A DNA stretch of 64,000 bases from Pseudoalteromonas piscicida (GTDB taxonomy: Bacteria; Pseudomonadota; Gammaproteobacteria; Enterobacterales; Alteromonadaceae), in contig NZ_CP021646.1 in the NCBI RefSeq assembly GCF_002208135.1, forward strand, positions 2,358,001 through 2,422,000. Direction: 5' to 3'. Both the position numbers and the translations under genes were made by a program. Shown here piece after piece: positions 1 through 64,000 of the stretch. The first letter of the stretch is position 1. Every line of letters begins with the position of its first letter. The notes beneath the pieces are model-generated. The model did not search any database. It worked only from the letters and a program-made list of their open reading frames with translations, and had not been told where the DNA came from.

Positions 1-332
1 TACTTTTGTTCGAAAGCCCGACGCCACGTAGCTGTGGTATTGTTAAATTGGATGAAAATCAAGTTATTCAGGAGTTTCATGAAAAGGTCGAACACCCTCC
101 TGGCAACCTTGCCAGTGGCGCCCTCTTTATATTTTCACCTGAAGTCTATGAACGTTACTTCTCGCACCTAGAAGCGGATCGGCCCTATGAGCTCAGTCTG
201 GATGTAGTGCCTAGTATGATTGGTAAGTTACAAGGCTGGCTGGTCGATGAGCATTACATTGATATTGGTACACCAGAAAGCTACTCAGAAGCGCAAAAGA
301 TTGCCGCAAGTCAGGCAATGCCACTGTTATAA
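1..332 (+). CDS. Sugar-1-phosphate nucleotidyltransferase, C-terminal part (5' truncated by window edge)
   Basis: About 109 C-terminal residues are present and the frame is open to the window edge, so the start lies outside. The pattern EKVEHPPGNLASGALFIF, then an acidic stretch, then HYIDIGTPESYSEA is typical of the nucleotidyltransferase family that makes GDP- or UDP-activated sugars (heptose-1-phosphate guanylyltransferase and mannose-1-phosphate guanylyltransferase types). Such enzymes join a sugar 1-phosphate to an NTP in the cytoplasm. The substrate cannot be told from this fragment. Its neighbours (methyltransferase, acyltransferase, Maf glycosyltransferase) suggest a role in surface or flagellin sugar synthesis; that is inference from context. 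Confidence 0.75.
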   Translation, partial: LLFESPTPRSCGIVKLDENQVIQEFHEKVEHPPGNLASGALFIFSPEVYERYFSHLEADRPYELSLDVVPSMIGKLQGWLVDEHYIDIGTPESYSEAQKIAASQAMPLL

Positions 333-388
333 TGGCGCAAACTTTGCTTAACTTAAAAGAATAATCTAAGTCTAAGGATTTATAATTT

Positions 389-1066
389 ATGTCATTTTGT
401 CAAAACTGGGATCAACTTTACCGTAGTAATCAGCACATGTCCGTTTGGCCATGGAGCGAAATTGTGAGCGGAGCTCTGCGCAACACTAAGCTACGCGAGG
501 GCAATCCAGACTTTACTATTTTGGAAGTCGGATGTGGTGCTGGCGCAAACTTTCCCTTTTTTCTAAGTTATTGTCCCAACGTTTATGGTATTGATGGCAG
601 CGATTTCATTATTGGTGAGCTGAAACAAAGATTCACTAACATTTCAAATAATCTGTATGTGGGTGACTTTACACAACCCTGGCCCTTTCAAACACAGTTC
701 GACTTAATCGTCGACCGGGGCGCATCCGTACACAATCCAGCCAGTAGCATTCAGCGCTACCTAGATGAGGCTTACGATAAGCTTAAGCCTGGCGGTGTAT
801 TACTGATCACTGACTGGTTTAGCACTGAGCACTCTGATTATGCTAAAGCGCCTGAGTCGGTCGATGAATATACTAAAACAGGCTACACTTGGGGACCATT
901 TGCAGGTGTTGGAAACGTCAATTTCTTTAACGCAGACCTCATCCACCAGCTAGTATCGCGATTTGAAATTGTGTCACTCAGTCACGCTCAGTCTAGCGAG
1001 TACGGCAGCGATGGAGTACATGCTGCTTGGAGTATGGTACTGAAAAAGCCAGCTCATGAAGAATAA
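389..1066 (+). CDS. Class I SAM-dependent methyltransferase
   Basis: 225 residues. Motif I is clear at about residues 46-55 (LEVGCGAGAN), followed by the acidic GIDGSDF strand and the FDLIVDRGA segment with a late KLKPGGVLLITDWF motif, so this is a Rossmann-fold SAM-dependent methyltransferase. It is a cytoplasmic enzyme of unknown acceptor. It sits between a sugar nucleotidyltransferase and a FemAB-like acyltransferase and overlaps the latter's start by 11 bases, so the two are translationally coupled. A role in methylating a sugar on flagellin or surface polysaccharide is inferred from this context only. Confidence 0.8.
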   Translation: MSFCQNWDQLYRSNQHMSVWPWSEIVSGALRNTKLREGNPDFTILEVGCGAGANFPFFLSYCPNVYGIDGSDFIIGELKQRFTNISNNLYVGDFTQPWPFQTQFDLIVDRGASVHNPASSIQRYLDEAYDKLKPGGVLLITDWFSTEHSDYAKAPESVDEYTKTGYTWGPFAGVGNVNFFNADLIHQLVSRFEIVSLSHAQSSEYGSDGVHAAWSMVLKKPAHEE

Positions 1067-2033
1067 GTTTACTCTTGAGCGTTGTGAGCTGGACCATCAC
1101 TGGGACAGCTTTATCGCCACATCTCCCCATGGTAGTCCATTTATTCATAGCCAGTTTATTGCGCTGCTGGGTGTGAAGTATCACGCCTATTATTGCTGTA
1201 AAGGCAAAGAAAAAATAGCCGCTGTGCTACTGATCGTAGATGAAAGCGAAACTCAGGTCATCGGCCACCATGATGTTATCCATGACGGCATAGCGCATCG
1301 CAATATCAGTCACCTTAATCGTGCCCAGGGCCATTCCGAGTTGTTTGCTGCGCAAGAGTATATCGCTGAGTACCTCGCTGAGCATTACACTCACGTGAAT
1401 CTGAAGCTACATCCAAAAATCAAAGACATCCGTGCTTTCCTATGGGTCAACTATCATAATGACGGCCCTATGTTTGCAGCTGTGCCGCGCTATACTTCCA
1501 TACTTGAACTCGATGAATTTAGCACCACAGAGGTAGAACTTGAACAGTCTAATAACTACAGCAATAGCTCAGTATCAAGGCGTCAGGAGATACGCTATGG
1601 CATTAAAAAAGGAGTAACACTCCAGCCGTCACAAGACTTTGATTTGTTCGCTCAATATTACGGGTTGACCATGGCGCGTCAGGGAATTGAGGTCGATGGT
1701 AAGCAATTGTCGTCACTAGCACTAAGAATAAAAAGCTTAGCTGAACAGGGGCTACTATGTATGTATCAAGCACAAACTCAGGATCAAAAAATCGGTAGTT
1801 TTGCGACCTATTTAATTCATCAAGATACAGCTTACTATTTTTACGGAGCAAACCACCCAGACATGCGCGATAGCCATACTGGGACGGCTGTTTTATGGCA
1901 AGCCTTCCCGCTACTAGCGCAAAAAGGCATTTCGCGATTGGATTTAGAGGGGATTAACAGTCCGCAGAGGGGCTGGTTCAAGCTGAGTTTCGGTGGCAAT
2001 ATCGAACCATATTTTCATATTAGGCTTGGCTAA
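1056..2033 (+). CDS. FemAB/GNAT-like acyltransferase
   Basis: 325 residues. The C-terminal half has the features of the BioF2-like/FemAB acetyltransferase fold: a GSFATYLIHQDTAYYFYGA strand pair, then HTGTAVLWQAF and the closing LDLEGINSPQRGWFKLSFGG, where the FK-FGG signature is characteristic. Members transfer acyl or aminoacyl groups to sugars or cell-wall precursors. The start overlaps the end of the preceding methyltransferase, so the genes form one unit. The stop is followed at once by a hairpin facing the convergent oxidoreductase gene. The acceptor is unknown; N-acylation of an amino sugar is a reasonable inference. Confidence 0.7.
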   Translation: MKNKFTLERCELDHHWDSFIATSPHGSPFIHSQFIALLGVKYHAYYCCKGKEKIAAVLLIVDESETQVIGHHDVIHDGIAHRNISHLNRAQGHSELFAAQEYIAEYLAEHYTHVNLKLHPKIKDIRAFLWVNYHNDGPMFAAVPRYTSILELDEFSTTEVELEQSNNYSNSSVSRRQEIRYGIKKGVTLQPSQDFDLFAQYYGLTMARQGIEVDGKQLSSLALRIKSLAEQGLLCMYQAQTQDQKIGSFATYLIHQDTAYYFYGANHPDMRDSHTGTAVLWQAFPLLAQKGISRLDLEGINSPQRGWFKLSFGGNIEPYFHIRLG

Positions 2034-2038
2034 CGCAG

Positions 2039-2061
2039 GCCGACGCTTAACTCGCGTCGGC
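2039..2061. terminator. Hairpin between convergent genes
   Basis: An 8-bp perfect inverted repeat (GCCGACGC / GCGTCGGC) with a 7-base loop lies between the converging acyltransferase and oxidoreductase genes and contains the stop codon of the latter. No U-tract follows on either strand, so terminator function is uncertain. Confidence 0.4.
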
Positions 2062-3426
2062 TACCCGCATAATTGACTCATAAGCCTCAATCAATACCTC
2101 AGCCTGACGCCAGCATTTTCCACTGAAACGACCCGAGACAACGACGTTGTCGACGCAGTTTGTTAATGTCTCGTAATTCTGCTGATTAACGGCCTGAAAC
2201 TCTGTTGTTGGAACTGGAAAAGTGTTATTGATCACTTGAATATGACCGCTTACAAGCTTCGCTTCTGGATCGACAATCCCCATCTCCTTGAGTTGCTCGA
2301 TAACCTCTGCTTGTGTAAAGGAGCTTACTTCATCAGGACTGCACAAAATCTCCGCGGATATGTGATGATGTGTGCTTCGACCAATTAAATTTGGATATAA
2401 CGTCAAACGAAAAATAGCGCTGTCTGGATCCCAAACCCAAAGATAATGGGAGTCTCTATCTAGTAAAGGACAGTCAAAATTTAGATGAAAAATCAGTGCA
2501 GTTCGCAAGGTAACTTGGCCTCTGGAAGGCGTCAGCCCCATTGCACTCAAGGCAATGAAAGGTGGAGCACTCCAGAATAAAAAGTCACACTTTAACACTC
2601 GTTCAGTATTAGCCAACACCAAGTTGGTAACCTTACTGTTGTGATGCACTATTTGTGTAACTCGCTCTGAAGTAATGATTTCTACTCCTGCTTGTTCAAC
2701 CTGCTGTTGCAGTTGCGTTACCCAGTAACCAATCCCCTCCCCCGTGGTTGGATAGTAATAGGTTACCTCACTGAGGTTATCTTGCGCCTTACGTTTTTGA
2801 AAGTCAGATTCACGCTGGTATCCAAGCTTAGCATCAAATGCTGGTAACTGCTTGAGGTTCGCAGTCACATCTGCAGGTAATGCGAGAATGCGTGTGAATC
2901 CAAACAGCCCTGCCGCCATTGTTAACTCCTTCAGTGGCGCATCCTTACCATAGAGCTTTTCTAAAATAGGCAGCACAATACTTTCAGTAAAAACAATACC
3001 CAAGGAGTCTACACAATAATCGTAAATCAGGTCAGTATCCGGTAGTTCTGTACAATTGATCAGTTCACCGCAGCCACGTAAGTAAGTCTCTTTTGGTAAC
3101 TTAGTCGCATCTGGAAATGGACTGTTCAAATCCCAACTACCGCCGAAGTAATTTCCTGAGCGTAGTCTAGATATTTTATTCCAACAGCCACTATCGGCAT
3201 CCGAAAACAAAATCTTATCAAGCTCTTCTATTCCAGTAGCATTAGGTATATGCGAACCCATATCGTAAGCAGCACCAGAGCTATCTTTCACGGAACAAAA
3301 CAAACCACCAACGGTTTCTGCCTGTTCAATCAGTACCACATTGGTAAAGCGTTGCTTTAACAGTAAAGCTGCGACCAGACCACATATACCTCCCCCAACG
3401 ACTACCGCTTGACTATTTGCCATCAT
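2047..3426 (-). CDS. FAD-dependent oxidoreductase, amine oxidase / UDP-galactopyranose mutase-like
   Basis: 459 residues. The N-terminus carries the dinucleotide-binding fingerprint VVVGGGICGLVAALLL followed by an acidic residue (IEQAETVGG), as in the NAD(P)/FAD oxidoreductases of the protoporphyrinogen oxidase, amine oxidase and UDP-galactopyranose mutase superfamily. The AYDMGSHIPN stretch and the C-terminal VVSGRFSGKCWRQAEVLIEAYESI segment fit this fold. The gene overlaps the upstream DUF4910 gene by about 4 bases, so they are co-transcribed, and it ends the flaG-fliDST-maf chain. Sugar-ring modification is inferred; the exact reaction is unknown. A second ATG directly follows the first. 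Confidence 0.72.
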   Translation of the reverse strand: MMANSQAVVVGGGICGLVAALLLKQRFTNVVLIEQAETVGGLFCSVKDSSGAAYDMGSHIPNATGIEELDKILFSDADSGCWNKISRLRSGNYFGGSWDLNSPFPDATKLPKETYLRGCGELINCTELPDTDLIYDYCVDSLGIVFTESIVLPILEKLYGKDAPLKELTMAAGLFGFTRILALPADVTANLKQLPAFDAKLGYQRESDFQKRKAQDNLSEVTYYYPTTGEGIGYWVTQLQQQVEQAGVEIITSERVTQIVHHNSKVTNLVLANTERVLKCDFLFWSAPPFIALSAMGLTPSRGQVTLRTALIFHLNFDCPLLDRDSHYLWVWDPDSAIFRLTLYPNLIGRSTHHHISAEILCSPDEVSSFTQAEVIEQLKEMGIVDPEAKLVSGHIQVINNTFPVPTTEFQAVNQQNYETLTNCVDNVVVSGRFSGKCWRQAEVLIEAYESIMRVADAS

Positions 3427-4748
3427 GACTCCTCCCTATTAGGAGATAACATTTTTAGCAGCGCATGTCCCTCAAGTTTATTGATTGCATTTGCAAACTC
3501 CGTAACCGGTTGATTGTACTTACGTGCAATATCTATCGTGTCATGTTCCCCGTCGCTGTAGCAAAGTAGCATCTTGATATGATTTAGTTCATCCAGTTGG
3601 CGGGTTCGCTCTTCACTAAAAAAGCTGAGAGTCGGGTATAAATCACGACTACCCAAATTGGGCTCACCATAAGGATGCGTGTTTTCAAACCGCGCACTTT
3701 GCTCAAAGGCTAGGAAAATCTTTTCCAGTTTGTCTATGCTATCTAATAACGGCTTGATCCCCATATATTCTTTGTCATCTAATGATGTGTGGTATTCCTT
3801 ATAGCCCGTGTGAAAACTGCGGCTTACACAACATACGGGGAACTGAAACCCAGGGGCATTATACTGACGCTCATCAGAGCCACTCAGTGGTGTGAACGGA
3901 ATATTGCTATGGCCATATCCTTCTTCGCTAAGATGATAAAGCAGCTTATCTAGTAAACCGTTATCATTTCGACTGTGCTTAAACACTAGCTCCCGTGGAC
4001 TTCCGCCCAAGCAATTCAGTACAAGCCCTGAAACTAAGTTTTGGCGGAAATGATTTTGCATTACATGTAACATCCCCAAACTTCCAATGGTCTCGGGGTG
4101 AAGCGCAAAACGGTATGAGTAGCGGCGCTTTGGCCACTGTTTTATTCGATGATAAAGCCCAAGCAACACCAGAGGACCACTAAGCTCATTGTTCGCCATA
4201 GAGGGGTGGCATAAATAAGAACTAAGTAGCACTTCCTGTTTAGATTGCCCTGCAAGCAGCGTGTGCTCGATATCTAAATGGCCGTCCACAAATTTACTTT
4301 TAATTACAGCTCGATACTGACCAGCCTTTAGTTCATCTCTACGTGTTTGGCTCAGGCAAAATCCCCAACGCTTTTTATAGTAACTCGTAACATAGGGAAC
4401 TGCTTCTGGTAATTCAGGTAGGCTATACAGGTGAGGCTGGAGTTCTTCTAGCGTTAAGATCTTATCTACTGGCTCAGAATAATTAACAACTTCAAGGTTA
4501 AGCCGTTTTATGTCAGCAATACGTTCGCCGTCAGGGCCCACCAAGTAAGCCTCATCACATTGCCACTCCTGAGGGACCTGCCAGTCAAATAAAGCAGTGC
4601 CAGTTGGAATAGATAGTCGCTCCAATGGCATATATCGTCCAAAGATGTCGTAACTTTGTCTGAGCCCAGGCCCTGTGATAGACCTTAAGATTGGAAACAA
4701 CTCGTCATAAAGGTCACTGTAAAATTGCTCACTTTCTTCGTAGTGCAC
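3423..4748 (-). CDS. DUF4910/M28-like aminopeptidase-fold protein
   Basis: 441 residues. I recognise the DUF4910 architecture: an N-terminal domain starting SDLYDELFPILRSITGPGLRQ, a zinc-peptidase-like core with SSYLCHPSMANNELSGP at about residue 180, the FALHPETIGS and PLSGSDERQYNAPG motifs, and a small C-terminal winged-helix-like segment. Relatives usually sit in polysaccharide or flagellin-glycan loci with unknown substrate. As I recall the family, the core reads ANDNLSG, so the N-E here may alter a metal ligand; this needs an alignment. It starts 2 bases after maf ends, so it belongs to the same unit. Confidence 0.7.
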   Translation of the reverse strand: MHYEESEQFYSDLYDELFPILRSITGPGLRQSYDIFGRYMPLERLSIPTGTALFDWQVPQEWQCDEAYLVGPDGERIADIKRLNLEVVNYSEPVDKILTLEELQPHLYSLPELPEAVPYVTSYYKKRWGFCLSQTRRDELKAGQYRAVIKSKFVDGHLDIEHTLLAGQSKQEVLLSSYLCHPSMANNELSGPLVLLGLYHRIKQWPKRRYSYRFALHPETIGSLGMLHVMQNHFRQNLVSGLVLNCLGGSPRELVFKHSRNDNGLLDKLLYHLSEEGYGHSNIPFTPLSGSDERQYNAPGFQFPVCCVSRSFHTGYKEYHTSLDDKEYMGIKPLLDSIDKLEKIFLAFEQSARFENTHPYGEPNLGSRDLYPTLSFFSEERTRQLDELNHIKMLLCYSDGEHDTIDIARKYNQPVTEFANAINKLEGHALLKMLSPNREES

Positions 4749-4750
4749 TA

Positions 4751-6835
4751 CTACAACTCCTTTCCTAGATCACATTTTTCAGTGTAATGATCACAAAAAT
4801 GAGTATAAATTTCCTTGATATAACTCATCCAAAGCTGATTCAGCCTTTCATATTGTGCTAAACAAAAAGTTTCATCTTCGTATGTATAAAGTAAGGTTAT
4901 CATCGGACAGTGATAATACAGTAGCGACCCTTTTACCAAGTGAAATAGGTGTCCCAGAATAGAGTCTCGATATGCAAACAAATAGCGTGATTGACGTCTT
5001 AGCTGATCCGCTGCTTCTTGCCTAGACTTCACGGGTTCTGACGCTATCTCACAAATATGCAAAACAAGTTCATTAAGGCTATCTAGTGCAATAAATTCGT
5101 CACTTACATCATCAAGATTAAATACGTTAAAGCAATCAGACTTAATTAATTCTACAGTTTCAGTAATATCATAATCTGCTTCAATATCGAGTAAGTCATC
5201 TGCTTTTACTGGTAGAGCCTTTTCAATTTTAGCGCCGCTCCCGATATTTAAACATGTATTGACGTCATAATAATTAAGCAGCTTTTCTAGTTGGGCATGA
5301 GCGATCATAAATAGATCGTTTGATACAACGATGCCACCGAGATTACCGTCTAAAGTGTGGCCTTGTATCTCTAAGTGGCCCAACCCCAACGATTCATCAT
5401 CGTCATTACTAGGCCTGTAAATACTGTCTTTACTGTGATGAGCGCCTCTTGGGTCTTTTCCATTATCAACGCCAAATAGGTACACATTTCTAAACCCTAA
5501 ATACAAGGCAAATGATAAAGCGGTATTTGCAACAACTGGATTACTATACGGGATTTTTGGCAAAGTCTGTGACATATAACGCAATGCGATAATGTCCATC
5601 ATCGAAGTACCAGCCTCAGAGCCTTTTGCAGCGATGCCAGCCCATTTGTATCTTTTATTTGTATCTGGGTATAAGGTGCTTAACCCGATTAGATTGGTAT
5701 TTTGATAAACCTCTGGTGGAACAATATCACCAAAGATTTTGTAATTTGAATATGGCCTTTCTACTAAAACGTGGAAATCAACTGGGATCCCCTTCCTGTA
5801 CAAAGTGGCGATCGAAGTGCCTGCAGCAATTACAATTGCTTTTTTGTGATTGCGCTTAATAAAATCTTCAGCTTCATCTAATGAAGGGCCATTGCCTATA
5901 ATGAAAACAGGTGTGTCTTTATTTAAGTTTGTGCTCGCCTTGGTAAGCCATGCCGCTTTGTTTCTAACATGATGAATGCTGTGTGCTAACCCTGTCACGG
6001 CGTCATTATAAAATCCGTGCCCAAATTGAAAGCGGAAATAATCCTTCGCCCATTGTTGAATAAGCACATTCAATCGTGCATCTGGTGTGTGCTGATAACA
6101 AAAGCTTCTAACTAGAGCAAATGCGCCAACATCTTCAGCTATTTTTTCAATGTCTCGGATAAACGTACTATGGTCAACGCCCAAGTGAAAAAATAAGCAT
6201 CCACCCTGCTCGTCAATATCTGAAATAATCTGGTACCAGTCGGTACAAAATAGGCTCGCAAAAAACTGTTCAAAGTCGGGCTCAATTAGGAAAGTATAAT
6301 CAAACTGAGTCCGTTCAAACAATAATGGGATGTGATACCCCAAACCAATACCAAAAATAATTGCTGTTGGGAAATGTTCAGGTAAATGAGTTAATTTTTC
6401 TTCGCCTTGGTTTCGAATATCAACCATCAAGTTAGTCAGTTCGGTCATATAACGGACATGTAGGCGATCATCTTCTTGATTTTGACCGTAGCCGGTATAA
6501 TCAGTAAGGCTTAGTACAGGTTTACTGAGCTGCTTTTCAACTTGAGTTTGAGTTTGTTCTATCGGTGACTGAGAATAAATAGGCGCTGTGCAGCCCTTTG
6601 GAATAAAGTTACCATGCCCTGATGCAGTCACGTGCAGACAAAAGTCTTCACGAACATGATACTCCTTGATGGTCTGTGCAATACTGGGGAAATATTTTTC
6701 GAAACTTTTTACATTTTGATTAAAACGTTCGTTAGCTTCTTCAGCAAACTTGGCTTCTTTAGCCTGATGAGCAGCGGTATCCGAAAGTTGCTCACTCAGA
6801 GACTCTAATTGTTGTGATAAGGGGTCTTTGTTCAT
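4751..6835 (-). CDS. Motility accessory factor (Maf) glycosyltransferase, DUF115
   Basis: 694 residues, the usual size for Maf proteins. The central DUF115 core begins near residue 305 with PVFIIGNGPSLDEAEDF and continues through VIAAGTSIATLYRKGIPVDFHV and NVYLFGVDNG. Maf enzymes move a nonulosonic acid (pseudaminic or legionaminic type) from CMP onto Ser/Thr of flagellin in the cytoplasm before export. The gene follows fliT by 18 bases and is followed by two sugar-related genes, and three flagellin genes lie nearby, all of which fit flagellin glycosylation. No nonulosonic acid synthase gene is inside the window. Confidence 0.85.
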   Translation of the reverse strand: MNKDPLSQQLESLSEQLSDTAAHQAKEAKFAEEANERFNQNVKSFEKYFPSIAQTIKEYHVREDFCLHVTASGHGNFIPKGCTAPIYSQSPIEQTQTQVEKQLSKPVLSLTDYTGYGQNQEDDRLHVRYMTELTNLMVDIRNQGEEKLTHLPEHFPTAIIFGIGLGYHIPLLFERTQFDYTFLIEPDFEQFFASLFCTDWYQIISDIDEQGGCLFFHLGVDHSTFIRDIEKIAEDVGAFALVRSFCYQHTPDARLNVLIQQWAKDYFRFQFGHGFYNDAVTGLAHSIHHVRNKAAWLTKASTNLNKDTPVFIIGNGPSLDEAEDFIKRNHKKAIVIAAGTSIATLYRKGIPVDFHVLVERPYSNYKIFGDIVPPEVYQNTNLIGLSTLYPDTNKRYKWAGIAAKGSEAGTSMMDIIALRYMSQTLPKIPYSNPVVANTALSFALYLGFRNVYLFGVDNGKDPRGAHHSKDSIYRPSNDDDESLGLGHLEIQGHTLDGNLGGIVVSNDLFMIAHAQLEKLLNYYDVNTCLNIGSGAKIEKALPVKADDLLDIEADYDITETVELIKSDCFNVFNLDDVSDEFIALDSLNELVLHICEIASEPVKSRQEAADQLRRQSRYLFAYRDSILGHLFHLVKGSLLYYHCPMITLLYTYEDETFCLAQYERLNQLWMSYIKEIYTHFCDHYTEKCDLGKEL

Positions 6836-6853
6836 ACATTTGCCAGTGTCGTA

Positions 6854-7150
6854 TTAAATATTTTTATACGCTTTGATCTTTTTTTTATTGCCAATAACTT
6901 GTGATAGTTCTTTTGCAACAGCGCTTTTTTCCTGCTGCAACTGGCTCATTATTGATTGGATTTGATTGAATATGACTAAAGCCGAGTGTTGAGCTTGTTC
7001 TGAATCAGCTAACACTTCAGCTGTTAATGTTGTCCGGAGCTGTTTGTCTATCTGAATGAAAAGACATTGAGCCTCTTCCAACTCACCTGCCTGACAAGCA
7101 GCATCCAGCTTATTAAGGGTTGCTTCTATGTGAGTTAACTCAGCCGACAT
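6854..7150 (-). CDS. fliT: FliT-like flagellar chaperone / hypothetical small protein
   Basis: 98 residues from the ATG at 7150, which overlaps the 3' end of fliS by 11 bases; an upstream in-frame ATG would overlap it more. The protein is mostly helical and charged with no signal peptide. Size, helicity and position directly after fliS match FliT, the export chaperone for FliD. The family is poorly conserved and I see no diagnostic motif, so the assignment rests mainly on gene order. It is followed by maf after 18 bases. Confidence 0.55.
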   Translation of the reverse strand: MSAELTHIEATLNKLDAACQAGELEEAQCLFIQIDKQLRTTLTAEVLADSEQAQHSALVIFNQIQSIMSQLQQEKSAVAKELSQVIGNKKKIKAYKNI

Positions 7151-7568
7151 TAGCATCCGCGCCGTTAGCATCCAGTGTCTGCTTACGTACATCAATTGGA
7201 ATCGCGTCCCAAGCAGACTTGATTTCCTTCAGCAAATTCGATACTTCATCAATTATAGCAGGATCATTTTGCATGCTAGCATCTAACAACCTGTCTAACA
7301 TGTATGAATAGAGGGCATACAGATTCTCTGTTACCTCGCCACCAACTTCAAAGTCTAAGCTTCCACGAAGTGCTTCAATGATGGCTGAAGCCTTAGAAAT
7401 ATGTTCTGCTTTGGCTTCGAGGTGACGCTTTTCAATAGATACCTTTGCAAGTACCATTTTTTCAACGGCACCAGCCATCAACATTTGAATTATTTCATAG
7501 CGGTCTGCACCTGCAACTCTCGTTTTCAATGCTTCTCTTTGGTAATTTTTGACTCGGGCGTTATACAT
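7140..7568 (-). CDS. fliS: Flagellar export chaperone FliS
   Basis: 142 residues. FliS binds newly made flagellin in the cytoplasm, stops premature polymerisation and hands it to the export gate. The N-terminus MYNARVKNYQREAL, the LMAGAVEKMVLA helix and the ALRGSLDFEVGGEVTENLYALYSYMLDRL segment are typical of the family. The C-terminal tail is slightly longer than usual. It lies 17 bases downstream of fliD and overlaps the fliT-like gene, giving a fliD-fliS-fliT order as in other polar flagellates. Confidence 0.93.
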   Translation of the reverse strand: MYNARVKNYQREALKTRVAGADRYEIIQMLMAGAVEKMVLAKVSIEKRHLEAKAEHISKASAIIEALRGSLDFEVGGEVTENLYALYSYMLDRLLDASMQNDPAIIDEVSNLLKEIKSAWDAIPIDVRKQTLDANGADANVG

Positions 7569-7585
7569 ATCACATGCCTCTTGGT

Positions 7586-8995
7586 TTACTTAGATTTAGT
7601 GAAGCCAGGTAAATTTGCTAATTGAGCACCTAAATAGGACTGTGTTTGTTGCATTTGAGCAATCAACACGTCTAGACCAGCATATTTTTGACGTAACCCT
7701 TCTTCCATCGATTTCATTCGATATTCATGATTCAGGACGTCATCTTCTAAATCATCTAACTGGCTATTTAAGCTCGTCTCACGTTGCTTCAATATGCCTT
7801 TAGAATCGACGTAATTACCTAGCAACTCTTCAAGTTGTTTAGCTACACCGTTATCACCTGCAAAAGCCTTGCCAATATCATCGTAGTTATCGTCCATAGC
7901 TTCATTAAGACTTCTTACCAGTGAAGATTTTTCAAGATATCCATCTTTTTTAACGCCTAGGCCAATATCAAAAATGGAACCAAATGGACCTGCGTCTGTA
8001 AGCTCTGACGATAGAGTCGATATCATCTGGTCGCTCAATGTCCTCATTGAGGAGTCACCGTTTAACGGTCTACCAACTCGAGTGTGAAGACCAATAGTGC
8101 CAATCAAATTATTATAATTTGCAATAAACTCGTCAATCATTTTGCTAATAGATTCACGATCGTAATCAATATTTAATTTAGCTGTCGCATAACCATCAGT
8201 ATCGTTACCTTCACTAACTTCAAGGGCTCTAATCGTCATGTCTTGCACCGCATCCTTGAATGTGTTGCTATCACTCGTCACTTCTAGGCCATCGACAGTA
8301 ATGATTGCGTTCTGCGCGGCTTGAACTGTTGTCATTCCAGCAGCACCACCACCAGATGCAGTTGTGCTTATTGCATCAAGCTCTGCAGTATCCGAAGTTA
8401 TCGTTAAGTCGTTATTGTCGCCAGTGACATTAGAAGTAAGTACGAGCTTAGAACCAACATTACCTGTATTCACGATATTCGCGGTTACCCCGAAATTAGA
8501 TTCGGAAGAATTTATTGCGTCTCTAAGCTCAGCAAGCGTCATTCCCGCTGTAACATCTAAATCAAATGACTTATCTGGCCCAGCTCCAAACGAAAGTGTC
8601 CCTCCGGATGCACTTACGACCGCATCAGTCGATGCAAATGCGTCGTCTGCTGAAATAATTCGGCTACCCTCTGCCAATTGTTTGACGGCAACTTTAAAGT
8701 TTCCTACGGATATATCTGATGTTGGAGTAACGCTGATTATATCTCCGCCACTAGGTTGGGTAATGTTTGCTACTCGCTTACCAAAGTTCTCAGGATCTGC
8801 AAGCTTCGCCATCGTATCTTTGAGTTTAGAGATTGCTGACTTTAACTCACCAACCGCAGATAACTCCACTTTTAAAGAGTCTTCTTTTTTGGCAAATGCT
8901 TGTAACTTAGGAACATTTTCAGCATCAATTGTCGCTTTAATGATGCTTTCTAAGTCAAGCCCCGAGCCTATACCCGCTGATGTAATTAATGGCAT
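7586..8995 (-). CDS. fliD: Flagellar hook-associated protein 2 (filament cap) FliD
   Basis: 469 residues. FliD forms the cap at the filament tip and guides flagellin assembly. The N-terminal ITSAGIGSGLDLESIIKATIDAE is the FliD_N signature, the middle has FliD_C (ANAIITVDGLEVTSDSNTFKDAVQDMTIRAL), and the C-terminus ends in a coiled-coil region (RETSLNSQLDDLEDDVLNHEYRMKSMEEGLRQKYAGLDVLIAQMQQTQSYL). It follows flaG by 18 bases and precedes fliS by 17, so it is in the flaG-fliDST-maf unit. Confidence 0.95.
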   Translation of the reverse strand: MPLITSAGIGSGLDLESIIKATIDAENVPKLQAFAKKEDSLKVELSAVGELKSAISKLKDTMAKLADPENFGKRVANITQPSGGDIISVTPTSDISVGNFKVAVKQLAEGSRIISADDAFASTDAVVSASGGTLSFGAGPDKSFDLDVTAGMTLAELRDAINSSESNFGVTANIVNTGNVGSKLVLTSNVTGDNNDLTITSDTAELDAISTTASGGGAAGMTTVQAAQNAIITVDGLEVTSDSNTFKDAVQDMTIRALEVSEGNDTDGYATAKLNIDYDRESISKMIDEFIANYNNLIGTIGLHTRVGRPLNGDSSMRTLSDQMISTLSSELTDAGPFGSIFDIGLGVKKDGYLEKSSLVRSLNEAMDDNYDDIGKAFAGDNGVAKQLEELLGNYVDSKGILKQRETSLNSQLDDLEDDVLNHEYRMKSMEEGLRQKYAGLDVLIAQMQQTQSYLGAQLANLPGFTKSK

Positions 8996-9013
8996 ACAAC
9001 CTCCAACCCAATA

Positions 9014-9424
9014 TTAAGCTGTTTTATCAAACAGCAATCCTCTACTTGACACCTTATCGGCAAACTCTTCGAGAGCTTTAGCCATTTCCCGAAACTCCTC
9101 GGAAGGAATTTCCCGTATTACTTCGTCATTGTTCGTATCGATCACCTTTACAACAGGGGGATCTCCACGTTCGTCAAATTCGAAAGACAAATTAGTTGCT
9201 GTAACAGGAATAAACTGATTCAGCTTTTCTAAGTTGCTTTTAATTTCTTCCACCAAGTCAGGCTTTTCAGAACCTTGTTCCTCGCTTTGCTTCGTACTAG
9301 ATTCTGTTTTGGTAGCCGATTCAACTGCACGAGTCGTCTCAGCAGAAGATGCCGTCCTAATTAATTCTTCTGGTTTTGTATGATTGACGAATCCATTTGG
9401 TGTAGACGCTTGAACTTCTTTCAC
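9014..9424 (-). CDS. flaG: FlaG family flagellar protein
   Basis: 136 residues. The C-terminal half matches the FlaG family: LEKLNQFIPVTATNLSFEFDERGDPPVVKVIDTNNDEVIREIPSEEFREMA. The N-terminal half is a low-complexity Ser/Thr/Glu-rich linker. FlaG influences filament length; its mechanism is not well defined. It lies between flagellin 1 and fliD. I found no sigma-28 or sigma-54 motif in the 82 bases before it, so it may be read through from the flagellin gene. Confidence 0.88.
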   Translation of the reverse strand: MKEVQASTPNGFVNHTKPEELIRTASSAETTRAVESATKTESSTKQSEEQGSEKPDLVEEIKSNLEKLNQFIPVTATNLSFEFDERGDPPVVKVIDTNNDEVIREIPSEEFREMAKALEEFADKVSSRGLLFDKTA

Positions 9425-9506
9425 AACACACCTCCGAACCTTTTACAGTAAAGTATACGCCAAGTTTGAGAATTATTCACAAACCTGACGCTACAATACT
9501 AATCAA

Positions 9507-10469
9507 TTAACCTAGTAGCGATAAAGCTACTTGCGGTCTTTGATTCGCTTGGCTCAAGATAGAACTACTTGCTTGTTGCAAAATCTGCATCTTAGTCAAG
9601 TTTGCAGTCTCTTGCGCGAAGTCTGTATCTTGGATCCGAGAACGTGCAGCTGTTAAGTTTTCAGCAACATTCGATTGGTTACGAATAGTTGACTGGAATC
9701 GGTTTTGAACCGCACCCAGCTCTGCACGTTTCTTATCAACTACCGCAATCAAGTTATCCATACCAGCTAATACAGCCTGAGCATTCGCTTGCGAAGATAC
9801 AGAAATACCAGCTGCTGTGAATACATCTGAGAAAACTTTCGCATCTGCTTCGGTACCAATCGTGGTACTAATCGTACCTGTAGTTGCACTGAGTGCCACA
9901 CCAGTTACACCACTTGCGATGCCTGCAATACCAGACAGTGTGAAGCCACCATCCGCTTGCAAATCGTTTGCAGTACCTGCCACGTTTTGCATACTAAAGC
10001 CGATGGTTTGAACTGCATCAGCACCGACTTGGAAGTTCGCATCATAACTGCCATCAAGCAAGTTTTGACCACCGAATGTAGTATCCGCAGCGACACGGTT
10101 TACTTCTTCAGCTAATGAACGAATTTCCTCTTGTAGTGCAAGCCTATCTTCATCCGTGTTCGAACCGTTCGAAGCCTGCTGAGCAAGCGTTCTAATGCGC
10201 TGGAACATCTGAGTAGTTTCATCCAGTGCACCTTCGGCTGTTTGCGCTAATGAAATGCCGTCGTTGGCGTTTCTCATACCTTGATTCAGACCATTGATCT
10301 GACCATTTAGACGGTTTGTGATTTGCATACCTGCAGCATCATCTTTTGCGCTGTTAATGCGCAAACCTGACGACAAGCGTTGAAAGGAAGTATCTAACGC
10401 ACCTGAGGATTTATTTAGTTGCCGTTGTGCGTTCAATGAACTCACATTGGTATTTACATATAAAGCCAT
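9507..10469 (-). CDS. Flagellin 1
   Basis: 320 residues. The N-terminal D0/D1 (ALYVNTNVSSLNAQRQL, RLSSGLRINSAKDDAAG) and the C-terminal D1/D0 (ending ANQRPQVALSLLG) are standard flagellin ends. The short central part has no large D2/D3 domains and is Ser/Thr-rich, which suits Maf glycosylation. It is the most divergent of the three at its ends but nearly identical to flagellin 3 in the middle. A sigma-28 promoter at 10570-10596 precedes it, so it is a late flagellar gene. Confidence 0.96.
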   Translation of the reverse strand: MALYVNTNVSSLNAQRQLNKSSGALDTSFQRLSSGLRINSAKDDAAGMQITNRLNGQINGLNQGMRNANDGISLAQTAEGALDETTQMFQRIRTLAQQASNGSNTDEDRLALQEEIRSLAEEVNRVAADTTFGGQNLLDGSYDANFQVGADAVQTIGFSMQNVAGTANDLQADGGFTLSGIAGIASGVTGVALSATTGTISTTIGTEADAKVFSDVFTAAGISVSSQANAQAVLAGMDNLIAVVDKKRAELGAVQNRFQSTIRNQSNVAENLTAARSRIQDTDFAQETANLTKMQILQQASSSILSQANQRPQVALSLLG

Positions 10470-10569
10470 AATAGCCTCCGCTTTATCAACATAACTCGCT
10501 GGAGCGGGATACCCCTACCCTGCTACCAACGATGAATAAGAGTCCTAAATTTATAGTTCTCTAATTCTG

Positions 10570-10596
10570 CTATCGGCTGCTAAAGCGAAAGCTTGA
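10570..10596 (-). promoter_or_regulatory. Sigma-28 (FliA) promoter of flagellin 1
   Basis: On the minus strand the sequence reads TCAAGCTT, 11 bases, GCCGATAG, which matches the TAAAGTTT-N11-GCCGATAA consensus at 6 of 8 and 7 of 8 positions with correct spacing. The start codon lies about 100 bases downstream. Confidence 0.8.
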
Positions 10597-10631
10597 GCTT
10601 TATTTGTAATTTTTTTATTTTTTATTCATTT

Positions 10632-11597
10632 CTAGCCCTGAAGTAGGCTCAGTGCCGCTTGTGGACGCTGATTTGCCTGGCCGAGAATCGTCTGACTTGC
10701 TTGTTGTAATATCTGATTTTTAGTTAATTTCGCTGTTTCTAGTGCAAAGTCAGCATCTTTAATTCGCGATTTTGCTGCCGACAAGTTTTCAGAAATATTG
10801 GCTTGGTTACGTATTGTTGACTGGAATCTGTTTTGTACAGCACCTAACTCTGCACGCTTTTTATCAACTACCGCAATCAGCGCATCCATACCTGCCATAA
10901 CGGCTTGTGCATTGGCCTGTGAAGAAACCGAGATCCCTCCTGCTGTAAAAACATTTGAGAACACTTTGGCATCAGCCTCAGTACCAATATTTGTACTAAT
11001 CGTAGCAGTTGTTGCACTTAATGCTGCCCCAGAAACACCGCTCGCTACACCTGCGATCCCAGAAAGTGTAAAGCCACCATTGTCAGCCAAACTATTTGCT
11101 GTCGCACCGACATATTGCATGCTAAATCCAATAGTTTGAACTGCATCACCACCAACTTGGAAATTAGCAGCATAAGAACCGTCAAGTAAGTTCTGTCCAC
11201 CAAAAGTGGTATCAGACGCTACCCTATTAACCTCAGAGGCTAACTGTCTAATTTCTTCTTGAATGGCTAAGCGATCTTCATCAGTGTTAGAACCATTCGC
11301 TGCCTGTTGAGATAGGGTACGGATACGTTGGAACATAGAAGTGATTTCATCCATTGCCCCTTCAGCGGTCTGAGCCAATGAAATTCCATCATTGGCGTTT
11401 CGGTTTCCTTGGGTTAAACCTAAAATTTGAGATTGTAATCGATCGGAGATTTGTAACCCGGCCGCATCGTCAGCAGCACTATTAATACGCATACCAGATG
11501 ACAGACGTTTGAAAGATGTATCTAGTTCATTGCCCGAGTTAGTTAGCTGTCTCTGTGCATTAATAGCACTAACATTTGTATTTACATATAAAGCCAT
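10632..11597 (-). CDS. Flagellin 2
   Basis: 321 residues with the same layout as flagellins 1 and 3 but ending in LLQG. N- and C-terminal helices match flagellin 3 closely (AADDAAGLQISDRL; ISENLSAAKSRIKD), while its own central part differs more (YVGATANSLADNGG, GVASGVSGAALSATTATIS). Unlike the other two, it is preceded by a sigma-54-type promoter at 11736-11751 and I find no sigma-28 site. This resembles vibrios, where one core flagellin is made under sigma-54 and the others under sigma-28. Confidence 0.96.
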   Translation of the reverse strand: MALYVNTNVSAINAQRQLTNSGNELDTSFKRLSSGMRINSAADDAAGLQISDRLQSQILGLTQGNRNANDGISLAQTAEGAMDEITSMFQRIRTLSQQAANGSNTDEDRLAIQEEIRQLASEVNRVASDTTFGGQNLLDGSYAANFQVGGDAVQTIGFSMQYVGATANSLADNGGFTLSGIAGVASGVSGAALSATTATISTNIGTEADAKVFSNVFTAGGISVSSQANAQAVMAGMDALIAVVDKKRAELGAVQNRFQSTIRNQANISENLSAAKSRIKDADFALETAKLTKNQILQQASQTILGQANQRPQAALSLLQG

Positions 11598-11735
11598 AAT
11601 TCACTCTCTTTTTGTCAAATCAATATCTAATTGATAGATAGTTAAATGACAAAGCGGCACTTATGCATCGGGTATTCAACCAACTAAGGCAACCAATTGC
11701 CACTTTGACGCCAGAATTTACTGTAACTAGTAGCA

Positions 11736-11751
11736 AGCAAATAGCAGGCCA
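11736..11751 (-). promoter_or_regulatory. Sigma-54 promoter of flagellin 2
   Basis: The minus strand reads TGGCCTGCTATTTGCT: GG, exactly 10 bases, GC, fitting the TGGCAC-N5-TTGCA consensus. The start codon is about 140 bases downstream. Confidence 0.72.
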
Positions 11752-11901
11752 AAAATCCAAAGCTATGATTAAATAACACAGGGAACTTAAAACTAGGTAT
11801 TAAATACTTTGTTTATCGAGAAACGACTATCTAGCATTTCGGCATCTAGCCGCTACTTTTTGATGGTTCGAGAGGCTTCAGCTCAAAGAGTAAGGAAATA
11901 A

Positions 11902-11923
11902 AAAGAGGCCAGATGGCCTCTTT
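11902..11923 (-). terminator. Rho-independent terminator downstream of flagellin 3
   Basis: A 9-bp perfect stem (AAAGAGGCC / GGCCTCTTT) with a 4-base loop is followed on the minus strand by a T-rich tail (TTATTTCC). It lies about 180 bases past the flagellin 3 stop codon and before the sigma-54 promoter of flagellin 2, so it separates the two genes. Confidence 0.72.
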
Positions 11924-12049
11924 AGATAAATTTGAGAGTGAGTGTCATTTTTTTAGCATAAAGTTGGCATACTTAATGCTTTAATTAACGTGTTCATTGT
12001 TTTAATGAACGCTATTGGATTTAAGCACCTCCGCTTTATCATCCAATTC

Positions 12050-12085
12050 GGTGCCTAAGCAAATACCCCATTCGGCTTAGGCACC
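12050..12085 (-). repeat. 11-bp inverted repeat just after flagellin 3
   Basis: GGTGCCTAAGC (12050-12060) pairs perfectly with GCTTAGGCACC (12075-12085) across a 14-base loop, 15 bases past the stop codon. There is no U-tract, so it may stabilise the abundant flagellin mRNA at its 3' end; that role is inferred. Confidence 0.5.
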
Positions 12086-12100
12086 TTTACCTTCCAACTG

Positions 12101-13063
12101 TTATCCTAGAAGACTTAAAGCAGCCTGAGGACGTTGGTTAGCCTGACTTAGAATTGTTTGGCTAGCCTGTTGAAGGATTTGCATTTTTGTTAAGCTTGCA
12201 GTTTCCTGAGCGAAGTCAGTATCTTTGATACGTGATTTCGCAGCCGACAAGTTCTCAGAGATATTTGCTTGGTTACGAATTGTTGATTGGAATCGGTTTT
12301 GAACCGCACCTAACTCTGCACGTTTCTTATCAACTACCGCAATCAAGTTATCCATACCAGCTAGTACAGCCTGAGCATTCGCTTGCGAAGATACTGAGAT
12401 GCCGCCAGCTGTGAATACATCTGAGAATACTTTTGCGTCAGCTTCAGTACCAATATTTGTACTGATAGTTCCTGTTGTTGCACTGAGTGCTACACCTGTT
12501 ACCCCACTTGCGATACCCGCGATACCTGACAGTGTAAAACCGCCGTTTGCCTGCATATCATTCGCTGTACCGGCAACATTCTGCATACTGAAACCGATAG
12601 TTTGTACCGCATCAGCACCTACCTGAAAGTTTGCTGAGTAACTGCCATCCAGTAAGTTTTGACCACCAAAGGTCGTGTCAGCAGCGACTCGGTTTACTTC
12701 CTCAGATAGTGAACGAATCTCTTCTTGAATCGCCAAACGATCTTCGTCTGTATTTGAGCCGTTTGATGCTTGTTGTGCCAGTGTACGAATACGCTGGAAC
12801 ATTGATGTTACTTCATCCATCGCACCTTCTGCTGTTTGCGCTAGTGAAATGCCGTCGTTCGCGTTTCGGTTACCCTGGTTTAGACCATTGATTTGTGAGC
12901 TCAAACGGTCAGAAATTTGTAGACCTGCAGCATCATCAGCAGCGCTGTTGATACGAAAACCTGATGATAGACGTTTGAATGATGTATCTAGTGCGTTACC
13001 AGATTGCATTAATTGTCTTTGTGCGTTCAATGAACTTACGTTAGTATTTACATAAAGTGCCAT
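12101..13063 (-). CDS. Flagellin 3
   Basis: 320 residues with conserved flagellin ends and a short Ser/Thr-rich centre. It is a mosaic of its paralogues: the terminal helices follow flagellin 2 (SGNALDTSFKRLSSG, AADDAAGLQISDRL, ISENLSAAKSRIKD) and the centre follows flagellin 1 (GFTLSGIAGIASGVTGVALS). A sigma-28 promoter at 13160-13186 precedes it, and a stem-loop plus terminator follow. The filament is probably a mixture of all three subunits. Confidence 0.96.
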   Translation of the reverse strand: MALYVNTNVSSLNAQRQLMQSGNALDTSFKRLSSGFRINSAADDAAGLQISDRLSSQINGLNQGNRNANDGISLAQTAEGAMDEVTSMFQRIRTLAQQASNGSNTDEDRLAIQEEIRSLSEEVNRVAADTTFGGQNLLDGSYSANFQVGADAVQTIGFSMQNVAGTANDMQANGGFTLSGIAGIASGVTGVALSATTGTISTNIGTEADAKVFSDVFTAGGISVSSQANAQAVLAGMDNLIAVVDKKRAELGAVQNRFQSTIRNQANISENLSAAKSRIKDTDFAQETASLTKMQILQQASQTILSQANQRPQAALSLLG

Positions 13064-13159
13064 GATGGTTCTCCCACTTTAAATCGAGTCTTTCACTCTC
13101 AAACTTAGATTCTTTTCCAACCTTTGAATGTTTTTCACTCTCCGGCTTGGTTAATTAAG

Positions 13160-13186
13160 TTATCGGTCGGCAAAAAATTTCCTTTA
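13160..13186 (-). promoter_or_regulatory. Sigma-28 (FliA) promoter of flagellin 3
   Basis: The minus strand reads TAAAGGAA, 11 bases, ACCGATAA. It matches TAAAGTTT-N11-GCCGATAA in the core TAAAG and CCGATAA bases (ACCGATAA for GCCGATAA, one mismatch). The start codon lies about 97 bases downstream. Confidence 0.78.
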
Positions 13187-13359
13187 GTATTTTTTTTAAA
13201 AAAAAATTATCGTCATGATTTCTATATGCTTTTATTATTGCTCAAACAAATATGGCAAAGTTTTGACGCACCTAGGTTACGGTCAGGTAATTATATAAAA
13301 CTGTATTATTATTCAGCTTGTTACGAGGAAAAGTTGAGTTTAGAGCGGTGTGAGAGTAA

Positions 13360-13377
13360 ACGGCCCGTAAAGGCCGT
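13360..13377. terminator. Hairpin downstream of flgL
   Basis: A 6-bp GC-rich stem (ACGGCC / GGCCGT) with a 6-base loop lies 3 bases past the flgL stop codon. T-runs flank it on both strands (CTTTT on plus, TTTACTC on minus). It most likely ends the flgJKL transcript. Confidence 0.55.
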
Positions 13378-13380
13378 CTT

Positions 13381-14615
13381 TTAACGAATATAGTCTAATA
13401 GAGAAAGGTTAGTTAGGCGGCCAAATGTTGCCTGAGAGGCCTGCAGCGCAGTTTCGTGCTTGGTGAGTTCTGAAATCGCAGAATAAAAGTCGACTTCAAT
13501 TAAAGCCGCTTTATTCGCTTTGTTATCAACGTCCAAGTCTGAATTTGCATCAGATACAAGCTTTGCAGCATTTAACCTGCCGCCGAGTCCTGCTTGCCCT
13601 TGTGATATCTTGATTTTGGCATTGTCTAGTCCAGAGATCCCATCTGCAAGTACCTGTTTGTAATCATCGCCCGTAATACTGGGGTCTCTTAATGACGTAA
13701 TCATAGATTCTAATGTATTTAGAATGTTTTCCTTCTGGGGCTTTTCTAAATCAAAACTGATTTGACCAGAACCGGCACCCTCATATTTAAATTCCATACC
13801 TGCTACTTTGACCGAATTACCTTCAAAGCTACCTGTTGAAATAACCGTTCCCCCTGCTCAAGCTGGTAAGTATTTGGCGTACCCGCTGTCACTACTAAGT
13901 CAAAGGTGTTTGCACCTGCAGGCGCACTTGGATCGGCGTTGTAATTCGCTTTATGAAACTTATCAAACACAGCTTGCTCATCTACATAAACCGATGCAGA
14001 AGTGATACCACCAGAAACCACACCTGTATTTGACGTAATATTCAGTCGCTTCTCCGCACTTTCAAATACATCAAAGCCGTTATCACTGGAACGTATCTCG
14101 ACCCCTTCAGAGACTTTTATTTTATGCTGTCCTTGGTCACCGTTATATACATACTTTCCAGTGGCTGAATCAAAGCTATAGGTTTGCGTATTATCTTGGT
14201 AGCCGGAAAATATAAACTTACCATCTTCACTTTTTGAGTTCATCAAATCCAAAATAGTATCTTGGATGGACTCTAACTCATCTGCAATTGCTTGGCGGTC
14301 AACATCGGATAACCCACCATTACCTGCTTGTATCGACTTCGCATAAGCGCTATCAATGGCCGTTTTAATATTTTCTAATACGGATTCTTGAGTATCTAAT
14401 CTCGAAGACAACATAGTCAGGTTCTTAGTAAACTGATCGTTTGCTTGGATCCTGTCGTCAAAAAGCATGGCTCTAGCAGTCGCTGAAGCATCATCAGAAG
14501 CACTCAATACCCGCTTTTGCGTGTTCAGCTGCTGTGTTGCTTTATTCACGTCCTGCTGATTACGCAAAATAGAATTGAGATTAGAGTTAAAAATTTGGTT
14601 TTGAGATAAACGCAT
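13381..14615 (-). pseudogene. flgL: Flagellar hook-filament junction protein FlgL, interrupted by a 1-base frameshift
   Basis: The N-terminal 270 residues (MRLSQNQIFNSNLNSILRNQ) and the C-terminal 138 residues are in different frames. Adding one G to the five-G run (plus strand C at 13850-13854) joins them through GGTVISTGSFEGNSVKVAG and gives an intact protein of 411 residues, the normal FlgL size. FlgL joins the hook-associated FlgK to the filament. Both parts are well conserved, so the lesion is recent or a sequencing error; homopolymer error is the likelier reading. It follows flgK by 2 bases. Confidence 0.88.
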
Positions 14616-14617
14616 AA

Positions 14618-16630
14618 TTACCTCGCTGCACTTAATAAGGTATCGAACACAGTTCTTGCTGCCGAAATAACTTGAGCCGAAGCCGAGTAAGACTGTTGAA
14701 AACGTAACAAGTTGGCCGCCTCTTCATCTAGGTTTACGCCCGATAGAGACTCAAACCATGCGCTTGACTGATTAGCCAGCGCTTCAAATGCCGCGCCGTT
14801 GGTTTTTGCTTGATTGGTAATAACCCCTACACCTGTGACAATATCGGCATATGCTTCATTGAAGGTTTTATGGCTTTCGGTACTACCCGTCGACTCTACA
14901 TTTTGTCTAACTAAATCCGACGATTTCAGGCCATCAAGCGCCGCACCATTACGGTTGTCATCAAAGCCACCTGTGTTAAAACTAATCTCAAAACTATCAC
15001 CGGTGTTCGGTGTACCTTCGATATCGAAAGTGAAACCAAGATTGTCAAAAGGTGCAGGTGCCGCTCCCACTCCAGAAAGAATATCTTTGCCATCTGCAGG
15101 AGCCGTAAAGGTATGCGTTGTGCCTGAATTACTGGTTAACGTATATTCGTTAGCATTGGCTGTTTTAGTCAAAGTATAAGGACCATCGTTCAACGTTGGC
15201 GGTGTTCCGGCTGTAAAGGCACTAGTCGCGGGATCGGTATCATTGACAACCCCGGCTGAGATGATTGCCGTACCATTATTGTCTGCCGATTTTTCAGTAC
15301 GGATTGGTGACGCTAATGCAAGTGCTTCTGGTCTTTGGGTTGCAAGCTCCAACCCGGTTGCAGCCTGCTGGTTTAATTTCACCAGAAATCTATCGCCCGT
15401 TGCACCACTGCCAGTTACGTTCATTTGTAAGCCAAAATAATCGCCCGTTCCCGTGATAACTCCACCAGCGATATTACCAGTTGTAGGCGTACCGATAGGA
15501 TTACCCTTGGCATCTACAGCTGTTATCTCAACGGTTGTTGCACTGGTATAAGTGACTTGGAAATCCGCAGCTGGCAACTCATTGCCGCGCCCGGGCTCGA
15601 GTGTTGCCGTAAGCGCTGCGGTGCCTGTATTTTCAGTGTAAGCAAAGCCACCCACAGTAGGAATTTTGAATATATCTCCACCAATGTTGCCATCTAAATC
15701 CATGCCCAATCTATTTTGCTGATTAAAAGCATCAGCCAATGCGAGGCCAATTTGACCTAATTGGTTTTGTGCTGGGATCAACACTTCATCTCTAAATGCC
15801 AACAACCCGCCGATTTTGCCTTTCAAGCTGCCGCTGTCTAACTCAAGTTGCACAACATTTTTATCTTTAATGTCTAGAATTAGTTCTTTATGATTAGGAT
15901 CTGGGTTGCCTTTCATCGCGAATAAATTAAAAGCACCACCTTGCATCACAAGCGCGTCGCCTGTGCCTAAAAATACGAGCTTCTCGCCATTTTCACCGTC
16001 GAGTGTTTCTATATCTACAAGTTCAGCGAGCTCTTTAATTGCTTGATCACGCTCGTTAAGCACACTATGATCTACATTGTTCAGATTGAGTGCCGACTTA
16101 CTCGCTACTTGTTTATTCAACTCGCTTATTTTTTGAACCAGGTTATTGGCTTCTTCCGAGAAAATATCCAATTGCTCATTCACAATACTATTTTGATCAA
16201 CAACAATCCCTGACAGCCTATCCATTTGGTTAACAAGGCCTTGAGCGCCTGTCATAAATAAAGAGCGGTTAGTCGTCGATGAAGGCAAGTTAATCGCGCT
16301 TTGTAAATTGTTAAACATCGAGTTGATACTCTTGCTCAGACTGTTTGAGTCTTGTGCAAACAACGTATCAACGCGGCTTGCCTCAGTGACAAACTGCTCA
16401 TAGTAAGATTGATTAGAAATATCACGATTTAATTGCTGCTGCGCAAATTGGTTGATCAAACGCACCGTTTCACCACGACCAACCATGCCACCTATCATTG
16501 TTCCGTGTTCAGTCCGTTCACGGATATACCCTTTGGTATTTAGGTTAGCGATGTTTTTACTGGTGGTTTGTAGTAACTCGGAGTTAGCCCTAACCCCTGC
16601 TGCACCAATATTTAATAGATCAAATGACAT
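14618..16630 (-). CDS. flgK: Flagellar hook-associated protein 1 FlgK
   Basis: 670 residues. FlgK is the first junction protein between hook and filament. The N-terminus DLLNIGAAGVRANSELLQTTSKNIANLNTKGYIRERTEH is the flagellar rod/hook signature and the C-terminus (NLLRFQQSYSASAQVISAARTVFDTLLSAAR) is the matching coiled coil. The protein is longer than the E. coli form because of a Thr/Gly-rich central domain, which is common in marine gammaproteobacteria. It starts 1 base after flgJ ends and is in the flgJKL unit. Confidence 0.95.
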   Translation of the reverse strand: MSFDLLNIGAAGVRANSELLQTTSKNIANLNTKGYIRERTEHGTMIGGMVGRGETVRLINQFAQQQLNRDISNQSYYEQFVTEASRVDTLFAQDSNSLSKSINSMFNNLQSAINLPSSTTNRSLFMTGAQGLVNQMDRLSGIVVDQNSIVNEQLDIFSEEANNLVQKISELNKQVASKSALNLNNVDHSVLNERDQAIKELAELVDIETLDGENGEKLVFLGTGDALVMQGGAFNLFAMKGNPDPNHKELILDIKDKNVVQLELDSGSLKGKIGGLLAFRDEVLIPAQNQLGQIGLALADAFNQQNRLGMDLDGNIGGDIFKIPTVGGFAYTENTGTAALTATLEPGRGNELPAADFQVTYTSATTVEITAVDAKGNPIGTPTTGNIAGGVITGTGDYFGLQMNVTGSGATGDRFLVKLNQQAATGLELATQRPEALALASPIRTEKSADNNGTAIISAGVVNDTDPATSAFTAGTPPTLNDGPYTLTKTANANEYTLTSNSGTTHTFTAPADGKDILSGVGAAPAPFDNLGFTFDIEGTPNTGDSFEISFNTGGFDDNRNGAALDGLKSSDLVRQNVESTGSTESHKTFNEAYADIVTGVGVITNQAKTNGAAFEALANQSSAWFESLSGVNLDEEAANLLRFQQSYSASAQVISAARTVFDTLLSAAR

Positions 16631-16631
16631 C

Positions 16632-17606
16632 TCATCTGACTCCCTTTGTTAGCGCATTGGATAAGAAATCGGATACATCAATACGCTTTAAAACTGACTT
16701 AATTTTGTTGGCATAATTCGGATCGGTCGCGTAGCCTGCATTTTGAAGCTCACTTAAATAAGCATGACTATCACCAGCCTTATTTAAGGCTTGCTCGTAT
16801 CTCGGATTACCTTTTAGGAAACTGACATAATCATCAAAGCTTTGTTCTAGCGACTTATAAGCACGGAAATCGGCTTGCTTTTGCACCGGTAACCCTTGCT
16901 CAAATTCAAGTGTCGATTTTCTGGCGCTTTCACCACTCCAGCGGCTATCCGCTTTGATATTGAATAGATTAAAACTGCTACTACCATCTTTTTTGCTGAT
17001 GATGTGTTTACCCCAACCGGTTTCCAGTGCAGCTTGTGCAACCATTACCGCAGGGTTCAGGCCTAGCTTTTTCGCAGCGGTTTGAGCGTATTCCCAAATT
17101 CTGTCGACGAATTCCTCAGGAGAGCCAAAGCCTGTTTGTTCATCGCTTGAGATATCAGCCTTAACATCGACAGCCTTCGGTTCGGGTTTATTCACACTCT
17201 CATTCGCTGTCGCCTGTCTTTTAACGGAAATATCGCCGTCAGCTCTCATTACTGAGGCAGGCTTATACTTTTCAGAATTAGGAGACAACTGCTGCACAAT
17301 TAGATCGGCAAGACCTAAGCTGCCCTGCTCAGACAGGTGCATCGAAAGTTGCTGATCATGCATTTCTTCAAAAAATTTGACACCGCTAGAGTTAAACGGA
17401 CTGTCTTTATCCTCTAGCGCCTCATTCGCTTTACGCATGCTTTGTAACAACATTTGCGTAAAAATAGACTCAAACTGTTGTGCCGCCTTCTTCAATGCCT
17501 GATCTGAGGCACCTTGATCTCCAGCACCTTTAAGCGCCTCTTTACGGATCGAATCAAGGTTTCCTAGGTCAAAAAAGCTTTGATTTTTCAATTGGTCGGT
17601 GTTCAT
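16632..17606 (-). CDS. flgJ: Flagellar rod assembly muramidase FlgJ
   Basis: 324 residues. Domain 1 (about residues 30-115, KAAQQFESIFTQMLLQSMRKANEAL) is the rod-cap part. Domain 2 (from about residue 168, FVDRIWEYAQTAAKKLGLNPAVMVAQAALETGWGKHII) is a glucosaminidase that opens peptidoglycan for the rod; the catalytic Glu is in ALETGWG. A linker separates them. It has its own sigma-54 promoter at 17649-17664, just after a terminator behind flgI, so flgJKL can be transcribed apart from flgFGHI. Confidence 0.95.
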   Translation of the reverse strand: MNTDQLKNQSFFDLGNLDSIRKEALKGAGDQGASDQALKKAAQQFESIFTQMLLQSMRKANEALEDKDSPFNSSGVKFFEEMHDQQLSMHLSEQGSLGLADLIVQQLSPNSEKYKPASVMRADGDISVKRQATANESVNKPEPKAVDVKADISSDEQTGFGSPEEFVDRIWEYAQTAAKKLGLNPAVMVAQAALETGWGKHIISKKDGSSSFNLFNIKADSRWSGESARKSTLEFEQGLPVQKQADFRAYKSLEQSFDDYVSFLKGNPRYEQALNKAGDSHAYLSELQNAGYATDPNYANKIKSVLKRIDVSDFLSNALTKGVR

Positions 17607-17648
17607 ACACTCAGCACTGTTTGACGTTAATAACTATACAAATAGAAA

Positions 17649-17664
17649 TGCAAAATCCGAGCCA
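17649..17664 (-). promoter_or_regulatory. Sigma-54 promoter of flgJKL
   Basis: The minus strand reads TGGCTCGGATTTTGCA: GG, 10 bases, GC with a perfect TTGCA -12 element. It sits between the terminator at 17671-17690 and the flgJ start codon at 17606. Confidence 0.75.
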
Positions 17665-17670
17665 AAAAAA

Positions 17671-17690
17671 AGCCCCACAATTGTAGGGCT
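17671..17690 (-). terminator. Terminator downstream of flgI
   Basis: An AGCCC/GGGCT-based hairpin is followed on the minus strand by seven T residues. It lies 25 bases past the flgI stop codon. Confidence 0.68.
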
Positions 17691-17714
17691 AACTAGTTGA
17701 TTAATAATGAAACA

Positions 17715-18824
17715 TCAAATGACGACTAATTGACCATTTATCGCACCAGCTTCTTTTAGCGCTTCAAGGATCGCCATTAAATCGCCAGGTGCTGCGCCAA
17801 CTTGGTTGATTGCCCTAACCAAGTCATCAAGGCTCACGCCGGGGTCAAACACAAACGCTCGAGAGTCATCCTGATTTACATCGATAATACTCTGCTGCGT
17901 CACTGCTGTTTCGCCATTCGCCAGCGCATTAGGTTGTGACACATTTTGCTGCTCAGCAATTGTTACGGTAAGGCCGCCATGAGTAATTGCCGCAGGCTGT
18001 AGCTTCACATTTTTACCGATAACAATCGTGCCAGTGCGCGAGTTAACGATGATCTTCGCAGCGGTATCCGCTGGTTTAAATTCAAGATTCTCTAACGTAG
18101 ATAAATACGCAACGCGCTGAGATGGATCTCTTGGTGCAATTACTCGAACTGAGGCTGCATCCATAGGTTTAGCACTGTTTGGTCCAACAAGTCCATTGAT
18201 AGTATCGGCCAAGCGTTTTGCGGTAGTAAAATCTGGTCTATTCAGGTTAAAGGTAATGTAATCACCCTGAGTAAATGGACTCGGTACCGCTCGCTCCACT
18301 GTCGCGCCGTTTGCCACACGACCAACAGTCGGCGTATTGATCACAACTCGACTCCCGTCGGCACCATCAGCGCCCAAGCCACCAACAATCAAACTTCCTT
18401 GCGCGATTGCATATACGTTACCATCGACCCCTTTAAGAAAGGTCTGAAGTAAAGTACCGCCTCGTAAACTACCAGCACTACCAATAGATGAAACGGTAAC
18501 GTCAATGGTTTGGCCGGGTTTAACAAAAGGTGGCAGATCTGCGTGAACCGCTACAGCCGCAACATTTTTAATTTTTGGCTTTAAGCTTGCGGGCATTGTG
18601 ATCCCAAAGCTATTCAACATCGCTTTAAAGCTTTGCTCGGTAAATCTGGTTTGCTCACCGGTACCAGGCAAGCCTACAACTAGGCCGTAGCCAACCAGTT
18701 GGTTTGAACGAACACCTTCAACCATACTGACATCTTTAACTCGCTCAGCAGAAACCAAAGAAGAAAAACCAACCAAGGTAATGGCCGCACCGATAAGCAA
18801 AATATTCTTAAGCATATTATTCAT
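17715..18824 (-). CDS. flgI: Flagellar P-ring protein FlgI
   Basis: About 369 residues from the ATG at 18824; a GTG 9 bases upstream is an alternative. FlgI forms the periplasmic P ring around the rod. It has a Sec signal peptide ([22 protein letters not shown]) and the family segments [47 protein letters not shown] and the C-terminal [30 protein letters not shown]. It starts 10 bases after flgH ends. Confidence 0.96.
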
Positions 18825-18834
18825 TTTCAGCACC

Positions 18835-19518
18835 TTAAAACGGCATCAGCGCGCTCATGAAGAAACTCGTTAACCAACCTGCACTTTGCACTTCTTGTTG
18901 GTCGCCTTTACCTGAGTATTGAATCCTAGCATTTGCCACTCGATTGGACTCAACGGTATTATCTGCCGTTACATCCTGAGGTCTTACTAACCCTTCTAAG
19001 CGAATAAATTCCTCGCCAGTATTAAGGGTTAACCACTTTTCACCACGGATCACTAAATTACCGTTAGGCAGTACTCGGGTGACATTGACCGATATATTCC
19101 CGAATAAACTATTTGACTGATTTGCTTGAGCATCACCCGAAAATGACGAACTCGACTTTGCACCAAACTGTATTGCTTCCTTTCCTATATTGATAGCATT
19201 GCCACCAAGACCGATAACCGGATCAAGACTAGCATCACTAGATTTATCAAGTTGAGAATTCGCAGCTTTGGTCGCTTGAGTCGTTTCTCTGAGTACGATG
19301 GTAATAATATCACCGACTCTTAACGCTTTTTTGTCAGCATAAAGGTCATTGGAAAACTGAGTATTAAACAATGATCCTGTTGCCACCATTTGAGCTTGAT
19401 TATCCTCAGGATAGATAGGTGCATAATACGGATCGTCACGCACCACATTTTTATTTTGTGTTGTACTACATCCAGATAATGCAGCGACCGTTACGATGGC
19501 TAAATATAATGCACGCAT
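18835..19518 (-). CDS. flgH: Flagellar L-ring lipoprotein FlgH
   Basis: 227 residues. FlgH forms the outer-membrane L ring. A lipobox (ALSGC) ends the signal peptide at about residue 17. The family motifs [22 protein letters not shown] and [32 protein letters not shown] are present. It lies between flgG (16 bases) and flgI. Confidence 0.96.
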
Positions 19519-19534
19519 AATACCCCCTACCCAA

Positions 19535-20323
19535 TTACAGCTGTTGGTTAATGTAGCTCAGCATCTGATCTACCGTTGAAATCACTTTTGAGTTCATTTC
19601 ATACACGCGCTGTGTCTCAATTAGATTTACAAGCTCTTCGGTCACATTAACATTTGACGTCTCAAGTGCGCCTTGCACAATCTTACCTAACCCTTCAACG
19701 CTTGGATTACCTTGTACCGGTGCACCACTTACCGCTGTTTCTGTGTACAGGTTTTGTCCAATCGGCTCAAGACCTGATGGATTAATAAAGTCACTGATCG
19801 TCAGTTGTCCAATCACTACATTATCCGCTTGTCCTGCAACGCGCACCGATACTTCGCCATCTTGAGAAATAGTGATTGACTGTGCATCGTCGGGCACATT
19901 CATTTCAGGTAACACAGGGAAACCTGCACCTGAAGTAACGATCCGACCTTCTTCATCTGTCGTGAACTGACCGTTTCTTGAGTAAGCGGTTGTGCCATCT
20001 GGCATCTGAATCTCAAAAAAGCCCGGACCTTGGATCATCCAATCCAAAGAGTTTTCGGTACTTAACATATTACCTTGAGAGAAGTTCTTTTGGTTGGCAA
20101 CCACTTTGGCACCAGCACCAAGCATCAAACCAGACGGTAATTCTGTATCTTGAGAGCTGCGACCACCGGGTTGGTTGATATTTTGATACAGTAAGTCTTC
20201 GAATATCGCCCGACTCTTTTTGTAGCCGACGGTACTGGCGTTCGCCAAGTTGTTCGAAATAACTGAAATATCAGTTTGCTGAGCATCTAAGCCTGTTTTA
20301 CTTATCCACAATGCCGGATTCAT
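19535..20323 (-). CDS. flgG: Flagellar distal rod protein FlgG
   Basis: 262 residues, the standard length. FlgG builds the distal rod crossing the outer-membrane rings. The N-terminus NPALWISKTGLDAQQTDISVISNNLANASTVGYKKSRAIFEDLLYQ and the C-terminus (GLGKIVQGALETSNVNVTEELVNLIETQRVYEMNSKVISTVDQML) are classic. It is 16 bases downstream of flgF in the sigma-54 flgFGHI unit. Confidence 0.97.
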   Translation of the reverse strand: MNPALWISKTGLDAQQTDISVISNNLANASTVGYKKSRAIFEDLLYQNINQPGGRSSQDTELPSGLMLGAGAKVVANQKNFSQGNMLSTENSLDWMIQGPGFFEIQMPDGTTAYSRNGQFTTDEEGRIVTSGAGFPVLPEMNVPDDAQSITISQDGEVSVRVAGQADNVVIGQLTISDFINPSGLEPIGQNLYTETAVSGAPVQGNPSVEGLGKIVQGALETSNVNVTEELVNLIETQRVYEMNSKVISTVDQMLSYINQQL

Positions 20324-20339
20324 AATCTCTACCTCACTC

Positions 20340-21104
20340 TTAAACTATGCGTAGGAGCGAAGTGTGTCGCTCATCTATTTCTTCAGCTGTTTTCATCAGC
20401 TTAATTTGCATTTCAAATTGTCTTTGATGGTTGATCATATCCACCATCTCGTGAACAGGATTGACGTTGGACATCTCTAAGAAGCCACTCATCACTTTTG
20501 CAGTTGGAGATATTTCACAAAAGCCACAGATCCCATCTTCTAACTTGTCCTCTCTTGGTCTAAATAGGCCGTCGTTGCCTTTTTGTAGCTTACTATTATC
20601 TGCTTCAATAATTTTTAGCCTATCAACCACTTCGAGAAAATTAGCGGGAGCGCCTTGTGGACGCACTTGAATAGAGCCATCGTCACTAAACACCACTTTA
20701 TCAACGGGAATAGGTAAAACAATAGGTCCACCTTCGCCAATAAGTTGACGCCCGTGAGCTGTGACTAACGCACCGTCATTACGAATGTTAAGGGTGCCGA
20801 CTTTGGTATAAGCTTCTTCGCCGGAGTCATCAACGACGCTGATCCACGACTTGTCATCGACTGCAATATCAAGCTCACGGCCAGTTTCAACGATTGCACC
20901 GCCGGTCATATTGGTTCCTGGGCGTTCTTGCATAGCAAAAACCCGTGAGGGCAACCCTTCACCGAATGCTTGCATTGAGCGCGCTTGAGCAAAATCTGCT
21001 TTGAAGCCAGTCGTGTTGGCATTAGCAAGGTTATTCGCCTTAAGTGCCACACCACGTAAGCTTTGCTTAGCGCCTGACATTGCGATATACACCATTTTAT
21101 CCAT
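20340..21104 (-). CDS. flgF: Flagellar proximal rod protein FlgF
   Basis: 254 residues. FlgF is a proximal rod subunit. It has the rod/hook N-terminal signature (LRGVALKANNLANANTTGFKADFAQARSM) and the matching C-terminal helix (MSGFLEMSNVNPVHEMVDMINHQRQFEMQIKLMKTAEEIDE). It heads its own transcription unit: a perfect sigma-54 promoter at 21142-21157 and a terminator after flgE lie directly upstream. Confidence 0.96.
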   Translation of the reverse strand: MDKMVYIAMSGAKQSLRGVALKANNLANANTTGFKADFAQARSMQAFGEGLPSRVFAMQERPGTNMTGGAIVETGRELDIAVDDKSWISVVDDSGEEAYTKVGTLNIRNDGALVTAHGRQLIGEGGPIVLPIPVDKVVFSDDGSIQVRPQGAPANFLEVVDRLKIIEADNSKLQKGNDGLFRPREDKLEDGICGFCEISPTAKVMSGFLEMSNVNPVHEMVDMINHQRQFEMQIKLMKTAEEIDERHTSLLRIV

Positions 21105-21141
21105 GACGATGACCTATAAAATTCAAACTTAATCTAGTTAA

Positions 21142-21157
21142 TGCAAGCACAGTGCCA
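21142..21157 (-). promoter_or_regulatory. Sigma-54 promoter of flgFGHI
   Basis: The minus strand reads TGGCACTGTGCTTGCA, a perfect match to TGGCAC-N5-TTGCA. The flgF start codon is 38 bases downstream of the -12 element. Confidence 0.9.
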
Positions 21158-21187
21158 AAGTGATGAGATGTTTTTGACGGACATAAA

Positions 21188-21213
21188 AAAGGCTGCCTTT
21201 GGAAGCAGCCTTT
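21188..21213 (-). terminator. Rho-independent terminator after flgE
   Basis: A 9-bp stem (AAAGGCTGC / GCAGCCTTT) with an 8-base loop is followed on the minus strand by T residues (TTTTTTATG counting the stem end). It lies 16 bases past the flgE stop codon and ends the flgBCDE unit. Confidence 0.83.
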
Positions 21214-21228
21214 GGAGGGCATAATATA

Positions 21229-22629
21229 TTATCGGATCTGCAATATATTTTGTTGTAATGTTGAGTTAACCTCAAGCGCTCGAGAGTTCGCCTGGAAGTT
21301 ACGTTGAGCACTGATAAGGTCAACTAACTCGTTCGTCAGGTTAACGTTAGATTGCTCTAACGCCGATGAACTAATACCACCAAGCGTACCAGTGTTTGGC
21401 TCGCCCGCAAGTGGCTCACCAGAAGATAGGCTTTTCTTCCACTCAGTATTACCAATCGCCTGAAGGCCTTGAGAATTTGGGAAGCGTACTAGTGCCACTT
21501 GCCCTAAGAAAGTCGAGTCGCCGTTAGTATATGAAGCCACTACTTTACCATCAGTACCAATATCAATACCAGCCAAGCGGCCAACGGTTGCACCGTCTTG
21601 CTCCAGTGCTTTTACTTCAAATCGACCTGATGAATATTGTGTCGGTAACTTCTGAGCAGTGTTTGCTTCATCACGCCAGTTAACAACAATATCATTCGGG
21701 AAGGTTGCGCCGTTGTCTAGCAAGTTTGACATACCAATAGTTGGGTCTGTCGTATCTTGAGGACCAGCTAAACTAAGTGGATTAAAAGTTGTTCCAGCGT
21801 TGTTACTAAATGTTAGTGGTGAAGCTGATGGATCGTCCGCAGTTTGCGAAGGAATACCACTTGCGTCAAAACGGAATACACTCACGGGTGTATAAGGAAC
21901 AGGTGGTGTTGCAGCTGGATCAATTTGCTGTGCATTGTGGTTAAATGGCTTGTCGTCCATTGTTGCATAAGTTGACCATTCATTATCCGCCGTTTTTCTG
22001 AAGAATAACTGCAGTGTATGTGATTCACCCAATGAATCGTATACCGTAATCGCCGTTCTTGAGTTATATGAAGCTCGTTGTTCAGGATCAAAAGCGATTG
22101 TGGGTGGTTGCGCCGTCGCGTCTAGATTAAACGAGGTATAGATTTGCGACGTTGCTCGAGGCGAGCCCGATGCATCAGGAATTTGAACTGGTGATGTCGT
22201 ACTTAAACTCAAAGAAGTGGTATCACCCGTCGATGGATCGACCGGAAAACCTTGCAAGTAGTCGCCCTTAGCATTCACAATAAAGTTATCTTTATTTAGT
22301 TTAAATGCACCAGCGCGAGAATACGTAAAATCCTGCGACTGAAGAGAGTTTGACATGGCAAAATAGCCTTCGCCCTCAATCGCCAAGTCTAGCGAGTTTT
22401 GCGTGAACTTTAATGACCCTTGGTGAAACTGCTGCGCTACCATCGTAGTTTGTACACCATCACCATTTTTCGTTTTGCCAGAGCTAAAAACCGAAGATGC
22501 ATAAACATCAGCAAACTCTGCGCGAGATTCTTTAAACCCCGTCGTATTCACGTTAGCAATGTTGTTTGCTGTTACGTCCAAGTCTTTTTGCGCGGCGGCA
22601 ATACCTGTCAGTGCTATATTGAAACTCAT
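21229..22629 (-). CDS. flgE: Flagellar hook protein FlgE
   Basis: 466 residues. FlgE polymerises into the hook. The N-terminal SFNIALTGIAAAQKDLDVTANNIANVNTTGFKESRAEF and the C-terminal LEQSNVNLTNELVDLISAQRNFQANSRALEVNSTLQQNILQIR are diagnostic. The middle holds the hook D1/D2 domains. It is the last gene of the flgBCDE unit, with a strong terminator right after it. Confidence 0.97.
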   Translation of the reverse strand: MSFNIALTGIAAAQKDLDVTANNIANVNTTGFKESRAEFADVYASSVFSSGKTKNGDGVQTTMVAQQFHQGSLKFTQNSLDLAIEGEGYFAMSNSLQSQDFTYSRAGAFKLNKDNFIVNAKGDYLQGFPVDPSTGDTTSLSLSTTSPVQIPDASGSPRATSQIYTSFNLDATAQPPTIAFDPEQRASYNSRTAITVYDSLGESHTLQLFFRKTADNEWSTYATMDDKPFNHNAQQIDPAATPPVPYTPVSVFRFDASGIPSQTADDPSASPLTFSNNAGTTFNPLSLAGPQDTTDPTIGMSNLLDNGATFPNDIVVNWRDEANTAQKLPTQYSSGRFEVKALEQDGATVGRLAGIDIGTDGKVVASYTNGDSTFLGQVALVRFPNSQGLQAIGNTEWKKSLSSGEPLAGEPNTGTLGGISSSALEQSNVNLTNELVDLISAQRNFQANSRALEVNSTLQQNILQIR

Positions 22630-22670
22630 ACTCTCACCTCTAAGTTCTTAAGGTTAATTCTTTAAAACTA

Positions 22671-23354
22671 CTATGCTATTTCAGCAATATCAGTTAAGCG
22701 CACCGCGCCTTCTTTGGTATTAATGACGATGCCGTTAGCACCATTAACATTAACACTGTCTATATTTCTGAATGTGGCCGAAGGTAAAGTCTGATATTCA
22801 CCTTCAATCATGCCTTCCGCTTTTATGGTGTATTCACCAGGAGGCATCATCTCACCATCTTTATTTTTACCATCCCAATCGAAACGTACGGCACCTACAC
22901 TTTGCTCACCAAATTCGAGCGTCTTGACAAGCGCTCCTGATTCATCATAGATACCCACAGATAGATTCTGAACTGGTTCCTGTACAATCACAGAACCTTT
23001 GGTAAGTGCATCGTCGCCATGTTCTAACGTCGTTGATTCAAGTAATGCTTTTTTACCAATCAACGTTGATGCTTGAAGCGCCGAGTTAGAAGTCATTGAT
23101 GCAGCTAGCGAATCAAAGTTCTCATTGAGCTTTGAGATCCCCTCGGCCATGGTAAAGCTGGTCATCTGCGCGATCATTTGATCGTTGTCCGCAGGCTTAC
23201 TTGGATCTTGGAAAGAGAGCTGTTGAGTAAGCAGCGAGAAGAAATCTTCTTGCGATAGCTCATCTCTGGGCTTTTTCTCCTCGGCCTGTTTTTGCCTATC
23301 CCAGTAGAGTGAATCTACACCCGTTGAAGAAGTGGCATTTACATTATTACTCAT
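22671..23354 (-). CDS. flgD: Flagellar hook cap / assembly protein FlgD
   Basis: 227 residues. FlgD is the scaffold at the tip of the growing hook. The N-terminal LSQEDFFSLLTQQLSFQDPSKPADNDQMIAQMTSFTMAEGI motif and the FlgD Ig-like region (VRFDWDGKNKDGEMMPPGEYTIKAEG) are clear. It lies 17 bases after flgC and 41 before flgE. Confidence 0.96.
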   Translation of the reverse strand: MSNNVNATSSTGVDSLYWDRQKQAEEKKPRDELSQEDFFSLLTQQLSFQDPSKPADNDQMIAQMTSFTMAEGISKLNENFDSLAASMTSNSALQASTLIGKKALLESTTLEHGDDALTKGSVIVQEPVQNLSVGIYDESGALVKTLEFGEQSVGAVRFDWDGKNKDGEMMPPGEYTIKAEGMIEGEYQTLPSATFRNIDSVNVNGANGIVINTKEGAVRLTDIAEIA

Positions 23355-23371
23355 CAGCTGTTACTCCCAAT

Positions 23372-23803
23372 TTAGCGCTGGCCTAGTTGCAATGTTTTAC
23401 TAAGCATTTGCTTTGCAGCGTCTGCAACTTGAACATTGGTTTGGTAAGAGCGAGAAGCAGAAATCATGTTTGCCATCTCCTCTACCACATTCACATTCGG
23501 TTTATAAATGTAGCCATTTGCGTCAGCACTTGGGTGGTTTGGGTTGTACTCAACTTGAAGCGGCTTATCGCTCTCAACCACACCTAAGACTTTTACTCCT
23601 ACTGAAGATCCCGCAACATTGTTCTGGGAAGCTGCAGCTTTGGAAAGTTCAGCGGCAAATACAGGGTGTCTAGCGCGATACACAGTATCCTGACTAGAGC
23701 TCACTGAGTTTGCGTTTGAGATATTACTTGCGGTGGTATTCAGTCGCACATTCTGTGCACTCATTCCTGAACCCGCGATATCGAAAACGTTATATAAACT
23801 CAT
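23372..23803 (-). CDS. flgC: Flagellar basal-body rod protein FlgC
   Basis: 143 residues. FlgC is a proximal rod subunit. It shows the rod signature SLYNVFDIAGSGMSAQNVRLNTTASNISNANS at the N-terminus and YIYKPNVNVVEEMANMISASRSYQTNVQVADAAKQMLSKTLQLGQ at the C-terminus. It starts 2 bases after flgB ends. Confidence 0.97.
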   Translation of the reverse strand: MSLYNVFDIAGSGMSAQNVRLNTTASNISNANSVSSSQDTVYRARHPVFAAELSKAAASQNNVAGSSVGVKVLGVVESDKPLQVEYNPNHPSADANGYIYKPNVNVVEEMANMISASRSYQTNVQVADAAKQMLSKTLQLGQR

Positions 23804-23805
23804 AA

Positions 23806-24216
23806 TTATGCCCCTTGCCCGCCGAGTGCCTTCTTAAGACCACTGAACTTACCACCAAGAAATTGCAAACTGGCTTGGTACTCTAATGCATTCTGTACAT
23901 ACAAGTTCCGTTCCACTTGTATATCCACTGAGTTACCATCACCTGTATCTGCTTGATTTGGCGTACGATATAGTTCTGAAGAGTTGCTCATCTTAGTGCC
24001 ACCACTGAGGTGTTTGGCATCCGTTCTGACCATATCATTGCCGCTTCGCTGTGATGACTTTGCCGCTTTTAATGCACTCGCAAAGTCGATATCTTTTGCT
24101 TTATATCCTGGAGTGTCTGCGTTTGCGATGTTACTCGCTAGCATTTCAGCACGCTGAGAACGGATCAGCATGGTATGCTGATGTACACCCAACGCTTTAT
24201 CGAAACTAATTGCCAT
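23806..24216 (-). CDS. flgB: Flagellar basal-body rod protein FlgB
   Basis: 136 residues. FlgB is the innermost rod subunit. The segment RAEMLASNIANADTPGYKAKDIDFASAL is diagnostic. It heads the flgBCDE unit with a sigma-54 promoter at 24252-24267, about 36 bases upstream of the start codon. Confidence 0.97.
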   Translation of the reverse strand: MAISFDKALGVHQHTMLIRSQRAEMLASNIANADTPGYKAKDIDFASALKAAKSSQRSGNDMVRTDAKHLSGGTKMSNSSELYRTPNQADTGDGNSVDIQVERNLYVQNALEYQASLQFLGGKFSGLKKALGGQGA

Positions 24217-24251
24217 TGTCTGACTCCAAAAATTTGACTTCAGTATGACAA

Positions 24252-24267
24252 AGCAATCTTTAGGCCA
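24252..24267 (-). promoter_or_regulatory. Sigma-54 promoter of flgBCDE
   Basis: The minus strand reads TGGCCTAAAGATTGCT: GG, 10 bases, GC. The rest of the 280-base gap between flgB and cheR shows nothing I recognise. Confidence 0.75.
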
Positions 24268-24495
24268 GTTTTTAAACTTGATTTATACCTTAAATTTCAA
24301 TGTGTTAAATTTCACTTTTGGAATAATTAAACTTGAGTCAATATTGAGGAAGAAGTAAATAAGAGGAAGTGTCTGAATAATTGGCGGCTTGGCTGAAGCA
24401 ATTCGCAGTTATAAGACTAGAAATAGTTACTGGAAGTTCCGTTACAAATAGCCGATGCTAGCTATAGCGACCATCCCTGCCGCTATTTGTTAGTT

Positions 24496-25329
24496 TTAGG
24501 TCTTTTTCTGATAGATGATCCCTGGATTACAACGGATCATATTAAAGTCGTCACTTAAACCCGCCATCGACTCTGACGCCCCTAAAAACAAATAACCATT
24601 AGGATTTAACGACTGAGCAAATTGCGAAATTATTTTGGCTTTCACTTCAGGCGAAAAGTAAATCAGGACATTACGGCAGAAAATAACATCAAACTTACCC
24701 ATCAGTGCATAAGAATCCAACAGGTTTAAGTGTCTAAAGCTGACCATTTTACGAATAGGTTCAACTACCTTGGCCATTCCATTACCACTATCCATAAAAA
24801 ATTTCTTTCTGCGCTCAGGAGATAACCCCCGCGCCAATGCCAGCGCGTCATATTCAGCATTTTTACACATATCAAGCATTGTGTTAGAAATGTCTGTACC
24901 GACGATCTGCACACCCATTTTTAGCGCACCGGGGCTTTTACTCACATACTCGCTCGCAGACATCGCGATTGAGTACGGCTCCTGTCCTGATGAGCTTGCC
25001 GCCGACCAAATCTTAACTGGCCGTCTTAAGTCTTTAAACTCTGGTAAGATTTTCGACTTAATCAACTCGAACGGATAGGTATCCCTGAACCACAGTGTTT
25101 CATTCGTTGTCATCGCATCCACCACAGCGGCACGCAATTGCCGCTCATGGGGACTAAGCGTTTTAGAAACTAAAGACGATAGAGTTTCTACACCAAAGCG
25201 AGCCATCAGAGGAGCTAATCGACTTTTAACCAAATATAACTTGTTGTCACCCAGCACGATCCCGCACTGTTGCTCCAAAAAAGTTCTAAATTGATCGTAC
25301 TCTTTTTGCTCTAAATGCTTATTTTCCAA
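24496..25329 (-). CDS. cheR: Chemotaxis protein methyltransferase CheR
   Basis: 277 residues. CheR methylates glutamates of chemoreceptors using SAM. The short N-terminal helical domain is followed by the SAM domain with TTNETLWFRDTYPFELIK, WSAASSSGQEPYSIAM (the SAM-binding loop) and FDVIFCRNVLIYFSPEVKAKI. It lies 15 bases downstream of cheV; a cheV-cheR-flgB order is usual in polar-flagellated gammaproteobacteria. Confidence 0.96.
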   Translation of the reverse strand: MENKHLEQKEYDQFRTFLEQQCGIVLGDNKLYLVKSRLAPLMARFGVETLSSLVSKTLSPHERQLRAAVVDAMTTNETLWFRDTYPFELIKSKILPEFKDLRRPVKIWSAASSSGQEPYSIAMSASEYVSKSPGALKMGVQIVGTDISNTMLDMCKNAEYDALALARGLSPERRKKFFMDSGNGMAKVVEPIRKMVSFRHLNLLDSYALMGKFDVIFCRNVLIYFSPEVKAKIISQFAQSLNPNGYLFLGASESMAGLSDDFNMIRCNPGIIYQKKT

Positions 25330-25344
25330 GTGCTACCACCAGCT

Positions 25345-26276
25345 TTAATCACAATGAACCCATTTCTTAACCGCTGCGGCTAATTCATCTGGGTTAAACT
25401 TAGCAATAAAATCGTCAGCGCCAACTTTCTCAATCATGGCCTGATTAAATACACCACTCAGTGAAGTATGGAGTATCACATGCAATGGCGCTAATTTTGG
25501 ATCAGCTTTTATTTCAGCCGTTAGCGTATAGCCATCCATTTCCGGCATTTCAACGTCAGAAATCAACAGCCCTACTCGCTCGGTGACATTATTTTGACAG
25601 TCCATTTCGGCTATTTCACGAAGCCTAATTAATGCTTCTTTGCCGTTCTTCGCAAGCTCAGTCTGAACTCCCAATGGCTCCAATGCACGCTTGACCTGAT
25701 TGCGAGCAACTGCAGAATCATCCGCGATAAAGACAATACGCTCACCTAAATCTTTTTGCATTTCACCGTCAGAGACAATGTCAGCACTGACTTCTGTGTT
25801 GATCGGGCAAATCTCATTGAGGATTTTTTCTACGTCTAAAATTTCAACTAACTCGTTTTCAATTTCGGTGACCGCTGTCAAATAGGAATATCGACCCGCA
25901 CCAGATGGTGGGGGCATTATTTTTTCCCAGTTCATATTCACTATACGCTCTACTGCACTGACTAGAAAACCTTGAACTGAGCGATTGTATTCCGCAATCA
26001 CAATAAAACAATTGCGAATATCTTGAATTGGGGGTCCACCAACCGCAAGTGACATATCTATTACAGAGATAGTCTGGCCTCGAATATGAGCAACCCCCGG
26101 ATAAGAGGATTTGACTTGGGCATGCTTGTCAATGCTGGGCATTGAAGCACTTCTCGGACTTTGAAAACGTTAATGCCGAAGCGCTGTCGACCTTGAAGTC
26201 GAAAAAGTAATAGCTCGAGACGGTTTTGCCCAACCAGCTGTGTACGTTGGTTAACCGAGTCTAAAATACCTGCCAT
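25345..26276 (-). pseudogene. cheV: Chemotaxis coupling protein CheV, interrupted by a 1-base frameshift
   Basis: The first 60 or so residues (MAGILDSVNQRTQLVGQNRLELLLFRL) and the rest of the CheW-like domain plus receiver domain are in different frames. Adding one G to the five-G run (plus strand C at 26094-26098) restores PLIRGVAHIRGQTISVIDMSLAVGG and a protein of 310 residues, normal for CheV. CheV couples receptors to CheA and carries a phosphorylatable receiver (LLISDVEMPEMDGYTL). Sequencing error at the homopolymer is the likeliest cause. Confidence 0.88.
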
Positions 26277-26305
26277 TTCAATCTCCTACTGTATAAACCG
26301 CTAAT

Positions 26306-26321
26306 CGGAACGATCTTTGCT
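26306..26321 (+). promoter_or_regulatory. Possible sigma-54 promoter of flgA
   Basis: The plus strand reads CGGAACGATCTTTGCT: GG, 10 bases, GC with a good TTGC -12 element but a weaker -24 element. The flgA start codon is about 95 bases downstream. Confidence 0.5.
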
Positions 26322-26416
26322 TCGACTCTGATATGGTTTACCACCCTTGATTAGGTGCAGTTATTAAAGCAGAATCTTTATACCTTGTTTCACCCCATAA
26401 GCATAGTCGAAACATC

Positions 26417-27124
26417 ATGAGTTTGTTAAAAAAAACCCATTACATTCAGTTTTTTTGTTTGTTCGCTTATTTTATAGGCGTTGACTATGGTTATTGTCAG
26501 CAATATGACAACAAAACTTTAGAACAAAGCGCAATCGCGTTTGTTGAACCGAATGTTGAACAAGATCCTGATAGTCAGCTGTCGATCACCGCTATACCAC
26601 TTGACTCAAGAATTCCAGCAAGGGATTGTCAATCGCCGCTGCAATATAGTACAGCGATGACTCCGCCTTTTGATACTCAAGTGACCGTCCAAGTGAGATG
26701 CAACGACACTCTCAGCTGGACTCAATACGTTCATGTGCGTATCGACCACCTCTACCCCATTTTAGTAAGCGCGACCATGCTAGAAAAAGGCCGTGTTATT
26801 CAGGATGAAGATGTGAAAATAGAGTATCAGCCGAAACGTTTTAGAAGAGTTTCCTATATAGAGGATAAGTCAATATTAATAGGCAGCAGAAGCAAACGTA
26901 ATATAAGAGAGGGTCAAGCCTTTACTCAAGCCCATATTTGCATGGTCTGCAAAGGCGACACCGTGATAATTATCGCGAAATCAGGCGGGCTTGTGATCAA
27001 AACTCAAGGAGAAGCGCAACAAGATGGTAATCGTGGTGAACTTATTAATATTAAAAACTCTCGCTCTGGCAAAACCTTACGTGCTAGAGTAATAGAAGTG
27101 GAAACAGTAGAGGTGAATCTATAA
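26417..27124 (+). CDS. flgA: Flagella basal-body P-ring assembly protein FlgA
   Basis: 235 residues. FlgA is the periplasmic chaperone for FlgI. A hydrophobic N-terminal signal (IQFFCLFAYFIGVDYGYC) is followed by a variable part and the SAF domain (HLYPILVSATMLEKGRVIQDEDVKIEYQP; LIGSRSKRNIREGQAFTQAHICMVCKGDTVIIIAKSGGLVIKTQGEAQQDG; the final NIKNSRSGKTLRARVIE). It is divergent from cheV, as usual. Confidence 0.94.
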   Translation: MSLLKKTHYIQFFCLFAYFIGVDYGYCQQYDNKTLEQSAIAFVEPNVEQDPDSQLSITAIPLDSRIPARDCQSPLQYSTAMTPPFDTQVTVQVRCNDTLSWTQYVHVRIDHLYPILVSATMLEKGRVIQDEDVKIEYQPKRFRRVSYIEDKSILIGSRSKRNIREGQAFTQAHICMVCKGDTVIIIAKSGGLVIKTQGEAQQDGNRGELINIKNSRSGKTLRARVIEVETVEVNL

Positions 27125-27133
27125 AAAATTTGC

Positions 27134-27160
27134 TAAAGTAATACTACTAAACGCCGATAA
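27134..27160 (+). promoter_or_regulatory. Sigma-28 (FliA) promoter of flgMN
   Basis: TAAAGTAA, 11 bases, GCCGATAA: the -10 is perfect and the -35 matches 6 of 8. It lies 10 bases past the flgA stop codon and 37 before the flgM start. Control of flgM by sigma-28 closes the usual autoregulatory loop. Confidence 0.9.
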
Positions 27161-27196
27161 CAAGGCTGAGAGTATAATTTTATTGGGTCTACAATC

Positions 27197-27520
27197 ATGG
27201 TTAATCAAGTTAACGGTCAGAATCAGTCTACATCCGTTGCTAATAATGTTAAGCAACAGAAGGCTGAATTGCAAAGAAATGATGCGAATAGTGCATCAGT
27301 TAAATCACCAGCTACGCCTAAAGCAGCTGCGGACTCAGTCAGTCTGACTCCGCAAGCACAACAGCTGAAAACAGTCAATGAAAAAGCACAGCAATCATCA
27401 GGCTTTGATGACAAGAAAGTCGAAGAACTGAAAAAAGCGATTGCAGAAGGTAAGTATCAGGTTGACGCGGAAAAACTCGCCAAAAACATAGCTGCATTTG
27501 AGTTCGAAATATATGGATGA
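27197..27520 (+). CDS. flgM: Anti-sigma-28 factor FlgM
   Basis: 107 residues. FlgM binds and inhibits FliA until it is exported through the finished hook. The N-terminal half is disordered and Ala/Ser/Gln-rich; the C-terminal half carries the FlgM signature (DSVSLTPQAQQLKTV then DDKKVEELKKAIAEGKYQVDAEKLAKNIAAFE). It overlaps flgN and is driven by the sigma-28 promoter at 27134-27160. Confidence 0.95.
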   Translation: MVNQVNGQNQSTSVANNVKQQKAELQRNDANSASVKSPATPKAAADSVSLTPQAQQLKTVNEKAQQSSGFDDKKVEELKKAIAEGKYQVDAEKLAKNIAAFEFEIYG

Positions 27521-27941
27521 TTTGGTTCGGCTTTGCCACCACAAACTTTCAGAACAAATCTCAACGCTAGAAGCGATGACCCAGCTTCTGGCGCGTGAGC
27601 TTGACGAGCTTGCGTCTCGGCGTGGCGACAATTTAAAAGAAATCGCTCGCGAAAAGCTAACTCTCATTTCAAAACTGCAAAAGATCGATAGTGAATTAGC
27701 AAAAACTGATTCTCATATTTTTGAGCACGATGAAGTAATCTCACTCGTTGCTAAAGTACGAGCACTGCTCAGTGAATGCCAAACCAAAAATGAAATCAAT
27801 GCTAAAACGGCTCATCAGGCCAACGTAAGCACACGGGAGCTAAAAGGGATCTTAATTGGAGCACCGACTTCTGTTACATATGGTCAAGATGGTAGTGTGA
27901 AAAGTAGCGACAGTGAGTTAGTACGTAACCTAAAGGCGTAG
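27513..27941 (+). CDS. flgN: Flagellar export chaperone FlgN
   Basis: 142 residues from the ATG at 27513, which overlaps the flgM stop by 8 bases (ATGGATGA). FlgN is the export chaperone for FlgK and FlgL. The protein is helical and charged, with the family pattern HHKLSEQISTLEAMTQLLARELDELASRRGDNLKEIAREK. Position after flgM agrees. Confidence 0.9.
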   Translation: MDDLVRLCHHKLSEQISTLEAMTQLLARELDELASRRGDNLKEIAREKLTLISKLQKIDSELAKTDSHIFEHDEVISLVAKVRALLSECQTKNEINAKTAHQANVSTRELKGILIGAPTSVTYGQDGSVKSSDSELVRNLKA

Positions 27942-28064
27942 CATAGCCACACTAGTACTGTTTTAGCATCGAAGCATAAACAAAATACACCGGCCTTGCA
28001 GCTCTACAGCACAATTGAAAAATTAAAACGTGAAGCGCATTAGAAGAGCAATATATAAGACTGC

Positions 28065-28540
28065 TTACTTAAAGCTATAAGATATTTTCTTAATTTTCTG
28101 CGGCTTGACTTGGGTAACATACAAATCATAAACGCGTTTCATATCAAGCTCTAATTCCGTCGCGTAAGTATCGCCGACAGCATAGCTTTTCAACACCTTA
28201 GCCCCACGAACTAGTCCATTTACTCGACTCTTAAGACCGTCGTTTTGCGCAATAGCCCTTTGACCGTGATAGTGGATGTCAAATTCTGGCCATACAGTTG
28301 CTCAGCCAATTCACGATACGCTTCTAATTTTGAGACTTTAATTGCCATTAGCTGCTTCTCACCCGCAGTTTTACCAGGCTGAGCACTCAAAGGCGCATAC
28401 CCCACAGCCCGTAAAACAGGAAAAGTTTCCGGTTGCACTGTCTCATATTCAATGTGCTTATCAACAAGGCTTGAACAGCCGCTGAGCCCCGCCAGCGAGC
28501 AAACCATAACAACTGCACTGATAGAATTAGTGATACGCAT
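28065..28540 (-). pseudogene. flgP: FlgP outer-membrane lipoprotein (LPP20 family), interrupted by a 1-base frameshift
   Basis: The open frame from the ATG at 28540 gives a lipoprotein (lipobox LSGC) with RAVGYAPLSAQPGKTAGEKQLMAIKVSKLEAYRELAEQLYG, then ends early. Adding one G to the GGG at 28256-28258 (plus-strand CCC) restores ITVKGAIAQNDGLKSRVNGLVRGAKVLKSY and continues to a stop at 28065, giving 158 residues. FlgP is an outer-membrane protein needed for stable flagella in vibrios. The readable C-terminal half shows purifying conservation, which favours a sequencing error over decay. Confidence 0.82.
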
Positions 28541-28692
28541 TTCACCCCACTCCGCTACAATATATACCAATCAAAACTTAGCACTTCCCCTGCATCTTAA
28601 TCTCGCAAGGGTTATTGTGGTTTCATTGAGTATTGGCAAGAAATAAAATTAACTTTCATAATGGATGATTATGCACGAACCTTGCCAAAATT

Positions 28693-28708
28693 TGGCACAG
28701 GTATTGCT
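28693..28708 (+). promoter_or_regulatory. Sigma-54 promoter of flgT
   Basis: TGGCACAGGTATTGCT: a perfect -24 element, correct spacing and TTGC. The flgT start codon is 37 bases downstream. The rest of the 28541-28744 gap holds no flgO gene, unlike in Vibrio. Confidence 0.85.
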
Positions 28709-28744
28709 GAGTTAAAGAGTAGTTTTTGATCTGGGCATTTAAAC

Positions 28745-29941
28745 ATGAAAAAGCAATTCGCGACCAGTCTAACACTGTTGTGTATCACCTTAACTCATCC
28801 AGCTTATGCTGAATGGTTTGAAGTTACCGGCATGGCTGACGTTAAAAATGGCGACCATCAAAAAGCCAAAAGAAAAGCCGTAAACGACGCCATTACACAA
28901 GCATTGCTGTTTTCTGGCGCTTCTGTGAGTAGTGTACAAACAGTCACCGATGGTGTGCTCACTCAAGATCAACTTAAAATCCGCTCAAATGCCGAAATCC
29001 AAAGCGCTAACGTGGTTGCTGAAGCAAAAGTCGATGACTCATGGCAAGTGACACTACATATCGATATTACGCCACAGAGTGGTCAGTGCCCAACCAGTGC
29101 CTACAGCAAACAGATTGCAGTGACACAGAGCCAGTTAAAAAATAAACATCAAGCAACATTAGGTCAAATTTTTGACATAAATAAAGCGGTGAGCGAGCGC
29201 TTGTACCAAACAATGTCTGAACAGAAGTTGAACTTAGAACCCATTCCCTACTTCGCACAGACCATAGACGTTAACCGCTTTTTCAGTCAGCGTTTTGATT
29301 ATAATGAACAGTTAATCGAGACCATAACGGCCAATACTAACAGTCAATTCGTATTACTGAGTCAAATTACTGATATTGCTAGTGTAGATAAACTCAATAA
29401 TGACCTCGCATTTTGGCAAAGCGATAAATACTTAAGAAGCTTTAAGGTAGACTTTGCACTATTTGATGCCCTTTCTCATGAAAGAGTATGGCAAAAGCAG
29501 TATGCAACTCAAGGCGTTTGGCCTTTTAAGAAGACCAAATTAATTGATGTGTACAGTGAGCGCTTTTGGCAGACAGATTATGCTGATGAGATCCAAACCA
29601 CGCTGACACAAATCGCAACAGATTTAAACGCAGCGGTCGCCTGCTTACCAACCAATGGTAAAATCCTACATATCAATGATGAACAAGTCGTTATTAATTT
29701 GGGTCGCATGCATGGCTTAAAGAATGGCCAGATCCTCAATGTAGCGCATAGTAATCCGTTGACTAACGTCGATGGTAAAATATTTATGCACCAAATTAAA
29801 ACTATTAATAAGCTGCAAGTGATCCAGGTGAATGCACAAAATGCCATTGCGGTAAACATCAGCAATCGCCCACTGCACAATGTGCAAATTAATGATTTGG
29901 TTGAAATTCAAATAGACAATGAAAATGAGTTTGCACTGTAA
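28745..29941 (+). CDS. flgT: Flagellar H-ring / assembly protein FlgT
   Basis: 398 residues with a Sec signal peptide (MKKQFATSLTLLCITLTHPAYA). The N-terminal domain (EWFEVTGMADVKNGDHQKAKRKAVNDAITQALLFSGASV), the middle SQFVLLSQITDIAS domain and the C-terminal INDEQVVINLGRMHGLKNGQ SH3-like domain follow FlgT of Vibrio, which forms the H ring around the basal body of sheathed polar flagella. It is driven by a sigma-54 promoter and is divergent from flgP. Confidence 0.9.
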   Translation: MKKQFATSLTLLCITLTHPAYAEWFEVTGMADVKNGDHQKAKRKAVNDAITQALLFSGASVSSVQTVTDGVLTQDQLKIRSNAEIQSANVVAEAKVDDSWQVTLHIDITPQSGQCPTSAYSKQIAVTQSQLKNKHQATLGQIFDINKAVSERLYQTMSEQKLNLEPIPYFAQTIDVNRFFSQRFDYNEQLIETITANTNSQFVLLSQITDIASVDKLNNDLAFWQSDKYLRSFKVDFALFDALSHERVWQKQYATQGVWPFKKTKLIDVYSERFWQTDYADEIQTTLTQIATDLNAAVACLPTNGKILHINDEQVVINLGRMHGLKNGQILNVAHSNPLTNVDGKIFMHQIKTINKLQVIQVNAQNAIAVNISNRPLHNVQINDLVEIQIDNENEFAL

Positions 29942-30049
29942 GTGCTGAGCCTGCCTGTGGTAAAGGCAAGGTTTTCGACGACTACGCACTCTAAACCATG
30001 CTTGTGCCGCCCATTTACTTTGGTAATTCCACGCTGTGGTGAATGTAAA

Positions 30050-30124
30050 TGGCGTCCCCAGTAGGAATCGAACCTACATCTAAGCCTTAGGAGGGCCTTG
30101 TTTTATCCATTAAACTATGGGGAC
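30050..30124 (-). tRNA. tRNA-Arg (anticodon CCT)
   Basis: A 75-base tRNA including an encoded CCA. The acceptor stem is GTCCCCA/TGGGGAC, the T arm contains GGTTCGATTCC, and the anticodon loop CTCCTAA between AGGCC and GGCTT gives CCT, which reads AGG arginine codons. Confidence 0.93.
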
Positions 30125-30446
30125 AATCTCTAAAGTCAGTTACGAACGCCTTTTTAGCCTTCGTTAGCGGGGTCTGCATAACTTAAGTCTGGAGTTGTTG
30201 GTTCGCTTTCGTACTGCATCCCAGTGACTTCGCTTTAGTATACTGATCTTAATGAACTTTTAAAGATTAATAGTCAAATTATTTGTGGTAATAAATGGCG
30301 TAAATCCGTAGGCGAATACGCAGCAGTTAGGCCCCACTACTGCGCTATCAGTTACTTCGCTTGAGGTTTGAGTAAGAAATAGGATAGCGCTTCGCTTTTA
30401 ATAAAATCTAAACGCTATTCTCTTCTAAAAAGTGCTATTTGAAGTA
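30125..30446. other. Intergenic region between tRNA-Arg and the FlgO-lipoprotein operon
   Basis: About 320 bases with no credible gene. The only structure I see is an 8-bp inverted repeat (GCGCTATC at 30342-30349 and GATAGCGC at 30383-30390). It could be the 3' end structure of the upstream operon, but there is no clear U-tract. Confidence 0.5.
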
Positions 30447-31085
30447 TTACCTTGAAGCGGTTGCCTGATCATCAAGAATAAAATACGGGATGGTCACCAC
30501 CGTGCTCGCGATCACTAAATTGGTGTTAAACTCTAGCAACCTTGCATTCACCTCCACGCCTCGTGGACGGTAAACCATAGTGCCTGTCAGCAAATGGCTG
30601 GGTGATTGCACGTTTTTCAAGCGACTTGCGTTACGAGAAAAAGTCAAATCGCCACTGGATGTCACTTCTATTTTTCCTAGCGCTTTAAAGTCTAGCGCTT
30701 GATAGCCCAGCTTTTGCATTTGATGCATTAAAGACTCAGCCAATTGGTTTCCTAGCTGATTAGTATCCCTTAGCGATTCATTAAAGTTAACAAAACTAGC
30801 GACCGCTATCGACTCCGGCTTTTGCCCCAATACCGTATCTGACAATTCCAACGCAATTTGATTGGCGTAATTCGCAATTTCTTTGCGATGACGATAGCTA
30901 ACGAAGCCAATATCTTGCGTTACCGCCGCTTGTAAATCTTCATTACGTTCTTGCTCTTCCATCATGGCATATAATATTTCCATGTCGGATTGCTGCGTTT
31001 CTGTAGATTCAGGAGCCGTCTGTTTTGTCATTTCACAGCCACCGAGTAATGCAAGTGTCGTCGCGAATAGCACTACATTTTTCAT
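30447..31085 (-). CDS. FlgO-domain outer-membrane lipoprotein (copy A)
   Basis: About 212 residues from the ATG at 31085, chosen because GGAGG lies 5 bases upstream; another ATG precedes it directly. The signal peptide ends in a lipobox (LLGGC). The FlgO domain is visible: IALELSDTVLGQKPESIAVASFVNFNESLRDTNQLGNQLAESLMHQMQKLGYQALDFK, then LTFSRNASRL and LTGTMVYRPRGVEVNARLLEFNTNLVIAS. FlgO is an outer-membrane lipoprotein of the Vibrio flagellum. Here it is the last of three tandem copies behind fimbrial genes, 13 bases after the previous one. Confidence 0.82.
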   Translation of the reverse strand: MKNVVLFATTLALLGGCEMTKQTAPESTETQQSDMEILYAMMEEQERNEDLQAAVTQDIGFVSYRHRKEIANYANQIALELSDTVLGQKPESIAVASFVNFNESLRDTNQLGNQLAESLMHQMQKLGYQALDFKALGKIEVTSSGDLTFSRNASRLKNVQSPSHLLTGTMVYRPRGVEVNARLLEFNTNLVIASTVVTIPYFILDDQATASR

Positions 31086-31098
31086 CATCGCCTCCGAA

Positions 31099-31752
31099 TT
31101 AGTTCGCGCGCTCTATACGAATGCCATCGTATGCCGCACCATCTTGTAGGGCATTGACTACGTTTTGTGGCAAAAAGCCTTGAGCAGAGCCCACGACACT
31201 TTTACTTCTAAGTCCAACCACTCTGGCATTGACCATAACTCCGCCTTGGTGATTAACCAAAGTACCACCTAGCACGTATAAAAAAGGATGGTTGTCAGAT
31301 AGCTCTAAAAAATCACGGCTAAAAATAAAATCGCCTTCAGGTGTCACCCGGATATAATCTGTTGTTTTAAAGTCCACAACGGGGATCCCAAATGCATGAA
31401 GCTCATGGATAAAGCTTTCAGCCAATTGGTTACCCAGCAAGGAGCCTTTATCAAATTCTTTATCTAAAAATACAAAACTTGTCACCGCTACCGGTGTTTT
31501 CTCATTCACGTGTTTCAAGTTTGCTACCATGTCTTGCATAATGCTTTGAACATAGTGAGTGACATTCTTACCGGCCATTTGCTGAGAAACAGAAAATTGC
31601 TTCATACCGTTTGGGTTACTTTGATACATCGAAGATTTCTCAAAGCCATTGCGCACGGGCTCAGCCTGAGCATTATCCACCGCAAAAAAGTGACTCTGAG
31701 CACAGCCAACCATCAATGAAAGAGGCAAAACCAAACTTAATACTTTTTTCAT
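31099..31752 (-). CDS. FlgO-domain outer-membrane lipoprotein (copy B)
   Basis: About 217 residues from the ATG at 31752, whose product begins MKKVLSLVLPLSLMVGCAQS, a clear lipoprotein signal; an in-frame upstream ATG overlaps the previous gene. The FlgO domain is present (VNEKTPVAVTSFVFLDKEFDKGSLLGNQLAESFIHELHAFGIPVVDFKTTDYIRVTPEGDFIFSRD, then YVLGGTLVNHQGGVMVNARVVGL). It is diverged from the other copies but shares their LGNQLAES segment with copy A. It begins 14 bases after the preceding gene ends. Confidence 0.82.
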   Translation of the reverse strand: MKKVLSLVLPLSLMVGCAQSHFFAVDNAQAEPVRNGFEKSSMYQSNPNGMKQFSVSQQMAGKNVTHYVQSIMQDMVANLKHVNEKTPVAVTSFVFLDKEFDKGSLLGNQLAESFIHELHAFGIPVVDFKTTDYIRVTPEGDFIFSRDFLELSDNHPFLYVLGGTLVNHQGGVMVNARVVGLRSKSVVGSAQGFLPQNVVNALQDGAAYDGIRIERAN

Positions 31753-31766
31753 TACTCTCATCTCCA

Positions 31767-32348
31767 CTAATATTGGCTTCGTATAATTTGACCGTCGCGA
31801 TTTGTGACACGCTCCGTCCCCCACATCGCAGCTTTAGGAATACTGATTGATGCAGCTGAAACCGCGCGATTATGTAACGTATCAACCAGCCTCGCATTGA
31901 CCAAATAGGTATCTCGACTTTCTACGATTGTGCCGACCACCACAAGGTCAATTTTCTGGCGCTGATTCAGCTTATTTAACTCCCGGCTTAACATACTATC
32001 GGCAGAACTTTGTAAAGATAAAGCGTTCCTGAGTCGATATTCCACAACATCGGCCCCCATTTGACTTAAATGGGTCATGAGGGATTCTTGCAAGGCCACG
32101 CTCAAGCCAGAACCTTGCCCATCAATGGTATCATACAGCTGATTAGCCTTAAAAAAACTCGTCACAGCAAGCGTTGAATTCGGCTTGAAGGGACGTACAT
32201 ACTGCCCGAGCTCCGCGGCTAACTGAGCGCCAAACCCATCTAAATCAGGTAAGATTTCTTGCTGCTGGGTCGCTTCTCTTTTCCCAACCTGTTGACTGCT
32301 TGTACACCCTACCAACAACACAATCACTATGAGTGCTAGATATTTCAT
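31767..32348 (-). CDS. FlgO-domain outer-membrane lipoprotein (copy C)
   Basis: 193 residues. Lipoprotein signal MKYLALIVIVLLVGCTSS. FlgO-like domain: ELGQYVRPFKPNSTLAVTSFFKANQLYDTIDGQGSGLSVALQESLMTHLSQMGADVVEYRLRNALSLQSSADSMLSRELNKL, then LVVVGTIVESRDTYLVNARLVDTLHNRAVSAAS. It is the first of the three FlgO copies and lies 54 bases after the SPOR lipoprotein. Shared operon position implies a shared function with the fimbrial proteins; that is inference. Confidence 0.8.
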   Translation of the reverse strand: MKYLALIVIVLLVGCTSSQQVGKREATQQQEILPDLDGFGAQLAAELGQYVRPFKPNSTLAVTSFFKANQLYDTIDGQGSGLSVALQESLMTHLSQMGADVVEYRLRNALSLQSSADSMLSRELNKLNQRQKIDLVVVGTIVESRDTYLVNARLVDTLHNRAVSAASISIPKAAMWGTERVTNRDGQIIRSQY

Positions 32349-32402
32349 TTCACCACGCCCACGATAAACTTATCGGATAAAATGCAAAATACGCACCAAG
32401 TT

Positions 32403-33008
32403 TTAAAGTCGATGACTGGTGTAGTGACTAACTAAGCAGCTTAAACCTGCACGCTTAAGTTGCTGGCAGCCTTGATATGCAGAGGCTTTATCTGTGAATG
32501 CACCTAATTTTAGTCGGTAGTATTTCGTACTTTGAATATCTACTTGTTCGATATTCACTTCGCTTTTAGCAAAGTCTAGCGGTAGCTTATCCTTAAGCTG
32601 TTCATAGGTCTGCCTAAGCTTGACATACTCCGTTGTAGAGGCCAATTGAATTGCAAATTCAGCCACTTCCTCCTGCTTATCTTGTTCCTCTACGAATTTT
32701 GTTTCTCGCGCTTTTACTTGTTCGGGCTGCTTTGCTAAAAGCTCCGCGTCCTTTTGTTTTGCAAGTGAACTTGATAGCTGCATCGCAATAACATCAAGAT
32801 CTTCCTGCACTTCTTCAAACTTAGCAACCTGCTGTTTTAGCGCTCTTAGCTGCTCTACTTCTTGTTGTAAGGTACTTACCTGTTGCTCCAGTAAAGATAG
32901 CTGCTTCTTCATTTGTAATGTGTCAAGTTGACTCTTGCTCGCAGTTGCTTGGCAACCACTTAACGCAACGAAACTGAGCATAGTGAGGTGCCACTTAATT
33001 GATTGCAT
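32403..33008 (-). CDS. SPOR-domain lipoprotein with coiled coil
   Basis: About 201 residues from the ATG at 33008, which has a GAAAGAG ribosome-binding sequence; another ATG at 33023 is possible. Both overlap the usher gene. A lipobox (ALSGC) is followed by a long heptad-like coiled coil (MKKQLSLLEQQVSTLQQEVEQLRALKQQV) and a C-terminal SPOR-like domain with KYYRLKLGAFTDKASAYQGCQQLKRAGLSCLVSHY. SPOR domains bind peptidoglycan lacking stem peptides. It may anchor the structure made by the upstream usher. Confidence 0.75.
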   Translation of the reverse strand: MQSIKWHLTMLSFVALSGCQATASKSQLDTLQMKKQLSLLEQQVSTLQQEVEQLRALKQQVAKFEEVQEDLDVIAMQLSSSLAKQKDAELLAKQPEQVKARETKFVEEQDKQEEVAEFAIQLASTTEYVKLRQTYEQLKDKLPLDFAKSEVNIEQVDIQSTKYYRLKLGAFTDKASAYQGCQQLKRAGLSCLVSHYTSHRL

Positions 33009-35937
33009 TTTTTTCTCTTTCATAAATAGTTAAGGCTTCCACCGCGCAAGAAACTTTGAAGGGAAGTAGGTTTTGGCAAATATTTGCCGCATTTTGCGTG
33101 GCGTCATTTCTTAAGATAAGTAAATAGGTGGCGTCGCCTTCTTTTTGCGCATACCCAAAACTGTCGCGTAATAACGTAGGATAACGCTTAGCCAAAATCG
33201 CCGCGTATACTTTTAATATAGTTAGCGTATTGAAGCGTCCAACTACAGCAAACTCTTGCGTGGTTGCATGCTGTCGCTGTAATTCGTGATTTACATCAAG
33301 CAGCAAGTCTCCCTCTGCACTTAACTCCACTTCTATCTGCTGAGTACTGGCTACCGCGAGCCTTTTCGCATCACTTATCGCTGTACGATAAGTCCCTGGC
33401 TTCAAACCAGTAAATACATAGTAGCCGTCATATGCCGTCTGAGTGCGCGCGACTTCGTTACCCTTTTCATCAAGTAAACTGACTGTTGTGAAGCCTGCAG
33501 GTCGGTGTTCAGTACCCTCATTGATTTCAACAACACCTTCAATTTCCGACGAGTTTACAAATGGTATTTCAACATATTCAATATAACCGGGCCTTGGAGT
33601 GAATGAAAAGCCATCGTTAGCGGGAACTAAAAAGGGTTCGGGGATTGTATCTTTGTCAACAATAATATCTGTTCGTTTGTAATTTACCATTGCGGGTAGC
33701 AGTGCTACACCATCGTCGTCAGTTTTACCTTGTGCAAAGTTTTGCAATGCTTTTATGGTTACCCCTTTTAGCGGTAACTCCCCATCATCAAGATAGCCAT
33801 TGTTATTCTGGTCGATAAAAGTACGAACCATCAAAGAGCCAAACTGCGACAAGCGTTTTCCTGTTAAGAAAATTTGATCTACGGTTTCGCCCGCTCCAAT
33901 ACTCACTTGGCCAGATAGACCCACTTGCCAGTTATCATCGTTATCGTATTGCAAGTCTGTTAACAACCTAAACTTATCATGGTTCCAGCTCAATCCAAGT
34001 TCGGTTTTATAGTAATCGGCAGCAAAGTCTTTGTATAAGGTAACGCCAAGATCAAGCTCAGGACTTAGCTCTTTGCTCAACTCAAGCTCTGCTGCTGTAA
34101 TTTCATTGGAAGGTTTTATGTCATACCAAGTAGTAAAACGACTATACACACCAAGAACCCTGCGCTGCCACCGCAAGTAGCCACTCACGTCGCTGGCTTG
34201 ATTGGTCGGCTCTTGCCACACAAATTGGTTACTGAAAGTACCCCAGTAATTACCCGTGCTAAAAAGTAACGATGCTTGCTCTATAGTATCAGTATTAGCC
34301 TTGTCAAGATGGAAGTATTCAGCACGATAGTAAACCTTAGCCACGTCAAAAAGAGACCACTCTCCTGCCGCCGTTAATTTTATCTCGGTCGCATTTTCAT
34401 CCTGCTCTAGATCTTCCTTTAACTCAACTTTAGCACCTACCTGTTGCCCAAGTAGACGGGTTCGAGTATTTGCAGAGAGATGTTGGGCCGCGTCGCTCTT
34501 ACTATAGTCAACATCCAGTAGTAGTAGTTTGTTAATATTGGTGTTAAACCCGGTAGAAAAGTATTGTTCTGATGCGCTATTTTTCAAACCTTGACGATGT
34601 TGCAAACCTGCATACACCGCAAAATTTTTAGTAAGTCCGTAGTCAAAGCGGCCATTTACTTGCCAGCTTGACGTCCCCGACAATGCAGTCTTGTCGCCCA
34701 GTATACTTTTGCCCGTATCAGTAATTGATACGGCAAAAAACCCTTCACCTTCATTTGCAGTGCTCTGTTCAACATAATAGGTTTGCACTTCTTTTGATAC
34801 TTGACCTTGCCCTCCATACATCACGAGTTCAAAGGTATTTTCACCAAATAGTAAATCAATATTTTCGAACTCATAGCGCCCAGATTGGAGATTGTTTTCT
34901 TGTCCAATCAATAACCCATTTCGATAAAGTTCTACGTCCCACCCTACCTGAACAGGACCTGAGATGACAATGCGCTGACGATTAGTGCGCTTATCTAACG
35001 GCGCGTTACTGAAGCTCACTCCTCGCCCTTCTTCATTTAGCGCATCGACTCCAACTTGAACACTCTGGACATCACCGAGCGACACCTTGGTAAAATTCCC
35101 AAATGGTAAAACATCAGCCTTTTTTGAAGCACGGTTGAGGGACATGCGTGAGCGATTAATGACATCTCCTTCTCTACCCGCAATAAAGTACTGGGCTTGC
35201 CAATAGGCGATGTCTTGTGAGCCAATAAGAGAATAAGATGTCTGACGATTGTCTTCAGTCATTTGCGTATTTATCTGAGCGTCCAACACTGGTTTACCGA
35301 TGCTTTGATAGGGACTTGGTCGCCACGGTAATGTTGCGCTGGCATTACGGTCAAACCTAACAACCTCCCTTCCTAATCGCTGTTGCTGTGCTTCTATTGG
35401 CAGAATTTGCTTACTCTTAACGGTCAACGATAAATCCTGTATATCGGTAAACAGACTAACATCGAATAAAGTCGCAACGATATAATCGGCGAGAAACACC
35501 TCGCCATTAATGACCTGAATTTCTCTATCACTCAATTGCGTTCGCTGCCCCTTGCTCTCAACTAGATGCGACTTGGCGTTAAGACTAAAGGTGTTTTCGG
35601 GCGTGAAGAACCAGCCGCCAAAGTTCCCCGATACATCTTCTGACACCACAAATCCCAAGGCAGAAAACAAGCTCAAGAGTTCCACATTGACGCCTTGTTC
35701 TGACGTCACCGCGATTACTTCACCTAAGTATAAATTTCCTTTATAGGCGGATAAGAATAGCTCTGTACCAACATCAACTCGAGATACAACCCGCCCTCTT
35801 TGCTGTATAGCAAGTTTTGCTTTAACGCGTTCAACCCGTTCTAACAGCTGTTGTAATGCATCAGCCTGCAATGCCAAAGCGGGCTGAAGGCATAGTGCTC
35901 CTATTAGTAACGTGCGCCAAATAGCCGATGCTCTCAT
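32995..35937 (-). CDS. Usher-like outer-membrane protein with Ig-like and SPOR-like C-terminal domains
   Basis: About 980 residues from the ATG at 35937. A signal peptide (ending QPALA) is followed by an N-terminal periplasmic domain, a long stretch of amphipathic beta strands ending in aromatic residues, and near the C-terminus a carboxypeptidase-regulatory-like repeat (DQNNNGYLDDGELPLKGVTIKAL; then VARTQTAYDGYYVFTGLKPGTYRTAIS). It ends with a SPOR-like segment (AVVGRFNTLTILKVYAAILAKRYPTL, C-x9-C). It lies after a PapD-like chaperone, so it is most likely the usher of an alternative chaperone-usher system. It does not look like classical FimD at sequence level. Confidence 0.68.
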   Translation of the reverse strand: MRASAIWRTLLIGALCLQPALALQADALQQLLERVERVKAKLAIQQRGRVVSRVDVGTELFLSAYKGNLYLGEVIAVTSEQGVNVELLSLFSALGFVVSEDVSGNFGGWFFTPENTFSLNAKSHLVESKGQRTQLSDREIQVINGEVFLADYIVATLFDVSLFTDIQDLSLTVKSKQILPIEAQQQRLGREVVRFDRNASATLPWRPSPYQSIGKPVLDAQINTQMTEDNRQTSYSLIGSQDIAYWQAQYFIAGREGDVINRSRMSLNRASKKADVLPFGNFTKVSLGDVQSVQVGVDALNEEGRGVSFSNAPLDKRTNRQRIVISGPVQVGWDVELYRNGLLIGQENNLQSGRYEFENIDLLFGENTFELVMYGGQGQVSKEVQTYYVEQSTANEGEGFFAVSITDTGKSILGDKTALSGTSSWQVNGRFDYGLTKNFAVYAGLQHRQGLKNSASEQYFSTGFNTNINKLLLLDVDYSKSDAAQHLSANTRTRLLGQQVGAKVELKEDLEQDENATEIKLTAAGEWSLFDVAKVYYRAEYFHLDKANTDTIEQASLLFSTGNYWGTFSNQFVWQEPTNQASDVSGYLRWQRRVLGVYSRFTTWYDIKPSNEITAAELELSKELSPELDLGVTLYKDFAADYYKTELGLSWNHDKFRLLTDLQYDNDDNWQVGLSGQVSIGAGETVDQIFLTGKRLSQFGSLMVRTFIDQNNNGYLDDGELPLKGVTIKALQNFAQGKTDDDGVALLPAMVNYKRTDIIVDKDTIPEPFLVPANDGFSFTPRPGYIEYVEIPFVNSSEIEGVVEINEGTEHRPAGFTTVSLLDEKGNEVARTQTAYDGYYVFTGLKPGTYRTAISDAKRLAVASTQQIEVELSAEGDLLLDVNHELQRQHATTQEFAVVGRFNTLTILKVYAAILAKRYPTLLRDSFGYAQKEGDATYLLILRNDATQNAANICQNLLPFKVSCAVEALTIYEREKNAIN

Positions 35938-35956
35938 CAAGTTCGCTTACACCAAA

Positions 35957-36739
35957 CTACAAGGATACCGAGTCATCTACAAAAGTGCGGTCAGTGTATT
36001 CCTCATCACCCACATACTTTATTAGGACCTTACCTGATGGGCTAAGTTTAATTGCTGGGTCTACCAAGAACTCTACACTTCTTTGATTAAGCTCTGGATA
36101 TACAGCAAACTTATTCAGCACGCCGATCCGCACTGGTTTAGCGTCATTTTTACCCTGCCAATAAGCGGATAGTTCGCCAAAACTACTATATTTCCCTGTT
36201 CGATTAAGTAGTACCGTTATTGCCTGACGACCACCTTTTGCGTCGCGTACAGTGACATCTTCAAGCCGTATTTGCGGGTTCGCATCGCCAACTCGCAGCA
36301 TAACCGGAATGCTATAGCTCATCAGCACGTCAATATTGATACCTTCTTTCAGGTTACCTTTATTATTCGGCAGCTCCCTAAAGAGCAGGTGTGAGCGATA
36401 CTCTCCTTGTTCCATATTTGCCTTTCTCCGCACGGCCAGCTTTATCACCTGACGCTCACCTGGCCCTAATGTTACTTGTCTAGGTGAAATACGGATGAAA
36501 TGACTCGCTGCCATAGGGTTCATATTTTGCTCGGCAAAATTGGCGTAACCACCTTCTTTAAGTGCTAGCTTCTCTTGAAATTCAAGTCGATAAGATTTGG
36601 TCACATCACCATTATTAATGATAGTAACTCTTTCAATTCTCTGACGCTCTTCGAAAGCAACGCGTGTTGGGGTGATCATTAAGTTGGCGCTTACTTTACA
36701 GCAACAAAACAAAAGCAGCGTTAATATTAATTTATTCAT
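35957..36739 (-). CDS. PapD-like periplasmic fimbrial chaperone
   Basis: 260 residues with a signal peptide (LILTLLLFCCCKVSA). Domain 1 has the chaperone pattern LMITPTRVAFEERQRIERVTIINNGDVTKSYRLEF, then FIRISPRQVTLGPGERQVIKLAVRRKANMEQGEYRSHLLFRELP, which matches the PapD-like fold with the RQV-P-G-Q element. Such proteins hold pilin subunits in the periplasm and deliver them to the usher. It lies 19 bases before the usher and 3 bases after the minor pilin gene. Confidence 0.85.
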   Translation of the reverse strand: MNKLILTLLLFCCCKVSANLMITPTRVAFEERQRIERVTIINNGDVTKSYRLEFQEKLALKEGGYANFAEQNMNPMAASHFIRISPRQVTLGPGERQVIKLAVRRKANMEQGEYRSHLLFRELPNNKGNLKEGINIDVLMSYSIPVMLRVGDANPQIRLEDVTVRDAKGGRQAITVLLNRTGKYSSFGELSAYWQGKNDAKPVRIGVLNKFAVYPELNQRSVEFLVDPAIKLSPSGKVLIKYVGDEEYTDRTFVDDSVSL

Positions 36740-36742
36740 AAT

Positions 36743-37201
36743 TTAGTAAGACAAAGTTATTTCAACATTTAAAGTTTGCACCCCATCCGATAGGGACTTA
36801 CCATTACCAGCAAAACGCAATTGACCACCGACTTTAAACTCACCAGACCCGACACTATCCGTGTAAATCGCCTTCTCGTGATACAGCTCTATCAATTGAA
36901 ACGCATCGGATGCGCCAAGATTCCAATAACCAAACCAGTCGTTGTACACTGTAGATTGGACACTAATTTGGCGGTTGTGGGGAAAATCGGTCAAAAGGAT
37001 TTCTGCCGCATGACCAAACTCTACAAATAGAATATTGCTTGACGTTTGTGGCCGAACATTAGGCTCTATTGTCACTGTACCGGCACTATTTTGATCAATA
37101 ATCGCAATCGTGCCAAAGCTCAGTTTCTTGACTACTGATATGTCTTGAGCTTTGACAAAGTGACTGACAAAAAGTAATGCCAGTACAATGTAGCGCCACA
37201 T
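36743..37201 (-). CDS. Secreted pilin-like protein, DUF4402-related (minor subunit)
   Basis: 152 residues with a signal peptide (MWRYIVLALLFVSHFVKA). The mature part shows the DUF4402-type layout: KLSFGTIAIIDQNSAGTVTIEPNVRPQ near the start, a beta-rich centre, and a closing SLSDGVQTLNVEITLSY. It probably is a tip or minor subunit next to the main pilin. It is 3 bases downstream of the pilin gene and 3 bases before the chaperone. Classification rests on pattern similarity, so family placement is moderate. Confidence 0.65.
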   Translation of the reverse strand: MWRYIVLALLFVSHFVKAQDISVVKKLSFGTIAIIDQNSAGTVTIEPNVRPQTSSNILFVEFGHAAEILLTDFPHNRQISVQSTVYNDWFGYWNLGASDAFQLIELYHEKAIYTDSVGSGEFKVGGQLRFAGNGKSLSDGVQTLNVEITLSY

Positions 37202-37204
37202 GTT

Positions 37205-37786
37205 TTAGTATGCGATTTCGATATCAACTTTGCTGGTGTATACACCGCCACCGTACGTATCTGTCCCTGAAAGGGCTTTCGTACTTAGTGTTGCACCAAC
37301 AGAAAGCGTTGCAGCACCATTTGCATCAACTCTAAACTTGTTGTTTGTCACTTCGCTATTGGGTTGTGCACCGCTTACCACATAAAATTCAAAATCCTTT
37401 AAATCAAATGAAGCATTACCTACGCTATCCACCGTAGTTGCAGCCGGAACCGTAATCGTTAACTCAGTATTTGGCGCTGCATCTGTGATATTGATAGAGC
37501 CAGCTCCCCCCGTACTAATGAGGTTTATTACTGCATCACCAGTATTCTTAATTTCAGGGTCAGTCAGTGTTGGATCCGCCTCAATTTTCATCGTAGCGAC
37601 ATCAGCTGCATCCCCCTGTACTCGAATGATACCAAAATCAAGTGGGTCACCGGCTTCAGCTGAAAATAAATTTTTAACTTCAACTTTTACTTCAAGGCGA
37701 GCAGTATCTTTAGCAATTACTGAAGAGGTAAGTAAAGCAGCGGATATAGAACTTGCGATAAGCGCAGATTTAATCAGTGTTTTCAT
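37205..37786 (-). CDS. DUF4402-like pilin subunit (major)
   Basis: 193 residues. Signal peptide ends VIA/K; the mature protein has LFSAEAGDPLDFGIIRVQGDAADVATMKIEADP, a beta-rich Gly/Ala/Thr centre, and a final TLSVGATLSTKALSGTDTYGGGVYTSKVDIEIAY, which is the DUF4402 pattern of secreted structural proteins in chaperone-usher loci. It is the first gene of the operon and lies about 65 bases downstream of a sigma-28-like promoter at 37852-37878. It is the candidate main surface subunit. Confidence 0.75.
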   Translation of the reverse strand: MKTLIKSALIASSISAALLTSSVIAKDTARLEVKVEVKNLFSAEAGDPLDFGIIRVQGDAADVATMKIEADPTLTDPEIKNTGDAVINLISTGGAGSINITDAAPNTELTITVPAATTVDSVGNASFDLKDFEFYVVSGAQPNSEVTNNKFRVDANGAATLSVGATLSTKALSGTDTYGGGVYTSKVDIEIAY

Positions 37787-37851
37787 CTTTAAATTCCTTT
37801 AGGAGTCATTTTTATCATCACCGCAATACCGTTTTTTTGGTGACTTATTCT

Positions 37852-37878
37852 TTATCGTTCCCAAATGGGAAAACTTTA
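37852..37878 (-). promoter_or_regulatory. Sigma-28-like (FliA) promoter of the pilin operon
   Basis: The minus strand reads TAAAGTTT, 11 bases, AACGATAA. The -35 matches the sigma-28 consensus at all 8 positions, spacing is exact, and the -10 matches at 6 of 8 including CGATAA. It lies between the stop codon of the upstream lipoprotein gene and the pilin start codon. Confidence 0.68.
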
Positions 37879-37885
37879 GTAAAAA

Positions 37886-38395
37886 TTAAAGCATTAATCT
37901 TCTACAATCAATGCTTTGGATAGAAAATAGTCTACAATAAATTTTTGCTTCTGGAATTGATCTTAATCCAGAAACTGTCGCCCAGTCTCGCATTTCAAAC
38001 GCTTGTATTTGAAACTCAGCTCCTAAGAATATAGTGGGAAACCTTTGCTTTACCGCCGCTAATAACGCTTGATGCTGCTCGACCTGAGGCCCGGAATTGA
38101 TAGATACTGGAAATAATTTCAGTTGAATTCCAGTCGTTTGATTAGCTTTTTGTTTACTGGCGGAATAACGCTTAACCTCTACACCAGTATTCGGTACTGC
38201 TTGAATATTATCGACGTTAGCTTGAGACTCTAACAAAGTAAGCAGGTTTGAGAGATCCTGTTCTAACAAGCTCAATCGCTCAATACTTTCGAGCTGCTGC
38301 TCGGTTAATTGTGAGGGCTGCTGAGCTGAATGACTACAACCACTCAAAACAATGACGATGCCAACCACAAAAAGTAAAAAAAGCTTAATATTCAC
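37886..38395 (-). CDS. Lipoprotein of unknown function with SPOR-like C-terminus
   Basis: 169 residues. A signal peptide with lipobox (LSGC) is followed by a coiled-coil-like stretch (LTEQQLESIERLSLLEQDLSNLLTLLESQ) and a beta-alpha C-terminal part ending in EAKIYCRLFSIQSIDCRRLML. This C-x9-C end resembles those of the SPOR lipoprotein and the usher-like protein in the same cluster. It lies 99 bases before the pilin gene but upstream of the sigma-28-like promoter, so it may be separately expressed. I do not recognise a named family. Confidence 0.6.
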   Translation of the reverse strand: MNIKLFLLFVVGIVIVLSGCSHSAQQPSQLTEQQLESIERLSLLEQDLSNLLTLLESQANVDNIQAVPNTGVEVKRYSASKQKANQTTGIQLKLFPVSINSGPQVEQHQALLAAVKQRFPTIFLGAEFQIQAFEMRDWATVSGLRSIPEAKIYCRLFSIQSIDCRRLML

Positions 38396-38496
38396 AATAA
38401 GTTAAAAAAAATTCCATTTGTCTGCTATGGTACATAAGTCATGCCGAATAGCCAAATGCTTTTACCGCAAATATCCGTACATTTAACTTTATGTAA

Positions 38497-39382
38497 TTAC
38501 CTTTTAGTAATTAAATCGATAAGGGAAGCAAGCTCAGTCGAATATTCTTCTCTTCGCATCGCATGTTCAACTATCGCTTTTAAATAGCCGATTTTGCTCC
38601 CGCAATCATGACTTTTTCCACGTAATGAGTATGCATCCACTTGCTCTCGCTCCATCAACATCGCAATAGCATCAGTCAATTGAATTTCGCCACCAGCACC
38701 TAGCGGTGTTTTTGCCAAAAGTGGCCAAATAGATTTGTTTAACACGTAACGACCAACAACGGCTAAGTTTGAAGGCGCACTTTGTTGTTCTGGCTTTTCG
38801 ACGATAGACCGCATCGCACTTGATTCTCCTTGCGCGAGTGCTGCCCCCCCCAAAATCCACAATACCAAACTGAGAGACTAGCTCAGGTGCCACCGCTTCT
38901 ACCATCACTTGGCTATTACCAGAAGCTTTAAAACGCGCGATCATGTCAGCAAGATTATCTTTTGTTAAGTCACATGCGGCCTCATCGACTAGCACATCAG
39001 GCAACATAACCACAAAGGGCTCATCACCAATCACAGGCGCTGCACAATTGATGGCATGGCCAAGGCCACGAGCCTCACCTTGGCGTACATGGATCAGCGT
39101 AACCCCTTTGGGACATATAGATTGCACGTCTTCAAGAAGCTGACGCTTAACCCGCTTTTCCAGTGTTGCTTCCAGCTCAAAGCTCTTATCGAAGTGGTTT
39201 TCAATTGAGTTTTTACTCGAATGGGTAACCAGCACGATTTCTTTGACGCCCGCCGCCGCAGCTTCATCTACAACATACTGGATCAAAGGCTTATCGACAA
39301 TTGGTAGCATTTCTTTTGGAATGGCCTTAGTCGCGGGTAACATGCGAGTGCCAAGACCCGCCACTGGAATAACGGCTTTCAT
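38497..39382 (-). pseudogene. galU: UTP-glucose-1-phosphate uridylyltransferase GalU, interrupted by a 1-base frameshift
   Basis: The start is the ATG at 39382 ([26 protein letters not shown]). The frame breaks at the eight-C run 38844-38851 (plus). Removing one C restores [26 protein letters not shown] and gives 294 residues, the normal GalU length. GalU makes UDP-glucose for surface polysaccharide. The downstream half ([32 protein letters not shown]) is well conserved. An 8-base homopolymer is a typical site for a sequencing slip; slippage-based phase variation is an alternative. Confidence 0.9.
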
Positions 39383-39390
39383 GACTGCTC

Positions 39391-40224
39391 CTAAATAGCG
39401 ACTGGTGCCTTGATATGCGGGTGACATTCATAATTCACCAACTCAAAGTCTTCAAACTTAAAACCAAAGATGTCTTTTACTTGAGGATTGATCTGCATTT
39501 GCGGCTTAGCAAATGGCTCGCGGCTTAACTGCTCTTCAACTTGTTCCATATGGTTTAAGTACAAATGGGCATCGCCAAAGGTATGCACGAAATCACCCAC
39601 TTCTAAGTCGCAAACTTGAGCAATCATCATTGTTAACAGCGCATAGCTTGCGATGTTAAAGGGTACCCCCAAGAAAATATCCGCACTTCGTTGATAAAGC
39701 TGGCAAGAGAGCTTGCCATCTAGTACATAAAATTGGAATAACGTGTGGCAAGGTGGCAACGCTTGTTTGCCCATCGCTGCGTTTTCTTTCGGTGAATAGC
39801 TCGTGTCTGGCAAAAGTGCAGGGTTCCATGCACTCACAATTAAACGGCGAGAGTCAGGGTTGGTTTTGATTTGCTCAACAACATCGCTGATTTGGTCAAT
39901 CACCTCACCATTTGGCCCTGTCCAAGAACGCCACTGGCTACCATAAACCGGGCCTAAGTCCCCCTCATCCGTTGCCCAGCCATCCCAAATACTAACACCA
40001 TTTTCCTTTAGGTATTTGATGTTAGTATCGCCTTGCAAGAACCAAAGTAGCTCGTGAATAATCGAGCGTAGATGACACTTTTTCGTCGTTACAAGCGGGA
40101 AGCCTTCTTGCAAATTGAAGCGCATCTGGTATCCAAAAACACTCACTGTGCCGGTGCCCGTGCGGTCTTCTTTTTTTGTACCATTATCACGCACATGGCG
40201 CATCAGTTCTAAATATTGCTTCAT
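39391..40224 (-). CDS. thyA: Thymidylate synthase
   Basis: 277 residues. It converts dUMP to dTMP with methylene-tetrahydrofolate. The catalytic cysteine is C159 in [12 protein letters not shown]; other signatures are [30 protein letters not shown] and the closing [23 protein letters not shown]. There is a small insert ([12 protein letters not shown]) before the active site compared with E. coli. It lies 13 bases after lgt, the same order as E. coli. Confidence 0.97.
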
Positions 40225-40237
40225 TGTTCGCTACTCT

Positions 40238-41050
40238 TTAACTTTTAACTTGCCCGGTAGATGGGTTGCTACCTTCTCGCTTATATGCCCACACCATAAG
40301 GATAGCGCCTGCAATCACCATAGGGAGAGACAAGATCTGACCTTGAGAAATAAAGCCACCATATAAGCCAATATGTGCATCTGGTTCACGGAAATACTCG
40401 ATTGAGAAGCGGAAGACACCGTAACCGGCTAAAAATAGACCTGCTACACTGCCCGCTGGGCGCGGTTTTTTCCTAAACCATACCAACATCACAAACAATA
40501 CCAACCCTTCAAAAAACGCTTCATAAAGTTGTGATGGGTGGCGCGGCTGTGGTCCGCCCGTAGGGAAAATAAATGCCCAAGGAACATCCGTTACGCGACC
40601 CCATAATTCGCCATTAATGAAGTTACCGATACGACCCGCAAAAAGCCCAACAGGCACCATAGGAACGACAAAGTCACCTACCGATAAAATCGAACGTTTG
40701 TTTTTAAGCGCATACACGATAATCGCCGTGATAACGCCCAATGCTCCGCCATGGAAAGACATACCGCCTTGGTCCACCCTAAACAAATAAAGCGGGTTTT
40801 CAATAAAATGAGAGAATTGATAAAACAGCACGTAACCAATTCGCCCACCCAAGATCACGCCGAGCATACAGTAAAAGACCAGATCGCCAACTTGGTCTTT
40901 ATTCCAACCAGAGTTTGGTTTTTTTGCTTCTTTTCCTGCCCACCACATGGCGAACATAAAGCCGATTAAGTACATTAATCCATACCAGTGAACACTAAGC
41001 GGTCCGATGGAAAAAATCACAGGGTCTATCTGTGGAAACTGCAAAGCCAT
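40238..41050 (-). CDS. lgt: Prolipoprotein diacylglyceryl transferase
   Basis: 270 residues, seven membrane segments. It attaches diacylglycerol to the lipobox cysteine of preprolipoproteins at the inner membrane, which serves the many lipoproteins in this window. The Lgt signatures [22 protein letters not shown] and [20 protein letters not shown] are present. It sits between the TauE/SafE permease gene and thyA. Confidence 0.97.
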
Positions 41051-41059
41051 AGCCTTTCC

Positions 41060-41868
41060 TTAATTCATTAACATATTGCCAGCGATAACAATGAGTAACG
41101 CCGCAAACACTTTCTTAATCGTTGTAACTGGTAAGTGGTGCGTAGCTTTAGCACCAATAGGCGCCATAAACCATGAAGTTGCTACTATACCAAACAAAGC
41201 CGGTAAATAGACAAAACCTAAAAATCCATGTTCAATATCCACATGTTGGCTGCCAGAGGCGATATAGCCAAAGGAGCCAAATATAGCAATAATGATACCG
41301 CTGGCAGACGCACATCCTATCGCTTTTTTCATATCAACAGAGAAAAATGTCAGTAGTGGGACGATTAGCGCCCCACCGCCAATACCAATCATTGCAGACA
41401 ACGCCCCGTTACTGAGGTTAGCATCGCAAGTACCGGACCTTGTGGTATGACTCTGGTTGATTGTGGCGGTCTTCTGGAACTCCACGCCATTTTCAAAGCA
41501 ATACCCACAACACTAACCACAAAAATAATTCTAACGAGTTTTTCAGGCAACATCACTGCGGCAAAGCCACTACCCAGCGCGCCGACTGCCACACCTAACA
41601 TCACCCATGGCGCAATGTGCCATGGAACATTGTCATTTTTATGATGCGCTTTGGCTGAAGATGTCGAAGTGAAGATAATGGAGGCAAGTGACGTCGCAAT
41701 TGCAACCAACACCACCTGATCTGTGGGTATAATATCAAATTTGGTCAAGATGACAGATAAAATGGGGACTATCAGTAGCCCGCCGCCGATACCAAGCAGA
41801 CCGGCCAAAAAGCCAACTGCACAGCCTAGCAAAGCGCAAAGTACAACGATGAGTATAATAGTTTCCAT
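41060..41868 (-). pseudogene. TauE/SafE (TSUP) family permease, interrupted by a 1-base frameshift
   Basis: The N-terminal half (GFLAGLLGIGGGLLIVPILSVIL) and the C-terminal half (MIGIGGGALIVPLLTFFSVDMKKAIGCASASG) are the two repeats of the family and lie in different frames. Adding one C to the CCCC at 41404-41407 joins them through LTSVTGALSAMIG and gives 269 residues from the ATG at 41868. TSUP proteins move sulfur-containing or organic anions across the inner membrane; the substrate is unknown. Homopolymer sequencing error is likely. Confidence 0.82.
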
Positions 41869-41915
41869 CAACAAGCTCTTATTCTTATAGCGCCGTAATG
41901 GTAGCGTAAATAGCC

Positions 41916-44204
41916 TTAAGAAGCACCCTTTGCTTGGTGGCTGGTATAGAGTAATTCTGCAAAATTATGTTCTATCATAAATTCTTTAATAATTCGGCGC
42001 ACTTGCTTAGATGAAGGTTGCGCTAAACAACTTTCAAGTAAAGCCTCCATATCCGTTACTTTGAGTCGGCGTAGCACCCATTTCACTTTGTTCAGTGATG
42101 AGATATTCATACTCAAACGGCGATATCCCATGGCAATAAGCAAAATTGCTCCCTCAGGCTCACCACCTAACTCTCCACACAGGCTAAAAGGCAGCTCATG
42201 CAGTTCACACTGCTGTGCAATCTGGTTTAACACTCGTAATACACTGGGGTGATAGGGGTCAAAAAGATCCGCCACTTGTGCGTTGGTTCTATCTACAGCC
42301 AATAAATACTGCGTCAAATCGTTGCTGCCAACAGAACAAAAATCGATTTTTTTCGACCACTCAGGTAGCAAGTACACGCTAGACGGTACTTCAAGCATTA
42401 CGCCAATTTCTGGCCGGTCAATGGTATAAAAAGGATCAGCCCACTCGTCTTGCAACTCAAAACAAGCCTGCTCTATGAGCGCCATCGCTTCATCTATTTC
42501 CTCACTATGGCCCACCATAGGCAACATGATCTGTAAGTTGCCAAGACCCGCATTGGCTTTGATCATGGCTTTGATTTGATCCAAGAAAAGCTCGGGATGA
42601 TCCAGCGATACACGAATGCCCCGCCATCCTAAAAATGGGTTTTCTTCTTTTATATCAAAGTAATCTAGAATTTTATCGCCACCGATATCTAAAGTCCGCA
42701 TCACTACGGGCTCAGGGTGATAGCGTGATAGCACCTCGCGATACCAGACTTCTTGCTCCGATTGCGTAGGGAACTGGCCTTTTTGCATAAACCAAGACTC
42801 GGTACGGTAAAGGCCTACCCCATCGCAATAACTGGCGCTTAATGTTTCAGTTGATAGATCAAGCCCTGCATTCAAGAGTAAATTTATACGCTCACCATCA
42901 AGTGTAATAGGAGGCAAATCATGTTCCGCTTCAAACTTATCATGCAGTATGTTGTCTTTGCGCTTGATTTCAACGTACTCATTGACCAACATTTGCGAAG
43001 GCGAAATATAAAGCCGTCCAGAATACGCGTCCATGATCATGGACTTGCCATCAAACTGTAATAATGGAATGTCTTCTATACCCCAAATGGCGGGGACGCC
43101 CATCGCACGAGTAAGAATTGAGGCATGAGAGTTGGCTGAGCCATGTACACTGACTACCCCTTTGAGCTTTTCTTTTGGTACTTGCGCTAGCATAGTTGGG
43201 GTCAAGGTATGGGCGATGAGAATGGTATTATCTGGATAGTGTTTAACGGCTTGTTCGGTAGAGACTAAATGCTGGAGCACGCGAAGACCAATATCATTGA
43301 CATCAATCGCGCGCTCTTTGATATAAGGGTCGCTCATCATATCAAACTGAGCCACAAGCTTTTCAATAACAAGCTTTAGCGCCGTTTTTGCGTTCCAGCC
43401 TTGTTGTATCTCAGTCTCCACTTGTTTACCTAAACTCTTGGCATCCAAAAGTTGTTGGTAAACCTCAAACACGGCTACCGCTTCTTTTGGAATATCATCA
43501 CTCAGGGTTTTGGCTAAAATATGAAATTCTTGCCGAGTCGCAGCTACCGCCTGATGAAACAGCTGAATCTGCTGCTGAATATTGTCACTATGCTGGGGCT
43601 CAATACTCGCAAAATCAATATGGGGTAACACCACATAACCATCACCTAAGGCGATACCTGGTGCACTCGATACCCCTTTTAACACCGAGGTTCTATGGCT
43701 GCTTGCATCTTGTTGAAGTAAGGTTTGGATCTCTGTGTTTGCTAGCTGTGAAGCCAATTGCGCTGAAAGCGTAATAAGAAAGGACTCTTCATCATGGCTA
43801 AATACACGAGCAAGCTTTTGCTGCACTACAATAACCCCAAGCACTTTGCGCTGGTGTACAACGGGTACTGATAAGAAAGCATTGTAGCCTTCTTCATTCA
43901 CCTCGGGTGAAAGTTTGAATCTTGGGTGTGATTGGGCGTGGGCAACGTTAATTGGCTCTTCACGCTGGGCAACAAGACCGACTAGGCCTTCCGTAAATCC
44001 CATTCGGAATTTCCCGATGGCTTTAGGATTTAAGCCATCGGTTGCCATCAGGATAAAATTATCTTGACTGTAATCGGCAAAATAAACTGAGCAGCATTCA
44101 GTGTGCATAGCATCTTTGACCATAGTAACAAAGCAATTTAACGCGCTTTGTAGGTCACTTTGCTGCGCCACTGACTCAGCAATCGATCTTAACGTTGCTA
44201 ACAC
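41916..44204 (-). CDS. ptsP: PTS-Ntr enzyme I (phosphoenolpyruvate-protein phosphotransferase PtsP)
   Basis: 762 residues. An N-terminal GAF domain (about residues 1-165) is followed by the EI domains: the PEP-swivelling domain with phosphorylated H360 in GSANSHASILTRAMGVPAIWG and the barrel with RTLDIGGDK, GWRGIRVSL, MLEVPSSV and SLCGELGGEPEG. It starts the nitrogen PTS relay to NPr and IIA-Ntr. It lies 18 bases downstream of rppH. Confidence 0.96.
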   Translation of the reverse strand: MLATLRSIAESVAQQSDLQSALNCFVTMVKDAMHTECCSVYFADYSQDNFILMATDGLNPKAIGKFRMGFTEGLVGLVAQREEPINVAHAQSHPRFKLSPEVNEEGYNAFLSVPVVHQRKVLGVIVVQQKLARVFSHDEESFLITLSAQLASQLANTEIQTLLQQDASSHRTSVLKGVSSAPGIALGDGYVVLPHIDFASIEPQHSDNIQQQIQLFHQAVAATRQEFHILAKTLSDDIPKEAVAVFEVYQQLLDAKSLGKQVETEIQQGWNAKTALKLVIEKLVAQFDMMSDPYIKERAIDVNDIGLRVLQHLVSTEQAVKHYPDNTILIAHTLTPTMLAQVPKEKLKGVVSVHGSANSHASILTRAMGVPAIWGIEDIPLLQFDGKSMIMDAYSGRLYISPSQMLVNEYVEIKRKDNILHDKFEAEHDLPPITLDGERINLLLNAGLDLSTETLSASYCDGVGLYRTESWFMQKGQFPTQSEQEVWYREVLSRYHPEPVVMRTLDIGGDKILDYFDIKEENPFLGWRGIRVSLDHPELFLDQIKAMIKANAGLGNLQIMLPMVGHSEEIDEAMALIEQACFELQDEWADPFYTIDRPEIGVMLEVPSSVYLLPEWSKKIDFCSVGSNDLTQYLLAVDRTNAQVADLFDPYHPSVLRVLNQIAQQCELHELPFSLCGELGGEPEGAILLIAMGYRRLSMNISSLNKVKWVLRRLKVTDMEALLESCLAQPSSKQVRRIIKEFMIEHNFAELLYTSHQAKGAS

Positions 44205-44222
44205 CTGCTGCTCCTTTGTTTT

Positions 44223-44747
44223 TTATCGTTTCGTGCGCCAGAAATCCTTCTGCCCTTGCGGTTCACGCTTACCAAATGGCATCGCAAACGGAGCGAATTC
44301 CTTCATCACTCGACGATAGACATCGCGCTTAAATGATACAACTTGACGTACTGGATACCAATAGCTTACCCAGCGCCAATCATCAAACTCAGGGTGATGC
44401 GTACGTAATAAGTCTACGTCTTCATCTTTACACCTAAGTTTCAATAAAAACCATTTCTGCTTTTGCCCGATACAAACTGGGCTTGAATCTCGTCTAATTA
44501 ACCTTTTTGGTAGTTTGTAACGTAACCAATGTTTAGAACTTGCTACTATTTCAACATCTTCTGGCCTAAGTCCAACTTCTTCATGAAGTTCACGATACAT
44601 CGTTTGCTCAGGTGTTTCCCCTTGATCTATTCCGCCTTGGGGAAATTGCCAAGAGTGTTGTCCGTAACGACGGGCCCAAAAAACCTGCCCCTGATTATTA
44701 CAAATCACTATTCCGACATTGGCACGAAACCCTTCGGCATCAATCAC
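44223..44747 (-). CDS. rppH: RNA pyrophosphohydrolase RppH
   Basis: 174 residues, starting at GTG with a GAGG sequence 7 bases upstream. The start matches the known N-terminus [13 protein letters not shown]. The Nudix box [23 protein letters not shown] is intact. RppH removes pyrophosphate from the 5' end of mRNAs to trigger decay. The rppH-mutH intergenic region with its DnaA boxes lies upstream. Confidence 0.96.
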
Positions 44748-45186
44748 CTTAGTGCCTCATTTATAAGTCGATTTTTAATGATTGTTCCACAACTCCCGCG
44801 TCACGGCAAATTTAATTCCATTCTATACCTAAATTATCTCAGCATACTCTCAAGTTACCCACAACTTGTGCATAACTTGGTATTTTTCAGTTCAAATTAC
44901 GAACAAATCCACAATTACACACTTCACAACTCAGGTTTTCCACATAATCTGTGGATAATTGTGTTTATAGCCTTGTATTTATCCAAAGCTATAATATTTC
45001 CGAGGAGGTTTGCCTGTAATAAAATAAAAATAACTTCATATTTATCATATAGATAATAAAGTTATTACTTTACCCAAATCTTGCAAGTACAACCCCCACT
45101 TAAGTTGAGTGCAAAATAACCAACTTACTTCACCACATGATTTCTTTTATAATCGTGTTTTTAGTAGATAGACTCAGGAGTATCGC
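44748..45186. other. Intergenic region between divergent rppH and mutH
   Basis: About 440 AT-rich bases with no credible gene. It holds a DnaA-box cluster (44867-44987). A stretch before mutH supplies an AGGAG ribosome-binding site at 45176-45180. Confidence 0.7.
44867..44987. promoter_or_regulatory. Cluster of DnaA boxes (DARS2-like)
   Basis: Five 9-mers related to TTATCCACA lie within 121 bases: TGTGCATAA (44867-44875, reverse), AAATCCACA (44905-44913), TTTTCCACA (44936-44944), TGTGGATAA (44950-44958, perfect, reverse) and TTATCCAAA (44979-44987). The third and fourth face each other across 5 bases, with a further box 20 bases on. E. coli carries DARS2, which regenerates ATP-DnaA, between mutH and rppH (ygdP), exactly this context. 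Confidence 0.62.
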
Positions 45187-45861
45187 TTGCCATCAGTTAC
45201 ACCACCACATTCCGTGGGAGAACTTATGCAGCGTGTCGAAAACATAGCAGGTTTAACACTCGGTGAACTCGCTCAGCAGCTTTCGTTTAAAACGCCACAA
45301 GACTTACTCAGAGAAAAAGGTTGGGTAGGGCAACTCATCGAAGCGGCCTTAGGTGCCACTGCGGGCTCAAAGCCTGTGCCAGATTTTGAACATATTGGTG
45401 TTGAACTCAAGACTTTACCAATAAGCTATCAAGGTAAACCGCTAGAGACAACCTATGTGTCTGTCGTGCCGCTTACTCAGTTAACCGGATTAACATGGGA
45501 AGCATCGAGTGTTAAAAAGAAACTAGCTCACGTGCTCTGGCTACCCATTTTAGCCGAGCGAGACATTCCTTTAATTAATCGGGTTATCGGACACGGCTTC
45601 TTATGGCAACCAGATGCAAATCAAGAACAGCTATTACGAAGAGACTGGGAAGAGCAAATAGAGTTAATCGCGACTGGTCACGTAGACCTAATCTCAGGGC
45701 ATCTTGGAGAAGTTATGCAGATAAGGCCAAAGGCTGCTAATGCCAAAGCGGTTACCGACGCCATAGGACCAAACGGTAAAATTATTCAAACTTTACCAAG
45801 AGGGTTTTATTTAAAAATCAACTTTACCCAATCGATATTGGCACAAGAGTTTGGTGCTTAA
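45187..45861 (+). CDS. mutH: DNA mismatch repair endonuclease MutH
   Basis: 224 residues. It starts at TTG (45187), supported by AGGAG 6 bases upstream and no better start. MutH nicks the unmethylated strand at hemimethylated GATC. The family motifs are present: DLLREKGWVGQLIEAALGA, PDFEHIGVELKTLPI (with the D-ExK catalytic core) and EVMQIRPKAANAK. Its presence implies a Dam-dependent mismatch repair system. Confidence 0.96.
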   Translation: MPSVTPPHSVGELMQRVENIAGLTLGELAQQLSFKTPQDLLREKGWVGQLIEAALGATAGSKPVPDFEHIGVELKTLPISYQGKPLETTYVSVVPLTQLTGLTWEASSVKKKLAHVLWLPILAERDIPLINRVIGHGFLWQPDANQEQLLRRDWEEQIELIATGHVDLISGHLGEVMQIRPKAANAKAVTDAIGPNGKIIQTLPRGFYLKINFTQSILAQEFGA

Positions 45862-45879
45862 AAAAACAACTGTTGACTT

Positions 45880-45898
45880 TTTGTACAAAAAGTACAAA
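45880..45898 (+). promoter_or_regulatory. Inverted repeat / possible operator before the small peptide gene
   Basis: TTTGTAC (45880-45886) and GTACAAA (45892-45898) form a 7-bp inverted repeat with a 5-base spacer, next to a TTGACT sequence at 45873-45878 that could be a -35 element. I see no good -10 at 17 bases. Confidence 0.35.
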
Positions 45899-45963
45899 TG
45901 TAAAACAGCCAACATCTTGTATAGATTTGGTTAATATTTATATTTTTATAGAAGGAAACGACA

Positions 45964-46155
45964 GTGAAATTAAAATTCAACAAAAAATCGATTAAAGAAC
46001 TCAGTGTGAACAAAACACTTACTACCAAGATGACGCCAGCCGTTGCTGGAGGTAATGGCCCTGCAACGATGGATGACGCTTGTAATTCACTTCAAGTTTG
46101 TTGGACGTTCCGAAATGGCCAAGCTAATTGTGAAATTTGGGATGACGAACGTTAG
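45964..46155 (+). CDS. Small peptide with double-glycine leader (putative RiPP or bacteriocin precursor)
   Basis: 63 residues, GTG start with an AAGGAA ribosome-binding sequence. The first 30 residues (MKLKFNKKSIKELSVNKTLT, then TKMTPAVAGG) form a basic, amphipathic leader ending in Gly-Gly, like the leaders cut by peptidase-containing ABC exporters. The core of 33 residues is acidic with three cysteines (positions 10, 16 and 26 of the core). It stands alone between mutH and eno with its own terminator; no modification or export gene is near. Function unknown. Confidence 0.65.
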   Translation: MKLKFNKKSIKELSVNKTLTTKMTPAVAGGNGPATMDDACNSLQVCWTFRNGQANCEIWDDER

Positions 46156-46163
46156 CAACAAAA

Positions 46164-46189
46164 ACGCCAGTATCTAAACTGGCGTCTTT
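46164..46189. terminator. Bidirectional terminator between the peptide gene and eno
   Basis: An 8-bp stem (ACGCCAGT / ACTGGCGT) with a 6-base loop, followed by CTTTA on the plus strand and TTTTG on the minus strand. It lies between convergent genes. Confidence 0.72.
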
Positions 46190-46211
46190 ACTAAAAATCG
46201 AGTACCGCGAA

Positions 46212-47546
<1,335 letters not shown>

Positions 47547-47712
47547 CTATCGCAGGCGAATTCAGGGTCAATAAACCCGCTTTAAAGTTTGCCTTATCTC
47601 TGTAGCTTCGCAAAGTGAAGATTTTACACGTATCACATTGACGCGCCGGCAGATAAGAAAAGTTTGGCGATAAACACTACACTTAGCGCCTATTGCAAAA
47701 CCTTCTGCAACA

Positions 47713-47740
47713 AAAAAGCCGTGCAAGAGCACGGCTTTTT
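47713..47740 (-). terminator. Rho-independent terminator downstream of pyrG
   Basis: A 12-bp stem (AAAAAGCCGTGC / GCACGGCTTTTT) with a 4-base loop, 5 bases past the pyrG stop codon. The stem end and flank give a T-run on the minus strand. Confidence 0.83.
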
Positions 47741-47744
47741 CTTA

Positions 47745-49482
<1,738 letters not shown>

Positions 49483-49542
49483 TGTAGTAATATATTTTAT
49501 CAGAGGGTAGTTTTAATTAACGACCAAACCGTAAAATCGGAC

Positions 49543-50361
49543 TCAGTTTTTACTTCGTTGACGACGTTTCACGGTCTCCCAAGCACCATCCATCTCCTCT
49601 AAGTTTGCATCTTTAAGTGACAGTGAGGACTCATTCAGAACGGCTTCTATTTGCACAAAGCGATTTTTAAATTTCTCATTGGCTTGGCGTAACAGCTGCT
49701 CCGGATCTCGTTTAATATGTCGGCTCACATTCACAGTTGCAAACAACAAATCTCCCACCTCCTCCGCAGTATGTTCAGAGAGTGGATCTACTTGCAGCGC
49801 CTCGCTCACCTCTGCGACTTCTTCTTGCACTTTATCCCACGCACCGTGGTAACTTGGCCAGTCAAATCCAAGTTTGGCTGCTTGCTTTTGGATTTTGTAG
49901 GCTTTTGATAATGCAGGCAAGCTGCTCGGGATATCCGCTGCGAACGCGCCTGTTTTTTGCGCTTGTTTTTCTTGCTGTTTAATGGTCTGCCATTGCTGCT
50001 CAAGCTCTGCTTCGCTTAAGCTTTCCTGTTTTTCAAAAACATGAGGGTGACGTCTCACTAATTTATCATTGAGAGTTTGCACTATGTCAGCAAAGTCAAA
50101 CAACCCCTGCTCTTTTCCAAGTTGAGCATAAAAAATCACTTGGAACAGCAAATCCCCCAACTCTTCTTTTAAGTGAGCAAAATCGCCTTGTTCGATAGCA
50201 TCGGCAACTTCATGCGCTTCTTCTAACGTATGAGGGACAATGGTTTTAAAGGTTTGCTTCTTATCCCAGTCACACCCTGTGCTTGGGTCACGCAGCTGCG
50301 ACATAATCTCTAGCAGCTGCTCTATCCCCATTGTTGCCGAAGGCTTAGAGTCGCTTGGCAT
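49543..50361 (-). CDS. mazG: Nucleoside triphosphate pyrophosphohydrolase MazG
   Basis: About 272 residues from the ATG at 50361, which overlaps the relA 3' end. MazG hydrolyses (d)NTPs and in E. coli is linked to ppGpp levels. The repeat motifs are clear: GCDWDKKQTFKTIVPHTLEEAHEVADAI, LKEELGDLLFQVIFYAQLGKE, and in the second half KVQEEVAEVSEAL with EEVGDLLFATVNVSRH. It is translationally coupled to relA. Confidence 0.96.
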   Translation of the reverse strand: MPSDSKPSATMGIEQLLEIMSQLRDPSTGCDWDKKQTFKTIVPHTLEEAHEVADAIEQGDFAHLKEELGDLLFQVIFYAQLGKEQGLFDFADIVQTLNDKLVRRHPHVFEKQESLSEAELEQQWQTIKQQEKQAQKTGAFAADIPSSLPALSKAYKIQKQAAKLGFDWPSYHGAWDKVQEEVAEVSEALQVDPLSEHTAEEVGDLLFATVNVSRHIKRDPEQLLRQANEKFKNRFVQIEAVLNESSLSLKDANLEEMDGAWETVKRRQRSKN

Positions 50362-52498
50362 CAAAAACACCTTCGATTTGCATCAGTTTAGTCAACAAGC
50401 GATGCATAGCAGAAAGGTCATCCACCTCTACCTTCATCATAAATACCGCCACGTTTTTATCGTCTTGTGTTTGTACATTCATATTGAGAACATTGACTTT
50501 TTCATTGGCGAGCACAGCGCTAATGTCTCTAATGAGCCCTTGGCGGTCGTGTGCTTCAATTTTTAATGTAATGGCGTACGACGCTTTAACATCATCTGAC
50601 CAACTGACCGCAATCTCACGCTCCGGATGTACATCCGTAATATGAGCAAATGACTCACAATCAGAGCGATGCACAGCAATACCTCGCCCTTGCGTGATGT
50701 AACCCACAATTTCATCCCCTGGTACCGGCTCACAGCATTTCGCCATATGACTCATCAAGCTGCCAACCCCATCAACGACCACTGCGTTTTTGTCGCCTTT
50801 AGTGTGTTTTGGCGAGGAGATTTTTAACTTAGGTGTATCCTCAGGTTTATCTTGTACATAGTTTAGGAATTGGTTGATACGAATATCACCGGCACCAATC
50901 GCCACCATTAAATCGTCGAGCTCTTTAAAATTAAAGCGGTCAATCGCGGGCTCTAAATCTTTATAGGTAATATCTAGCTTTTGCAGATGGCTATCTAAAA
51001 TTTCTTTACCCGCTTGAAGATTTTTGTCTCTATCTTGCTGCTTAAACCAGTGATGGATCTTACTACGCGCTCTTGAAGAATGAATATATCCCAGCGACGG
51101 GTTTAACCAATCGCGACTTGGTGAAGCATTTTTCTGGGTCAGAATTTCTACCTGATCGCCAGTGCGTAGCGTATAAGTGAAAGGCACTATTTTACCAAAC
51201 ACTTTTGCCCCAATGCAGCGATGCCCAACATTGGAATGAATGTAGTAAGCGAAATCGAGCGGCGTCGAACCTAGCGGCAAATCAAAGATATCGCCCTTGG
51301 GCGTGAATACATAAACACGGTCTTCGACAACCTGATTCTTTAGCTCATCTGCTATTTCACTGCCATCCACCACTTCTTCTTGCCACTGCAACAGTTTGCG
51401 TAGCCAACTAATTTTTTGCTCGTATCCTGAGTTTCTGCCCGGCAACGCACCTTCTTTGTACATCCAATGTGCCGCCACCCCAAGCTCCGCATCTCGATGC
51501 ATAGCCTCAGTGCGGATTTGGATTTCTACGGTTTTTCCTTCAGGACCAAATACCACGGTATGAATAGACTGATAGCCGTTTTGCTTAGGCGTGGCAATAT
51601 AGTCGTCAAACTCTTTGTTTAAATGCCGCCAGCTGGTGTGCACAATGCCCAAAGCTGCGTAGCAATCTTGAATTTCATCTACCACCACACGCATCGCACG
51701 AATGTCGAACAACTGTTCGAATTCATAGCTTTTCTGCGCCATCTTTTTATAAATACTGTAAATATGCTTAGGACGACCGTAGACTTGCGCTTTAATGCCT
51801 GCATCTGCAAGTTTTTGTGCCACCGAATTAACCATATTTTCCATATAAGCTTCACGGTCTAGGCGTTTATCAGAAAGCTTCTTAGCAATAGACTTGTACG
51901 TATCTGGATGCAAATAACGAAACGAGAGATCTTCAAGTTCCCATTTTAATTGACCAATCCCCAAACGATTCGCAAGCGGTGCAAAAATATTGGCAGCCGC
52001 TTTTGCAGCAACGACTCTTTCTTCTTCCGATGCTTTTTTAACCGCGCGCAAATGGCAGATTTGCTCAGCAAGCTTAATCACTACGGCACGAACATCTTCC
52101 ACCATAGCGAGTAACATACGGCGGATATTATCGACTTGTACCTTACCCGAGCTCTGATGTGCCAAAGTGCTGATGGTTTCCATATTCTCCACCCCTCTTA
52201 AAAGCAGAGAGATATTTTTGCCAAGCGCTTCCTCTACTTGATCAAGGGATAATTTTCCAGCGACAAAATAAGGAGTTAAAAACGCAGTTGCTAAAGATTC
52301 GCTATCAAAATTTAAGTCTGCAAGGATCTCTACCATTTCGATGGCATTATTGAGATGTTCCGTTGACTCATCCGCGGGACAGAGTTCATAGGCTTTTTGT
52401 AGCCATGCTCTTTGATCCTTAGACAAGTTTAAGATAGTGAGTCGCGCATCAAACTCTAGTGGCAAAGTGGTTTGATGCGACTGCCGAGTAGCAACCAT
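50345..52498 (-). CDS. relA: GTP pyrophosphokinase RelA ((p)ppGpp synthetase I)
   Basis: 717 residues. It makes (p)ppGpp on stalled ribosomes. The N-terminal region lacks the HD hydrolase motif of SpoT, as in other RelA. The synthetase domain (FDIRAMRVVVDEIQDCYAALGIVH, then PKQNGYQSIHTVV), the TGS domain (VYVFTPKGDIFDLPLGSTPLDFAYYIHS), the zinc-finger region (MAKCCEPVPGDEIVGYITQGRGIAVHRSDC) and a C-terminal ACT domain follow in order. It lies downstream of rlmD. Confidence 0.97.
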   Translation of the reverse strand: MVATRQSHQTTLPLEFDARLTILNLSKDQRAWLQKAYELCPADESTEHLNNAIEMVEILADLNFDSESLATAFLTPYFVAGKLSLDQVEEALGKNISLLLRGVENMETISTLAHQSSGKVQVDNIRRMLLAMVEDVRAVVIKLAEQICHLRAVKKASEEERVVAAKAAANIFAPLANRLGIGQLKWELEDLSFRYLHPDTYKSIAKKLSDKRLDREAYMENMVNSVAQKLADAGIKAQVYGRPKHIYSIYKKMAQKSYEFEQLFDIRAMRVVVDEIQDCYAALGIVHTSWRHLNKEFDDYIATPKQNGYQSIHTVVFGPEGKTVEIQIRTEAMHRDAELGVAAHWMYKEGALPGRNSGYEQKISWLRKLLQWQEEVVDGSEIADELKNQVVEDRVYVFTPKGDIFDLPLGSTPLDFAYYIHSNVGHRCIGAKVFGKIVPFTYTLRTGDQVEILTQKNASPSRDWLNPSLGYIHSSRARSKIHHWFKQQDRDKNLQAGKEILDSHLQKLDITYKDLEPAIDRFNFKELDDLMVAIGAGDIRINQFLNYVQDKPEDTPKLKISSPKHTKGDKNAVVVDGVGSLMSHMAKCCEPVPGDEIVGYITQGRGIAVHRSDCESFAHITDVHPEREIAVSWSDDVKASYAITLKIEAHDRQGLIRDISAVLANEKVNVLNMNVQTQDDKNVAVFMMKVEVDDLSAMHRLLTKLMQIEGVFDAKRL

Positions 52499-52590
52499 GT
52501 TATGATACCTCCTGAAAATTACTTACCCGCCTCATTTTCGGGTAAATTATCTAACCTGCAGCTCAGGCAACAGCGGCCTCAGAGCTCAGA

Positions 52591-53910
52591 TTATTTACGC
52601 TGTTTTTCAAACAGCGCCATGGTTTCGATATGTCCCGTGTGGACAAACATATTCATTAAGCCAAGCTTTTCTAGTTCAAAGCCTGCCTGCGCTATCACCA
52701 AAGAGTCGCGCGCCAGCGTAACCGGGTCGCATGACACGTATAAAATACGGGTAAACTGCGTCAACGGTAATTGCTGCAGTACCTCAAGTGCACCCGGCCT
52801 TGAAGGGTCCAGTACTAACACATCTAAATTTGCGTCGAACCAAGCGGCCTCTGCAATCGACTGGGTTAGATCAAAACGGTGAAACTGAACATTACTGATT
52901 TGATTAGTTTGCGCATTTTGCTGAGCCATTGCAACCGATTGCGCTTCACCTTCTACACCAATCACATTTTTTGCTTGTTTTGCGAGCACTAAGGAGAAAT
53001 TTCCCACTCCACAGAAAAGATCGAGGACACTTTCATCGTTACTCAGCTGTAGCCAGTCTGTCGCTTGACGCAACATTGCTTCATTTACTGATTGATTCAC
53101 TTGAATAAAGTTGTTCAATCTAAATTCAAGTGTTAAGCCAAATTCACCAAGGCGATAGTGCGGCAACTGGGAATACACAACGGGCGTTTCACCATCGTCA
53201 AACAGGACCTGACAATTCTCTAGCTCGCTTTGTAACGTTTCGCGAGTCAAGGCCGACAATGGCTTTGTATGACGACACAGTACATAATTATGATTGTCCG
53301 CCTGACAAAGCTGAATATGGCTAATTAGCTTAAACTCACTCAGTGACTGCGCAAGCGCACTTAGTGTGTTAAAAATACTATCAAAGGGCGACACCAATAC
53401 ACCACACTGTTCTATTTCAACAATCTGCTTCGACTGACTTGCTCTAAAGCCTAACTTCACGCTTTTGCTTTGTTTATCATAAATACATGCCAAACGAGCT
53501 GCACGACGATAGTGAAGCGGCATGGAAGTAATCGGCGTTTGCCAAGGTAACTGAGCGATGTTGGCAAAACGCGCAAAAAGTTTTTCAACTGCATGCTGCT
53601 TTTCATTGAGCTGCCCCTCAACACTTTGATGCTGCAAGCTACAGCCACCACACTGCTGGTAATGCTGACAAAACGGTTTAACACGCTCTTTGGAGGCGTT
53701 TAGCACTTTGATCACCTTCGCTTCCAACAGTTTAGACTTAGCCTGTACGACCTGAGCCCTCACTCGCTCGCCAGTCAGGGCGCCAGTCACAAAACAGACC
53801 TTGCCTTCATGGCGAGCAACTCCTCGCCCCTGATGATCCATTGACTCTATGTGTAATTCTATTTGCTTTGACGGCTTAGCAGCTTTCTTAGCACGAAAAA
53901 TCTGTGCCAT
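52591..53910 (-). CDS. rlmD: 23S rRNA (uracil-1939-C5)-methyltransferase RlmD
   Basis: About 439 residues from the ATG at 53910 (MAQIFRAKKAAKPSKQIELHI). A TRAM domain is followed by an iron-sulfur cysteine cluster (KPFCQHYQQCGGCSLQHQ) and the methyltransferase domain with DLFCGVGNFSLVLAKQAKNVIGVEG, DVLVLDPSRPG and the catalytic cysteine in ILYVSCDPVTLARD. It is divergent from barA by about 80 bases, as in related genomes. Confidence 0.97.
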   Translation of the reverse strand: MAQIFRAKKAAKPSKQIELHIESMDHQGRGVARHEGKVCFVTGALTGERVRAQVVQAKSKLLEAKVIKVLNASKERVKPFCQHYQQCGGCSLQHQSVEGQLNEKQHAVEKLFARFANIAQLPWQTPITSMPLHYRRAARLACIYDKQSKSVKLGFRASQSKQIVEIEQCGVLVSPFDSIFNTLSALAQSLSEFKLISHIQLCQADNHNYVLCRHTKPLSALTRETLQSELENCQVLFDDGETPVVYSQLPHYRLGEFGLTLEFRLNNFIQVNQSVNEAMLRQATDWLQLSNDESVLDLFCGVGNFSLVLAKQAKNVIGVEGEAQSVAMAQQNAQTNQISNVQFHRFDLTQSIAEAAWFDANLDVLVLDPSRPGALEVLQQLPLTQFTRILYVSCDPVTLARDSLVIAQAGFELEKLGLMNMFVHTGHIETMALFEKQRK

Positions 53911-53988
53911 TGGGTTCCTCATTTGTTTGCTTATCACGTCGGTAAAAGATAATCTTAGTTACAGATTTCTCTGCACTTTTTTGACCCT

Positions 53989-56754
53989 ATGACAAAATTA
54001 AACCTGCGTGACAGTATTTTACTACTCACTCTTTTGCCAACCCTATTGGTTGGCGTGCTACTTGGTGGTTATTTTACTATAAACCGCTACGTAGAGCTTG
54101 AGGAAATTCTGATAAGTCAGGGAAATCGCATTGCAGATTCACTGGCCATGTCAGTTGAATACCCAATAGAAAAACAAGATAAAGCGCACTTGCACCGCAT
54201 TTTAAGCCAAGCGCACAATAAACACGCACCACTGGTAAAAAGCATCGCACTGTTTGATAAGCAAAACCAGCTTATTCTTACCAGTAATTATCATAGTGAG
54301 TTCGACAAATTACATTACTTTGGTGATGTGCAAAAACTACAAACCACCGAAGTCACTACGCTAAAAAATACGTTTGTGTTTTATTCACCAGTTAAAAATC
54401 ATTTAGCCAAAAAAACCGATTGGCACAGTGCAGAGCCGGCTACGCTCGCCGTATTAGTTGTAGAGATCAGTAAAGATCAAGCGCTTATATCGCAGCAGCG
54501 CGCGCTGATCTTGAGTGCTATTGTTATTATTTTCTCCTTTTTACTCAGTGTCATGCTCGCGATGCGGTTGTCACGCATGCTGACCAAGCCGATTGCCAGT
54601 TTGATTTTGGCCACAGACAAACTCAATGAAGGCAAACAAGACATCGCTATCAATGAACCGATGCGTGGCGAATTTGAGCTACTGCGCCAAGGCTTGATTG
54701 TCATTGGCAGAAAGATGGCAAATCAAAAAGACGAAATGCAAAAACACATTGATCAGGCAACTAGTGATTATCGCGAAACGCTTGAGCAGTATGAAACGCA
54801 GAATATTCAGCTCAATATTGCCAAAAAAGAAGCACAAGACGCTAACCGCGTAAAGTCAGATTTCTTGGCTAAGATGAGTCACGAGCTCAGAACACCACTC
54901 AATGGGGTCATAGGCTTTACCCGTCAACTTTATAAAACACCATTAAATAAACACCAGAAAGATTATTTAGATACCATAGAGCTATCTGCAAATAGCCTGC
55001 TTACCATCATTAGTGACATCTTGGACTTCTCAAAACTAGAAGCCGGCGCGATGGAGCTGGAGAATATCCAGTTTGAATTACGCGACGCCGTCAATGAGGT
55101 CATGACCTTATTAGCGCCAAGCGCTCATGATAAACAGCTCGAATTTTCGATTTCAGTTAATCGTCAAGTGCCCGACAACTTAATTGGCGATCCTACTCGA
55201 TTTAAGCAGGTGTTGACCAATCTAATTAGTAATGCCATCAAGTTCACGGAAAAAGGCTCAGTCAAAGTGGATATCAACCATCGCTTGATGGATGAATCTC
55301 AATCCTCGTTGTTAGTGTCTGTCAGTGATACCGGGGTCGGCATTGCGCAGGATAAACAAGACGCGTTATTCACGCCGTTTGCCCAAGCCGATACTAGCAT
55401 CACCCGTAAATTTGGCGGCACCGGTCTTGGTCTTATCATCACAAAACATATTGTTGAGGCGATGAATGGCCGCATTACTCTTAACTCAGCCCCTGGAAAT
55501 GGTACCTGCTTCTCATTTAATGCGGTCTTTGCACTGCCAAACCGGCTCTACAACGACGATTTACCAAGCAAGCCGCTGGAAAATAAACGCGTGCTCTACT
55601 TTGAGCCACAGGAGCACACTCATCATGCAGTAATGGCTCAGCTACAAGCGTGGGATATGCAGGTGACTCGGTGTCTAACAGAAGAAGAGTTTGATACCGC
55701 CTTAGGGTTGGATTTTAACTACGACATTTGTTTAATCGGCTCTATGGCAAGCGTCGACCAAATGCAGACGGTTAAGAGTTACATCAAGCAAGCTCGCGGA
55801 TCTGCAGACTACTTATATTTGATGGTTAATACCGTATCTCATAATATGCGTGAAGCGCTCATTGGCAGTGGCGCAGACGCTTGTTTAAGCAAACCACTTA
55901 ACCACAGAAAGCTATGCGAAATGCTTGCAGCACCGTATCGTTTAGATCACCCAGACATGAGTGCCAATGAAATCGAAGCTACAAGCCTGCCACTTAAAGT
56001 GCTCGTTGCGGACGATAACGATGCTAACTTGAAGTTGATCTGTACTTTGTTGGATGAACAAGTAGAAGCAATAGATACAGCACATAATGGTGCTCAAGCA
56101 GTAAGTTTATGCAAGTCCAGAAAATACGACCTCATATTTATGGATATTCAAATGCCTATCATGGACGGGATAAGCGCCTGTAGAAGCATTAGAGAGTCAT
56201 CGGTAAATGAGGATACCCCCATTATTGCCGTCACCGCTCATGCGCTTGCTGGCGAAAAAGAGCAGCTGCTTAAAGATGGCTTTAGTAACTATATGACTAA
56301 ACCCATAGATGAAGATATGCTTAAGCAAATTATTTGCGACCATAGCGCATCTTCACCAGTAGCGAGACAAAGAAATAACGAGAGTCATCAGCACAGCGTG
56401 CCGCCATTTAATAGCCAAATGTTAGACTGGGGGTTAGCACTGCAACGAGCTGGCAACAAACCTGACTTAGCATTGGAAATGCTCAACATGCTGCTTTCTA
56501 GCGTGCCCGAAACGTTGCGGCAGTTGGAATCCGCACAAAACGCAGAAGATCTACCGACGCTGCTCAAAGTAGTGCATAAGTTTCACGGTGCCTGTTGTTA
56601 TACTGGCGTACCAACTCTAAAGAAATTGGCTGAGACCATTGAGACCGGATTAAAACAAGAAAAATTACTCAGTGATATCGAACCTGAGCTATTTGAACTA
56701 GTGGATGGACTCACCTTATTACTTGCTGATTCTGAGCCATCACAATCCAACTGA
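53989..56754 (+). CDS. barA: Hybrid sensor histidine kinase BarA
   Basis: 921 residues, close to E. coli BarA (918). Two membrane segments flank a periplasmic sensor (about residues 10-185), then HAMP, the dimerisation helix with KMSHELRTPLNGVIGF (His near 297), the ATPase domain (GDPTRFKQVLTNLISNAIKFT; GTGLGLIITKHIVEAM), a degenerate receiver, a true receiver (LIFMDIQMPIMDG, Asp near 719) and a C-terminal Hpt (VVHKFHGACC, His near 863). It feeds the GacA/UvrY response regulator and so the CsrA system. Confidence 0.95.
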   Translation: MTKLNLRDSILLLTLLPTLLVGVLLGGYFTINRYVELEEILISQGNRIADSLAMSVEYPIEKQDKAHLHRILSQAHNKHAPLVKSIALFDKQNQLILTSNYHSEFDKLHYFGDVQKLQTTEVTTLKNTFVFYSPVKNHLAKKTDWHSAEPATLAVLVVEISKDQALISQQRALILSAIVIIFSFLLSVMLAMRLSRMLTKPIASLILATDKLNEGKQDIAINEPMRGEFELLRQGLIVIGRKMANQKDEMQKHIDQATSDYRETLEQYETQNIQLNIAKKEAQDANRVKSDFLAKMSHELRTPLNGVIGFTRQLYKTPLNKHQKDYLDTIELSANSLLTIISDILDFSKLEAGAMELENIQFELRDAVNEVMTLLAPSAHDKQLEFSISVNRQVPDNLIGDPTRFKQVLTNLISNAIKFTEKGSVKVDINHRLMDESQSSLLVSVSDTGVGIAQDKQDALFTPFAQADTSITRKFGGTGLGLIITKHIVEAMNGRITLNSAPGNGTCFSFNAVFALPNRLYNDDLPSKPLENKRVLYFEPQEHTHHAVMAQLQAWDMQVTRCLTEEEFDTALGLDFNYDICLIGSMASVDQMQTVKSYIKQARGSADYLYLMVNTVSHNMREALIGSGADACLSKPLNHRKLCEMLAAPYRLDHPDMSANEIEATSLPLKVLVADDNDANLKLICTLLDEQVEAIDTAHNGAQAVSLCKSRKYDLIFMDIQMPIMDGISACRSIRESSVNEDTPIIAVTAHALAGEKEQLLKDGFSNYMTKPIDEDMLKQIICDHSASSPVARQRNNESHQHSVPPFNSQMLDWGLALQRAGNKPDLALEMLNMLLSSVPETLRQLESAQNAEDLPTLLKVVHKFHGACCYTGVPTLKKLAETIETGLKQEKLLSDIEPELFELVDGLTLLLADSEPSQSN

Positions 56755-56768
56755 CCCTTATATCCGCA

Positions 56769-56822
56769 CCTATCTACTCGCTACTTTTATAAACCCAATC
56801 ATCGACGTAGCGAATAGATAGG
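56769..56822 (+). repeat. 16-bp imperfect inverted repeat after barA
   Basis: CCTATCTACTCGCTAC (56769-56784) pairs with GTAGCGAATAGATAGG (56807-56822) with one mismatch, around a 22-base loop, 14 bases past the barA stop codon. No U-tract follows. It may protect or end the transcript. Confidence 0.4.
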
Positions 56823-56957
56823 GAGCATGGAGCTATCGTTATTTCTAAAACGCTTCTCGACAATTTATTACACTTTCTAACAGCACTCCCCAACTCTTGT
56901 AACAAACTCATTACATTCTAAATTCACGCAATCTTCAACTTACGAAAGGAATTCTGT

Positions 56958-57743
56958 ATGTATCTCATCAAATCGGCACTTACTTCTGCTGCCATCTTCA
57001 CCCTCGCTTTTGCTTCTTTTAGTCACGCCATTGAACCTCCATCTGACGAATGGCAAGTTCGTTTAGGAGGAGGAGCTGCCGCTGCAGATTTACCGTGGAA
57101 AGGCATTGAGAGTGAGCTGATCTCAATTCCCATCATAGATATCCAAAAAGGGAACTGGTTTATCAACAAAGACAGCTTAATTGGCTATCGCTTTCCTATT
57201 ACCGAAGATTTATCTGTCTACTCCGGATTGGGCTATCGCCAAGACGGCTATGATGGTGTGTTCCGAGATGCGAAATCCGAGGACGAGGTTTTTGAAGGAT
57301 ATGACGCACCAGATGGCGATATTACCGTTAACTACGGCATTACCTACCTGTGGTTTACGCTAGCTGGTCACAGCGATATTTCCGATAATTCAGATTCAAC
57401 CACGGCTACTTTTTCGGTATCAATTCCACTGTACAACAATGGCCGAGGATTTAAAGTATCGGCCGTAGGTAATGTAGAATGGCAGCAGTCTGACTACGTC
57501 AATTACATTTACGGGGTGAGCGGGAAAAACATCGATATCAGCCGTGGTCGATTGGGCTACTTAACTACTGATGATGCGGTGAACTATTCGGCAGGCTTGA
57601 CCGTGCATTATCAGTTAAAAACACAACTAAGTCTGGTTGGTGGCATAACTCGAACTAAGCTCGATGATGTTATTGCCAATAGTCCGTTATTAGACAGAGA
57701 CACTAGCGATCTGGCTTATGCAGGATTAGTCTACCAGTTTTAG
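56958..57743 (+). CDS. MipA/OmpV family outer-membrane protein
   Basis: 261 residues. A signal peptide (YLIKSALTSAAIFTLAFASFSHA) precedes a beta barrel that starts EWQVRLGGGAAAADLPWKGI and ends DLAYAGLVYQF, with a terminal Phe typical of outer-membrane barrels. The pattern matches the MipA/OmpV family. The specific role is not known; family members act as porin-like or murein-synthesis scaffold proteins. It stands alone between barA and a strong bidirectional terminator. Confidence 0.82.
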   Translation: MYLIKSALTSAAIFTLAFASFSHAIEPPSDEWQVRLGGGAAAADLPWKGIESELISIPIIDIQKGNWFINKDSLIGYRFPITEDLSVYSGLGYRQDGYDGVFRDAKSEDEVFEGYDAPDGDITVNYGITYLWFTLAGHSDISDNSDSTTATFSVSIPLYNNGRGFKVSAVGNVEWQQSDYVNYIYGVSGKNIDISRGRLGYLTTDDAVNYSAGLTVHYQLKTQLSLVGGITRTKLDDVIANSPLLDRDTSDLAYAGLVYQF

Positions 57744-57771
57744 GTCAAGTAACCCCTTGTTCAAGTTAAAT

Positions 57772-57800
57772 AAAAAACCCAAGTTTAACTTGGGTTTTTT
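57772..57800. terminator. Strong bidirectional terminator between the MipA/OmpV gene and purF
   Basis: A 13-bp perfect stem (AAAAAACCCAAGT / ACTTGGGTTTTTT) with a 3-base loop and T-runs on both strands. Confidence 0.9.
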
Positions 57801-57834
57801 ATTATCATAATGCTTGTTTACATCATCGAACGTA

Positions 57835-59367
57835 TTAATCGCCTTCTGCGCTTTCCGTTTCTTGATTGTGTAACTCAAGACTAGCAGACATCGCTGCTTC
57901 ACGATTGGACTTTGCCGAATCGTTGCGTAGCTCATCAATATGATTGAGGTAGTTTTGGTCAACGTCACCTGTGATGTACTGGCCATCAAATACCGAAGTC
58001 TCAAAGCGAGCAATCTCTGGATTTTCTTGACCCACGGCTGCAATCAAATCACTTAGTGATTGGTAGATCAAACCGTCCGAACCAATACTTGCATTGATAT
58101 CTTCCACTTCACGGCCATGTGCGATTAGCTCTGACGCAGAAGGCATATCAATACCATAAACGTTAGGGAATCTTACTTCTGGTGCTGCTGATGCAAAGTA
58201 CACATTCTTAGCACCCGCTTCACGCGCCATCTCAACAATTTGTGCTGATGTGGTGCCTCGCACAATCGAATCATCGACAAGTAACACGTTCTTGCCAGCA
58301 AACTCTCTATCAATCGCGTTAAGTTTACGACGTACAGACTTCTTACGCAGCTCTTGGCCCGGCATAATGAAAGTACGGCCAATGTAGCGGTTCTTAACAA
58401 ACCCTTGGCGATAAGGAAGACCAAGCACGGAAGCAATTTCAAGTGCGATATCACATGATGTTTCAGGGATTGGGATAACCACGTCGATATCTTTATCGCC
58501 CCACTCAGTTGCGATTTTCTCACCGAGCTTGGTGCCCATATTCACGCGAGTCGCATAAACGGACATCTTATCGATGTTTGAATCCGGACGAGCAAAATAT
58601 ACAAACTCGAAGATACAAGGTGCAAGCGTCGTTTTAGCAGCGCAGATCTGAGAGAAAAACTCACCTTTTTCTGTCACATAGATAGCTTCACCAGGTGCAA
58701 CATCTCGCACAAACTCAAAGCCATCTGTTGCCAATGCAACACTCTCTGAAGCGAACATGTATTCCATGCCACGCTCTGTTTCTTTCTTACCGAAAACAAG
58801 CGGACGAATACCGTGAGGGTCTCTAAATGCCAAAATACCATGACCGATGATCATCGCGATACTCGCGTAACCACCAGAAACAATAGACACAACTTCTGTT
58901 ACTGCCGTAAACATGTCTTCCGGGTCTAACTTCATCTTGTCTGTTTTGCCAAGCTCGTGAGCTAAGATATTCAGCAAGATCTCTGAATCAGACGTAGTAT
59001 TAACGTGGCGACGCGCTTGAGTAAACAAACGCTCTTTTAATTTCTCTGCATTGGTTAAGTTGCCGTTGTGTGCAAGGGCAATACCAAATGGAGAGTTTAC
59101 GTAGAAAGGTTGTGCTTCTGCTGAGCTTGAAGAGCCAGCAGTAGGATAACGTACATGACCAAGACCAATGTTGCCCTGCAGGCGTTTCATGTGTCTTGTA
59201 TGGAATACGTCTTTCACTAGACCGTTTGCTTTTCGTAAGCTAAACGTATTGTTGTCAATGGTAATAATGCCAGCCGCATCTTGGCCGCGGTGTTGCAAAA
59301 CAGTTAAGCCGTCATAAATCGCCTGATTAACAGGAGATGTTCCGACTATCCCAACGATACCACACAT
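57835..59367 (-). CDS. purF: Amidophosphoribosyltransferase PurF
   Basis: 510 residues. It starts purine synthesis by converting PRPP and glutamine to phosphoribosylamine. After Met removal the catalytic Cys is exposed ([34 protein letters not shown]). The PRTase part shows [36 protein letters not shown]. The C-terminal tail is acidic. It follows cvpA by 18 bases. Confidence 0.98.
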
Positions 59368-59385
59368 TAAAAATTTCCTCGCCGA

Positions 59386-59880
59386 TTAACGGTTTACTGA
59401 ATCTAAAAAGCTCGAGTTATGTTCAAGATAGGAGAAAAACCACTCTATCACAAAGCCAAATTCAGGAATTAAGTTTGATGCTTTCCACCACTGCGTGTTT
59501 GGAGCACTGGTAAATGCATCAAGGAAAAAGAGTAAGGCGCTAACGACCAACACACCTCTAAGTCCACCGAATACAATCCCAAAGATCCTATCGGTGCCTG
59601 AGAGTCCTGTTCTTTGAACTAGTTCACTCAAGACATAATTAACAAGCCCACCTAACATCAAGGTCGCAAAAAAGAGTATGGCTATTGCGGCTGCATTTCT
59701 TAAAAGGGGTTCTGAAATGAATGTTAGGAAGGTTGCGAGATATTGGTAAAAAATACTAGAGATGAAAAAAGCGCCGATCCATACGACAAGTGACATCGCT
59801 TCTTTGACGAAGCCTCGAAGCAAGCCAAAGATAGTCGATAAACCAACAATACCAAGAATGGCGTAATCAACCCAGATCAT
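59386..59880 (-). CDS. cvpA: Colicin V production protein homologue CvpA
   Basis: About 164 residues from the ATG at 59880 ([39 protein letters not shown]). It is an inner-membrane protein with about four hydrophobic segments, with the family [22 protein letters not shown] motif. It is needed for envelope homeostasis; the mechanism is unknown. It is in the dedD-cvpA-purF order. Confidence 0.95.
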
Positions 59881-59941
59881 AGTAACCAATAAGTCGTTAA
59901 TGTGGGGCGCATTCTAAAAGGTTTGGCATCTAAATGCCAGA

Positions 59942-60568
59942 TCATTTTGTCACTTCAAATTGTGTCAAACGACCATTTAACTTAGTTAACTTCTTTAATT
60001 CTAGTAACTTAGCTTCAAGTTCAGCTTTATTTAAATCTGGTCCAACAAACACTTTTGTCAGTGTACCATTAGGAGTTTTAACGGGTTTAGTAAAGGTTTT
60101 AAAGCCATTGTCTGCGAGCTTTTTCGTCAGTGCATCAACATTCGACTTATGCGAAAAACTACCAAGTTGAATGACATAGGCCATTTTTGAAAAGTTAGCG
60201 GTCTCAGGACGCGTTAATCGCGCCACCTCAACTTTGTCAGTCGTTACGACGGGCTTCGCCTCAACTTGCGCAGATGCTGCATCTGCTTGCTGCGCGCTGA
60301 CTACAGTAGCCTCTTCTGCGCCTTCTAGCTTAACATCATCGGCACTAATATCTTCCAACGGCTCAGAGGGCAATTCCGGCGCAAGCTTGGCTTGCGCATC
60401 CACTTTCTCTTGCAGGTCAATAGTTTTGAACTCAGGTCTTTCAGGGATCGCTTGAAACCCTTCCTTGTAGTGGACCTTTTCACCATCGAGGATATTAGGA
60501 ATAAAGATCACCGCAGCAACCACGACGATACTCGTTCCAACAAGGCGATTTATAAATACTGAGTTCAC
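59942..60568 (-). CDS. dedD: SPOR-domain cell division protein DedD-like
   Basis: 208 residues. One N-terminal membrane segment (LVGTSIVVVAAVIFIPNILDGEKVHYKEGF) is followed by an Ala/Glu-rich linker and a C-terminal SPOR domain (AYVIQLGSFSHKSNVDALTKKLADNGFKTFTKPVKTPNGTLTKVFVGPDLNKAELEAKLLEL). DedD binds septal glycan and helps constriction. It lies between folC and cvpA as in E. coli. Confidence 0.92.
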   Translation of the reverse strand: MNSVFINRLVGTSIVVVAAVIFIPNILDGEKVHYKEGFQAIPERPEFKTIDLQEKVDAQAKLAPELPSEPLEDISADDVKLEGAEEATVVSAQQADAASAQVEAKPVVTTDKVEVARLTRPETANFSKMAYVIQLGSFSHKSNVDALTKKLADNGFKTFTKPVKTPNGTLTKVFVGPDLNKAELEAKLLELKKLTKLNGRLTQFEVTK

Positions 60569-60604
60569 AACTTTACTCTCTACTTTATATTAAATCTTCT
60601 GTAA

Positions 60605-61861
60605 CTATTTTCGCCAGTACTCCATTGCCTCAGCAACGGTAAAGAACGAACCAAATATCACCAATACCTGCTCGCTCGTTAGCGTACCGAGCTGAGCATC
60701 AAGTGCTGCTTTGACACTATCGAATAATGTGGCGTTACAACTTGAGTCAAGCAGTGGCTTGAGGTTTTCTGCATACTCTCCACGAGGTCCTGACAGTGAA
60801 GCTAAACTCCAATTATCTACATATTGGGTAACTTCTTTCAGTACACTAGCTTTGTCTTTATCCGCAAGCATAGCGACTAAGGCATGAATTTTAAACCCTT
60901 TTTGCTTGAGTTCTTGTAACTTAGTTGCCAAATATCTTGCAGACTCTGGATTATGCGCAACATCGGTATACACCAGCGGCGTTGTATTGAGCTGCTGAAA
61001 GCGACCTTCCACTTGCAAGTTTGCCAGACAAGCCTTCACTTCATCATAGCTAGGTAGTAACTCAAGTTTAGCTAATACCGTTAACGCTGTCGCAGCATTT
61101 TGTGCTGGAATAGCTGGTTTATCGAAGTGCCAATCAAAATCAAGATATTGCCATCTAAACTGAGAGTCTAGCGATGTGAAATGGAAATCACGCTTTGATA
61201 ACACCATATCGGCTGCAATTTCGTCGCCATAGTCTGTAACCGTATGTGGGATATTCAAATCGCCAACGATTGCAGGTTTACCACTGCGGAAAATGCCAGC
61301 TTTGTCATAGCCAACCAATTCTCTGGTATCACCCAAGTACTCTTTATGATCTAAGTCGACAGTCGTGATAACTGAGGCAAATGGCGAGACAATATTCGTC
61401 GCATCAAACCGCCCGCCTAAACCAACTTCAAGCAAAATATAATCAACCTTACAGCGCTTGAAAATACTTAGCGCACCGAGCGTACCAAACTCAAAATAAG
61501 TCAGTTGGGTATCTTTACGGGTGTCGTCAAGGAATTTAAATGCATCGATATGATATTGATCTTCAAGCTCAGCTCCATTCACTCGAACGCGCTCGTTGTA
61601 ACGTACTAAATGTGGCGAGGAATAGGTGCCAACCGAAAACCCTTGCGCGAGCAACAGCGACTCCAAACATCTGGCTGTTGTCCCTTTTCCATTGGTACCA
61701 CCAATAAGAATGATTTTACTGAAAGGATCAAGTAACCCTGCTTGCTCGGCAACTTGCGCTACACGTTCAAGTCCCATTTCAATGGTAGCTGGGTGGATTG
61801 CTTCTAAATAACAAAGCCAATCATCAAGGCTTGATGATTGGCTAGGCTGTTTAACCGTCAT
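60605..61861 (-). CDS. folC: Bifunctional folylpolyglutamate synthase / dihydrofolate synthase
   Basis: 418 residues. It adds glutamate to folates and joins dihydropteroate with glutamate. The ATP-binding loop GGTNGKGTTARCLESLL, the SPHLVRYNERVRVNG motif, LEVGLGGRFDATN and DLDHKEYLGDTRE are intact. It follows accD by 26 bases. Confidence 0.97.
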   Translation of the reverse strand: MTVKQPSQSSSLDDWLCYLEAIHPATIEMGLERVAQVAEQAGLLDPFSKIILIGGTNGKGTTARCLESLLLAQGFSVGTYSSPHLVRYNERVRVNGAELEDQYHIDAFKFLDDTRKDTQLTYFEFGTLGALSIFKRCKVDYILLEVGLGGRFDATNIVSPFASVITTVDLDHKEYLGDTRELVGYDKAGIFRSGKPAIVGDLNIPHTVTDYGDEIAADMVLSKRDFHFTSLDSQFRWQYLDFDWHFDKPAIPAQNAATALTVLAKLELLPSYDEVKACLANLQVEGRFQQLNTTPLVYTDVAHNPESARYLATKLQELKQKGFKIHALVAMLADKDKASVLKEVTQYVDNWSLASLSGPRGEYAENLKPLLDSSCNATLFDSVKAALDAQLGTLTSEQVLVIFGSFFTVAEAMEYWRK

Positions 61862-61887
61862 AAGTTGAGTAGCTCAATTTGAAAAAT

Positions 61888-62763
61888 TTACGCTACTCTA
61901 TGCTCTTGTTCAGTGGAAGGCAAGTCCATAAACTTCGCCAAAATGCGCGCTAACGTATCACGCATTTCACGGCGGTCAACGATCATGTCAATCGCACCGT
62001 GCTCTAATAAGAATTCACTGCGCTGGAAACCGTCAGGTAGGGTCTCACGTACTGTTTGCTCGATAACACGTGGACCCGCAAAACCTATAAGTGCTTTTGG
62101 CTCTGCCACATTGATATCACCAAGCATCGCCAATGACGCAGAAACCCCACCCATAGTTGGGTCGGTCAATACTGAGATAAATGGCAAGCCTTTGTCACTC
62201 ATTTTGGCCAATGCTGCACTTGTTTTTGCCATTTGCATCAATGACATCAGTGCTTCTTGCATACGTGCACCACCAGATGCTGAGAAACAAATTAACGGCA
62301 TGTTATGTTCTAAACACTCGTTAACTGCATCAACAAATCGAGCACCTACAACCGAGGCCATTGAACCGCCCATGAAGGAGAATTCAAAAGCAACCGCAGC
62401 AACAGGAATACCCTTTACGCGACCTTTCATTGCAACCAAAGCGTCTTTTTCACCGCTTGCCTTTTGCGCTTGAACGATACGATCCGAATATTTTTTAGAA
62501 TCTTTAAACTTTAATACGTCTTGTGGCTCATGCTCTGTGCCAAGCTCTTGACGATCAGCATCATCTAAGAAACTTTCAAGGCGTTTACGTGCCGTGATGC
62601 GCATGTGATGATCGCACTTAGGACATACGTTTAACGACTTTTCTAATTCCGCTTTGTATAGGATTGAATCACAATCTGTACACTTTGCCCAAACCCCCTC
62701 TGGGATCTCTTTTTTACCAGAAGATTTAGTGGTTTTAGGTAAGATCTTTTCTAACCAACTCAT
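61888..62763 (-). CDS. accD: Acetyl-CoA carboxylase carboxyltransferase subunit beta
   Basis: About 291 residues from the ATG at 62763 (MSWLEKILP); a TTG two codons upstream is less likely. It transfers the carboxyl group to acetyl-CoA, together with AccA. The N-terminal zinc finger ([26 protein letters not shown]) is complete and the crotonase-like core ([66 protein letters not shown]) is typical. Confidence 0.97.
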
Positions 62764-62897
62764 TTGCAACTCTCTATCGTGCTTTATTCTGTTCCGTCAG
62801 CAAAGACAGACATCTTTTCCCAATTAAATCATGATTTAGCTATAGGTGATATAAAAAACTGGTCTTAAGAGTATAAGGTACTACATAAATATGACCG

Positions 62898-63692
62898 TTA
62901 CACTAATTCCTCAGGCAAGAATAAAGGCCCTAGGGGCATCTTTTCTATTTGCCATTTTTCAGGATAATCCACATCAACTAAATACAGTCCGTTAGGCTTT
63001 GCCGTGGCACTGGCTAACGTGCGGTCTTTTGCAACTAAAAGCTCCGCCATCCACTCGGGGTCTTGCTTGCCGACACCAATATCAAGTAAACAGCCCGTAA
63101 TATTGCGCACCATATGATGTAAAAACGCGTTCGCCTTAATATCAATGACAATATATTTGCCAATGCGTTCCACCTCTAAGTGATGAATGTTACGGAACGG
63201 CGTATTAGACTGGCAATGTACCGCCCTGAAAGACGTGAAATCTTGCTCTCCTATCATCACAGGGCACGCAGCTTTCATTCTTTCAACATCAAGCTCATGG
63301 TGAAAATGCGTTACGCCACTGCGTAAAATGCCAGGTCTGTAGGTATGATTATAAATAACGTAACGGTATCGACGAGCCGTAGCAGAAAAGCGCGCATGGA
63401 ACTCTGGGTCAACTTCTTTAGCAAATCGTACCGCAATGTCATCAGGAAGCTGGGAGTTCATTCCCAATGTAAAGGCGCTCATGTCGCGAGCAGCATCAGT
63501 GTCAAAATGCACAAGTTGACCTGTTGCATGAACACCAGCATCAGTGCGCCCTGCGCAAGTTATCTCAACGGGATGATTACAGATATTCGATAGCGCTTTT
63601 TCTATTTCTTCTTGGACACTGCTAACATGATTTTGCCTCTGCCAACCACTATAATTTGCACCATTATATTCAATGCCTAACGCTACTCGCAT
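62898..63692 (-). CDS. truA: tRNA pseudouridine(38-40) synthase TruA
   Basis: 264 residues. It isomerises uridines 38-40 in the anticodon arm. The catalytic Asp is in [20 protein letters not shown]; the [19 protein letters not shown] and [20 protein letters not shown] motifs are present. It lies between fimV and accD, as in Pseudomonas-like and Vibrio-like gene orders. Confidence 0.97.
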
Positions 63693-63780
63693 ACTTTTCT
63701 ATCGCAACCCATAACAAAAACGACATTTTATGCGATTGGTGATGTGAATTAAAGCGCTTAAGCTAAGAAGTAGATTATGA

Positions 63781-63818
63781 CACCTACCAAACAAGGCTAT
63801 TACTCTGTTTGGTAGGTG
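63781..63818 (-). terminator. Stem-loop downstream of fimV
   Basis: A 13-bp perfect stem (CACCTACCAAACA / TGTTTGGTAGGTG) with a 12-base loop, 15 bases past the fimV stop codon. The T-run after it is weak, but its size and position fit a terminator. Confidence 0.58.
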
Positions 63819-63833
63819 GAATTGATGTGAGTG

Positions 63834-64000
63834 TTAAGACTCTGTGAGACTTGATTTAAGCGACTCCGCTTCAGCTTGGACCGAGTCTGGGCCGTTTTCA
63901 ATAACATCGTTGAGCGTTGATATAGCCGAATCATAATCTTGAATTTCGATATAAGCTTTCGCTAAATCTAATTTAGCAGCGAACCCTTCATCCTCTAAAT
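63834..64000 (-). CDS. fimV: FimV pole-localising protein, C-terminal fragment (truncated by window edge)
   Basis: Only the last 54 or so residues are inside the window, ending in TES. The piece EDEGFAAKLDLAKAYIEIQDYDSAISTLNDVIENG is the conserved FimV C-terminal domain (TPR-like). FimV organises the cell pole in polar-flagellated and twitching gammaproteobacteria, and it is usually upstream of truA, as here. Confidence 0.85.
   Translation of the reverse strand, partial: LEDEGFAAKLDLAKAYIEIQDYDSAISTLNDVIENGPDSVQAEAESLKSSLTES

Follow-up and report, generated by a model that had tools for sequence, protein, structure and literature searches.

Does a chaperone-usher (CU) operon that lies behind a flagellar-type promoter and runs into genes for FlgO lipoproteins encode a part of the flagellum, a fibre built alongside it, or an unconnected pilus? 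CU pili and flagella are usually regarded as alternative surface programmes, often with opposite regulation. The question is raised by a locus of Pseudoalteromonas piscicida, which was analysed within a window of 64,000 nucleotides (NZ_CP021646.1, positions 2,358,001 to 2,422,000) to which all coordinates below refer.

Gene layout and chaperone-usher proteins

An earlier note on this DNA had described eight tightly spaced minus-strand genes, and all eight open reading frames were found in place, with gaps of 3–54 bp or overlaps. The features of the locus are:

37886..38395, minus strand: UL, upstream lipoprotein with a SPOR-like C-terminal domain (open reading frame; lipobox LSGC)
37852..37878, minus strand: FliA (sigma-28) type promoter, TAAAGTTT-N11-GCCGATAA with 2 mismatches
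37205..37786, minus strand: major pilin, DUF4402, predicted chaperone-usher subunit fold
36743..37201, minus strand: minor pilin, DUF4402 (PF14352, 28.8 bits)
35957..36739, minus strand: PapD-like periplasmic chaperone (PF00345, PapD_N, 27.0 bits)
32995..35940, minus strand: outer-membrane usher, predicted usher fold
33019..33288, minus strand: SPOR-like usher tail (residues 885-974), past the portion aligning to FimD/PapC
32403..33023, minus strand: SPOR-domain lipoprotein (PF05036, 28.6 bits, cut-off 21; lipobox LSGC)
31767..32348, minus strand: O1, FlgO-domain lipoprotein (PF17680, 103 bits; lipobox)
31099..31752 from ATG (31824 if GTG), minus strand: O2, FlgO-domain lipoprotein (PF17680, 150 bits; lipobox)
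30447..31088, minus strand: O3, FlgO-domain lipoprotein (PF17680, 117 bits; lipobox)
28745..29941, plus strand: flgT, encoding an H-ring protein and convergent with the three FlgO genes (PF16539/PF16548/PF16538)

The minor pilin gene is separated by 3 bp from both the pilin and the chaperone gene, and the chaperone and usher genes are 16 bp apart. The usher and SPOR lipoprotein genes overlap by 29 bp, followed by gaps of 54 bp to O1, 14 bp between O1 and O2 if O2 is read from its ATG (31752; from the listed GTG it would overlap O1), and 10 bp between O2 and O3. Terminator-like sites number 13 in the region against 7.9 in shuffles; no minus-strand site was found at an operon gene junction, all four on that strand lying inside genes. 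UL, which ends before the FliA site, lies outside the interval covered by the earlier note and was overlooked there.

The domain assignments made previously stand, as the scores for DUF4402 (37.6 and 28.8 bits), PapD_N, SPOR and FlgO all exceed curated Pfam cut-offs and O1–O3 each combine PF17680 with a lipobox. The chaperone-usher set was likewise borne out, in part by structure prediction. The usher is predicted to form a beta-barrel with a plug and extra domains, as in ushers, the structure-search rows spanning residues 206-886 with the N-terminal domain and SPOR-like tail outside. The pilins are predicted to be Ig-like and end in an aromatic residue, a chaperone-recognition C-terminus, and PF00345 is found in 39 of 41 aligned relatives (E<=0.01). 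The usher itself exceeds the Pfam cut-off for SdrD_B alone, in its C-terminal part, and has no match to the usher profile PF00577 at E<=1; that profile matches 1 of 19 aligned relatives (E 6.3e-6) and is precomputed in P0002 and P0003. A sequence-profile search of solved structures gave no convincing relative for the usher, the chaperone or the pilin: nothing at E<=0.01 for the chaperone, one unrelated row for the pilin (E 0.54) and, for the usher, the SdrD_B-like part alone (8.7e-5), its other rows being nearly all antibodies.

A sigma-28 type promoter before the pilin gene

The sigma-28-like promoter reported earlier was found before the first gene with TAAAGTTT intact. The site (37852-37878) consists of TAAAGTTT, an 11-nt spacer and 6/8 of GCCGATAA, and ends 65 bp 5' of the pilin ATG; scoring was against TAAAGTTT-N11-GCCGATAA, which we take to be the FliA consensus. 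Genome-wide, 19 sites match this pattern with <=2 mismatches compared with 4 for a reversed control pattern, a background of about 4e-5 per 100-bp stretch. The promoter is conserved past this genome and genus: of 55 non-redundant regions, 27 have a site with <=3 mismatches 5' of the first pilin, and the site recurs across genera, with controls near zero. The match could nevertheless be fortuitous or be used by another sigma factor, the operon then not being co-expressed with flagella, and the lack of a good site in about half of the regions (28/55 without a <=3-mismatch site, among them those of the P. luteoviolacea group and of Paraglaciecola) points in that direction. Set against the cross-genus recurrence, the co-occurrence of the CU operon with FlgT, and sigma-70-like sites that at 10 fall below the shuffle level of 15.8 in the region, this explanation is highly improbable. 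The pilus operon, whose neighbours include genes for an outer-membrane ring of the motor, appears to come on together with late flagellar genes.

The idea that FliA governs every CU system was rejected, since none of nine loci of another CU type (L217-L225) has a <=3-mismatch site in the stretch from 4.5 kb upstream to the end of the usher. Six of seven loci of a third CU type (L226-L232) carry a FliA-type site, which in L226, the one locus inspected, stands 5' of a 477-aa protein and not of a pilin. Among non-redundant usher-less Pseudoalteromonas regions, a site with <=3 mismatches precedes the first FlgO in 3 of 26.

Association of FlgO genes with the chaperone-usher module

The whole genome holds exactly three FlgO matches, all at this locus. 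In relatives, FlgO genes recurrently neighbour CU operons in varying arrangements (upstream co-directional, downstream co-directional and convergent) and also adjoin a second usher class. Across an even order-wide sample, FlgO was found within 10 kb in 12 of 24 informative usher-positive genomes, the rough chance rate, which ignores phylogeny, being 0.9% each. No FlgO lies within 10 kb in 27 of 80 CU loci, some of which are shortened by contig ends. The FlgO-CU neighbourhood and the promoter recur, but the eight-gene run described in the earlier note is not kept whole. FlgO genes stay beside galU/thyA in 33/33 fetched CU-less Pseudoalteromonas FlgO regions, G131 carries the CU module on another replicon without FlgO, and two Marinomonas assemblies (G413, G417) have the CU operon and no FlgO match. 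These cases contradict the view of the eight genes as one indivisible system and rule out a single fixed operon. Furthermore, 42 of 108 Pseudoalteromonas genomes are without an orthologous usher, and because 41 of these 42 have FlgO, the CU module is not needed wherever FlgO is.

An ordinary adhesive CU pilus, under FliA control by chance and physically unconnected to the flagellar base, would account for several of these observations, its FlgO neighbourhood reflecting inherited synteny or hitchhiking in a flagellar gene region and its SPOR domains serving as generic wall anchors. The 33 CU-less regions and G131 agree with this, as do the FlgO clusters of three in CU-less genomes (genus g27 and others), often far from flgT, and the many CU-adjacent FlgO genes that fall outside the clade of O3 (Paraglaciecola, G272, G279, G197, G127, G128, G259, G186 and L108). 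Yet FlgO adjoins CU operons in differing arrangements and beside a second usher class, and lies within 10 kb in 12 of the 24 informative genomes of the order-wide sample; we consider an ordinary pilus possible, if somewhat unlikely. The position of FlgO away from flgT was rejected as a sign of linkage to CU genes, since genomes lacking them have such distant clusters as well.

The clade of O3 (13 rows, support 100/92) includes CU-adjacent genes of other genera, and no member of it was found among 41 FlgO rows from 20 CU-less loci, a set distinct from five further CU-less genomes with one FlgO each. One FlgO clade in the tree is restricted to CU-operon neighbours or Pseudoalteromonas. This restriction would suit a CU fibre that forms part of the flagellar structure itself, lying on the sheath or around the hook exit as a fibre or collar, with the FlgO paralogues as its outer-membrane dock. 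Such a part would also be in keeping with the sheathed flagella of several Pseudoalteromonas (PMC7175336), among them, judging from the reference titles, A. luteoviolacea and the species once named Flavobacterium piscicida. The usher-less genomes that retain FlgO argue against it. So does Vibrio, where PMC7990780 gives FlgO as an H-ring component of a motor with both H-ring and O-ring, yet which contributed a single locus to the 80 that were kept from 389 relatives. We regard a structural role of the fibre in the flagellum as decidedly improbable.

SPOR-like domains and a proposed fibre module

The tail of the usher, likewise overlooked in the earlier note, is modelled as strand-helix-strand-strand-helix-strand, that is, strand-helix-strand twice. 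It aligned by hhalign with the SPOR lipoproteins (probability 98.0, E 1.8e-13) and with UL (96.9%), and UL-type C-termini aligned with the SPOR lipoproteins (probability 99.2, E 1.8e-19). PF05036 was matched by 3 of 19 relatives (best E 4.3e-9) and by neither the window usher nor UL. In 60 of the 61 Pseudoalteromonas usher loci examined, which include some double copies of one genome, the closest gene on the upstream side of the pilin is SPOR-like.

We favour, with a probability of roughly 0.57, a CU pilus module of marine Gammaproteobacteria with polar flagella that is part of their late (FliA/sigma-28) flagellar regulon and is placed by SPOR domains, FlgO being a separate module. FliA, released on FlgM export, would transcribe the gene for the DUF4402 pilin together with those for the minor pilin, chaperone and usher, which run in the same direction; the chaperone would fold the pilins, and the usher would use donor-strand exchange to polymerise them into a fibre on the cell surface. 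The usher tail and the two flanking SPOR-like lipoproteins may anchor the site of assembly on peptidoglycan denuded by amidases, expected at division sites and new poles, and it is therefore proposed that fibre growth takes place where the cell builds its polar flagellum. The earlier note's suggestion of a fibre at the flagellar base is conjectural. The FlgO lipoproteins would have been recruited as neighbours and may be working partners at the outer membrane. This suggests that some bacteria assemble a surface fibre along with the flagellum.

Tighter coupling can be envisaged, in which FliA ties fibre synthesis to the completion of the flagellum, SPOR domains of the usher and its two lipoproteins place the assembly site at the nascent pole, and a dedicated FlgO paralogue, that of the O3 clade, serves to dock the usher on the outer-membrane ring of the motor or next to it, so that the fibre would decorate the polar flagellum at its base or along its sheath. 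We think this unlikely; if true, such a pilus would be a new CU class defined by SPOR-targeting and flagellar control. A CU operon that has a late-flagellar promoter in many genera, a SPOR-like domain on its usher and flagellar ring lipoproteins as neighbours would mean that, for some marine bacteria, making a fibre belongs to the motile state. Testable predictions follow for adhesion at the pole, for the structure of the sheath or motor ring, and for the placement of ushers in the envelope, for which we know of no described mechanism.

Among the titles and abstract starts listed in a search of non-subscription papers other than the bioRxiv collection, none describes this system, and that search gave no paper on DUF4402, alone or with chaperone-usher proteins. 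For PMC5864184, PMC11882849 and PMC8919034 the counts of the words "usher" and "pilin" are zero, and passages of PMC3219624 and PMC7859628 proved unrelated to this system.

Comparison with known systems

The closest known systems include the archaic (Csu, CupE) chaperone-usher pili. Type 1 and P pili (FimD, PapC; FimC, PapD; FimA, PapA) likewise combine an usher fold, a PapD-like chaperone and Ig-like pilins with aromatic ends, whereas the present system adds the SPOR-like usher tail, SPOR lipoproteins, a FliA-type promoter and DUF4402 subunits, and its sequence profiles reveal no relative among solved structures. As with the flgO/flgP/flgT H-ring genes of Vibrio, the FlgO family and flgT/flgP share one region here, but there are three FlgO paralogues with six CU/SPOR genes upstream of them. 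FtsN, RlpA and DamX are SPOR-domain proteins; the SPOR profile of the lipoprotein and the SPOR-like usher tail and UL resemble them, but here these domains, with putative glycan binding, sit on an usher and short lipoproteins and not on division proteins.

Composition of the locus and the SPOR-like usher tail

The window comprises positions 2358001-2422000 of a 4.1 Mb replicon and belongs to a Pseudoalteromonas: its usher is 92% identical to each of two others, one P. piscicida-named and one from P. flavipulchra. The eight genes and the FliA (sigma-28)-like site reported in an earlier note were found located and composed as described there. A further gene, UL, lies upstream of the site:

37886-38395, minus strand: UL, lipoprotein with SPOR-like C-terminus, upstream of the FliA-like promoter
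37852-37878, minus strand: FliA-type site
37205-37786, minus strand: pilin
36743-37201, minus strand: minor pilin
35957-36739, minus strand: chaperone
32995-35940, minus strand: usher
32403-33023, minus strand: SPOR lipoprotein
30447-32348, minus strand: FlgO-domain lipoproteins O1, O2 and O3
28745-29941, plus strand: flgT, H-ring gene

Profile comparison matched the usher C-terminal domain to the SPOR lipoproteins (probability 98.0%, E 1.8e-13) and to UL (96.9%, E 1.7e-10), and residues 891-974 were modeled by AlphaFold2 as strand-helix-strand-strand-helix-strand. The Pfam SPOR profile matched 3 of 19 aligned ushers and gave no match in the window usher. A genus-wide search with the usher alignment also matched, in the usher-less genome G081, a 202-aa ORF immediately 5' of FlgO at model positions 896-972 (E 2.5e-6), which would independently point to a SPOR-like usher end. 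Elsewhere in the window a flgP-like ORF (28220-28570, minus strand) is apparently short, and the galU-like and TauE-like genes (38497-39427 and 41060-41874, both minus strand) are each divided between two overlapping frames; assembly indels or genuine frameshifts are possible causes.

Conservation of the FliA-type site

As the consensus used is one that we take to be that of sigma-28, the site search was calibrated against controls. Genome-wide, 19 sites with at most 2 mismatches were found versus 4 for the reversed pattern; part of the 19 fall within ORFs and others precede flgM and fliD-, motA/pomA- and chemoreceptor-like genes, labels assigned by eye from translations. For 55 non-redundant regions (85 before reduction), the 250 bp upstream of the first pilin were then searched and the best site was scored: 27 regions had a site with no more than 3 mismatches, 14 of these one with at most 2, and 1 a perfect site. 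Sites with up to 3 mismatches lie 27 to 170 nt from the first ATG of the ORF. A site preceded flgM, the positive control, in 21/23 regions, and the rate in pilin regions shuffled under a dinucleotide model was 0.36%. No site was found upstream of thyA (0/54), galU (0/34), ptsP (0/30), the chaperone (0/76), the usher (0/85), UL (0/30), flgT (0/34), flgP (0/35) or the first FlgO of usher loci (0/52), and few upstream of lgt (1/33), the minor pilin (1/71) or the first FlgO of usher-less regions (3/26).

Regions of one genus share ancestry and the main weight therefore falls on cross-genus cases. Pilin sites occur in Pseudoalteromonas, Thalassomonas, Catenovulum, Marinomonas, Psychromonas, Aestuariibacter, Bowmanella, Marinifaba and Alteromonas; the same search found none at the pilin in the P. 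luteoviolacea group, Paraglaciecola and others. In Glaciecola-type loci, ordered usher, SPOR, minor pilin, chaperone and then pilin, the site lies immediately 5' of the pilin in 5/10 (L116, L117, L119, L123, L201) and was absent from that position in L107, L112, L115, L120 and L200. Pilin genes are repeated in L106, L093 and L117, with three in Alteromonas facilis and two each in Rheinheimera D18 and Glaciecola sp. 33A. A perfect consensus stands immediately 5' of a FlgO gene in L166 (G096), a Pseudoalteromonas lacking the orthologous chaperone-usher operon, and sites with 2-3 mismatches precede the first FlgO in L157, L160 and L164.

FlgO as a recurrent neighbor

An orthologous usher, defined by our own cut-off of >660 bits and counting the fragmented ushers of G083 and G100, was found in 66/108 Pseudoalteromonas genomes, and 64 of these 66 have FlgO downstream, on the same strand and no more than 5 kb away, a count that does not include the FlgO position in G123; in G131 the module is on another replicon. 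FlgO itself occurs in 107/108 genomes, mostly with three matches. In all 33 retrieved FlgO regions that lack this usher FlgO adjoins galU/thyA, with flgT within the retrieved stretch in 23, and in 19 (among L134-L171) one to three SPOR-like lipoprotein genes remain beside the FlgO trio, hinting at a pilus-independent role. The pilin-to-usher block looks to have been lost repeatedly from these regions and the FlgO genes, kept in place, thus look like older residents.

Beyond Pseudoalteromonas the same partners return in changed arrangements. FlgO lies upstream in the same orientation in Paraglaciecola, A. profundi and two f16 genomes (G168, G272), and is convergent in Bowmanella, Lacimicrobium, Aestuariibacter, A. 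facilis and Rheinheimera D18. A second usher class, in which matches end before the SPOR tail, adjoins FlgO in G034, G127 and G128, all Pseudoalteromonas, and in G186, G197, G203, G259, G279, G290 and G398. A FliA site marks the pilin start in 5 of these ten loci, read directly in L206, L208 and L214 and from distance in L207 and L213; L211 has one unplaced site, and none was found at the pilin in L158, L161, L162 and L212. In a third type (L226-L232, usher ~840 aa) a FliA-type site lies ~3.4 kb upstream in 6/7 loci; L226, the one locus read, has it in front of a 477-aa protein of unknown function, not a pilin.

Of 295 genomes drawn evenly across the order, 25 carried an usher of this broad family, with FlgO within 10 kb in 12, not in 12, and one contig (G142) too short; 0.2 would be expected by chance (rough rate 0.9% per genome, kinship ignored). 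FlgT was present in 25/25 usher genomes versus 171/295 overall (p 5e-7; 4.6e-5 counted by genera; kinship ignored in both). Two Marinomonas assemblies speak against the link, having the chaperone-usher genes and no FlgO match, as do Catenovulum, Psychromonas, Marinifaba, Gayadomonas and others, where FlgO is at flgT and the chaperone-usher genes lie elsewhere.

In a FlgO tree of 131 rows, in which long branches (e.g. L158) call for caution, a 13-row O3 clade (support 100/92) unites Pseudoalteromonas O3 with the usher-adjacent FlgO of Bowmanella, Lacimicrobium, A. facilis, Aestuariibacter, A. profundi and G034, and includes 0/41 rows from 20 loci of 19 genomes lacking the chaperone-usher genes. 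O3 is retained without the orthologous usher in two Pseudoalteromonas loci (L137, L157), and usher-adjacent FlgO falls outside the clade in Paraglaciecola, G272, G279, G197, G127, G128, G259, G186 and L108, so that the clade would mark part of the linkage, not the whole. Four of the other genomes have additional FlgO genes elsewhere (L243-L246).

The core idea of the earlier note held, but its eight-gene unit gave way to UL-pilin-minor pilin-chaperone-usher-SPOR: FlgO, which it had counted as integral, is a recurrent neighbor.

A model and the relation to known pathways

SPOR domains bind amidase-processed glycan at division sites. According to excerpts of PMC7990780, PMC6504787 and PMC7175336, the Vibrio H-ring at the outer membrane contains FlgO together with FlgT and FlgP, and loss of flgO in V. 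alginolyticus leaves ~10% of flagella periplasmic. The excerpt of PMC7175336 reports sheathed flagella in several Pseudoalteromonas species, and the sheathed-flagella titles that it cites include Flavobacterium piscicida and A. luteoviolacea. Based on these properties the simplest model would be that a fibre is produced late in flagellar assembly by ushers anchored to the peptidoglycan of the new pole; FliA dependence, the fibre, the pole and contact with FlgO are what we infer. What the analysis established is how the locus is built, the predicted folds, the conservation of the promoter and the linkage of the genes. The operon stands as a genuine variant of the chaperone-usher pathway, of which the literature searched yielded no description.
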